Shown: in pieces, positions 1 to 49,274 of the stretch
Layout of the letters: the number at the start of each line of letters is the position of its first letter
Numbering within the stretch: position 1 is the stretch's first letter
NCBI GenBank assembly: GCA_016183325.1
Contig: JACPEV010000002.1
Location: 1-49,274, forward strand
Length of the DNA: 49,274 nucleotides
Reading direction: 5' to 3'
From: Candidatus Curtissbacteria bacterium
Lineage (GTDB): Bacteria; Patescibacteriota; Microgenomatia; Curtissbacterales; GWA2-41-24
Notes under the pieces: generated by a model
Seen by the model: the letters and a program-made list of their open reading frames with translations, nothing else
Databases searched by the model: none
What the model was told of the DNA's origin: nothing
Position numbers and translations under genes: made by a program

Positions 1-584
1 TACCCCATTGCTATTAGCTCGTCATAAGTCGCGCCGCCTTTGAGCGCCTCCATTATGCCCACGGTTGCACCTCCACGAGCCCGGGACAATTTATCCCGCA
101 AACGGTCGCTTGGAGGTTTTCTAAAATTCAAAGTTTCAAACTGCAAGTCGGCCTGGGGCGCTGCGCCAAGCACAGCGCGGGTAGCCGCTTTAACCTGCTG
201 GCGAACCCGCTCGCGTGTCAATCCATAAGAGCCGCCGACCTCCTCAAGAGACTGGTCACCGAAGAGATATCTCTGTGCCAGGTTGTGGCGGTTTTCCGGC
301 GCTCCTTTTCTTCCTCTATAGTTAACCGGCAAAGCAACCGGGACGCAATGTCTCCCTAAATTAAACGCGATAACATCGCTATCCCCTTCTGCATCACTTC
401 CAGTCCCCCTCCCGTCTTTCATCTTTCGCAAATGGTCCGAAAGCCTGCTTTCCTCGGCGGCAATTTTTCGCGAAAGAGGACTGTCCGGTTCCGCAAGCAA
501 ACGATCAACCAAAGTTTCATAAGCACTTCCGTATGCCTTTTTGGTATCTTCAAAAGGACGACTGCCTTGTCTTTCTGCCGACAT
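1..584 (-). CDS. Partial CDS (3' end outside window); protein with sigma-70 region-4-like HTH
   Basis: Manual translation from ATG at 584 stays open to the window edge: MSAERQGSRPFEDTKKAYGSAYETLVDRLLAEPDS...NLAQRYLFGDQSLEEVGGSYGLTRERVRQQVKAATRAV...; missing from the ORF track, probably because it has no stop in the window. Confidence 0.65.
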   Translation of the reverse strand, partial: MSAERQGSRPFEDTKKAYGSAYETLVDRLLAEPDSPLSRKIAAEESRLSDHLRKMKDGRGTGSDAEGDSDVIAFNLGRHCVPVALPVNYRGRKGAPENRHNLAQRYLFGDQSLEEVGGSYGLTRERVRQQVKAATRAVLGAAPQADLQFETLNFRKPPSDRLRDKLSRARGGATVGIMEALKGGATYDELIAMG

Positions 585-682
585 GGGTGCAATTATATCA
601 GCACTATGGGGCATGATCAACCATACATCAATCCCCTGTTTGGAGATTTACACTAGAAGTCATTTCAAAACCAACCTTCGTC

Positions 683-787
683 GTCATTCTGAACTTGTCT
701 GGAGTCTAAAGACTCCGACCTGTAAGGTTTCAGCATCTGGATCCTGAAATGAATTCAGGATGACAGATGAAAGTGGGGTAATGTCAG
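683..787. repeat. Palindromic dispersed repeat (GTCATTCTGAACTTGTCTGGAGTCTAAAGACTCC...GGATGAC), near-identical inverted copy at 34092-34224
   Basis: Direct comparison of the two loci; core shared also with 7067-7176 and 45977-46032. Confidence 0.85.
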
Positions 788-819
788 CAAAAAATATATT
801 GACAATCAATGGTTTAGGG

Positions 820-942
820 TAACTGTCCACGTTCGTGATAATTTATTCTTCGAACGAGCGTAGTGAAGTGAGAAGTTTAGATAAATAGTTCTCGCTTACG
901 CTCGAACAATAATAAAAATATCAGAGACGTGGACAGTTACGG
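820..942. repeat. Inverted repeat element, ends GTAACTGTCCACGT / ACGTGGACAGTTAC
   Basis: Terminal inverted repeats read directly; related sequence at about 18963-19245. Confidence 0.75.
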
Positions 943-1060
943 TTTAGGATTAAATTTCGGCCTTTTTGCAAAAAGTGGTACAATAATAGCCGCTCCAAAC
1001 CAACCAGCAGACAAGTTAATGAAAAGATCAGCAGAAGATGCCAGAATAATTTTGTCCATA

Positions 1061-1906
1061 CTACATTTTCTGGGGGGCGGAGACGCCAAGAAGCCTCAAG
1101 GTATTGGCAAGGGCGATTTTGGTCGCCGAAATTAAGGCAATCCTCGCCTCAGTTAATTCTTTATCGTCAGAAAGCACTGGACAATTTTCGTAAAACTTAT
1201 GGAAACTGTCGGCAAGGTCTATCGAATATGCCGTCAACCGGTGAACAGCAAAATTGCTCGCAATATCCTCGACAAGTTCAGGCAAACGGGTAATCTGCTT
1301 TATCAGGGACAGTTCGTAGTTGGTAGTTAATAGTTGGTAGTTTGCATTGTCATCCTGGAGGGAGTGAAACGACCGATAGGATCTCTTTTTTGAGATTCTA
1401 TCGCTTCGCTCCAGAATGACAGGGGTACGGGACTCGAGATTGACATTGGGGACTTTTGTCAAAATGCTTGCTATACGGGCGTGCGCATATTGAACATAGT
1501 AGACCGGATTTTTGTTGGACCTCTCCTTTGCCAAATCCAAATCAAAATCAATGTGAGAATTGGGGTCGTACATCAAAATAAAAAACCGCAAAGCATCAGG
1601 GCCAATTTCATCAAGTACCTCTCTTGCTGTAATAAACGTGCCCGATCGCTTTGACATCTTAACTATCTCAGAACCCCTCTTAAACCTAACCCACTGGTAT
1701 AAAATTACATGGAATTTGGAAGTCTCATGTCCCAGGCTAGCTATCGCCGCCTTGATTCTTGGCACATGCCCATGATGATTTGCACCCCAAACATCGACTA
1801 CTAAATCAGGACTATTCTCAAATTTTAGATTGTGATAGGCAATATCGTTGGCAAAATAAGTGTAAGAACCATCCGATTTAACAACCACCGATTCTCGATC
1901 TTTCAA
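1061..1906 (-). CDS. argS: Arginyl-tRNA synthetase, C-terminal part (out of frame with N-terminal part)
   Basis: KSDGSYTYFANDIAYHNLKF, DVWGANHHGHVPRIKAAI, KMSKRSGTFITAREVLDEIG, C-terminal LLGVSAPQKM; start is TTG and probably artificial. Confidence 0.85.
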   Translation of the reverse strand: MKDRESVVVKSDGSYTYFANDIAYHNLKFENSPDLVVDVWGANHHGHVPRIKAAIASLGHETSKFHVILYQWVRFKRGSEIVKMSKRSGTFITAREVLDEIGPDALRFFILMYDPNSHIDFDLDLAKERSNKNPVYYVQYAHARIASILTKVPNVNLESRTPVILERSDRISKKRSYRSFHSLQDDNANYQLLTTNYELSLIKQITRLPELVEDIASNFAVHRLTAYSIDLADSFHKFYENCPVLSDDKELTEARIALISATKIALANTLRLLGVSAPQKM

Positions 1907-3027
1907 AAATTGATCATTTGGTGCAAACCATTGACGGTGTTTGCGAGCTCGCTTTCCGAGTAGAACTTATCAAACTCAATGCCCATCGCGGCACAATCAG
2001 CCATTATTTCTTTGAACAAAATCTGCACCGCCTTCTTGCCAGCGTCAGCAGCATCAACGTCCCCCGAACCCGGTTTGGAATTGCGCTGCAAACCGGGTTC
2101 GTTTTCTGATTTGCTGCCAGCCGCAGTAAGATTTTTGGGGGTGGCAGTCGTGGGAGGGTTCCCAACAGCGCGCAGCTCGACATTGTTTTGTTGATCACCT
2201 TTCGATTTCAGTTTCGAGCGAGCACTGGCGGGAAGGAAACGACTGACAGGACCCGCAAAAATTTTCTTTGCAAGTTCGCGAACATACTCCCCTTTATACT
2301 CCTGCTCTTCGACCCGTTGACCATTTGACACGTTGACTATCGACTCGCCCAGCTTTCTTACCTGCTCGCCAATATCATTGTGATAATATTCACGCAGCAC
2401 ATCGTAGCCACAAAATTGCAAAACATTGGCCAAAACATCACCTATCGGTCCACCCCGAGCATTGCCAAAGTGAAGTGGACCGGTTGGGTTTGCGGAAACA
2501 AACTCCACCCTGGCCTTCTTGCCTTTCCCCAAACTGCTCGACCCAAAACCACTACCAGCTTTGAGCACAATCTCTACCTGTTCTTGCCAAATCTCAGGTT
2601 TTATAAAAAAATTGATAAAACCCGGAGGCGCGACCTCTAGTTTTTCGATGTACAGCAAATTTTTCAAACTATCAGCCAAAATCCTCGCAATCTCTATCGG
2701 AGATTGCTTAATTATACGGTATCCTTTGTCATTCTGGAGCCCGCTTCGCCCGCGAAGCGAGGCGAGCGAAGCGATAGAATCTCTTTTCGAGCTTGTTTTA
2801 GATCCTATCGGTCTCCGGCTATCGCCGGATCCCTCCAGGATGACAGAAGAAGTTATCTTAAGCGCTACATTGGTACTATAATCCCCAAACCTCCCACTGC
2901 TCGTCCTTGTGACTTCAATTTGTCTTTTGTCAATTGTCAATTGCTCGCCCGGCGAAGCCTTGGCGAAGCTGGGTAAATTGTCAATTGTTTTTTCCAAATC
3001 GCGTCTAATCTGTGCTCTCAAATTCAT
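1903..3027 (-). CDS. argS: Arginyl-tRNA synthetase, N-terminal part
   Basis: VEFVSANPTGPLHFGNARGGPIGDVLANVLQFCGYDVLREYYHNDIGEQ (class I HIGH-like HFGNARG). Confidence 0.85.
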   Translation of the reverse strand: MNLRAQIRRDLEKTIDNLPSFAKASPGEQLTIDKRQIEVTRTSSGRFGDYSTNVALKITSSVILEGSGDSRRPIGSKTSSKRDSIASLASLRGRSGLQNDKGYRIIKQSPIEIARILADSLKNLLYIEKLEVAPPGFINFFIKPEIWQEQVEIVLKAGSGFGSSSLGKGKKARVEFVSANPTGPLHFGNARGGPIGDVLANVLQFCGYDVLREYYHNDIGEQVRKLGESIVNVSNGQRVEEQEYKGEYVRELAKKIFAGPVSRFLPASARSKLKSKGDQQNNVELRAVGNPPTTATPKNLTAAGSKSENEPGLQRNSKPGSGDVDAADAGKKAVQILFKEIMADCAAMGIEFDKFYSESELANTVNGLHQMINF

Positions 3028-3118
3028 TCTGCCTTACAGTGTACAGTGTCAACCATAACCAGTAAAGTCACAGCTCAAACCATCGTACACGGCAAAGATT
3101 TGCTCTCTCGCCTAAGTT

Positions 3119-3646
3119 TTGCATGCTTGCACCCATATGAAACTAGAAGGAATCTTAAGGCCTAGGGGCCAAACCGAATTGCAAGTATCAGTTGCTCATG
3201 AAAGAATAAGAATGGCCGAAATTAAATCGGATGAGAGTTGGCTCCAGCTGGCAAAAGATCCCGCCGCCATAACTTTCGATAAACTATCCTCACGACTCCA
3301 AGAAGAGAGAGATCAGACCACCATTTTGCTCAAAATTGCAACTTGGTTTCATGAGCAATGGCCCGATCACCAAAACCTCCTCTATCTTGAACATTACCGC
3401 GATCAGCTTAACCTCTTAGAAGAAGCTTGCGATCTCACCACCCCCCAAGGTAAACTTGCTGCCTTCTTTTGGCTTAATGAAAGAAAAGATGAGACTGACT
3501 CAAGACTGGAAACATACCCTGTGCACAATGGCTTTGATAGAGGACTCGCCAATCTTTCATCACTCTGGTTAGTCTATAACGCTTCCATCTCTCTTCTTAC
3601 CGAAGCTTTGCGCCAGGCCGAAGTTAATGTTGGCTCCACAAGCTAA
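3119..3646 (+). CDS. Hypothetical protein
   Basis: 175 aa ORF with protein-like composition, convergent with the following CDS; true start may be downstream. Confidence 0.5.
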   Translation: MHACTHMKLEGILRPRGQTELQVSVAHERIRMAEIKSDESWLQLAKDPAAITFDKLSSRLQEERDQTTILLKIATWFHEQWPDHQNLLYLEHYRDQLNLLEEACDLTTPQGKLAAFFWLNERKDETDSRLETYPVHNGFDRGLANLSSLWLVYNASISLLTEALRQAEVNVGSTS

Positions 3647-4502
3647 AACTTTCTGCATCACTCACCACCTCAATGATCCCATTAATATCATTGCGCAGTA
3701 TTTTTACTCCTTTCGATTCTAATAAATCCAACACTTCTTTTGTCGGGTGCCCGAAGCTGTTTTTGCCCACTTGAATCACTGCAACCTCTGGATTCACTGA
3801 ATCTAAAATCTCCTCATTTGTCCCCGTTTTTGATCCATGATGAGAAACTTTCAGAAGTTCGCACTCAGTGTCAATCAGTGTTTCCAATATCTCTTTGGGG
3901 ATATCCCCGGTTAAATAAGCGCAAAATCCGCCGTACTCAAGACGCATGACAATAGAAGTTTCATTGAGGTCTTTCGGCGCCTTAACCCCCCACTGGTCAA
4001 TGTCAGACCGACTCGGCCACAAAACTTTTAGTACTAAGGGTTCAACCCTCGCGAGGGTTGAACCCTTAACCAGAATCTCATCACCAGCGTTTGGGGTATA
4101 TATTCTGGTATTTTCTTCTTTTAAAGCTTCTTCCCACGCACGATAAACATCCGTCTCATTTGCTACGCCAGTCGTCATAATCATCTCTACTTGATACCTT
4201 GCCAAAACCTCCACCAGTCCCTCTAAATGATCCCTCTGTGGATGTGTCAAAACAACCAGCTCTATTTTTCTATCCCAAAAGGGTATTTTTTGCCCCAAGC
4301 AATCGACAATTTTTGTACCCGGCCCTCCGTCGACAACTATCTGTTTGCCCGAAGGCGCAATAATCAAAATTCCGTCTCCCTGCCCTACGTCGCAAAAGAT
4401 AAGCCTAAGCTTGCCAAAACTTTGAGACTGGAAGATAAAAAGCATACCAAGGCTTATGAGAATTAAGGCAGAGATTAGGAGAAATTTTTCTTTGGTAGCC
4501 AT
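3624..4502 (-). CDS. Metallo-beta-lactamase-fold protein, ComEC C-terminal-domain-like
   Basis: FCDVGQGDGILIIAPSGKQIVVDGG, LTHPQRDHLEGL, LKVSHHGSKTGTNEEIL. Confidence 0.85.
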   Translation of the reverse strand: MATKEKFLLISALILISLGMLFIFQSQSFGKLRLIFCDVGQGDGILIIAPSGKQIVVDGGPGTKIVDCLGQKIPFWDRKIELVVLTHPQRDHLEGLVEVLARYQVEMIMTTGVANETDVYRAWEEALKEENTRIYTPNAGDEILVKGSTLARVEPLVLKVLWPSRSDIDQWGVKAPKDLNETSIVMRLEYGGFCAYLTGDIPKEILETLIDTECELLKVSHHGSKTGTNEEILDSVNPEVAVIQVGKNSFGHPTKEVLDLLESKGVKILRNDINGIIEVVSDAESFSLWSQH

Positions 4503-4591
4503 TGTGCATTTGGAAAATAGTTAATAGAAAATAGAAATTAGTAATAGAAAATAGAAAATTGAAAATGGTAAATGTTTCTTCTTTCCAATTT

Positions 4592-5845
4592 CTACTTAAC
4601 TACTTTCCACCTCCATATCAATATCAAAATAAAAAGCAATATATAAAAAGCTATCACCATTAGCATGTTTCCTTTACCCAAACTCAGCTTCTCAATTGGC
4701 ATTTGGGCAAAAATCGCAACTATTTTGCCAAAATAAAATGCCGGCACATAGGCAAGATAAGCCAAAAGCTGGGCTGCGGGCATAAAAATCAGGCTAGCTC
4801 CCGCGATCAGAAAGCCCAAGGCCATCACCGGTCCAACTGCAAAAGCGACCAAGATGTTAGCAATCGGACCAATTGGCGAAACCTGGCCAAAATGATAAAG
4901 AATCAAAGGAGCCGTCAACAAATAGGCACTGGTGGCAATTGCCGCGTTTTGCCAAAGTCCATCCGAGAGATAACCTACAAAGGTCGGACCTTTTTTAAGG
5001 TCCGACCTTAAATAACTGCTTAAATAACTTCCCAAGGTGACAATTCCTAGAGTTGCCGCAAAGGTGAGTTGAAAAGAGATCTCAAAGATAGCAGCAGGCG
5101 CAAAAAATAAAATCACCAAAGCCGCAAGCAGCAAACCCCAAACAGCTATCCTTTCACGACCTATGTATATCGCGCAAGAGCTAAACATAACCATAAGGCT
5201 AGCCCGCATCACCGGCGATTCAAAACCGGTTAAGAGTGCATAACCAAAAACTGCTACAGTCGCCAAGAACAGGCTCAATCTTCTGCCCCAATATTTGGCC
5301 AAGGCCATAAAAATGCCGGCCACAATCGAAAGGTTCTGGCCGGAAACAACGACCACATGAATCGTGCCTGTTTTAATCAACTGATCTTTAAAATCGCGCT
5401 CTATATCATCAACCCCAAGTACGGTCCCGACAACCAACGTAGCTTCCCGCGACGGTAATAGTTCTTTTATGTCCGATGAAATTTGCTCTCTGATACCAGC
5501 AACCAGGTACCTGGCACCAGGCACTACTCCCACCTTCTCAATCTTCGCCCCAAAAATATTCCCCTTCTCATCGACCTCCCCCTCAACTCTGATTCGATCT
5601 CCAACCCTATATCTTGGAAAAAGATCCGTATAAATTCGCCCGTCTCCGACTCGAATAACTTGGCGCACGCCAGATATTCTCGGTTCAGTCTTAACCGTTG
5701 CCGCAAAAGTAACCTGCTGGTTCCTTGGTAACTTCGTCTCGGGTTTGTGCCAAGCAATTCTCAGGGCAATTGCCAAGCCTAAAACAATAATAGCTGAGGA
5801 ATAAATCAGGAAATTTTTAATATTAATTCTTTTATCAATTGTCAA
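4592..5845 (-). CDS. ComEC/Rec2-family competence membrane protein (channel domain)
   Basis: SGQNLSIVAGIF, LLTGFESPVMRASLMV, multiple TM segments; adjacent to comEA-like gene. Confidence 0.85.
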   Translation of the reverse strand: MTIDKRINIKNFLIYSSAIIVLGLAIALRIAWHKPETKLPRNQQVTFAATVKTEPRISGVRQVIRVGDGRIYTDLFPRYRVGDRIRVEGEVDEKGNIFGAKIEKVGVVPGARYLVAGIREQISSDIKELLPSREATLVVGTVLGVDDIERDFKDQLIKTGTIHVVVVSGQNLSIVAGIFMALAKYWGRRLSLFLATVAVFGYALLTGFESPVMRASLMVMFSSCAIYIGRERIAVWGLLLAALVILFFAPAAIFEISFQLTFAATLGIVTLGSYLSSYLRSDLKKGPTFVGYLSDGLWQNAAIATSAYLLTAPLILYHFGQVSPIGPIANILVAFAVGPVMALGFLIAGASLIFMPAAQLLAYLAYVPAFYFGKIVAIFAQMPIEKLSLGKGNMLMVIAFYILLFILILIWRWKVVK

Positions 5846-5938
5846 TTATCAAATGTCAGTTGTCATCCTTCGACTTTGCTCAGGATGACCCTGAGTTCAT
5901 TATCGAAGGGTCAGCTGTCAGCTGTCACTTGTCAGTTG

Positions 5939-6541
5939 TCAGTAGGCAATCATCCCCTTAATTTTCTCCCACACCGACTTATTTACCGCCTTCTTAGTCA
6001 AGAGCTCCTCTAAACTGCTATAAGGGCGCGAGGCGATAATCTTTTGGGCCGTCACTGGACCAACTCCCGGCAACTTATCAAGTTCGCTCTCAGACGCCGC
6101 GTTAATATTGACTAAACTTGTACTCTGACTTATCACTTGTGACTTATCACTTATGACTTGTTCGCCCGTGGCGAACACATATATCTTCTGTCCGTCCGCA
6201 AGCTTGGCCGCCAAATTAATCTTGGTTTGATCCGCATCTTCCGTTAGTCCTCCGGCCATCTTAATCGCATCATCGACCCGCAAGCCAGCGGCCAATTTAT
6301 AGACGCCCGGCGAAAGCACCGCTCCATCCACATGCACCACTATTTCAGTTGGCTCACCCCTTTCAGTGCTCTTGGTGGTTGCAATGATCTGTATATCGCT
6401 TGACGAATTTTGATTTTTGAAGAAAAATAAGCCGGCGCCTAAAGCCAAAACAAACAGTCCGCCAAAAAATAAACCTAGGGCAATCAGTCTTAAACGCTTG
6501 TTCCCCTCGCCATAATTTCCTTCCGATAAATCTTCAGCCAT
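5939..6541 (-). CDS. ComEA-like protein (SLBB + helix-hairpin-helix)
   Basis: VHVDGAVLSPGVYKLAAGLRVDDAIKMAGG and VNINAASESELDKLPGVGPVTAQKIIASRPYSSLEEL. Confidence 0.9.
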   Translation of the reverse strand: MAEDLSEGNYGEGNKRLRLIALGLFFGGLFVLALGAGLFFFKNQNSSSDIQIIATTKSTERGEPTEIVVHVDGAVLSPGVYKLAAGLRVDDAIKMAGGLTEDADQTKINLAAKLADGQKIYVFATGEQVISDKSQVISQSTSLVNINAASESELDKLPGVGPVTAQKIIASRPYSSLEELLTKKAVNKSVWEKIKGMIAY

Positions 6542-6954
6542 TTCTTAAACGCCATAATTAAATCCTTGGCGCCCCGCTCTGTCAACTCCCGATTGACCAC
6601 TCCACCATGATGCGGGTATTTAAACAATCGTCTGTTGGCAGAAGAAAATCCGTGAGCGTAGTGACACAGTTCATGGCAGATGGTATATTCTACCACTGCA
6701 ACCGGCACATTTTCGCGAGCAAACATTGAGGTAATGGTAATTATGCTCTTTTGGGGCACCCCCTCGCTTAGCTTAAGTGACTTAAGTAGCCTAAGTGACT
6801 TAAGACCGCGTGGCTTTACAAGCCGAATCGAACCGAATCTGAACTTCGCCTCCCGGCCGAATTTAATCTCCAGCGGATTAGTAATCGCAAGGTCTGAAAA
6901 ATAGGTTTTAAGCAGATGATCCAACTGTTTCTTCAGCCACCCATGATCTCTCAT
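6490..6954 (-). CDS. SprT/YgjP-like putative metallopeptidase
   Basis: HELCHYAHGFSSANRRLFKYPHHG (HExxH). Confidence 0.7.
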   Translation of the reverse strand: MRDHGWLKKQLDHLLKTYFSDLAITNPLEIKFGREAKFRFGSIRLVKPRGLKSLRLLKSLKLSEGVPQKSIITITSMFARENVPVAVVEYTICHELCHYAHGFSSANRRLFKYPHHGGVVNRELTERGAKDLIMAFKKWLKIYRKEIMARGTSV

Positions 6955-6991
6955 AAACTGATTGTAGCTGGCAGCGGATTGATATTCAACC

Positions 6992-7038
6992 CTCTCAATC
7001 TTATTACAAATATTTCAATGATCATTGAACAAAATGCA
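6992..7038. repeat. 47-nt dispersed repeat, second copy at 8829-8875
   Basis: CTCTCAATCTTATTACAAATATTTCAATGATCATTGAA(C/T)AAAATGCA in both places. Confidence 0.9.
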
Positions 7039-7066
7039 GAACTCTTTTCAAAACTCATACATTATT

Positions 7067-7176
7067 GTCATGCTGAACTTGTCTGGAGTCTAAAGACTCC
7101 GACCTGTAAGGTTTCAGCATCTATATAGATCCCGAAACCCATTCGGGTCGATAAAATCAGACGAGTTCGGGATGAC
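7067..7176. repeat. Palindromic dispersed repeat, same family as 683-787
   Basis: GTCATGCTGAACTTGTCTGGAGTCTAAAGACTCCGACCTGTAAGGTTTCAGCATC...GGGATGAC. Confidence 0.85.
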
Positions 7177-7212
7177 ACTTTTTAAACAGGTTCGCAATCA
7201 GCCCGATTTTTA

Positions 7213-8730
7213 TCAGCGCGGAAGCGTTCCGAGAAAAGAATAGTGATTTACTCCCTTAACGTCCTTTACCCCAACTCTGACAGCCTTTCCGCCAACTTCT
7301 ATTATCACCAGCTCAGAACCTTCGACGTGGGGCGCAAGATAGTTCCTAACCGTTTGCGCTGAAACCCCTGTTATTTCTGCCAGCTCACCAGCAGTTTGAT
7401 CGCCCTTCGCAAGAGCTTCTACTATACGGCCCAGATTTTCTGCCTTTGCCCTTATCTTGAATGAATGTGAATGGGGATAATAGAGTTCGGCCGAAGTTCG
7501 GGCAAACTTGTCAAGATTTTTTCTGGCCAGCTCAATCCGGGCTCTTTGCTCAGCTTGCTGCTCAGCGGTTAAGGACCTTCCTTCAAAAATTGCCAGAACA
7601 GGCCAGATAAAGCCAAAACCAAAAGACCAACCTTTTGAGGTTAAGCTGACATCGGACTGCTTCTCTCCTCCCTTAAAATTATCAACTCTTAAAAGATACT
7701 CTCTTTGGGCAAAACCGCTGAGTATCAAGGATACATTGCTCTTCAAACTCTCAGCGCCCCATCTTGCCTTGAGCCCCTCAGGCAGCTTATCAACAATATC
7801 AGCTATGGAAAATCTGGGAGAATTTGATGCCAGCTGCTCGATTGCCAAAACAACCTCATCTTGCAGTCCATGACCTGTATTAAAATACCCTGGCTCACGC
7901 AAGTCCTTACCCTCTTTGCGCTCATATTGCAAGGGCACTTTGGCTGTATGGGAAGTAACTGCCCTGTATTCTGCCAAACCTAGTCCATTAAAGAGCTTAA
8001 GAGCTTCCTTGGTGGAGTTCTGATACAATTGGAGATTGGTTACTAAGTCAACCTCCCGCACCTGATGGGAATGGCGCATCAGATAGTCAAGAATGCGGGC
8101 TCTGGTGATGGGAGATCGGTTGTCACCTGAAGAGCCAGTCTTTCCCAAAAGAGGGTAGAGAGATTGCTGATGGTGATTTTCCCACCACAAAGTAAGACAA
8201 GCAGCGTCAAGATATTTTTGGCCCATCTCGGTGATGCCAAAGCCAATAGTTTGCCTTTCAATATTGAATTTTCGCGCCACCAGCCCGACACTGTAAAGAC
8301 TTTCTTGACAATAGCCAACCATATTCCCTTTTGCATTGCTGCCTGCTGCCTCAAGAAGCTGGGTTTGGGCAAAAATCTCGCTGTATGTCTCAAAGAGATC
8401 CTTTATGGAAATATATGTTCCGGGGTTGGTTCTTTGGGCAATCTCTATCCACAGCCAGGCTTTCACTCCATTGTTGCAAGCTCCAGAAAAGGCGTCTGCT
8501 GCTTCTTCCCATGTTTCTTTTAAGAATTCAGGGGTCTTTTGGGCCTGTTTTTCCCAGCGATTAAAAGTAACCAATCTTCTGGCTTGCTGATAAAAAGGCT
8601 CTTGTCTTAACCCCCCGTATTCCCCGGCCTCTGCTTGCGAATCAGCTCTCAAACTCCTTAAACGACCTGCCTGCTGCCTTCTATATTCCTGGGCTCTTTC
8701 CAAAGTGCTAATTGCCTCTGGTCTTGCCAT
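7213..8730 (-). CDS. Hypothetical protein with probable C-terminal helix-turn-helix
   Basis: 505 aa ORF; GDQTAGELAEITGVSAQTVRNYLAPHVEG. Confidence 0.6.
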   Translation of the reverse strand: MARPEAISTLERAQEYRRQQAGRLRSLRADSQAEAGEYGGLRQEPFYQQARRLVTFNRWEKQAQKTPEFLKETWEEAADAFSGACNNGVKAWLWIEIAQRTNPGTYISIKDLFETYSEIFAQTQLLEAAGSNAKGNMVGYCQESLYSVGLVARKFNIERQTIGFGITEMGQKYLDAACLTLWWENHHQQSLYPLLGKTGSSGDNRSPITRARILDYLMRHSHQVREVDLVTNLQLYQNSTKEALKLFNGLGLAEYRAVTSHTAKVPLQYERKEGKDLREPGYFNTGHGLQDEVVLAIEQLASNSPRFSIADIVDKLPEGLKARWGAESLKSNVSLILSGFAQREYLLRVDNFKGGEKQSDVSLTSKGWSFGFGFIWPVLAIFEGRSLTAEQQAEQRARIELARKNLDKFARTSAELYYPHSHSFKIRAKAENLGRIVEALAKGDQTAGELAEITGVSAQTVRNYLAPHVEGSELVIIEVGGKAVRVGVKDVKGVNHYSFLGTLPR

Positions 8731-8778
8731 AGGGGGAAAGTATAGCAGAAAAGCTTCCAGTGTTCACCTCAGGGGAGG

Positions 8779-8941
8779 ATAACAGGTTAGTTCTTACCAG
8801 TGCTTCCAGGTACGAAAATTTGACCTATCTCTCAATCTTATTACAAATATTTCAATGATCATTGAATAAAATGCAATCAGGGAGCGACCTTTGACTTTAC
8901 CTGCTTGATCACCTGGGATGAATACTGGAGAAAACTAAACC
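8779..8941. repeat. Inverted-repeat element, outer arms AACAGGTTAGTTCTTACCAGT / ACTGGAGAAAACTAAAC
   Basis: Same outer arms at 15524-15666 and 22762-22884 with different contents. Confidence 0.7.
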
Positions 8942-8954
8942 CTTGCAGAAGAAC

Positions 8955-9469
8955 TTAGGGCTGCCAAACGTCAAACTGCCTAACTTGGTCTAAGTTTGGA
9001 TTGTCTAAGTTTGGATCAAATCCAAAACCGTCCGAGTGGGCAAAAACCCATTTTTTGGAATCTGGATCCTGGAAGAAAAACCAGGGACTTTCGGATTTAC
9101 TTGGACTAGTCTCGCCAAAAACCCGATGAGGATTATTGCCGCCAACCACAATTGCTTTAGGAATAACCTTTTGGGCAGGTAGTTTACCGATCTCATTACC
9201 CATTTGATGCTTTGTCGTATTAGCTGTTGAAGGTCTTGCTGCTGGACATTTAGTTGCAACTTTTCCCTAGCGGTTTCAATAGCTTTTCCTACCTCCGGAA
9301 CTACGTATCGAGCTAGTCCAAGTGCACCAAGCCCCAAGAGAACTTTTGCAATTGTTCCAGCCACGGGCCTCCTCGGAACTCTGGTCTGCATCTGTGTGCG
9401 AATTCGTTGGGCAACCCTGTCTTCTGGATGAGGTATTGACGAGACTTCTCGGCTGTTAGCTTCTGCCAT
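8955..9469 (-). pseudogene. Hypothetical membrane protein split over two frames (9005-9469 and 8955-9203)
   Basis: Frame 1 ...QQDLQQLIRQ then a second frame NTTKHQMGNEIGKLPAQKVIPKAIVVGGNNPHRVFGE...; both look protein-like, implying a single indel near 9205-9240. Confidence 0.45.
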
Positions 9470-9535
9470 AGTTTATTTATACTACAAAATTTATTAATCG
9501 ATCGGCAACCCTTCGACTTCGCTCAGGGTAAACAA

Positions 9536-12262
9536 TTAAATCACAAAGTTTATCAATCGGTCGTTTACAAAAATCACTTTTCTCGGATTCGCATCACCGA
9601 TCCATCTTTGTACCTTATCAGATGCGAGTGCCAATTTCTCTGCTTCTTGCTGGCTAATTCCTGCCTCAACTGGCAGTCGATCTCTTAATTTGCCATTAAC
9701 TTGGACAACTAAAGTAATCTTTTTAGCTTGGGCCAAAGCCGGATCATATTTGGGCCACGGCTGGGAGTGAATTGAATCATGAATTATGAATTTTGCGACT
9801 TTAGGCCTTGTGAAAACATTATTAAGGTTTTTAGGTTTTTCTTTTCCATGATTCATGCTTCTTGATTCATGCTTCTGGAGTTCCTGCCACAGTTCCTCCG
9901 TTATATGCGGCGCAAACGGAGCAAGAAGCTTCAGGAATACTTCGTATTCCAAGCGAGTAACAGATGTTACAAAAGAGTCAGATGAGTCAGATGAGTCAGA
10001 AGTTCCAGAAACTTTTGACTCCTTTGACTCCTTTGCTACCTTTGTAACCTTTCCTGCGTGAACTTTTCCCGAAAGATAATTCAACCACTCCATTAGTGCT
10101 GCGACCGCCGTGTTGAACTTAATATTCTCAATGTCCTCAGTCACCTTCTTGATTGTCTTGTGCATCATATGCAGGTTTTCAGGTTGTTGGGTTATCGGGT
10201 TATCGGGATTTTTTTCTCCTGATGACCTTCTAACCTGGTCGCCTGATAACCAGTCACTTGTAACTTTTTCCCCCAGTCCCCACACCCTCTGCAAAAAATG
10301 ATAAACTCCGCGAATCCCGCCCGGATCCCACGGCGCCACCAAATCATACGGCCCGATAAATGCCAGATATAGCCTAATCGAATCTGCACCGTAGCTTTTT
10401 ACCTCTTCATCCGGATTAACCACATTTCCCCTCGATTTACTCATTCTGTGGCTATCCGGTCCTAAAATTACTCCATGGTTAACCCGTCTTTTGGCATATT
10501 CTTCAAAATCCACCAAATCCAAGTCCCTGAAGAATTTGGTGAAAAATCTGGAATACATAGTATGCCCTAAAGTGTGCTCCGCGCCTCCAAAATAAATATC
10601 CACAGGCATCCACTTTTGTGCCCTGAGCTTGTCGAAGGGCTCCCTCTCATTTTTTGGATCAAGATATCTGTAAAAATACCAAGAATTATCAAAAAAACCG
10701 TCCATCGTTTCCGGCTCCCTCTGGGCATCTCCGCCACACTTTGGACACTTTACCTTCATCCACGCCTCTGCTGTCGCTAAGGGTGGCTTTCCTTGAGGAG
10801 TAAAATCAACATCATAAGGCAACTCAACAGGCAGATCTTTTTCATCAACAGGCACAGCACCACACTTAGGGCAGTTAATTATAGGAATTGGTGTTCCCCA
10901 GTACCTTTGCCTGGAAATTGACCAATCATGAAGGTGATATTGAATTTGTGCCTGCCCTGTCTTTTCTTCTTCGAGCTTCTTAACTATTGCTTTCTTTGCA
11001 ATAGCAGAAGTCATTCCAGAAAATTCTCCAGAGTCTACTAGTATTCCTTCTCCAGTGAAAACTTCCTCCAAATTCAAAATCAGCTTGTCTCTATCTTTTT
11101 TGCCTGTCACCAAAGTAGGCTTGAGCGGAATTTTATATTTTTTAGCAAACTCCACATCTCGCTCGTCGTGAGCATCGCCAAATAAAGCACCAGTTCCATA
11201 ACCCATCAAGGCATAATCGGCAATCCAAACCGGGATTTCTTTTCCGCTTATGGGATTGATCGCGTAAGCTCCTGTAAACACGCCAGTTTTCTCCCTCATT
11301 TCTTTCCTTTCTACTTGGGACTTACCAGCCGATATAAATTGATATCTTTCTACTTCGTTTGAATTATTTTTGGGAACGATTTTGGTGAGTATTGGATGTT
11401 CTGGTGCTAATACCAAAAATGTTGCCCCAAAAAGCGTATCGACCCTCGTCGTAAAAACTTCAATTGTCCTCACCTCGAAGGAGTCAGAGCCCACCTTCGA
11501 GGTGTTTTCTTTAACCTCTATTCCCTCTCCCGCTTTGTCCCTCTGTCCCTCTGTCACCACCTCAAACCTTATTACCGCGCCCTCCCTTTTCCCAATCCAG
11601 TTATTTTGACCTTCGATTACTGATTTTGGCCAGTCAACCTCTTCACTGCCTGGCCACAACAACTCTTCTGCATAATCCGTTATCTTCAGAAACCATTGAC
11701 TAATCTCCTTCAACTCGATATCTGCTCCACACCTATCGCACTTTCCGGAAATAACCTGCTCATCAGCCAGAACTGTCTTATCGACCGGACACCAGTTTGA
11801 CAATGTTTTGCCCCTATAGGCAATTCCGCGCTCAAGCATTTTCAAAAAGATCCACTGATTCCATTTGTAATACTCGGGCAAACAAGTAATAGCCACGTGA
11901 TCCCAATCGAAAATTCCACCCATCAATTGAAACTGGTTCGTCATCGTCTCGATATTTTTGAAAGTCCAGTCTTGCGGGTGAAGTTTTCTCTTAATAGCTG
12001 CATTCTCTGCCGGCAATCCGAATGCATCAAAACCTACAGGAAAGAATACATCAAAACCTTGCATTCTTTTGAATCGGCCAAAAATGTCAGTGACAGCAAA
12101 TGCGAACCAGTGACCAATATGAAGATCACCCGAGGAGTAAGGTAATTCTACAAGCAGATAGAAGGGGGTTTTAGCAGATTTTAAGTCCACGCCATATAAC
12201 CCGGTCTCCTTCCACTTCTTCTGCCACCTAGTCTCAACCTCAGCCGGAATATACTTTTTCAT
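9536..12262 (-). CDS. leuS: Leucyl-tRNA synthetase
   Basis: ELPYSSGDLHIGHWFAFAVTDIFGRFKRMQGFDVFFPVGFDAFGLPAE; MSKSRGNVVNPDE; FTTRVDTLFGATFLVLAPEHP. Confidence 0.97.
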   Translation of the reverse strand: MKKYIPAEVETRWQKKWKETGLYGVDLKSAKTPFYLLVELPYSSGDLHIGHWFAFAVTDIFGRFKRMQGFDVFFPVGFDAFGLPAENAAIKRKLHPQDWTFKNIETMTNQFQLMGGIFDWDHVAITCLPEYYKWNQWIFLKMLERGIAYRGKTLSNWCPVDKTVLADEQVISGKCDRCGADIELKEISQWFLKITDYAEELLWPGSEEVDWPKSVIEGQNNWIGKREGAVIRFEVVTEGQRDKAGEGIEVKENTSKVGSDSFEVRTIEVFTTRVDTLFGATFLVLAPEHPILTKIVPKNNSNEVERYQFISAGKSQVERKEMREKTGVFTGAYAINPISGKEIPVWIADYALMGYGTGALFGDAHDERDVEFAKKYKIPLKPTLVTGKKDRDKLILNLEEVFTGEGILVDSGEFSGMTSAIAKKAIVKKLEEEKTGQAQIQYHLHDWSISRQRYWGTPIPIINCPKCGAVPVDEKDLPVELPYDVDFTPQGKPPLATAEAWMKVKCPKCGGDAQREPETMDGFFDNSWYFYRYLDPKNEREPFDKLRAQKWMPVDIYFGGAEHTLGHTMYSRFFTKFFRDLDLVDFEEYAKRRVNHGVILGPDSHRMSKSRGNVVNPDEEVKSYGADSIRLYLAFIGPYDLVAPWDPGGIRGVYHFLQRVWGLGEKVTSDWLSGDQVRRSSGEKNPDNPITQQPENLHMMHKTIKKVTEDIENIKFNTAVAALMEWLNYLSGKVHAGKVTKVAKESKESKVSGTSDSSDSSDSFVTSVTRLEYEVFLKLLAPFAPHITEELWQELQKHESRSMNHGKEKPKNLNNVFTRPKVAKFIIHDSIHSQPWPKYDPALAQAKKITLVVQVNGKLRDRLPVEAGISQQEAEKLALASDKVQRWIGDANPRKVIFVNDRLINFVI

Positions 12263-13076
12263 CTTGAGAGTATTTTAACATTTTTCAGTATAATTCAATG
12301 GCAAATAACCCAAGATTATCCGATTCTTGAAACCTCCTGCCCAAAAGTCCGTCCATGAAATTTTTCAAAAATTCTATGAAAAACATCATCATCTATCAAA
12401 GAATAAAAAAATTAATCCACTAAGGCTCTAAACTTCTGATCTATCTGATCTAGGCCATATATTTAAAACTATAAACAGCAACTTCATGATTAGCTCATCT
12501 TAACAAAACGTTTTCTCATCACAATTTTTTATCAGACATTATCCAAATTCTGCCAGCAGAAGTAAAACGAACCTATAATTTTAAAATCAGAATCTCCTTT
12601 TTTAAAGACCTAAACAATAACTGAAGCGATCAAATAGAAACAAAGATAATGTTAAGTAATCATTGCAAATTTTAGCTTCAACTGAATGTGCTTTAAAATT
12701 TTTTAAAAATTAAAAAAATCTGCAAAAAACATCAAAAATCATAATAATTTTCTATCAAAAAATTTTTTACCAATTCATTTCTGCAATACCCTATAAATAA
12801 TTTTCCCACGGGCCAAAAAATTAGTTATAAATAAATCTCATCATTTTGAGAATCAAAAATTATAGGAGAATACCAACTACAAAGGTTTATCTAACAAACT
12901 ATTCTTTCTAAAGTTTTTGGTTAGCAAATTTGCTAGTCCACCCGCCAAACTACCCCTTCTGACTCAATCTGATCCACTTTGATAATTGACTTTCCACAAA
13001 CCGAGAGTAAATTATTCTCAACTGCCACTTGGATTCCACTTATAACTTTTGTTAAAATTCAGTTGGCCAAATATAC

Positions 13077-13150
13077 GGGCCTGTAGCTCAATTGGCTAGA
13101 GCGTCACAATGGCATTGTGAAGGTTGTGGGTTCAAGTCCCATCAGGTCCA
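13077..13150 (+). tRNA. tRNA-Ala(GGC)
   Basis: Cloverleaf read by eye: acceptor GGGCCTG/CAGGTCC with G3:U70, anticodon arm TCACA-ATGGCAT-TGTGA, discriminator A. Confidence 0.93.
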
Positions 13151-13186
13151 CTTATTAAAATAGCATCAAGTTAAAATAGCATCAAT

Positions 13187-13708
13187 ATGGAAGGTTATAA
13201 ATACCTTAAAACTTACATTCTAGCCACCGTAATACACGACTTAACTGTAGAATTTGTCAAGCGCTGGATTAACAGGCGCTCACGAACAGTTGATCAAATG
13301 GAGCAAGCTGCAAGGTCAGGAAAACAGAACATTGCGGAAGGCTACAGTGTACAAAGTTTGGAAAGTTACATTAAGCTATGCGGCGTCGCCGAAGGCTCTA
13401 TCCGCGAACTTGCAATAGACTATGAGGACTTTTTAAGGCAAAGGGGCTTGGCCATTTGGCCGGCCCAGGACACAAGGATTAGGATTTTTAGGGGGTTTAG
13501 GGCAGTTTGGGAAACCCCTAACATTCCCAACGCCCCCAAACTCCCCAAGGATCCAGAAGAAGCGGCGAATATGCTATTAACTTTCTGCCAAATGGAATCC
13601 TATTTGCTATCGAGGCAAATTGAGGCTCTTAAGGACAAATTTGTCAAAGAAGGCGGCTTTCGAGAAAATCTTTTTAGGAAGAGGCTGAACTTCAAAACGG
13701 GCCGTTAG
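13187..13708 (+). CDS. Four-helix-bundle (S23/IVP-like) protein
   Basis: VEFVKRWINRRSRTVDQMEQAARSGKQNIAEGYSVQSLESYIKLCGVAEGSIRELAIDYEDFLRQ. Confidence 0.75.
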   Translation: MEGYKYLKTYILATVIHDLTVEFVKRWINRRSRTVDQMEQAARSGKQNIAEGYSVQSLESYIKLCGVAEGSIRELAIDYEDFLRQRGLAIWPAQDTRIRIFRGFRAVWETPNIPNAPKLPKDPEEAANMLLTFCQMESYLLSRQIEALKDKFVKEGGFRENLFRKRLNFKTGR

Positions 13709-13754
13709 AACAGTGGCAATTCAGAACGTCAAACGTCCCAGGCCGCATTCGAAA

Positions 13755-13935
13755 GGGCCTATGGTTCAATGGTAGAACAGGGCATTCGCACCCGCCTGCC
13801 TTAGTACGTTTGGGCTTGTAGGTAAACGGTATACCGGTACATTCGCATTGTACAGTTCCGGGTTCAATTCCCGGCAAGTCCACTAAGTACGGCGGGCAGG
13901 TTGCCCAGATCCGAGTTCGATTCTCGGTAGGTCCA
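13755..13935 (+). tRNA. Interrupted tRNA-Ala(CGC); exons 13755-13790 and 13901-13935
   Basis: GGGCCTA-TG-GTTC-AATGGTA-GAAC-A-GGGCA-TTCGCA[110 nt]T-TGCCC-AGAT-CCGAG-TTCGATT-CTCGG-TAGGTCC-A; G3:U70; interruption between positions 37 and 38. Confidence 0.75.
13812..13882 (+). tRNA. tRNA-Ala(CGC) nested in the anticodon loop of the outer tRNA
   Basis: GGGCTTG-TA-GGTA-AACGGTA-TACC-G-GTACA-TTCGCAT-TGTAC-AGTT-CCGGG-TTCAATT-CCCGG-CAAGTCC-A; G3:U70. Confidence 0.88.
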
Positions 13936-14294
13936 CTAGGTTCGATATTATGAAGCACTATTGCAACAGAGATTGCAATAGTTTGCGAAATAATAAGCGG
14001 AGTTGCGAAGCAACTCGAAGTTCCCCCACGGTCCACTCAAAAATCAATATTCCTACTGCAATGACCCAAATCATCCACTCAGACTTACTGGCAGTTGAGC
14101 CGGCCATCCGCTATTAGAATCACTAACAAAATTTTGCCAAATATTCAAGCTAATAATCCATAAAAATTAAAAACTATTTTTTATCGATCTTAAGATTACT
14201 TTAATATATCAAATTACCACAAAATTCGCGATAGACTAATGCTATCATCTCCTAGGACATAAACATCAAAATATATCTATTTATATCTTAAAGA

Positions 14295-15452
14295 TTATTT
14301 TAATATCATTTCTACCAATTTATCTAAACCTTCGCCGGTCTTGGCAGAAATGGCAATTACCTTTTTCCTGTGTTTTGCAAATTCATCAACCGCTGATTGT
14401 ATCACTTGTGGGGTGCTTTGATCTATTTTGTTAAGGACAATGATTTCTTTCTTTTTAGCCAATTCTTTTGAATAAGCCTTAAGCTCATTACGGACAGTTT
14501 GATAATCACGCCAAACACCAGAAGTATCAAAGGTCTCAAAAGTTTCCGAGGTTTCAAAGGTATTTAAAACATTTGTTCCCTTTGAAACTTTTGCTACTTT
14601 TGATACGTCAACTAGATGCACCAAAACCTTTGTCCTCTCAATATGCCGCAAGAATAAATCCCCGAGTCCCTTGCCTTTGCTTGCACCTTCAATTAACCCT
14701 GGAATATCCGCCAGCACAAGCTGGCGGGGTGATCGGGTTATCTGGTTATCAGGTTGTCGGGCTTCTGATCCATCGCTTACCTGATTACCTGACTGCCTGA
14801 TCACCTGACCACCTGGCGTGCGTAGCACGCCAAGATTCGGCTCAAGAGTCGTAAAGGGATAAGGAGCTATTTTGGGTCTGGCAGCTGTCAAAGCCGCAAG
14901 AAGGGTCGATTTCCCGCTATTTGGCAGACCAATCAAACCTACATCTGCAATCAGCTTTAGCTCCAACGTCAGATGAGCACTCTCGCCTTCTTCACCTGAC
15001 TCGCCAGCCCTGGGGCGTCTGCCAAACTCATCTCTCAGCTTTGAATTGCCCCTACCCCCTTGCCCGCCACGGGCCACGAGAACTTTTTGGCCTTCGCTCA
15101 CTAAGTCAAAGTCAAAGTCGGAAGTGGAAAGTTTATTTTCTCTCGACTCTTCACTTTGACTCTTCACTTTGACTAAAGTTCCAACAGGAACTTTCAATAC
15201 GAAATCCTCTCCATCCGCTCCGCGTCTCAGATTCGAAAGCCCATTTGTCCCATCCGCCGCTTTATAGTCCTTAATGTATCGAAAGGGCTCTAAGGTATTC
15301 AGATCTCGGGTGGCCTCCAAGAAAACGTTCCCCCCGTTGCCTCCATCTCCGCCATCAGCCTTGCCGTATCGTTTCCCCTTAATATGGCGAAATGAACCGG
15401 CGCCATTGCCACCACTGCCGGCGCGGACATTAATCCTGGCAAAATCAATCAT
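14295..15452 (-). CDS. obgE: Obg/CgtA family GTPase
   Basis: MIDFARINVRAGSGGNGAGSFRHIKGKRYGKADGGDGGNGGNVFLEA; GLIGLPNSGKSTLLAALTAARPKIAPYPFTTLEPNLGV; ADIPGLIEGASKGKGLG. Confidence 0.97.
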   Translation of the reverse strand: MIDFARINVRAGSGGNGAGSFRHIKGKRYGKADGGDGGNGGNVFLEATRDLNTLEPFRYIKDYKAADGTNGLSNLRRGADGEDFVLKVPVGTLVKVKSQSEESRENKLSTSDFDFDLVSEGQKVLVARGGQGGRGNSKLRDEFGRRPRAGESGEEGESAHLTLELKLIADVGLIGLPNSGKSTLLAALTAARPKIAPYPFTTLEPNLGVLRTPGGQVIRQSGNQVSDGSEARQPDNQITRSPRQLVLADIPGLIEGASKGKGLGDLFLRHIERTKVLVHLVDVSKVAKVSKGTNVLNTFETSETFETFDTSGVWRDYQTVRNELKAYSKELAKKKEIIVLNKIDQSTPQVIQSAVDEFAKHRKKVIAISAKTGEGLDKLVEMILK

Positions 15453-15523
15453 GGAAAAAGGGTACCACGGTTATCAAAAGTATCACAAGTACCACGACAA
15501 AGTCCCGCTTCGCAGCGTACGAT

Positions 15524-15666
15524 GTTAGTTTTCTCCAGCGATTTTGTCATTCTGGAGTGGCAACGACCGTCCTGGAAGGAACTGATAGGATAGAATCCAA
15601 GATCAATAAAGATCCTATCGCTAGCGCTCCAGGATGACAAGCCATTGGAAAGAACTAACCTGTTAC
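15524..15666. repeat. Inverted-repeat element GTTAGTTTTCTCCAG...GGAAAGAACTAACCTGTTAC with inner GTCATTCTGGAG/CTCCAGGATGAC
   Basis: Read directly; same arms as 22762-22884. Confidence 0.8.
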
Positions 15667-15799
15667 TCGCAGCGAGGAGAGCAAGGCTCGCCTATGGCGG
15701 CACGAGCAAGACCTTGAAAATCGAAAAAACGTTATGCCATAGCCCTCTTCAAAGTTGAACCTTGATTTTGTGGTCAGTACAGCACCTTTGATAATTACT

Positions 15800-15987
15800 C
15801 ACGAGTTTCGCACTCCCCAAACCACCTCGGGGGTGGCTGCATAGACTCCCCCGAGGTGAAGTCAGCAGGCAATTTTTCCACCATCCGAGGAGTCCCCTTC
15901 GACTACTTCGGCTTCGCTCAGGACAAGTTCGCTCAGGGCAAGCGAGGACACCTCGGAGGTGTCTTTAGGCTATGTGCGAAACTCGTG
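15800..15987. repeat. 188-bp element with 14-bp perfect terminal inverted repeats
   Basis: CACGAGTTTCGCAC ... GTGCGAAACTCGTG. Confidence 0.85.
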
Positions 15988-16150
15988 TTACTCTCTCAAA
16001 ATTAATCATAAAACTGAGTGTAGAGTCCCAGCCGTAAAGTGTAAAGTGCATTGGTGACAATTTCCAACGATCGTTGTATTTCGTCACTAAACCACGGCCC
16101 GACCGGTTGCTTTTCGTACCTCTCGTACTTCTCTTACTTTTTGTACCTGA

Positions 16151-17293
16151 TTATTTTCCCAGTATCCCAAGCGGATTTAAAGGTGTACCGTTATTTCTGA
16201 TTTCTATATGCAAGTGGGTCCCGGTCGACCTTCCTGTTGATCCCATTGCACCTATTGCATCCGCTTTTGATACAGTTTGACCCGCAGCAACATAAATCGC
16301 CGAAAGATGGGCATATAAAGTTGTATAGCCATTACCATGATCGATGATGACCCGATTTCCATAACCATAATTATCCGGCCAACCGGCCACAGTCACGGTT
16401 CCTGCGTCAGCGGCCAAAATTGGGCCTCCGGAAAGACTGGAAATATCAAGCCCGGGGTGATACCAAGCAAAGTATTGCGAAAGATCACCACTTGCTGGCC
16501 AGATAAAAGTTGCAGATCCCAGGTCTGCAACCGGAATATTTTGCTGGGCCAGATATTGGGTTGGTACCGGTTTCGGCTTTTCTGGTGGTGCCCCATCTGG
16601 GACTATTAAAACTTGCCCGGAAGTCAACTGAAAATCATCTCCAATATCATTGAAAGGAAAATCAATTATCGCCTGGGCGTTTGCCTGATATTTCTTGGCC
16701 ACAGAATAAATAGTATCGCCGGAGGCAACTTTTGCTGCCACACCTGAAACCGGCAGAATCGAAAGCTTTTGACCGGCTCTGATAATCGAACTGGTACTCA
16801 AATCATTTTCCCAAAGGATCGTATTCTCCGATACACCATATTCTTTAGCAATCGAGGAAATAGTGTCACCAGCAACAACTGTGTATTCAAAGATTTTATC
16901 TCTAGGTTTATCTGAAATAATCGTCACCGGTGTAATTGTTGAAGTAATTACTCCTGTGCTTAATAAATCGTCACGTGTTCCGGCAACTAATGGATTTGCC
17001 GGTATTCCTGGATATGAACCGGAAACTACCGAATTAGATGAAATAACTCCCCCAGCTACTAAAACCGAGATAGCCAAACCTAAAATCGAACCATGTAAAA
17101 AAAGCGAGGTATTTGCGCCTCGCCTGACCATCAATATATTGACCAAGAAACTCTTGTATTTTTCAAAGTAAAGTCCCGCTCTTCTGATTCTCAGAATTAG
17201 ATAGGCGACCAAAGCTTTCAAAAAAACCGCAATTTCCTTATGCAATAGACTTTTTTCCATAATTGGGTTATTAAGCAGCCAGACCGCCCGCAC
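16151..17293 (-). CDS. LysM-domain M23-family peptidase
   Basis: Two LysM repeats (YTVVAGDTISSIAKEYGVSENTI; ASGDTIYSVAKKYQ), M23 core HPGLDISSLSGGPILAADAGTV...GTHLHIEI. Confidence 0.93.
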   Translation of the reverse strand: MRAVWLLNNPIMEKSLLHKEIAVFLKALVAYLILRIRRAGLYFEKYKSFLVNILMVRRGANTSLFLHGSILGLAISVLVAGGVISSNSVVSGSYPGIPANPLVAGTRDDLLSTGVITSTITPVTIISDKPRDKIFEYTVVAGDTISSIAKEYGVSENTILWENDLSTSSIIRAGQKLSILPVSGVAAKVASGDTIYSVAKKYQANAQAIIDFPFNDIGDDFQLTSGQVLIVPDGAPPEKPKPVPTQYLAQQNIPVADLGSATFIWPASGDLSQYFAWYHPGLDISSLSGGPILAADAGTVTVAGWPDNYGYGNRVIIDHGNGYTTLYAHLSAIYVAAGQTVSKADAIGAMGSTGRSTGTHLHIEIRNNGTPLNPLGILGK

Positions 17294-17329
17294 CCTGCAC
17301 CATACGGTGCGGAGGAGAACCGCAAGCAG

Positions 17330-18748
17330 TTACTTGATGTCTTTACTGAGTCCTTCTAAAAACTCTTTATTTGAGGCCGTCTTCGCCAGTCTCTCTACCA
17401 AAATCTCTGTCTGCTCATCTGGGTTTAAAACGGAAAGCATCCGACGCATTGTGACTATTCTCTTGTAGTCCTCGACACTAAACAAAAGCTCTTCCTGCCT
17501 AGTCGAAGACCTATTTACATCAATCGCCGGGTAAATTCTGCGCTCAGCCAGCTTCCGATCAAGATGCAGCTCCATATTGCCGGTTCCCTTAAATTCTTCA
17601 TAGATCAAATCGTCCATACGTGAGCCGGTATCAATAAGAGCCGTACCAATAATTGTCAAACTTCCACCTTCCTCGCAGTTTCTGGCAGCACCAAAAAACC
17701 TCTTTGGAGGGTAAAGTGCCGCCGGGTCAAAACCGCCTGTCAGAGTCCTGCCGGATGGCGGAACGGAAAGATTGTAAGCTCGGGCTAAACGTGTAATCGA
17801 ATCCAAAAGAATAACCACGTCAACACCTTTCTCGACTAAACGTTTGGCCCGATCCAGACAAATTTCCGCAACCCTCGTCTGATCCTCGGCCGGCTCGTCA
17901 AAATTGGAGGCGATAACCTCACCTTTAACCGATCGGGAAATATCCGTGACCTCTTCCGGTCTCTCTCCAATTAAAGCCGCCATCAAGTGAATCTTTGGGA
18001 AATTTTCAGAAATGCCGCGGGCGACATCTTTTAAAATCGTCGTTTTACCCGCCTTTGGCGGCGAAACAATCATTCCCCGCTGGCCCAAGCCAATCGGTGC
18101 AATAAGATCAATGACTCTTGTTGAAAGCGGTGTTTTGCCTGTTTCAAGCTTTAATTTCTTATTAGGATAAATGGGAGTTAGGTCTTCAAATTTTACTCTC
18201 TTGCCTTGCTTTTCAGCATCCACATCGTTGACCTTAACTACTTTCAAAAGACCAAAGTAGCGTTCATTCTCTTTCGGCGGCCTTCCCAGACCACGAACAT
18301 CGTCGCCTGGCCTAAGCATAAATTTACGAATTTGTGAAGCAGATATATAAACGTCCTGGTCACTCGGCCTGAATTTAGGCCTTAAGAAACCGTGCCCATC
18401 GCCGGCAATATCCAAAATCCCATTCACTTCTTGGGTTGGTACGTCACGACCTGAAGCTGCATATTCATCTTCACCGTTTTGATAATCCCGGCCAAATCCT
18501 CGAGGCGGAGCTACATACGATTCGATAGGCGGTTCCATTGGAGCTGGCTTGTCCATAGTTGAAGACTGCGGCGCCGCAATCGGTCTCGGTGTATAAGGGC
18601 CCGGTGGGGTCCGGAGATCGATCACGGAAGCCACGGGCGGCTTTTCCTCACTCGCCTCGCTGCCAGCCTCGCCGAGTCTAGGCGGGCGAAGCGGGCCGTT
18701 TGCGCTCTTCAGATCATTCTTTACTCTCACGGAAACTTTAGTAGGCAT
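17330..18748 (-). CDS. rho: Transcription termination factor Rho
   Basis: [93 protein letters not shown]. Confidence 0.97.
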
Positions 18749-19299
18749 TTTTCGAATTTATCCTAATCCTTTATCTGTTTTCAATATTCGAATTAATTCG
18801 CATGTTGGGGAAATCCAATACTATTCAACACTAACATTCGAATTTGTACGAATCATCGTTAATTTGGAAGCCCATTCGCATTCATTCGTATTTACCAGGG
18901 AAACATCAAAATTGAGGACAACTCTATTCTATAACCCCACCTGCGCTTTGTCAAATTTTGTACAGTACAGTAACAGTCCACGTTCCTGATAATTTTAGCC
19001 CCGAAGGGCGCAAGCTTTGCTTATTCTTCGAGTCCGTTCGGCAAGTCTTCGACCGTGAGGCTCAGACCGAATCGGCTCAGGACGAGAAGAACATCAGACG
19101 TAATGCTGATATTCTTCGAGCCTCTCGACTAACGCTCGAGGTAAACTAAGTCGAAAAGTTTTCGCTGTAGAAGATATTTTAAGAATAGTTAGTCTTTATG
19201 GTAAGTTCTCGATTCTCCGGCTTCGCCGGATCACTCGAACAATAAAATCTCATCACTTTTATTTGAAAGTTAAGCAACGAACATTTCTTTAGGCTGGAC

Positions 19300-20554
19300 T
19301 TGAAAATTTTTTTTGTCTGTGCGCAAAATAGAAGTGGAGTGAGACGTATTGGTGCAGGCTTTACACTCATTGAGCTTTTAATTGTGACGGCGATCATTGG
19401 CGTTATCTCCTCTTTTGTGGCGCTTAATATACTAGGTGGAGCCAGGGCAAAGGCCAGGGATAGTATTCGCAAGGCAAACTTGAAGCAAATCGAAAGTGCT
19501 CTGCAAGCTTATTATCTTGATCACAACTTGCAATATCCTCCCGATCCGGCAGTCAATAGTGGGACTGAGTTTACTTCTGAAACTGGAGCAAGCACTTGGC
19601 TTCCTGATCTTGCCCCTAATTATCTCAAGACCATGCCAGTAGACCCCAAACAAGCCGGGTTAATTACCCAATTGGCATTTCTGATTCAGGGATTTTTTGG
19701 CCAAGGGGAATTTCCGGAAGTGGCGGTCGCTGGCCTCTTTGATACAGGATCAGAGTCTTTTGAAACTCTACCATTTCCTCCAACCGGTTGGACAACTGGT
19801 GGCAATGCCAACTGGATTCAAAGCAGCTTTGAAGCCCAGGACGGCACACAATCCGCGGAGTCAGGCATAATAGGCCACACTAACCTTTTGGTGGAAAGTA
19901 AGCTCAGAGTCTAATTTTGATTATCTCTATTATTGCGTCGATAATGATACTTGTACCAAAGGCATCGGGTACGTGGGCAGGATTTCAGGTGTAGTTAATT
20001 GGACTCAAGTAACAGTTCCTCTTTCAGCAGGAACACACAGTATACTTTGGGCTTATGAAAAAGACGGTTCCGTTGTCTCAAACCAAGATAAAGGCTGGAT
20101 CGATAATATAACGATACCTGTTTCTGGCCCATCGCCCACACCAACCCCGACGCCTACTCCTACTCCTTCGCCCACCCCTACCCCATCTCCGTCACCCTCG
20201 CCTTCACCTTCACCTTCACCCACACCCTCACCGACACCTTCTCCATCACCATCCCCAAGTCCCTCGCCGTCTCCAAGCGCTGAACCATCTCCATCGCCAA
20301 GCGCCAGTCCAAGCCCTGTGGCGACTCCAACTCCATCCCCCACTCCTTCGCCTTCACCCTCGGCGTCAGCTAGTCCATCTCCTCCGAAGCAATTCTATTA
20401 CACTTATAATGTGCCTATCGATAGACAAACCTATGTTTTGTGGTCTACTTTAGAAAACTTAGATGATCCGCTTATCAATACTAAGCCGACGGCAGTTTGC
20501 ACCCAGCCGACACCGCCTAATACTAGTTACAACTACTGTCGAAAATCTCCTTGA
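19300..20554 (+). pseudogene. Type IV pilin-like secreted protein with Pro/Ser/Thr-rich C-terminal region, interrupted by a frameshift near 19885
   Basis: FTLIELLIVTAIIGVISSFVALNIL prepilin helix in ORF 19300-19914; the other frame reads [37 protein letters not shown]..., continuing the protein. Confidence 0.6.
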
Positions 20555-20660
20555 ACAGCTGACAGCTTCCCATCTGGTTTTCAGGCCCCAAGAGCGCCCC
20601 AAAGGGGACGGTCCTAGAAAGCCTTGACACAACAGTCTAAAAATGGCATAGTTTAATATA

Positions 20661-21320
20661 ATGCCTAGAGGTCCGCGATTCGTCTTTCCAAATGCTTTTT
20701 ACCATGTCTTTAATAGAGGCATCAACAAGCAACCAATCTTTTTAGCTAAAGCCGATTATCAATTCTTCCTTAAAAAACTCCTCGATCTCAAAAAGAAATA
20801 CGACCACTCTATCTATGCCTTTTGCCTTATGCCCAACCATTTCCATATCTCCATGCAAACGCGCAAAATCACCATCTCCAAAATCATAGCCTCGCTAGCC
20901 ACCAGTTATTCGATGTATTTTAACCGCACTTATTCCCATTTTGGCCCGGTATTTCAAAACCGATTCAAAAGCATTCTAATTGAAAACGATTCTTATTTCC
21001 TCAAGCTTTCTCAATATATTTATCTTAATCCTGTTAAAGCAAAATTGGTTGCGGATCCCCTAGCCTATGAATTCAGCAGCATCAGAGAGGCCTTAGGTAA
21101 GGAACCTCTGCATTTTCTTGATGAAGATATTATTAGACTGATTGGCCAAACCAAGAGTTCACAAGAAGAATATGCGCAGTTTATTTATGGTGGAGTTGAA
21201 GAAGACTTAATCGAAATTGAAAAATTATTTGAAAAAGAAGAAGTAGTGTTGGGGTCAGAAAGATTTGCTACGTTGACCCAAAAGAAGTATTTAAGAAGGC
21301 ATCTTAAAAACAATGCTTAG
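20661..21320 (+). mobile_element. REP-associated tyrosine (Y1/HUH) transposase, RAYT-like
   Basis: MPRGPRFVFPNAFYHVFNRGINKQPIF..., CLMPNHFHISM (HUH), YIYLNPVKAKLV; flanked by GGGACGGTCCT (20605-20615) and AGGACCGTCCC (21348-21358). Confidence 0.9.
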
Positions 21321-21388
21321 TTTAGACTATCACAATAGTTAATCTCAGGACCGTCCCTTAATTCCAACTCGCTGATGTCAGTTAACTG

Positions 21389-22714
21389 TTAAGGAGTAAG
21401 GGCGGCTTCCTCGGCATCAACCAGTCCCGATCCTTCCTGGTTTGCCGAAAGGAGAAGCAGATTATCGGCAGTCAGCTGTAGTTTGGCTTGAATCTGGTCT
21501 GGCGAAAAGCCCGGATGTGTTGACAAGACCAAAGCCGCACTTCCGGCTACATGAGGAGAAGCCATGGAAGTCCCGGACATTATGGTATAACCATTGCCCT
21601 TGTATGTCGAGTAAATGGAAACGCCGGGTGCCGCCAGATCCACCTCCGGGCCCCGGCTGGACCAATACGGCTGACCGTCCGTGGAATCGACAGCGGAAAC
21701 GGCGATACTTTCGGCATATTTGGCAGGATAGATAACCGTGTTATCGCCAGGACCAGAATTGCCAGCGGCGGCCACCACGGTGATACCGGCGGCTTTGGCG
21801 GCAATAACGGCATCATGAAAGCTTTGGATGTCAGATGAGGTGCCAAGGCTCATATTGATGATATTCATGTTATTGGCAATAGACCACTCTATGCCTTCAA
21901 TAATGTCGGAGACATAGCCGTAGCCGTTTCTGTTCAAAACCTTAACGGCATAAAGGTCGACTTGGTGGCCGACACCAACTACGCCAATTGAATTATTAAC
22001 TGCGGCAATAATACCGGCGACATGACTGCCGTGGCCGTTGTCATCTTCTGCTGTAGCGGCCGGGTTAATGGTATTGGTACCTCCTTTGATATTAGCGGCA
22101 AGATCCGGATGATCAAGATCAAATCCCGTGTCAATAACGGCGACTTTTATACTATCTGCTGCTGATGTTGTCCAAACTTTTTCGGCATCGATTCTATCAA
22201 CACCCCAAGGAACCGGTTGGGTTGAAGGACTCGGCGCCGGGGAAGATGAAGGTGACGGTGACGGACTTGGAGATGGCGTAGGCGTAGGTGAAGGTGAGGG
22301 CGAAGTGCTGGGTGATGGTGACGGTGTGGGTATTGGACTCGGACTGGGCGAAGGCGTTGGACTAGGGCTGGGTGATGGACGACAGCGTTGCCACCATTTG
22401 TGACAAAGTACAAATGCTTGGGCATCTTCCTCAACCCTAAAAACAGCCGGATTTGTCCTGAGGCTTGCGGCTTGACTAGTCGTCATCTCGGCCACCTGTG
22501 CATTGACTAGGGCAAGCCTTTTGATCCTTCTTGCCGACAGTCGCCCAAGAGTCCTCTCTTGATCTGGCACATCGACTTGCTTTTTAAAGGTAACAATGAA
22601 TCTTTTAGCCTCCGGCTTTGGAAGTTGGGGTCCTGAAGGAACTGTAAGCGCCCAAACGGGTTGGGCTATCAGCAGAAAAAGAAGCAGTAAAACAGACAAT
22701 GTCTGCCCGGGCAT
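21389..22714 (-). CDS. Secreted subtilisin-like (S8) serine protease with Pro/Ser-rich linker
   Basis: [47 protein letters not shown]-terminal signal peptide. Confidence 0.95.
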
Positions 22715-22761
22715 TATTTAAACTATAATCCCCTTTGCCCAAAACATCAAGAACTGTACAG

Positions 22762-22884
22762 GTAACAGGTTAGTTCTTTCCAGTAGTCATCCTGGAAGGA
22801 GGCTGAAAGCCGACTGAGAGGATCTAAAAAGATTCTATCGCTACGCTCCAGAATGACGTCTACTGGAGAAAACTAACCTCTTAC
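22762..22884. repeat. Inverted-repeat element GTAACAGGTTAGTT...AACTAACCTCTTAC with inner GTCATCCTGGA/TCCAGAATGAC
   Basis: Read directly. Confidence 0.8.
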
Positions 22885-22907
22885 TAATATTCAAGAGCTT
22901 GCTGAAA

Positions 22908-23121
22908 ACCTATCTTTTCTTGTCATTCCGAACAAGCCCTCGGTATTCGCCTTTCAGGCTCAAAAGTATGTTTTCTCTTCAATTCATCCGAGGCCTGATA
23001 GGCCTCGGTATTCTTGAAGTAGAAAATAAATTCAGGATGACATATCAGAGATGACAAAAAGACAGTTTATTACAACAACCTTTTCTTGACAATCCGAAGC
23101 TGAAAGGTTTTCAGCAGCCTT
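22908..23121. repeat. Inverted-repeat element (GCTGAAAACCT...AGGTTTTCAGCAGC) containing an 85-nt repeat also at about 35868-35950
   Basis: AAGCCCTCGGTATTCGCCTTTCAGGCTCAAAAGTATGTTTTCTCTTCAATTCATCCGAGGCCTGATAGGCCTCGGTATTCTTGAAGT at both loci. Confidence 0.8.
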
Positions 23122-23230
23122 AGAGAATTACTATTGAGGCAAGACAAACTTGACCGACATCGGCCGAAATTTCAGAGAGCCTATTCAGCTTTGCTTTAGT
23201 AATTGTATTCATGCCAGATATTTATCCAAA

Positions 23231-23268
23231 AAAGGGACCGCAAGCCTGCCCTACTTACGGTCCCTAAA
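23231..23268 (-). terminator. Possible intrinsic terminator hairpin
   Basis: GGGACCGcaag...cttaCGGTCCC downstream of the minus-strand CDS at 23317-24369. Confidence 0.45.
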
Positions 23269-23273
23269 TAGTC

Positions 23274-23323
23274 GTTAATGGTTAATGGTTAATGGTTAAT
23301 GGTTTATGGTTAATAGTTAATGG
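23274..23323. repeat. 7-bp tandem repeat (GGTTAAT)n
   Basis: gttaatggttaatggttaatggttaatggtttatggttaatagttaatgg. Confidence 0.9.
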
Positions 23324-24369
23324 ACTTTGTCTTTTCGTGACTTCACCAGTCCGTTGGCAACCTCCGCCAAAGTTTCTTCGCGGCCATTAGTAATTCTTCC
23401 CCTTCCGTACCTTGAGAGAAAAATTCCCAAAGGCGCCAAACTTGCCATCGAGACCATGCCCAAAACTCCAACTCCAGTCTGTGGCTGTGTTTTAACTCCC
23501 AGAACCTGTCCGCCAGAGGGTGATGGCGTGGGATTTATGACATTGACTGTTTGGGTAACTGTCTGGCTAATGGTCGGATTTTGAGTTTGAGTCTGGGTAT
23601 TGGTTTGGGTATTGGTTTGTGTTTGAGTCTGCGTTTGGCTTTGACCTTGCGGTGAGGGGCTTGGAGAAGCTATCGGCGATGGTGACGGACTGGGTGAAGG
23701 GCTTGGGCTGGCACTCGGTGACGGACTGGGACTTGGACTTGGTGATGGTGATGGTGACGGACTCGGTGATGGTGATGGTGATGGTGACGGACTCGGAGGG
23801 CTGGGTGGTGGTGTCGGAACTTGCACCTTAACCTTAAAACTAATTTGGATTATAAACTCGTTGCAACCATTTTGGTTACCCAAAAGTAGACCGTGGCCAA
23901 CGATTCCGTCCGGCATTGGGGTATTGTTAAACTCAAAGTTACCGTCTCCGTTAACATCCCAAGTCATTCGGGTTGAACCCGGAACGTAGACAAGCTGACC
24001 ACTGCCGGTCATCCGAATAACCACAGTATCAGATTTACCGGCCGCATTATCCGCCCAAACCTTGGCCACACTAGAACTATCGCTGAAAGAACCACTGGGC
24101 AGAGTTACTTTAATTCTGAGGTTTTCGGCAGTCGTTTGCAGATTGGTATTGTGAATCTCTGCGTAAAACTGCGCTTGCTCACCCGGCTTTAAGGCGACTT
24201 GATGTTGCCAGGAATTGCCGGCTGCCAAATATAAAAGGGTCAGGTTAGGATTCCAGGCCCAAGCAGATTTCAAAATCGAACCCAAACTGGCCAAACTCAA
24301 AACGAAAGCTGCCAAAATCGAAAGTCCCAAAATCCAGCTAATTCTCAAAAGTTTAACTGGTATATCCAT
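23317..24369 (-). CDS. Cell-surface protein with S/P-rich linker and C-terminal sortase-type signal candidate (QPQTG-TM-RYGRGR)
   Basis: N-terminal TM; ...VLGVKTQPQTGVGVLGMVSMASLAPLGIFLSRYGRGR... Confidence 0.7.
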   Translation of the reverse strand: MDIPVKLLRISWILGLSILAAFVLSLASLGSILKSAWAWNPNLTLLYLAAGNSWQHQVALKPGEQAQFYAEIHNTNLQTTAENLRIKVTLPSGSFSDSSSVAKVWADNAAGKSDTVVIRMTGSGQLVYVPGSTRMTWDVNGDGNFEFNNTPMPDGIVGHGLLLGNQNGCNEFIIQISFKVKVQVPTPPPSPPSPSPSPSPSPSPSPSPSPSPSPSPSPSASPSPSPSPSPSPIASPSPSPQGQSQTQTQTQTNTQTNTQTQTQNPTISQTVTQTVNVINPTPSPSGGQVLGVKTQPQTGVGVLGMVSMASLAPLGIFLSRYGRGRITNGREETLAEVANGLVKSRKDKVH

Positions 24370-24386
24370 TTACTATTCCACCCCTT

Positions 24387-27176
24387 TTAGGAGATTGAAA
24401 ACCGTCCTTGATCTTGATCATCGTCATCGCCTTCAAAAAGACTTTGGCCTAATTTAAACCTTCGCCTAAGGGCTTGGCGTCTCTGCTCAAGCACGGCAAT
24501 GGCCCAAGCTGGAACAATTGGCGCAACTTCACTTACATTGGGCCTTTGCCCTATTGATGTTCCAACGCTCTGCACTCTGGTCGCCTCTGCCACTCTTCCA
24601 GCCTCAATCAGCTCAAGTTCCCTCTTGATATCGGCAATCGCCATCTGATCCTGCTCGCTTTGCCAAACGTCTTCAATTTGTGAAGCTACTGAAGCTACTA
24701 CCACAAAGCGTCGATCATCCTCAAGCGGCTGATCAGCAATTACGCAAGTGTAATAAGTATACTCATTACCTCTGGTTAATGGGTTCGGGTCAACTGCCGC
24801 CTCAATAGCAGTCACCTGGAGTTTTACTTCCCTGCCATTAGTATAGATCTCAGTAAGGATATCGCCTGGTTCCAACGTCTTTAGTCTATATGCATTCTCA
24901 ACTGGACCTTTTCCTTTCAAGGCCAAATGGATTGCCCTCTGGCGCGTATCTTGCCCGTTGACGGACAATTGGCTAAATGCATTGCTTTTGACCATTTTAT
25001 ACTTTCCCTCTTCCTCGATAAACGGCGCCTCATTAACAGCGGCTTCAAGTATTACCTTCCCCTCTCTTTCCACCTTTACTGAAGTGAGCCTGTTTTCAGC
25101 TTCAAGAGGTGTAAAGACAGAATCTTGCCTAAGTTCAATTGCGCTGCCCTCAAGACCCGTCGGAGCTGGTCTTGGTAGTAGCACCTCTGGCGGTGAGGGC
25201 AAAACCTCGGTTATCGGAGGCACTTGAACCACCTCCGGCATTGGAGTAGGCGTGGGCGTTGCAGTCGGAGTCGGGGTTCTGGTTGCTGTCGGAGCAGGTC
25301 CCACTTCTTCCTCTTGCGGTGTGGGAGTGGCAGTTGCGGTCTTTGTAGCCGTTGCAGTTGCCACGGCAGTTGCGGTTTTAGTCGGCGTTGCCTCGGGAGT
25401 TTTAGCCGCTGTCGCTACCGGCGTGGGCGTGTGTTTCTCTGGCGTCGGTGTAGGAATCGACGTCTTGGTAGGTACTGGTGTTGGTGTGTGTTCAACCGGA
25501 GTTGGCGTTGGGAATGGTGTATTAGTTGGAACAGGAGTTGGAGTATGCGGAACCTTAGTCGGTGTTGGTATCTGTGTCTCAGTTGGTACAGGTGTCGGTG
25601 TGTGAGAAACCTTAGTCGGAGTTGGAATGGGCGTGTCGGTTGGAACCGGTGTTGGTTTATGAGGTCTGGGCGTTGGGGTCGGTTCGCCGCCTGGCCAACC
25701 ATAAACCGGTTTTGGAGCAAACCAACTCAAAGCGCCCCAAATCTTCCCCAAAACACCCTGTTTTTGGTTTCCCGCTTCTTGCTCTTGACTAACCAATGCT
25801 TCCGGTTGATTATTGTCAACATGGCTTTCGGCAATCTCACCAGTTACGCCAGACACTGCCTCAACAGGCTCGGCAAGCACCAAATTTGCTTCCTGAATGA
25901 CTCCAGCCGCTCTTGGTCCTACCTCAAACTCCAAAACTTGACCGTCTACCAGCCTGTTATAATCGGTGCCTTTTTTGCCATTATCTTGCGCCAGTTCTTC
26001 CAAAAATCGCCAATCAGTTGCGCCTGTTTGATCAACTTCTCGAAGATCAATGCCGGTTATTCTTTGAACTTCGCGATTAACCGCCCAGTTGGCCGTATCA
26101 AAACCAGCTTTTCTTTTTTGGGCATCAAGTCTAACACTCATCGAATCTAAAAGCTTAATAATTTCGCCAGAACTTAAGTCGGCAGTTGTCAACCCAAGCC
26201 TTGGCCTGACTTCTGCTCTAGGCAGAACCAGAACATGAGGATCTGAAGCCTGATCTAAACTTCTACTAACCGGAGTCGGCACATTTTTGGAATCTGCTTG
26301 AGGATATGCTTCCGGCGAAGGGTTCATAATCTGAGTAACCGCCAGAGCCACACCGGCGAAGCCCCCTATTCCCAAAATGCTGGCAACTCTAGTCTTATGT
26401 GGATAATTTTCCCGAGCACCATCATTATTAAACTTTCCAACCGCATCGAAAGATCCATTTGCCTGCGGGCCTCTCACGATCGAATCGGCTACCTGCTGAC
26501 CATACTCATCCATAGCGCCAGCCAACTTCCCAAGTCCCACCCCTCGCGTCAGTCGAACTATTTCTCCATATTGTCCAAAGGTGGATATTTGCTCCGGCTC
26601 GGCCTTTTTAACTTTTCGCCAGATTCCTCCAAGTTTTTTGGTAAATTCTGCTGTTTGGGCCAAAGTCTCGCGCGTCAACTCGCTTTCACCAAAAAGAAAA
26701 TCTCTGACATTCTGGGCAATTGCAGGATTCAGATATTCCTTTGCCTCTTCCCCTGCTCTGTCGCGAAGTTGGCAAAAATACCCCTCTAAAGAATCGGGGT
26801 TTGGATTATCAAGAAGATCATTGAGACTTAAACCATGGTGACTGAGTACTTCTCGAAGACAATTAATTCCTACATTTCTAAGATAGACGTGGGCTGTTTC
26901 AATAGCTAAATTAGGATCATCTTCGTATCTTCCCTGGGTAAACGCCGTCTTGACGTATTCTTGAGGCCTAGAAAATGAATCACCGGCAATTCCCGAAGAT
27001 ACTCTCTGTCCGACTAAATTAAAACCCGCTTCACGAACTAACTTCCTTGCCTTCTTCGCTATATCTCTTACCGGTTCGTTATAACGTCTGCGCCCCTCCA
27101 CGGGCATTTCGCTGCTTTGAGACGCAATAATGCCCTCGTGGCCTTGGGAATTTCGTTCTACAGATATGGCAGCCAT
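24387..27176 (-). CDS. Large protein with TM segment, long P/T-rich linker and C-terminal sortase-like domain
   Basis: TM-like [25 protein letters not shown] linker; [48 protein letters not shown]...[23 protein letters not shown] (His...TC...DRR pattern). Confidence 0.65.
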
Positions 27177-27476
27177 ATAATTTTATAATCTGCGGACTAT
27201 ATCAAAAATGACTTTTTTTGTCAAATATTATGGGACCTTGACAGAATTATGGGGCAGAAAAATTTCTAAATAATTTCGTTTGGAACTATACACTATAGAT
27301 TTGTCAGTGTCAAATTTGGGCCAAAAATTAGAAAAAAATAAATGAATAATCAACTTACCCAAAAATTTCCAAGAAATTTACTCAAAAATCGCTTTTTCGA
27401 AAATGATTATCCTATTCTGTCAACCCAAACCATCGACCCTCTTGACAAACAGAATCAACTTGTTCTAATGTAAAAA

Positions 27477-27571
27477 AGGAAAGCAACTTAGCTGCCCTAA
27501 GTCGCTTCCCTTACACCTCAAAAGAGCATTGCTATTCGAGTTTCAGTCTGCGGTAGTGATGCTCTTTTCTT
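27477..27571. promoter_or_regulatory. Two adjacent hairpins, possible terminators or small structured RNA
   Basis: GGAAAGCAACTTAG/CTAAGTCGCTTCC and AAAAGAGCAT...ATGCTCTTTT; minus strand has a T-run after the first hairpin. Confidence 0.4.
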
Positions 27572-28039
27572 ATGTATTTAATTAACTTTCAAGATTTCAA
27601 ATCTTAAATAAATCCTGAAATTATTTCCCAAGAATTATTAGTGTAACCCTGAAAGTCATCTACGCCAATCCTCTTTAGGAAAAACGTAGCTTCAGCCTGC
27701 CTTCTGACTTTATCACCCCTCTATAATTTTTGTCAAGTCCCAACTTTGTCCGATAGTAAAATAACAAGCATAAATTTGATAACCTAGAGTTATAAAATAG
27801 TACCAATCAAATTAGTTTAGCCTATTATAGTAGGAAAAACGATTTAATTAATTGTTACATTGATCAATTGTTAAATTGCTTTCAAACAATTTAGCAATAG
27901 AGCAATTTAGCAATTCGATTCGAGGCTAAATGATATAGTAGTATATAATAAGGGAAGTTGGGGAAGTTGGGGTAATTAGGGGGCGGGGCTTGCGCTTTGA
28001 GTGGACGATTTTTAGAGGTGGATCCACGTAGACCTTGAC

Positions 28040-28939
28040 TCACCGACTCATCGATTCATCGATTCTCCCAAACACCATCTTCCCTGCCGCCGTCTGTAAG
28101 ACTTTTTGCACCACAACATCCACTTTTTTACCCAAAAGCCCTCTTCCTGCCTCAACCACTACCATCGTTCCATCATCAAGATATCCCACTCCCTGGTCTT
28201 TTTCGCGACCGACAGCCGTGATTTTAATATTCAACCGCTCATTGGGCAAAACAACAGTTTTAACTGCACTTGCCAGCTCATTGATATTGAGAACTTTTAT
28301 CTTATTTACGCGAGCGACTTTATTCAGGTTGTAATCCAGTGTCAAAATCTTAGCTCCAATACTTTTGGCTGCCCGTACCAACTTTTCATCAACTCCACCT
28401 TCGCGAGGCTCAAAAGATAAAACCTCGACTTTGACATTTTTTTCAGCCTGAATCTGCCTCAAATTATCAAGCCCCCGCCTTCCCCGCGCCCTTTTGATCT
28501 CGTCGGCGCTATCGGAAAGCCTGTGAAGTTCTCCGATTACAGAGGGCATCAAAAGCAATGTCCCAAACATAAATCCGCTAGCAGAAATCTCAACTATCCT
28601 GCCATCCACCAGAACAGAAGTATCCACAAGTACCGGGTTGATATATTTATTTGTCTGACTTGTTTTCCTCCTTAGATTCCCAGAAACTTGAGGCAGATAA
28701 CTGGCAATTTGACGGGAGATAGCACTCATTCCTGCCTTGCCCGCAAGTTTTAGTAAATCCGGCGAAATAAACCCCAAAATTCCAAAGGCAATCGCAGCTA
28801 AGATAAAAAAGTAATTGCCAGTTGCAAAAAAAAGCTCTCGCGGAGGCACGATTTGAGCAATTAAAACCCCCACTGCCCCGAAAAATACAGCCAAAAGTGA
28901 TCTCGCAAACCGGTTTGGTTTCATATTTATGCACCGCAA
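28040..28939 (-). CDS. PIN/TRAM-domain membrane protein (YacL-like)
   Basis: VDTSVLVDGRIVEISASGF...ILTLDYNLNKVARVNKIKVLNINELASAVKTVVLPNERLNIKITAVGREKDQGVGYLDDGTMVVVE. Confidence 0.9.
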   Translation of the reverse strand: MRCINMKPNRFARSLLAVFFGAVGVLIAQIVPPRELFFATGNYFFILAAIAFGILGFISPDLLKLAGKAGMSAISRQIASYLPQVSGNLRRKTSQTNKYINPVLVDTSVLVDGRIVEISASGFMFGTLLLMPSVIGELHRLSDSADEIKRARGRRGLDNLRQIQAEKNVKVEVLSFEPREGGVDEKLVRAAKSIGAKILTLDYNLNKVARVNKIKVLNINELASAVKTVVLPNERLNIKITAVGREKDQGVGYLDDGTMVVVEAGRGLLGKKVDVVVQKVLQTAAGKMVFGRIDESMSR

Positions 28940-30312
28940 GCGTAGCGAATTGCCGCCTCAAGACCAGAAAAACGCTCGCTGGAAATAATGTCGGAAAAAC
29001 CCATTCTTTTTGCCTCAGCTTTTCTTTTGTCAAAATTATTTACAGATCGTAGCTCGCCAAGTAAACCCACTTCTCCAAAAGCACAAATCTTAGGCTCAAT
29101 CGGTTTGTCCCAAGCAGCCGAAGCCACGGCCAAAGCTGCGGAAAGGTCCGCTGCCGGCTCGCCTATTTTTAAACCTCCCGCCACATTAACATAAACGTCA
29201 GAACTGTTAAGTTTAACACCGGTCCGGGAAAGCGCTGCTAAAACAATCTGTACTCTTGAAAAATCAAGGCCGGTAACTCTTCTGGTGGGCAAACCGAATA
29301 AACTCGACGTGCAAAGAGCCTGAACCTCAGCCAAAATCGGCCTTCCGCCGGCAATCGTAGAAGTTACTACACTACCCACTCGCCCCGCGCTCCTCTCTGC
29401 CAAGAATATTTCCGAAGGATTAGCTACCTCTACAAGTCCGCTATCTCGCATTTCAAATACCCCCACTTCAAAAGTCGATCCGAACCTGTTCTTAAGAGAT
29501 CTCAAAAGTCTGAATGAATGCATGCCATCTCCTTCAAGATTACACACGGCATCAACTAAATGTTCCAAAACCTTTGGTCCGGCTATACTTCCTTCTTTGG
29601 TCACGTGTCCGACAATAAAAATCGGAACTCCGCTTGATTTTGCCAGCCTTTGCAAAATTTGTGCACACTCCCTGACTTGACCAACACTTCCGGCAGAACC
29701 CGTCAGCTTATCCGTAAATATAGTCTGGATTGAATCTACAATCGCCAGTCTTGGTACAACTTTGTAGCATGCCGCCAAAATTGCCTCAACATTTGTGGTT
29801 GCCAGTATATATAGATTTTCTGGTGGTTTGCTGATTCTGTCTGAACGAAGTTTGACTTGCTGTGCCGACTCCTCAGCGGTAACGTAGAGCACGGAGTGCT
29901 GGTTATCAGGTATTCGGGTACTCAGGCTATCAGGTTTTTTTCTACCTGATGACCTGACACCCTGATGGCCTGGTAACCCTGCTACAATGTGCATAGCACA
30001 TTGCAAAAGCAGCGTGCTTTTGCCAATTCCCGGCTCGCCGGAAATCAAAACAATCGATCCGGGCACAATCCCACCACCTAAAACCCGATCAAACTCCGAA
30101 AAGCCCGTTGGGATCCTCTTGATTTGCTGACTCTTGACTTCGGAAAGCTTAATTAAATTTTGAGTTAACTGTTCACCGTTAACTGTCAACTGTGAACTCG
30201 GCAAGACTGTCTCGACCAGGCTATTCCACTCCCCGCAATTGGGACACTTGCCCAAAAACGAGGCAGATTTGTACCCGCACTGTTGACAAACAAACTCACT
30301 TCGCAATTTCAT
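28927..30312 (-). CDS. radA: DNA repair protein RadA/Sms
   Basis: FVCQQCGYKSASFLGKCPNCGEWNS; ISGEPGIGKSTLLLQ; LYVTAEESAQQVKLR. Confidence 0.96.
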   Translation of the reverse strand: MKLRSEFVCQQCGYKSASFLGKCPNCGEWNSLVETVLPSSQLTVNGEQLTQNLIKLSEVKSQQIKRIPTGFSEFDRVLGGGIVPGSIVLISGEPGIGKSTLLLQCAMHIVAGLPGHQGVRSSGRKKPDSLSTRIPDNQHSVLYVTAEESAQQVKLRSDRISKPPENLYILATTNVEAILAACYKVVPRLAIVDSIQTIFTDKLTGSAGSVGQVRECAQILQRLAKSSGVPIFIVGHVTKEGSIAGPKVLEHLVDAVCNLEGDGMHSFRLLRSLKNRFGSTFEVGVFEMRDSGLVEVANPSEIFLAERSAGRVGSVVTSTIAGGRPILAEVQALCTSSLFGLPTRRVTGLDFSRVQIVLAALSRTGVKLNSSDVYVNVAGGLKIGEPAADLSAALAVASAAWDKPIEPKICAFGEVGLLGELRSVNNFDKRKAEAKRMGFSDIISSERFSGLEAAIRYACGA

Positions 30313-30457
30313 CGCTCAAATTTCTAATTCCTAATTATTCTAATTAACCTAAATAAATCTCAATTACCCAATGTCATAAACCTAATTGGAGCTTAGAAAT
30401 TGGAAATTATTTAAAAATTAGATCAATTAGGTTAATTAGGTCAATTTTCTTTATAGC

Positions 30458-31903
30458 TTACCTATAAAGTATCGGCTTTTCGCGCACTACCGGAACCAGA
30501 GAAATACGTCTCAAACGACTATCAATCGACTCAATCAAACATTCAACCACTTCTCCCTGCTTAAACGAAACATTGGGTGGAATTTTGGAGATATGCATTA
30601 AACCCTCTACCACACCTTGTCCTGAGCCTGCTTGCCCTGAGCCCATCGGGTCTGAGCCTCTGGGTCGAAGACCTGTCGAATGGGCCGAATCTGTCGAAGG
30701 ATCCGAAAAAGCAACAAATACTCCGTATGGGGTCACCTTGGAAACTTTGCCAGTAACAGTTTGATCCAGAGAATACTTACTTGCAGCAAGCGTAAAAGGA
30801 TCATCAAAAAGCTGTTTTATTGATAGATTAAGTCTACCCGTCACCTCGTCTTTAGCAGTCACCATGACGTCAATCTTGTCACCTACCTTAAACAATTTCG
30901 CCGGATCATCAATTTTCTCCCAAGAAAGTTCTGAAATATGAACCAGCCCCTCGAGCTTCCCCTGGTTATCAGGTTGCCGGGTTACCGGGCTATCGGGTTT
31001 ATTTTTTCCCGATGACCTGACCACTCTTCGAGCCTGAGCCGATTCGGTCTGAGCCTCACGGTCGAAGACCTCAGAGCCGAAGGCCTGACTACCCGAAGAC
31101 CCAACATCAATCTCCACAAACACTCCAAAAGGCAAAACCGCCGTCACCACTCCAGCAAACTTTTGACCGATTTTAATTTTCGAAAAAAGAGCTAAAATCT
31201 CAGAAAGATCACGGGCATCTTGCTGCCTTTGGGAAAAAATTAATCTATTTGTGGACCTGTCAACCTCAAGAGGCACAACCAGCAGCCTTTTACCGATCAG
31301 CTGCTCAAGTTTTGAGGTGCCAGCCGCCTGAGTGCCAGTCTGTCTAAGCGACTCGTCATGAACCGAGTTGCGTGATGTCTGTTCCCGACTCGTCTGAGCG
31401 GTCAGGGAAAGTTGCGAAGCTGGTAAAAATCCGCGCAAACCAAGCCAGTCACAAATAATTCCACCCCGATTAACCTCAAGTGCAACCACCTCAATTGCCT
31501 CATTACTCTTGAGTTTTTCTTCAAGATCTTGCCACCTCTTCTCTCCGGAAAGCTTCCTCAGGGACAAAACAACTTGGCCAGCATCATTCTCGACAAATAA
31601 AACGATGGCATCAATTGTATCGCCAAGAGCAAGTCTGGACACAATATCGGCAATTGATGAAAGCTCGCGACCGCTAACTATACCTTCCGACTTTGCACCA
31701 ATCTCGATCAGAATTTCAGAAGGGGTAATGGAAACAATTTGTCCTCTTACCTCCTGTCCTCGCCGAATTACAGGTATCTTGTAGCCGGTTGCGGCCAAGA
31801 GCTCGGCCATGGTGAGTTTATGACCACCGTTTGTTGACTTGCCTGAAAGTTTTTTAGAAGATACTTGCTTCGATGATTTTACCGCTTTTGGTTGCTTTAC
31901 CAA
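30458..31903 (-). CDS. S1-domain RNA-binding protein / ribosomal protein S1 homologue (four S1 domains)
   Basis: GVFVEIDVG...EGLVHISELSW; GVFVAFSD...EGLMHISKI. Confidence 0.9.
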   Translation of the reverse strand: MVKQPKAVKSSKQVSSKKLSGKSTNGGHKLTMAELLAATGYKIPVIRRGQEVRGQIVSITPSEILIEIGAKSEGIVSGRELSSIADIVSRLALGDTIDAIVLFVENDAGQVVLSLRKLSGEKRWQDLEEKLKSNEAIEVVALEVNRGGIICDWLGLRGFLPASQLSLTAQTSREQTSRNSVHDESLRQTGTQAAGTSKLEQLIGKRLLVVPLEVDRSTNRLIFSQRQQDARDLSEILALFSKIKIGQKFAGVVTAVLPFGVFVEIDVGSSGSQAFGSEVFDREAQTESAQARRVVRSSGKNKPDSPVTRQPDNQGKLEGLVHISELSWEKIDDPAKLFKVGDKIDVMVTAKDEVTGRLNLSIKQLFDDPFTLAASKYSLDQTVTGKVSKVTPYGVFVAFSDPSTDSAHSTGLRPRGSDPMGSGQAGSGQGVVEGLMHISKIPPNVSFKQGEVVECLIESIDSRLRRISLVPVVREKPILYR

Positions 31904-31922
31904 TCATAATCACCCCTATTTT

Positions 31923-32022
31923 TAGGTAGTCAGGTTATCGGGTTACTGGGTTGTCGGGAGAAAAATAAATAATTTCATTATTCCTGATAGCCTGAAAACC
32001 AGATTACCTGATTACCTATTCA
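31923..32022. repeat. Hairpin element whose arms are arrays of drifting about 9-nt CAGGTTATCGGGT-like units
   Basis: AGGTAGTCAGGTTATCGGGTTACTGGGTTGTCGGG...CCTGATAGCCTGAAAACCAGATTACCTGATTACCT. Confidence 0.75.
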
Positions 32023-32096
32023 AGATATCGCCAGTATAGCAGGTTTTGGAAGATAAAAAAAGCCACCAAAAGAGCCGAATACAGTCAATCGACTTT

Positions 32097-32636
32097 TTAG
32101 CCAGATTTAAGGGGAGGAGGTAAATCTTGCGCCAACTTCCTAACTGCCTCAAGAGCTCTCCCAGCGTATTCATTCCCGGCACTTTTACGCTCTACTGCCT
32201 CCTCCGCATTCTGCTTTGCTCTTGATAAACTAGCTTCCCAAGAAGTATAAAGTGTTGGGTTGCTTACAACCGCTGCTGCCCCATCGGTACTCCCTATTGA
32301 TATTTCAACAGCTGCCCCTTTATCCACCATGTGATCGATCCTTGGTGGTTCCATCCCCTGGAAAATCCTGTTCGATAACTGGGAAGCAGGTATTCTAATT
32401 GGTCCTCTAGTTCGATGAACTCCATAAGCTTCATCCCCTCTATCTCCTCTATCCCTAAAAATCAAGAGTTGTTGATCTCCTGGCGCCGGCAAAATTCTCA
32501 ACAATCTACCTTGCAATCGCAAATTAAGTGCCAAAAGCTCATCAAACGTTTGGCCGTTTTGTTGCTCAGTTGTTGTCAACTCACCTGGGATTGAACCTCC
32601 CTTGGCCTCCATTGGTTGCATTTCATTCCCTTTCAA
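32097..32636 (-). CDS. Hypothetical protein
   Basis: 179 aa ORF, protein-like composition. Confidence 0.5.
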   Translation of the reverse strand: MKGNEMQPMEAKGGSIPGELTTTEQQNGQTFDELLALNLRLQGRLLRILPAPGDQQLLIFRDRGDRGDEAYGVHRTRGPIRIPASQLSNRIFQGMEPPRIDHMVDKGAAVEISIGSTDGAAAVVSNPTLYTSWEASLSRAKQNAEEAVERKSAGNEYAGRALEAVRKLAQDLPPPLKSG

Positions 32637-32851
32637 TATTATTTAACCTAAAGGAAAAGCAAAAGTCAAATTTAAATTGGCGACCATAGAAAAGCTTGGA
32701 TGATCGTCACCAAAAGATAAAAGTTCACTCATCGTATCGCTAGTTTCGCAAGGCTGCTTTTTCGCTTCCTGCGAAGCAGGAACAGGCGCAGATCCAACAA
32801 AAAACGCCTCGCACTTACCGAAGCGTTGTTTGTTAATGCTGGCATTAACCA

Positions 32852-33112
32852 TTAGGCCCGCAAATATTCTCTCAGCATTAATCTCAAAGTAGTTTTACCC
32901 TTGCTCGTCTTTAGGTACTTTTCTCTGCGTTTTGCATCTTTTAAATTTCGATAAGCTTCGTAAAATATCAGGTCCAGTGGAAGGAAACCTTTAGTAGAAG
33001 GTGATTTCCCATTGTTGTGTTCATGGAATCTTTTCCTCAAGTCAGCGGTTACTCCAACATACCACCAATTTCGTGCTTTACTGCGAAGAACATAAACGTA
33101 AAAGAACTTCAT
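32852..33112 (-). CDS. GIY-YIG domain nuclease
   Basis: MKFFYVYVLRSKARNWWYVGVTADLRKRFHEHNNGKSPSTKGFLPLDLIFYEAYRNLKDAKRREKYLKTSKGK. Confidence 0.92.
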   Translation of the reverse strand: MKFFYVYVLRSKARNWWYVGVTADLRKRFHEHNNGKSPSTKGFLPLDLIFYEAYRNLKDAKRREKYLKTSKGKTTLRLMLREYLRA

Positions 33113-33251
33113 ATTTTGAGACGCACTATACAGTGCATCTCACCTAAACTCTCTCAATATACCAAAAAGGTTCAGAACTCCGCCCTCTATTAAAAAGGCG
33201 AAGAGGTGTACCATATGGTACACCTCGAAGCCCTGAACCGAATGGTTTAGG

Positions 33252-33400
33252 GCTGGCATTGAGCTATCTTCGCACCCAGTTGCCCGGAAACTATTGTCAC
33301 CGCTAGCGCGTTTCACTATCCTGTTCGGAATGGCCCGCTTCGACTCGAAATCGAATCGAGGCGAGGAAGGAGTGGGACCACGCTGCACAAAACACCAGCG
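33252..33400 (-). rRNA. 5S rRNA with hairpin insertion in loop C
   Basis: Reverse complement: GCTGGTGT...GTGGTCCCAC...CATTCCGAACAGGATAGTGAAACGCGCTAGCGGTGACAATAGT...CTGGGTGCGAAGATAG...ATGCCAGC. Confidence 0.88.
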
Positions 33401-33409
33401 ATAGGAATT

Positions 33410-33883
33410 TTACTCTTTTGTGGAAGAATTTTCAACAGCTAACTTTAGCGAAGCATTAAAGGAGTTTAGAATTCTCTGTCCAATTTCCAGGCTATGAACT
33501 AATAGCATAGCATCCTCGGGCGGCAACCCGTTACTCCCTCGAGGATAAATGAAATTCTCCAAATTAGCTTGAATTTCCGGAATTGCCTGGCTATAACCCT
33601 CTAAACCTAGTAAACCAAGCATTCGACCATGAAATTGTGACAAAGTATAAGTTCTCTTAAGAAAATCCTTTTTAGTACCTCCATCTACCTCATTTAATAC
33701 AGCTGCTACCGTTGGGCTCTTTTCAGCAGATACAACTAAATGATCAACAAGACTTCTTTCACTATTCGGAGACTTTTGCAGGTATTCTCTTTCAAGAAGG
33801 TCTGCCTGATATTTCTCAAGAACAAATAATATTCGAGAATAAAGTTCTGTTTTATTTTGTTGTCCGTTAGACCTTTCCGCCAT
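33410..33883 (-). CDS. Hypothetical protein
   Basis: 157 aa ORF, protein-like composition, ends just upstream of 5S. Confidence 0.55.
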   Translation of the reverse strand: MAERSNGQQNKTELYSRILFVLEKYQADLLEREYLQKSPNSERSLVDHLVVSAEKSPTVAAVLNEVDGGTKKDFLKRTYTLSQFHGRMLGLLGLEGYSQAIPEIQANLENFIYPRGSNGLPPEDAMLLVHSLEIGQRILNSFNASLKLAVENSSTKE

Positions 33884-34091
33884 TTTTCAAATAAAAAACA
33901 CTCAGTCTTTGAGTGCCCTTTCTATTTTGAGAAGCAAAACTTTTCTATTATAGGGCATATTTTACGCCTAATTTGGCGATTTGTCAAAATATAATCCCAA
34001 TTAAAAATCACACAAGTATTGGGCACGTGTGTGACATTAATCTGAATATATTAAATCTGAAACCAAGCAAGCTTGTCAAGCCACCAAAATA

Positions 34092-34224
34092 CTGACATTA
34101 CCCCACTTTCATCTGTCATCCTGAATTCATTTCAGGATCCAGATGCTGAAACCTTACAGGTCGGAGTCTTTAGACTCCAGACAAGTTCAGCATGACAATT
34201 TAGCCACAAACTGGGGTAATGTTA
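34092..34224. repeat. Full palindromic element with terminal inverted repeats CTGACATTACCCCA / TGGGGTAATGTTAG
   Basis: Read directly; internal sequence is the reverse complement of 683-787. Confidence 0.85.
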
Positions 34225-34310
34225 GACCAAAATATGTTATGCGAATGTATTACGCGAAATCAAAACCTTGAATAACAGTTTGGTACTAATGGTACTAATA
34301 TACTAGTATA

Positions 34311-35896
34311 TTAGTAGTTGTCATCTGCAAGGCGCAAGGTTGACGATAACAAATAACTCTTAGCAAAATCCCTTGAAACTAAATCAAAGATTTTTTCCAA
34401 AAACCTGTCCTCGTCCTCTCTCAATGCTCCGACTAGATGCCCGTCCCTAAATCTGGTCTTCATAAAAGTGATCACTTCGTTTGCAGTCATGCCGCCCCAG
34501 TTAGCACATAAATCCTCCAAAGTTGGGTATAAGGCGGCAAAAAAGCCAAATCATGTTCAAAAAAGGGATTAGTTCTTTGGGATTGCCAAAAAGGTGTTGA
34601 GATTGTGTAGTTAGATCCAGTCGGACGCACAACCGAAATATCCTTTCTAAAAACACTGGGCATTTTACTGATAAAAATTGTCCCCTCAGCCAACTTTTGG
34701 CTTGCGTTCTCTTCCTGCAAAATCTGATAGCTTGCGTAAGGAACACCATATAAAGACAAACTGGCAAGATCTTGTTTTAAAAGTCCTCTTCTTCGAAGAA
34801 GAGTCAAGACATCTTTGTCGGAGCCAACTATTAAATCTCTCAGATTCATAGCCTTCGCTCTACCACCCAAAGTATCATTCAAATGACCAAACAAAACTGT
34901 TTTTTGCATTTCCTCAAGTAACCGATTTACGGGATGTCGATATTGAAAACGGTACATGTGCTCCCGATAAGCAAGGAATCTTTGAGAAATTGCGATTCCC
35001 TTTGGGAAATCCGAAAAAGTAATGTTTCCATGAGAATCCATTGTCAGCTCCTCACCTAGAAATCTCTCAAAATGAGGCTGTTCGTACCCCAAATAAGCAC
35101 TATCTAAATTTAGATATGCCGCAGTATCAGCAGTTTTTAGCAAAAACCCTAACGTACCCTGCTCATTTAAAATCTCTTTCATGAGCTTTATTTCCTCTTG
35201 GTCAAATGTAGATCTCGCCAAAATTGCCAGTGGTTCGGAAGCATCATCCAGTACTGTCAGTAATCGCTGAAGGTGATCTCCGACAAGATTCCTTTCCCGC
35301 AGCATTTTTAAAAGCTCAGGGTCTTTTTGAATTGCGTATTCTTCTGTTTCTTTAAAAAAATCTTCTCCCCTATGCGAAAAAACCGGATGCATATAATCAT
35401 GAATTAAGCCGGTAAATCCCAAAAGAGCTAATTGTTCCTCATCCAAATTCAAAGTCTTGCCAAAATCTACCATCACAGTCGCCACTTCTATCCCGTGACG
35501 GTAGCGGTTATTTAGGCTCATTTCGGAAAAACTTGGAATCTCAACTTTAACATCGCCATCTTCCAAATATTCAAGTCTGGCCGTGTATCCAAGCTGCCAA
35601 TGTCTGATCATTTGAGGGCTAGCTACATAGGCACAGTTCTCCAAAATTCTCCTTGTTTGCCATGATTCAAATCGCAAAAGCAGCCTATCAAGTGCCAGAT
35701 CGCTGTTCCAAATTGGATCCTCTTGCGGCTCTATTTGTTCGCTAAGTTTTTTGGGGGTTGATGAAGGAAGATAGATACCGGGCCGTTCATATTCCCACCG
35801 TTCCCTACCTGCCATAAGGAATAATAATAAATCAGTGCTGAAAATTAATAAACTTCCGAGGGCTAAAAGCCCTCGGTATTCGCCTTTCAGGCTCAA
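34311..35896 (-). CDS. HD-superfamily hydrolase encoded over two overlapping frames (34487-35896, then 34311-about 34545)
   Basis: GLIHDYMHPVFSHRGEDFF HD-like motif; frame change at TTTTTTG (34538-34544) joins DLAF to FAALYPTLEDLCANWGGMTANEVITFMKTRF. Confidence 0.6.
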
Positions 35897-36109
35897 AAGT
35901 ATGTTTTCTCTTCAATTCATCCGAGGCCTGATAGGCCTCGGTATTCTTGAAGTCGAAAATAAAGCAGGGTTACAACTTATTCGTTTATATTCGCATATTT
36001 AGGATTAATTATTTAAAAAATCCTATACTGCAAATTTCAACAATTAATGTTAATTTGTATGCGCATTCGCATACATTCGTATCCTCTTTAACGCTTTCAA
36101 AACTGAATG

Positions 36110-36186
36110 GAAAGATCGGAGATCGGATATCAGAAGTCGGATATCAGAAATTATCTGAAATCCGAAATCCGACATCCGAAATCTGA
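36110..36186. repeat. Hairpin of drifting short units just downstream of the 23S 3' end
   Basis: GATCGGAGATCGGATATCAGAAGTCGGATATCAGAAATTATCTGAAATCCGAAATCCGACATCCGAAATCTGATT. Confidence 0.75.
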
Positions 36187-36191
36187 TTAAT

Positions 36192-40146
<3,955 letters not shown>

Positions 40147-40335
40147 AAATTCCATTCAGTTTTGAAAACATTAAATTTCAAAACCAAATTTTACTTACAT
40201 CCAATATTCGGTTGTTAATGTGCTTGCCTGCGAAGCAGGCATACGAATTTAAACTAATAAAAACTAATTTGAACTAATATTCGTACAAATTCGTCATCAT
40301 TCGTTCTCATTCGTTAAAGCGCCTTCGGCGCTTAG

Positions 40336-40407
40336 TGGACCCAAGGAGACTCGAACTCCTAACCTCCTCAGTGCAAATGAGGCGCGCTACCGTTGCGCCA
40401 TGGGCCC
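40336..40407 (-). tRNA. tRNA-Ala(TGC)
   Basis: GGGCCCATGGCGCAACGGTAGCGCGCCTCATTTGCACTGAGGAGGTTAGGAGTTCGAGTCTCCTTGGGTCCA; G3:U70, anticodon loop TTTGCAC. Confidence 0.95.
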
Positions 40408-40786
40408 GATTGTTTACCCTGAGCTTGCTCGCCTCGCTTCGCGGGCGAAGCGGGTCGAAGGGTTTGCACGCCAATCGAGTCCTACAGCTGACAAATCAAA
40501 TGTCAGTTGTCAATTGTTAATTATTACTTAAATTGTGGGGAAAACTAATTTAGGGCGCGTAAAATGCCCAAAGGATCTTAAATGGAAAAAGTTTCAACAT
40601 TAAAAAATTAGTTTCCCTTCTTGTCTCGCCGAATCCGGCTTTGCCGGAGAAGGCGGACAAAAATGGTGTTAACCATCGCCGCTCAGTATAGCAAGGATTA
40701 TTCAGACCTGTCAACCACCTATAGTAATTTGCGCCGAAATCAAAAATTTTTTAAAATATCTATATCAGGTTTGCTAAGAGCAACTT

Positions 40787-40999
40787 CTATTGAGGTTCTG
40801 TTTTCGCTACCCTTTTTGCAGCATATTCCACAGCTGTTTTAATATCAGCTTCTTTAAGTTGAGGAAAGTCTTCTAAGATATCTTTAATTGTTAATTTTTG
40901 AGCTAAAAGCCTCAAAATTTGCTCCACTGTAATTCTGGTTCCAGCCACAACCGGTTTTCCAAGCATAATTTTAGGATCAATAATAATTTTTGCCATCAA
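40787..40999 (-). CDS. DUF433-like protein (possible antitoxin)
   Basis: IIIDPKIMLGKPVVAGTRITVEQILRLLAQKLTIKDILEDFPQLKEADIKTAVEYAAK. Confidence 0.85.
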   Translation of the reverse strand: MMAKIIIDPKIMLGKPVVAGTRITVEQILRLLAQKLTIKDILEDFPQLKEADIKTAVEYAAKRVAKTEPQ

Positions 41000-41148
41000 C
41001 TAATTATAACATGAAATTTATACCAAATGGTTGCCAAAACCCCGGATGTGAACAAACCACCTTCCAGGTGGACTAGCCAGTGAACCAGCATGGTTCAAGG
41101 TCCTAAACCGAAATATTTCTGGTTTATGGGCCGTCCCGCCAGAGACCC

Positions 41149-41427
41149 TTAGGTAAATTTGATTTCTACTTTTTTCCCTAAGGATTTGGCAATGCGTTGA
41201 ACTAGGGCGATGGAGGGACTTACAGTCATGTTTTCAATTCTGGAAATGACAGCTTGAGTGGTTCCGGCTTTTTGAGCCAGTTGCCTTTGAGAAATCTTAC
41301 CCTCAATTCTGGCTCTTATCAGTTCTCTAGTAACTTGATAGGCGGATTCACTCTTCTCCCATTCTTTCTTAAATTCAGGGTCTTTTAGTTGTTTCTTAAG
41401 ATATTCGTCCAAAGTTAAATCTTTCAT
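41149..41427 (-). CDS. XRE-family HTH antitoxin (HigA-like)
   Basis: ISQRQLAQKAGTTQAVISRIENMTVSPSIALVQRIAKSLGKKVEIKF. Confidence 0.88.
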   Translation of the reverse strand: MKDLTLDEYLKKQLKDPEFKKEWEKSESAYQVTRELIRARIEGKISQRQLAQKAGTTQAVISRIENMTVSPSIALVQRIAKSLGKKVEIKFT

Positions 41428-41461
41428 AGTAAAAATATGATACCTTATTGGATATCATGAG

Positions 41462-41788
41462 TCAAGTCCCCGCTCTTTTTAGAGCCACACTCAACTCACT
41501 GGCTGGTGTCTTTTGCTTCTTCTTTCTAAAGATATGCAAAACTTTAACCTCTCTTTCTGGTTGCGGCACGCAAACAATACGAATGTTATCCCTTCCGAGT
41601 ATTCGTAACTCCCAAAGGGAAGTACCTGTTATTTTCTTGATGTTGGGAATAGTCGGGTTTAAACCATATTCTTCCACATATTTAAGCTGACGAAGAATTT
41701 TTGTTCTCAGGCTCGGTTGACAAGAATCTAGAAATTCTTTTATCGGTGAGGTCTTACCCTGAGGTGTGTAAAAAGTAACTCTATACAT
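41462..41788 (-). CDS. RelE/HigB-like (Gp49-type) toxin
   Basis: IPNIKKITGTSLWELRILGRDNIRIVCVPQPEREVKVLHIFRKKKQKTP; upstream of XRE gene on same strand. Confidence 0.88.
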   Translation of the reverse strand: MYRVTFYTPQGKTSPIKEFLDSCQPSLRTKILRQLKYVEEYGLNPTIPNIKKITGTSLWELRILGRDNIRIVCVPQPEREVKVLHIFRKKKQKTPASELSVALKRAGT

Positions 41789-41987
41789 TTAGAAGAATTT
41801 TAACAAACCTAAAATCAAGAAGAAAGTAAAGTTCTAAGAAGAGACAACTGGCTCCCCGGTCGAAACCCATAACAAAGTCGAAACCTATAACGAGACGGGG
41901 TCGTTAGGATACACAAAACAGACCCTTTCCAATAAACAATTATTTAATATAGCCTCGTTTCCTCCCCAAAGTAATTTCAAAAAGTCC

Positions 41988-42016
41988 ACACATGCCTGTA
42001 CATACCCGGCATGTGT
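41988..42016 (+). promoter_or_regulatory. Hairpin ACACATGCC...GGCATGTGT immediately upstream of CDS 42040
   Basis: Read directly. Confidence 0.4.
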
Positions 42017-42039
42017 TAGAATGATGTCAGCTTCATACC

Positions 42040-42666
42040 ATGAGACTTAATATCTTGAGGTTAGTTTTTCTTATTTTATTCTCTGCCACTCCTGCATATG
42101 CCGGAGGACTAAATGTTCCTACCAATATCAAGTTAGACCAAATAGAATGCGGTGTGGCTGGCAAGAATAATGCTTATGCCTATTTCAGTTGGGATTCTGC
42201 TCAGGGTGCCACTTCTTATCGTTTCTACAGTAAAATAGCAGATGGTACAGATAAGTACAGGGCATACGATGAAGTCACTGCTCCTAATTATGAGCTGAGC
42301 TTTAATCCCCAATTTGATTTTTACGTTGCAGTATCTTCTGTAAATACCTTCACAGGTAATCCTCCATCGGCAGCAGAAAGTAACAAGTCTGCAGATTTTT
42401 ACCTCTCAGCTAAAAAACTGCTAACTCTTTGTTATGGCGGACAAAATAAATTAACTCAATCTGTTCCCAATACTCCTTGGGCTACAGTCTCGGCCCAGCA
42501 GAGTAAAGATTTAGAGCAAGCACAAACTAAGATAGCCCAACTTGAGAAAAAGCTTGCCAATGTAGAAAGTAACTTAAAGGAAACTCAACAAAAGCAATCC
42601 GCTTTAGAAAAAATAGTTAATAATTTGCTAAACTTCCTGGGTCGTTTGTTCAAGTTCCAATTGTAA
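42040..42666 (+). CDS. Secreted protein, Fn3-like region plus coiled coil
   Basis: Signal peptide LRLVFLILFSATPAYAGG; QAQTKIAQLEKKLANVESNLKETQQKQSALEKIV. Confidence 0.75.
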   Translation: MRLNILRLVFLILFSATPAYAGGLNVPTNIKLDQIECGVAGKNNAYAYFSWDSAQGATSYRFYSKIADGTDKYRAYDEVTAPNYELSFNPQFDFYVAVSSVNTFTGNPPSAAESNKSADFYLSAKKLLTLCYGGQNKLTQSVPNTPWATVSAQQSKDLEQAQTKIAQLEKKLANVESNLKETQQKQSALEKIVNNLLNFLGRLFKFQL

Positions 42667-42776
42667 TCAGTATAAACTTCCGAGGGCTAAAAGCGGTTAG
42701 GTTTTGAGGAACCCTCAGGTCTTCGACCGTGAGACTCAGACCGAATCGGCTCTCGAAGAGGTCGAAAGGTGGTCCG

Positions 42777-42943
42777 GGGACGGTCCTGGAATTGGCTTTT
42801 GCGGCAGTCCAAACTAAGCGTTGTTTTGTTTACTGCTTCTCCTAAAATATTTTTGCTGATGTAACTGCAAGCAAGCCTTAGGCCTGTATTGTGAATTATG
42901 CAGATTTTGGGCTGTTGTGTCAGCATATTCCAGGACCGTCCCC
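42777..42943. mobile_element. 167-bp non-autonomous REP-pair element
   Basis: GGGGACGGTCCTGGAAT ... ATTCCAGGACCGTCCCC, perfect 17-bp inverted ends sharing the GGGACGGTCCT core with the transposase flanks. Confidence 0.8.
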
Positions 42944-43082
42944 CCTTTGTGTCCCTAGAAAGATTTTACCAGTGATTGCAACATAAAATAAACGGATATT
43001 ATCAGACCCAAGAATACGATATTCCCACAAGTTAGTGCCACTGAGCTTTTTAATATGAGGGTCTTGACATCGGCCCTATAAC
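42944..43082 (-). pseudogene. C-terminally truncated RelE/HigB-like toxin remnant
   Basis: Minus-strand translation DPHIKKLSGTNLWEYRILGSDNIRLFYVAITGKIFL, running into the REP element. Confidence 0.75.
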
Positions 43083-43151
43083 CTTCCATACTGAATTTAG
43101 AGAGTGCTGGGAAGCGAGCTCAACTTTAAAAACAATTTTTAATTATGACTA

Positions 43152-43970
43152 GTGCTTATCCTAAGAAGCAGTGCTTATCCTAAGAAGCTCTCTCTGGTGG
43201 TTCCAGCCTACAATAAAGACCAGGAAGTCTTCGAAAGAATCGTCCAGTTAGTCAATCAGTTAAAGACCCTTGCCTACGATTGGGAAATTATTGTCGTTGA
43301 TGATGCCTCGCGGGACTTCACTCTGCGCGAAGCTATCCGTAGTAAAAAATTTAATGGTAACACCGATAGAATCAAAGTCTTCTCCTACAATCTTAATCAG
43401 GGCAAAGGCTTTGCCCTCTACCATGGATTCAAAAAGAGCTCTGGCGAAATTATCGTGTTTACCGATTCAGACCTGGACCTGCCTGCCCAAAATCTGCCAG
43501 TGATGTTGAGATATTTGGCCGCGGCAAGAGCCGATATGGCCATCGGCAGTAAAAGACACCCGCTCTCGCATATCAACTACCCGCGCTTAAGAAAAATGAT
43601 GAGTCGTGTCTATCAACTTTTAATCAAACTTCTTTTCAACCTTAATGTCACCGATACCCAAGTTGGCCTTAAGGCTTTCAGGCGTCAAGTTTTAGAGGAT
43701 TGCTTCCCGAGAATTGTCATTAAAGCATTTGCTTTTGATCTAGAAATGTTAGTTGTTGCCGCCAGTCTTGGTTATAAAAATGCGATTGAAACACCAATAA
43801 TTCTCAATTACAACTTTACTTCCACAATTAAACTCAAAGCTATCTGGAACATCCTAGTTGATACTTTGGCCATTTTTTACCGAAAGAAGCTTCTTAGATA
43901 TTATAAACAGCCTCACTATCGTCTTGAACAAGACGAGGTTGTCATCGCAAGCCAGAAGGTCTTCATCTGA
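43152..43970 (+). CDS. Glycosyltransferase family 2 (dolichyl-phosphate-sugar type)
   Basis: LSLVVPAYNKDQEVFERI, WEIIVVDDASRDFT, NLNQGKGFALYHGFKKSSGEIIVFTDSDLDL. Confidence 0.9.
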   Translation: MLILRSSAYPKKLSLVVPAYNKDQEVFERIVQLVNQLKTLAYDWEIIVVDDASRDFTLREAIRSKKFNGNTDRIKVFSYNLNQGKGFALYHGFKKSSGEIIVFTDSDLDLPAQNLPVMLRYLAAARADMAIGSKRHPLSHINYPRLRKMMSRVYQLLIKLLFNLNVTDTQVGLKAFRRQVLEDCFPRIVIKAFAFDLEMLVVAASLGYKNAIETPIILNYNFTSTIKLKAIWNILVDTLAIFYRKKLLRYYKQPHYRLEQDEVVIASQKVFI

Positions 43971-44116
43971 CAATCACGAATTTGAACGAATAATCAGCTT
44001 GCATAAATTATTAGTTAATATTCGTACAAGAACACTGCCTCCAAAAATTATCTCAGCAAACGAATCAAAACGAATTATTTAAGTCTGAGCAAGCATTCGT
44101 TATAATTCGTATCTAT

Positions 44117-45205
44117 ATGAGAATCCTATGGCTCTCCTGGCGGGACATCAAAAATCCAGACGCAGGAGGTGCCGAAAAAGTCGCCATCGAAATCACTAGT
44201 CGACTGACAAAAGAAAAACATCAAGTCACGATATTTACCTCACTTTTTAAGGGAGCAAAAAAACAAGAAACAACAAGGGGAGTAAATATCATAAGACGTG
44301 GTAATCGTCTAACTTGCCGCTTTTTTGCTTTCCTCTACTGGCTAAAAAACAAGAAATTCGATCTGGTCATCGATGAAATCAATACTATTCCCTTTTTCAG
44401 TATTTTTTACGCACCTGCAAAAACTCTCACCTTAATTCATCAACTCGCCAGTGAATTTTGGTTCAGTCAAACCATCTGGCCACTAAGCACAATTGGCTAT
44501 TGGCTTGAACCATTTGCTCTTAAACTCTACAAGGACAGGCCAACAATAGTCGTCTCAAAATCAACCCAAAAAGATCTCCAAAAACTCGGCTTTAAAAATA
44601 CCAAGATCGTCCGGGAAGGACTTGACTTTAAACCTCAATTTGCAAGTGCCAAAGAAGATTTAATCCTTTTTATCGGCCGGCTCATAGAACCTAAAGGACC
44701 GAGAGATGCCATCACTGCTTTTCGAAAAACCAATGATATTGTAACCGGTACAAAATTAGTCATTATTGGCAGAGGCGATCCTACCTTTACTGCCAATCTA
44801 AAACGACAAACGATAACACTTGGGCTAAAGGATAAAGTTAAATTTACCGGTTTCATCCCCGAATCACAAAAAATTGAGCTGTTAAAAAAAGCAAAAGTAG
44901 TACTCATTCCGTCTATCAGGGAAGGTTGGGGCTTAGTGGCCACCGAAACTAGCGCCCTTGGCGCAGTTCCCATTGCTTATAATGTTCCGGGACTTCGTGA
45001 TTCAATCGCAAACGGCAAAACGGGCATCTTAACAGAAACAAACCCCCAAGCTCTAGCGCAAGCTGCAATTGACGTTCTAAAAAAAGATCAACTTAGAAAG
45101 CGCCTTGCTAAAAACGGCTACTTGTGGAGCCAAAAGTTCTCCTGGGAAAACTGTTATCAGGACTTCAAGCGATTTGTGTTAAGACCTGGCCGCCAGTTAA
45201 AATAA
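44117..45205 (+). CDS. Glycosyltransferase family 4/1-like
   Basis: DIKNPDAGGAEKVAIEI; ILFIGRLIEPKGPRDAITAF; VLIPSIREGWGLVATETSALG. Confidence 0.9.
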   Translation: MRILWLSWRDIKNPDAGGAEKVAIEITSRLTKEKHQVTIFTSLFKGAKKQETTRGVNIIRRGNRLTCRFFAFLYWLKNKKFDLVIDEINTIPFFSIFYAPAKTLTLIHQLASEFWFSQTIWPLSTIGYWLEPFALKLYKDRPTIVVSKSTQKDLQKLGFKNTKIVREGLDFKPQFASAKEDLILFIGRLIEPKGPRDAITAFRKTNDIVTGTKLVIIGRGDPTFTANLKRQTITLGLKDKVKFTGFIPESQKIELLKKAKVVLIPSIREGWGLVATETSALGAVPIAYNVPGLRDSIANGKTGILTETNPQALAQAAIDVLKKDQLRKRLAKNGYLWSQKFSWENCYQDFKRFVLRPGRQLK

Positions 45206-45212
45206 CCTTTCA

Positions 45213-45476
45213 ATGGAACGCCTTGGACCGTCGCTCAAAAAGACTGGCAAAGAAGTTTTAAGACAAGTCATCGGCTACGAAGAGATGCCCTTATCTATAG
45301 TCATTTGTAAAGCAATGGCCGATGGAACTATCCTCGGCGGTGGCATCGCAACAAACCGCCTTATTGACCAAGGTCGTACCGATGTCGCGTTTTTTTTAAT
45401 CATACTTGTAGCTATCGCCACTCTAGGCGATCGATTACTTATGAGCGGCTATCAACCTCCCAAAAAAGACCAGTGA
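45213..45476 (+). CDS. Hypothetical membrane protein
   Basis: 87 aa ORF with TM segment VAFFLIILVAIATLGDRLLM, same direction as preceding GT. Confidence 0.5.
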   Translation: MERLGPSLKKTGKEVLRQVIGYEEMPLSIVICKAMADGTILGGGIATNRLIDQGRTDVAFFLIILVAIATLGDRLLMSGYQPPKKDQ

Positions 45477-45563
45477 TCCTGCACCAGTTCTTAATGACCA
45501 GAACCAACAGAAATTTTGTCTAATCAATCGATTAATCGATTCATCAGTTGCAGTTGGCGATTG

Positions 45564-46868
45564 CTAAATAATCGCCTTTTCGTAAACCTCTCTCAGCACC
45601 TTTTGCATAACCTTAATCGAAAACTTTATGTTGTATCTCTTTCTTGCTTCACTACCCATCTCGTGTCGTAACTTTCGATTTGTTATTAACCTCTCCAACT
45701 TTTCCACCAGCTCCCCCAAATTCCCCGGCTCAACTACAAAACCAGTCTTACCATCCAAAACCAACTCCGGCAAGGCACAAACTCGACTGACAATTGTCGG
45801 TATCCCAAATGACATTGCCTCCAAAACCACAAAACCAAATCCTTCAACTTTTGGCGGCACCAAAACAAAAATATCCGCCTTTGGAAAAATTTCCCTCATC
45901 AACTTTTCTCTTGGTACAAAGTCATACTGTTCTATATTGTTCGAACGCAGTGAGAACTTACCCCTCCTTAACCTGTCATCCTGAACTTGTCTGGAGTCTA
46001 AAGACTCCGACCTGTAAGGTTTCAGGATCTTGCGGTAACTTCTCATTTCATTCGAAGAATAAGGCTCTTCCTTGTATTTTTTTGGAACCTCTCCAATAAT
46101 TGTCAAGGTAACGTTCGGATACTTCGCGGACAATTTCTTAAATGCTTCCAGCAAAAGCGGTCCTCCTTTTCGCACAAACCAGATTCCCACAAACAAAATA
46201 TTAACAAGATTCTTGTCATTCTGGAGCGAACGAAGTGAGCGATAGAATCTATTTCCAGTTAGAGATTCTCTCGTGGTCGTTGCCACTCCAGAATGACTTG
46301 ATTGAATAGGTATTCCCGGATAAACAACCCCCAACTTCCCAGCAGGAACCCCAAGACTTCTGTGAACCCTTTCGGCAAACTTCGACAAAACGACAATCTT
46401 CTTGGCCAACTGCCAATTCGTATCACAATCAACAACTCCCAATTTCCTAAAAAGCTGTCGCCTCAACCAATACCCTATTTTTATTCTCCACTCTGGCCAG
46501 TTTAGATAATCCTTCAAAAATAAATAGTTGGAGGAGGAATCAGAAAGAATAATCGGAATTTGGGCACCAGCAATCTTAAGACTGTAACCATGACAATGGA
46601 CAAGATCAAATTTACCATTAATTCTTAAACATTGACTCCCTGATGATGTCGGCAGAATCTTAACTTTAACCAAGGTTGATAAAATCCTCTGCATTGGCAG
46701 ATTTTCAACTTGTCCCTGTCTGAGAGCATCTAAATGGTGAGTATAGACAACCCCTTTTGGCGGATTCGCAAGCAAACTCTTTGTATAAGTACTCTCTCCA
46801 CCCATCAAAAATTTCAGATTTTTAGGAATATCGGGATCAAGTGGCGAAACAAGAAGTACTCTAAGCAT
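45564..46868 (-). CDS. Glycosyltransferase family 4-like with two palindromic-repeat-encoded insertions
   Basis: NILFVGIWFVRKGGPLLLEAFKKL; KADIFVLVPPKVEGFGFVVLEAMSFGIPTIVSRV. Confidence 0.88.
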   Translation of the reverse strand: MLRVLLVSPLDPDIPKNLKFLMGGESTYTKSLLANPPKGVVYTHHLDALRQGQVENLPMQRILSTLVKVKILPTSSGSQCLRINGKFDLVHCHGYSLKIAGAQIPIILSDSSSNYLFLKDYLNWPEWRIKIGYWLRRQLFRKLGVVDCDTNWQLAKKIVVLSKFAERVHRSLGVPAGKLGVVYPGIPIQSSHSGVATTTRESLTGNRFYRSLRSLQNDKNLVNILFVGIWFVRKGGPLLLEAFKKLSAKYPNVTLTIIGEVPKKYKEEPYSSNEMRSYRKILKPYRSESLDSRQVQDDRLRRGKFSLRSNNIEQYDFVPREKLMREIFPKADIFVLVPPKVEGFGFVVLEAMSFGIPTIVSRVCALPELVLDGKTGFVVEPGNLGELVEKLERLITNRKLRHEMGSEARKRYNIKFSIKVMQKVLREVYEKAII

Positions 46869-46923
46869 GAAGTAATTTTAGCACTCTTTTAAAAAAGGGC
46901 CAAAAAAACTAAAATGACAAAAC

Positions 46924-47985
46924 ATGCAACTGCAACCTACCGCGGCCAAACTCGCCGAAATCACCTATCGATCCAAAATTTCCAAACAACATCTCGGTGA
47001 TTCTGTCGCCTTCCCCAATGAACCTTCTGCCAGCCAGTTCTTGGAGATTTTGAAAAAAAGACTAAAAGATTCAGAAAAGATCTTCCTCCGGCTTCAAAAA
47101 AGCAGTGTTCCCCTCTCACCTTATTTAGAAATAGGTGCCGAATATGGACTCGCCTCTGCTCTTCTTGAAAATAAATTTAAAGCCAGCGGATTTTCAACGG
47201 ACATTTCTCTCCATTCTCTGACAAAAGCCAAAGATTTTGCCAAAAAATTTAATCTTGGAAAAATACCCAAGACAATTTGTGCCGATGCCTATAATCTTCC
47301 TTTTAAATCCAACTCTTTTAATTTTGTCTTTATGTACGAAACACTTCACCATTTCCCGGACCCTAAACCGGTTTTACTTGAGATCAGGCGAGTCTTGGCG
47401 CAGGGAGGAGTTTGCTTTATTGGAGCTGATCCTATTAAATCCTTCTTTAATATAAGACTCTGGCGCAGACCAACTAAACTGCGGTTTTGGGAAAAAATTT
47501 TAAAAGCTCTTTTGATCTTGCCTTTGATTTCCGACATCGGTAAAACAGAAGTCGAACATGGCATTTTAGAAGAAGCCTTCCCGCTCGCCGTTTGGAGAGA
47601 AGCGTTATCGATTTTTGACAAGGTTCAAGCTACTGTTTGCGCTTTCCCTTTCGGGCCTTGCGAAACAATCACCAAAACTCCAAATTCCAAAAACTGGCTT
47701 GCTCCTTCACTAATTACCAAAATCGCACTTTACCTTCTGGGAGGAGGACTCCAGGCTCTCGCCTATAAGTTCAACTCTTCACAAGTAAAGAATCATCCAG
47801 AGAATAATTTAGAAGATTTACTCATTTGTCCCAATTGTCGAAAGCATCAACTCGAAATCTCCCTCAAAAACCTCACCTGCTCAAAATGTCAGACAAAGTA
47901 CCCGCAATATAAAAATGTCCCAATTCTCTTGGCAAAAAAGCTTCAAAATCGGCTGTTGTCAAAAAAAACATGGAACTCTCAGTAA
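46924..47985 (+). CDS. SAM-dependent methyltransferase with C-terminal CxxC zinc-ribbon/Trm112-like segment
   Basis: YLEIGAEYGLASALLENKF, FNFVFMYETLHHFPDPKPVLLEIRRVLAQGG; LICPNCRKHQLEISLKNLTCSKCQTKYP. Confidence 0.88.
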   Translation: MQLQPTAAKLAEITYRSKISKQHLGDSVAFPNEPSASQFLEILKKRLKDSEKIFLRLQKSSVPLSPYLEIGAEYGLASALLENKFKASGFSTDISLHSLTKAKDFAKKFNLGKIPKTICADAYNLPFKSNSFNFVFMYETLHHFPDPKPVLLEIRRVLAQGGVCFIGADPIKSFFNIRLWRRPTKLRFWEKILKALLILPLISDIGKTEVEHGILEEAFPLAVWREALSIFDKVQATVCAFPFGPCETITKTPNSKNWLAPSLITKIALYLLGGGLQALAYKFNSSQVKNHPENNLEDLLICPNCRKHQLEISLKNLTCSKCQTKYPQYKNVPILLAKKLQNRLLSKKTWNSQ

Positions 47986-48764
47986 TTTGCGCCACCAAGA
48001 ACGAGCAATCTAATCTCGAAAGACTCCTTTCGAGTCTCAAAAAACAAAGTTTTGGTGATTTTGAGATGATCGTAATCGACAATTTCTCAAAAGATCAAAC
48101 TCGAAAAATTGCCCAAAATTATACGAAACTAGTTTTTCAAAAAGGTCCTGAGCGAACAGTCCAGCGTAATTTCGGTCTCACAAAAGCCAAAGGTAAATAT
48201 GTCCTCTTCGTCGATGCCGACATGCAACTTGAACCTACCGTCCTAGAAGAATGTTCTAACCTCATGGATCGCAATCCAAAACTTGCAGGTATTGTTATTG
48301 ATGAGATATCAAAAGGGTCTACTTTCCTTTCCAAAGTCAAGGCTCTTGAAAAGCAATTGGCCACTGGCGAAGAAACAATCGAAGCCGCTCGTTTTTTTAG
48401 AAAGAAAGATCTCCTAAAAATCGGCGGTTATGACGAAAAACTAATCTCCGGCGAAGACTGGGATTTGTCTCAACGGATGGCAAAATTCGGACCGTTCGGA
48501 CGAATCAAATCCAAAATCTACCATTTCGAGAATCAATCAATCTGGCAAGATATCAAAAAGAAATATTACTACGCCAAAAATATTGGACCCTACATCCGAA
48601 AATACCCAAAACTATGGAAGTCACATCAGGCAAATTTTCGCAACAGGCTTAAAATCTTATTCAAAAAACCCGATCTTATTCTCAAACATCCCCTCGAATT
48701 CCTCGGCCTACTTTTTTTAAAATCCGCCCACTTCGCCGCTTTTATTGCGGCAAAATATCTTTAA
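47970..48764 (+). CDS. Glycosyltransferase family 2
   Basis: MELSVICATKNEQSNLERLLSSLKKQSFGDFEMIVIDNFSKDQT; GKYVLFVDADMQLEP. Confidence 0.9.
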   Translation: MELSVICATKNEQSNLERLLSSLKKQSFGDFEMIVIDNFSKDQTRKIAQNYTKLVFQKGPERTVQRNFGLTKAKGKYVLFVDADMQLEPTVLEECSNLMDRNPKLAGIVIDEISKGSTFLSKVKALEKQLATGEETIEAARFFRKKDLLKIGGYDEKLISGEDWDLSQRMAKFGPFGRIKSKIYHFENQSIWQDIKKKYYYAKNIGPYIRKYPKLWKSHQANFRNRLKILFKKPDLILKHPLEFLGLLFLKSAHFAAFIAAKYL

Positions 48765-48789
48765 CATTTAATCCACTATTAAGACCCTC

Positions 48790-49098
48790 TTAATTAAGTA
48801 CACTATGATAAATTTCCCCATTTTGTTTATAACAGACCTCTTTATATTTAGTAACGGCCGAAAAATTACAAAAGGCTTTTTCAATATAGTTGTAAGTCTG
48901 TAAATCTATTCTGACTATAGAAGAACTAGCCGCCCCTCCATCTCCTCCACCGCAAGTAATAAATACTCCTAAATTATCGACTGCAAGTATTCCCCGGCAT
49001 CCCCAATAAGCAATACTTGTAGTTGAAGTAGGAATTGTAAAATCTTCTGGATTCTCTCTGGTGGGTAATTTTATATCAACGAATTCGTGTTCTTCCAA
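48790..49098 (-). CDS. Hypothetical protein
   Basis: 102 aa ORF near window edge. Confidence 0.4.
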   Translation of the reverse strand: MEEHEFVDIKLPTRENPEDFTIPTSTTSIAYWGCRGILAVDNLGVFITCGGGDGGAASSSIVRIDLQTYNYIEKAFCNFSAVTKYKEVCYKQNGEIYHSVLN

Positions 49099-49274
49099 AA
49101 TAGTTACTTTTCCTTGCTTATCTATAAAAGCAAAGGCTCTAGACTAGAACAGCATCTGCTAAACTAGTCTAAATGCTTGTCAGATTAAGCAAATTAAGCA
49201 GTTTTAAAGTTAAAAAAGTCATTTGGTGTTTTTGCGTCGATATTGATGCCACTAAAGCAAGTCTCATAGTTCCT

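Follow-up and report, generated by a model that had tools for sequence, protein, structure and literature searches.

A 5S rRNA gene with a hairpin in loop C

The window, the whole 49,274-nt stretch of DNA that was analysed (contig JACPEV010000002.1 of assembly GCA_016183325.1), comes from a Candidatus Curtissbacteria genome belonging to a tiny, uncultured bacterium of the Microgenomates class. A 5S rRNA gene of 149 nt occupies positions 33251-33399 on the minus strand. As the original prediction had proposed should be checked, the gene was aligned to RF00001, and the full model was matched end to end (33399-33251, all 120 model positions; score 46.5 bits, gathering score 38 bits), showing an intact 5S core with extra sequence placed in loop C. 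This was the only 5S gene detected by RF00001 in the 1.21-Mb genome; a second, normal copy, named in advance as grounds for abandoning the prediction, was looked for in this 95.35%-complete assembly of 30 contigs and none was found. A putative promoter-like site matching the consensus (TTGAAA-17-TAAAAT, 33407-33435, minus strand) lies just upstream, and a simple scan found no terminator adjoining the gene. Two ORFs separate the 5S and 23S genes (interval 33400-41000) and the window yielded no 16S gene; linkage among the rRNA genes is therefore incomplete at best. The 23S gene itself (36323-40150, 3828 nt) has several inserts of ~140-190 nt relative to its model, as well as 46 nt that are perfectly duplicated in tandem (38121-38212).

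Alignment to the closest normal 5S (117 nt, from the same-family genome G001, with 88% identity over the core) resolved the extra sequence into one 32-nt block at 33334-33365 (CTCG...CGGG), after TCCTTC and before CCATTCCGAAC. The site had been predicted correctly; with a C flanking the block at either end, the coordinates first given, 33333-33364, are equivalent. Placed by hand on the E. coli numbering, the block falls between positions 36 and 37, immediately 3' to the 5' strand of helix III. The 5' core (33366-33399, minus strand) comprises the 5' strands of helix I, helix II and helix III (TCCT) and the first loop C bases, according to the RF00001 alignment and the fold, while the same alignment places the rest of loop C, from CCATTCCGAAC, and helices III, II, IV, V and I in the 3' core (33251-33333, minus strand).

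The insert (minus strand) reads CTCGCCTCG-ATTCGATTTCGAGT-CGAAGCGGG, and in isolation is predicted to fold at -18.1 kcal/mol (z = -3.3; 1 of 200 shuffles equally good) into a stem of 13 bp, interrupted by a single C.A mismatch and capped by an AUUU loop. The hairpin of about 32 nt in loop C of an otherwise normal gene, the 149-nt length and the letters of the insert were all as originally described; the long stem was also recognised, with pairing slightly different from that found here. In the predicted fold of the full 5S RNA, helix I and helix II are kept and the insert forms a separate hairpin. Within the window the exact 32-mer is found a single time, and none of the shuffles contains it. 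The gene shares with expanded 5S an insert of at least 13 nt within an intact conserved core, at a catalogued site (34-37 in loop C), and predicted to make its own helix.

Tolerance of a hairpin at this position had been considered unexpected because of contact between loop C and uL5. This expectation is not supported, since Stepanov & Fox 2021 (PMC7812874) describe loop C 34-37 as an insertion site in Clostridia and Halanaerobiales and as one of the least obstructed sites of bacterial 5S, so a hairpin there is not surprising. Compensating deletions in uL5, a further suggestion, were absent from six insert-bearing genomes compared with insert-free genomes. The window gene resembles the expanded 5S of Stepanov & Fox (PMC7812874) in having a hairpin insert at the same site in an intact core. 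Those genes are from Clostridia and Halanaerobiales and mostly long, with no CPR example named in the main text, whereas the window insert is short, lies in the sole 5S of its genome and consists of a repeat from that genome. A survey of CPR rRNA genes for insertions (PMC11270868) counted only inserts of at least 100 bp and reported none in 5S. As far as the main texts of open-licence papers show, expanded 5S of the loop C type is new for CPR.

A palindromic repeat dispersed through the same genome

The arms of the insert, CTCGCCTCG...CGAAGCGGG, are those of a palindromic repeat dispersed through its own genome, a family membership that the original prediction overlooked. Searching for the arm pattern with at most one mismatch per arm and at most 40 nt between arms gave 16 matches in a 442-kb sample of the genome, on which all own-genome element counts rest, compared with 0-1 in Markov controls and 2 in reversed sequence. 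The exact pattern was present in 20 of 59 relatives, and the reversed control in none. In the insert, 18 arm bases match the dispersed family. This match to 16 places, against 0-1 in Markov controls, argues against the insert being an ordinary 5S expansion segment of local origin, inherited vertically without any mobility, in which case its likeness to the repeats would reflect ancient common origin or convergence of GC-rich hairpins. Such a history would fit with loop C 34-37 being an established site of expansion, and is weighed further below against the distribution of inserts.

Most other copies lie in open reading frames: 12 of the 14 non-5S copies in the sampled genome are within open frames of at least 100 codons. 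The arm-pattern search located one copy in frame inside argS (2740-2766, minus strand; codons ~89-97), nested in a larger palindromic insert. Between two conserved blocks this argS has 46 codons, compared with ~2-13 in relatives in which both blocks were matched; the added stretch is a nested palindrome (fold z -7.9), and homology picks up again past it. The same search found a copy in the N-terminal part of the rho ORF (18651-18695, plus strand; the ORF is on the minus strand) and another beside tRNA-Ala (40428-40454, plus strand), outside any long open frame and flanked by CCCTGAGCTTG...TCGAAGGG. At C4:13416-13439 of the same genome, also in an open frame, there is a 24-mer that differs by one base from the 5S insert of genome G043, CTCGCCTCGATTCGTCGAAGCAGG. 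Tip lengths of dispersed copies are 3n in 37 of 42 cases (P 2.7e-13), which is the mark of a repeat that resides chiefly in reading frames. Several 5S genes depart from this rule with inserts of 32 nt, as expected, because 5S has no frame to maintain. Overall the element measures ~18-48 bp, and 24-32 nt in 5S genes. No match to the arm pattern was found in the 23S gene of the window, no target-site duplication was seen at the copies, and their flanks have no GTAG or CGTC tag in common.

The closest precedent is the Rickettsia palindromic elements (RPEs), described in PMC2229807, which cites Ogata et al. 2002, as palindromic repeats found in frame in conserved protein genes and also in two structural RNA genes, those for tmRNA and RNase P RNA. 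Here too, the argS segment, which is absent from relatives, and the 3n tips indicate in-frame insertion in conserved protein genes, and the window 5S is a structural RNA gene with an insert. RPEs are 105-146 bp and rickettsial, whereas the window element is ~18-48 bp, from CPR, and found in 5S rRNA, repeatedly at one site. The element also resembles REP elements of the GTAG/CGTC super-families (PMC3733652) as a dispersed, imperfect palindrome of 20-40 bp with many copies, the 16 matches in 442 kb, in a genome with RAYT-like genes. Unlike REP elements, it carries no GTAG/CGTC tag and lies largely inside genes; in the flanks retrieved, it was not found beside a RAYT-like gene except for the one copy noted below.

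A candidate mobiliser in the window is a Y1/REP-associated tyrosine transposase-like ORF (20661-21320, plus strand; PF01797 E 2.5e-12; NF047646 69.4 bits, below the cut-off of 80). It is one of six Y1_Tnp ORFs in the genome, any of which may have had a role in moving the element. Of the six genes, a single one has a copy of the element in its retrieved flanks, ~1 kb away.

Recurrence of loop C inserts among relatives

Comparison with related CPR genomes, also proposed at the outset, revealed the same loop C hairpins elsewhere. A 5S match was obtained in 117 of 144 relatives, nearly all 109-120 nt long with a minority of 136-149 nt. Class-wide, RF00001 matched at least 302 of 385 genomes, and laxer searches added the long 5S of G041 and G255; these figures come from the best matches listed, with weak or missing matches re-searched in 40 genomes. 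Of the ~304 class genomes in which a 5S was matched, at least 22 have a long one, and the insert is always in loop C. Fourteen class genomes in eight families have an insert with the window's arms at the same 5S site (G000, G010, G011, G028, G041, G043, G167, G255, G280, G314, G343, G355, G360 and G368), the most divergent being those of G028 and G167.

A 3'-junction scan of a named genome collection returned 13 records from Curtissbacteria, Levybacteria, Blackburnbacteria, Roizmanbacteria, GW2011_GWA2_44_7, three Parcubacteria (Paceibacteria) and one 'Bacillota'. Rfam confirmed a 5S at the site in 10 of the 13. Named records of Paceibacteria (Giovannonibacteria), Curtissbacteria, Levybacteria, Blackburnbacteria and Roizmanbacteria have the same element at this 5S site. 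Record L162 is the 5S already found in G041, which is GW2011_GWA2_44_7, and L163 is cut at the locus end. The 'Bacillota' record, L161, was a chance match that is not 5S and carries cobalamin riboswitches.

Eight further class genomes have loop C hairpins that lack the window's arms (G030, G082, G032, G165, G121, G177, G292 and G322), so a mobile-element origin is not the sole route to such an expansion, and the vertical history introduced above gains from them. These armless hairpins are at loci L033-L039 (G121, G032, G082, G030) and L144, L153, L156 and L157 (G292, G322, G165, G177); some are shared by members of a family (f13, f15). For the arm-bearing form the distribution argues the other way: insert-free close relatives are frequent in the same families, leaving the insert patchy within them.

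Recurrence also bears on whether the window 5S is a pseudogene or an assembly artefact, with the normal 5S missing from an assembly that is 95% complete and in 30 contigs. We regard this as highly improbable, given that the core is intact and matched end to end and that other MAGs have a single-copy 5S with an insert at the same site. A normal copy alongside was seen in only one inserted genome, G167, which holds a normal 5S at C15:196-312 (L142) and an inserted one at C25:2781-2921 (L159).

Inserts and the genes around them have discordant degrees of similarity. In G000, which has the window's form, and G041, all 32 insert bases are identical and the 5S cores are 65% identical; under equal rates the chance of such insert identity is 1e-6 for this pair. 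G343, G355, G360 and L169 have one common 30-nt insert form in cores that are 62-81% identical (L160 and L166 repeat G343 and G355, and the badly trimmed L170 was left out). Because identical inserts sit in discordant cores, the inserts look younger than the 5S cores, or appear to have been copied between genes. Both the window's pair and the 30-nt group speak against vertical expansion.

Hairpin tips differ between 5S and dispersed copies as well. GNRA or UUCG on a paired stem caps 6 of 8 distinct 5S tips compared with 0 of 22 dispersed ones (P 4.7e-5, taking distinct tips as independent); the AUUU tip of the window's own 5S is neither. The GNRA-capped form was found in 6 of 385 genomes, each time in 5S and nowhere else, and among the genomes searched the window's 32-mer was found in only two 5S genes. 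This tetraloop bias suggests either that these copies were selected as RNA or that the element has a sub-lineage specific to 5S. Since the exact 5S tips are nearly absent elsewhere, the 5S copies would form a distinct sub-family as opposed to fresh copies of local repeats. The near-absence of these tips outside 5S also favours vertical expansion, which we nonetheless consider unlikely in view of the shared arms, the discordant cores and the patchy distribution.

Possible origin and fate of the insert

We propose that the loop C hairpin is probably a small mobile palindromic repeat, REP- or RPE-like, that landed in the 5S gene and was kept. The ribosome would, on this view, have incorporated selfish DNA. 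On this sequence-based model, a palindromic repeat with arms CTCGCCTCG/CGAAGCGGG would land at the exposed 5' side of loop C, and other copies of the element would have entered protein genes of the genome in frame. The self-complementarity of the insert and its exposed point of entry should let the 5S RNA still fold, with the insert forming its own hairpin away from the core and with helix III, loop C and uL5 and uL18 binding essentially unchanged. The insert would then be carried in mature 5S as an expansion segment, presumably neutral for the ribosome, and drift or selection would have brought 5S copies closer to stable RNA hairpins with GNRA or UUCG caps.

Retention in mature 5S can be set against an intron-like fate, in which the insert would be transcribed and then removed to leave a 5S of normal length or a two-piece RNA. 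Known self-splicing introns are far larger than 32 nt, and the tetraloop-capped hairpins and the folding of the core with the insert in place favour retention. We therefore judge removal very unlikely, even though CPR 16S and 23S genes hold many long insertion sequences (PMC11270868) and removal is not excluded for most expanded 5S according to Stepanov & Fox (PMC7812874). A structural parallel is the 108-nt insertion of Halococcus morrhuae 5S, an inserted helix that leaves the core undisturbed in the ribosome by cryo-EM (PMC7530397); that insertion differs in being next to loop E, archaeal and much longer.

A more specific and tentative reading, which we hold as possible though doubtful, is that the GNRA/UUCG-capped copies are a 5S-specific lineage: a hairpin of 24-32 nt moving from 5S to 5S between distant CPR lineages, as a minute homing-like element that encodes no gene. 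It would insert in loop C every time and persist as a benign expansion segment.

If the insert is indeed a captured repeat, dispersed palindromic repeats that fold harmlessly as RNA are a likely source for some ribosomal expansion segments. Short palindromic inserts within conserved genes further suggest that in CPR bacteria proteins as well as rRNA may be shaped by selfish DNA that forms hairpins. Many lineages of these organisms, which are known for reduced genomes, show the expansion in the same RNA loop, and this repeated one-site event offers a natural series for testing the effect of a 5S loop C hairpin on the ribosome.

Other extra segments and repeats were noted in the window. Further in-frame extra segments lie in radA (29899-29988), obg (14727-14819), leuS (10166-10243) and rpsA (30956-31102); several of these are palindromic at the DNA level, in a CAGGTNATCAGG-type family, and those in radA and obg are absent from PDB homologues. 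The argS gene (1061-3027) is represented by two ORFs that overlap, 1903-3027 and 1061-1906, which may reflect a frameshift or a gene split in two. A 56-nt GTCATNCTGAACTTG... repeat is present in three copies that are 96-98% identical (683-738, 7067-7122 and 45975-46030), and a 97-nt repeat in two copies that are 99% identical (22934-23030 and 35867-35963).
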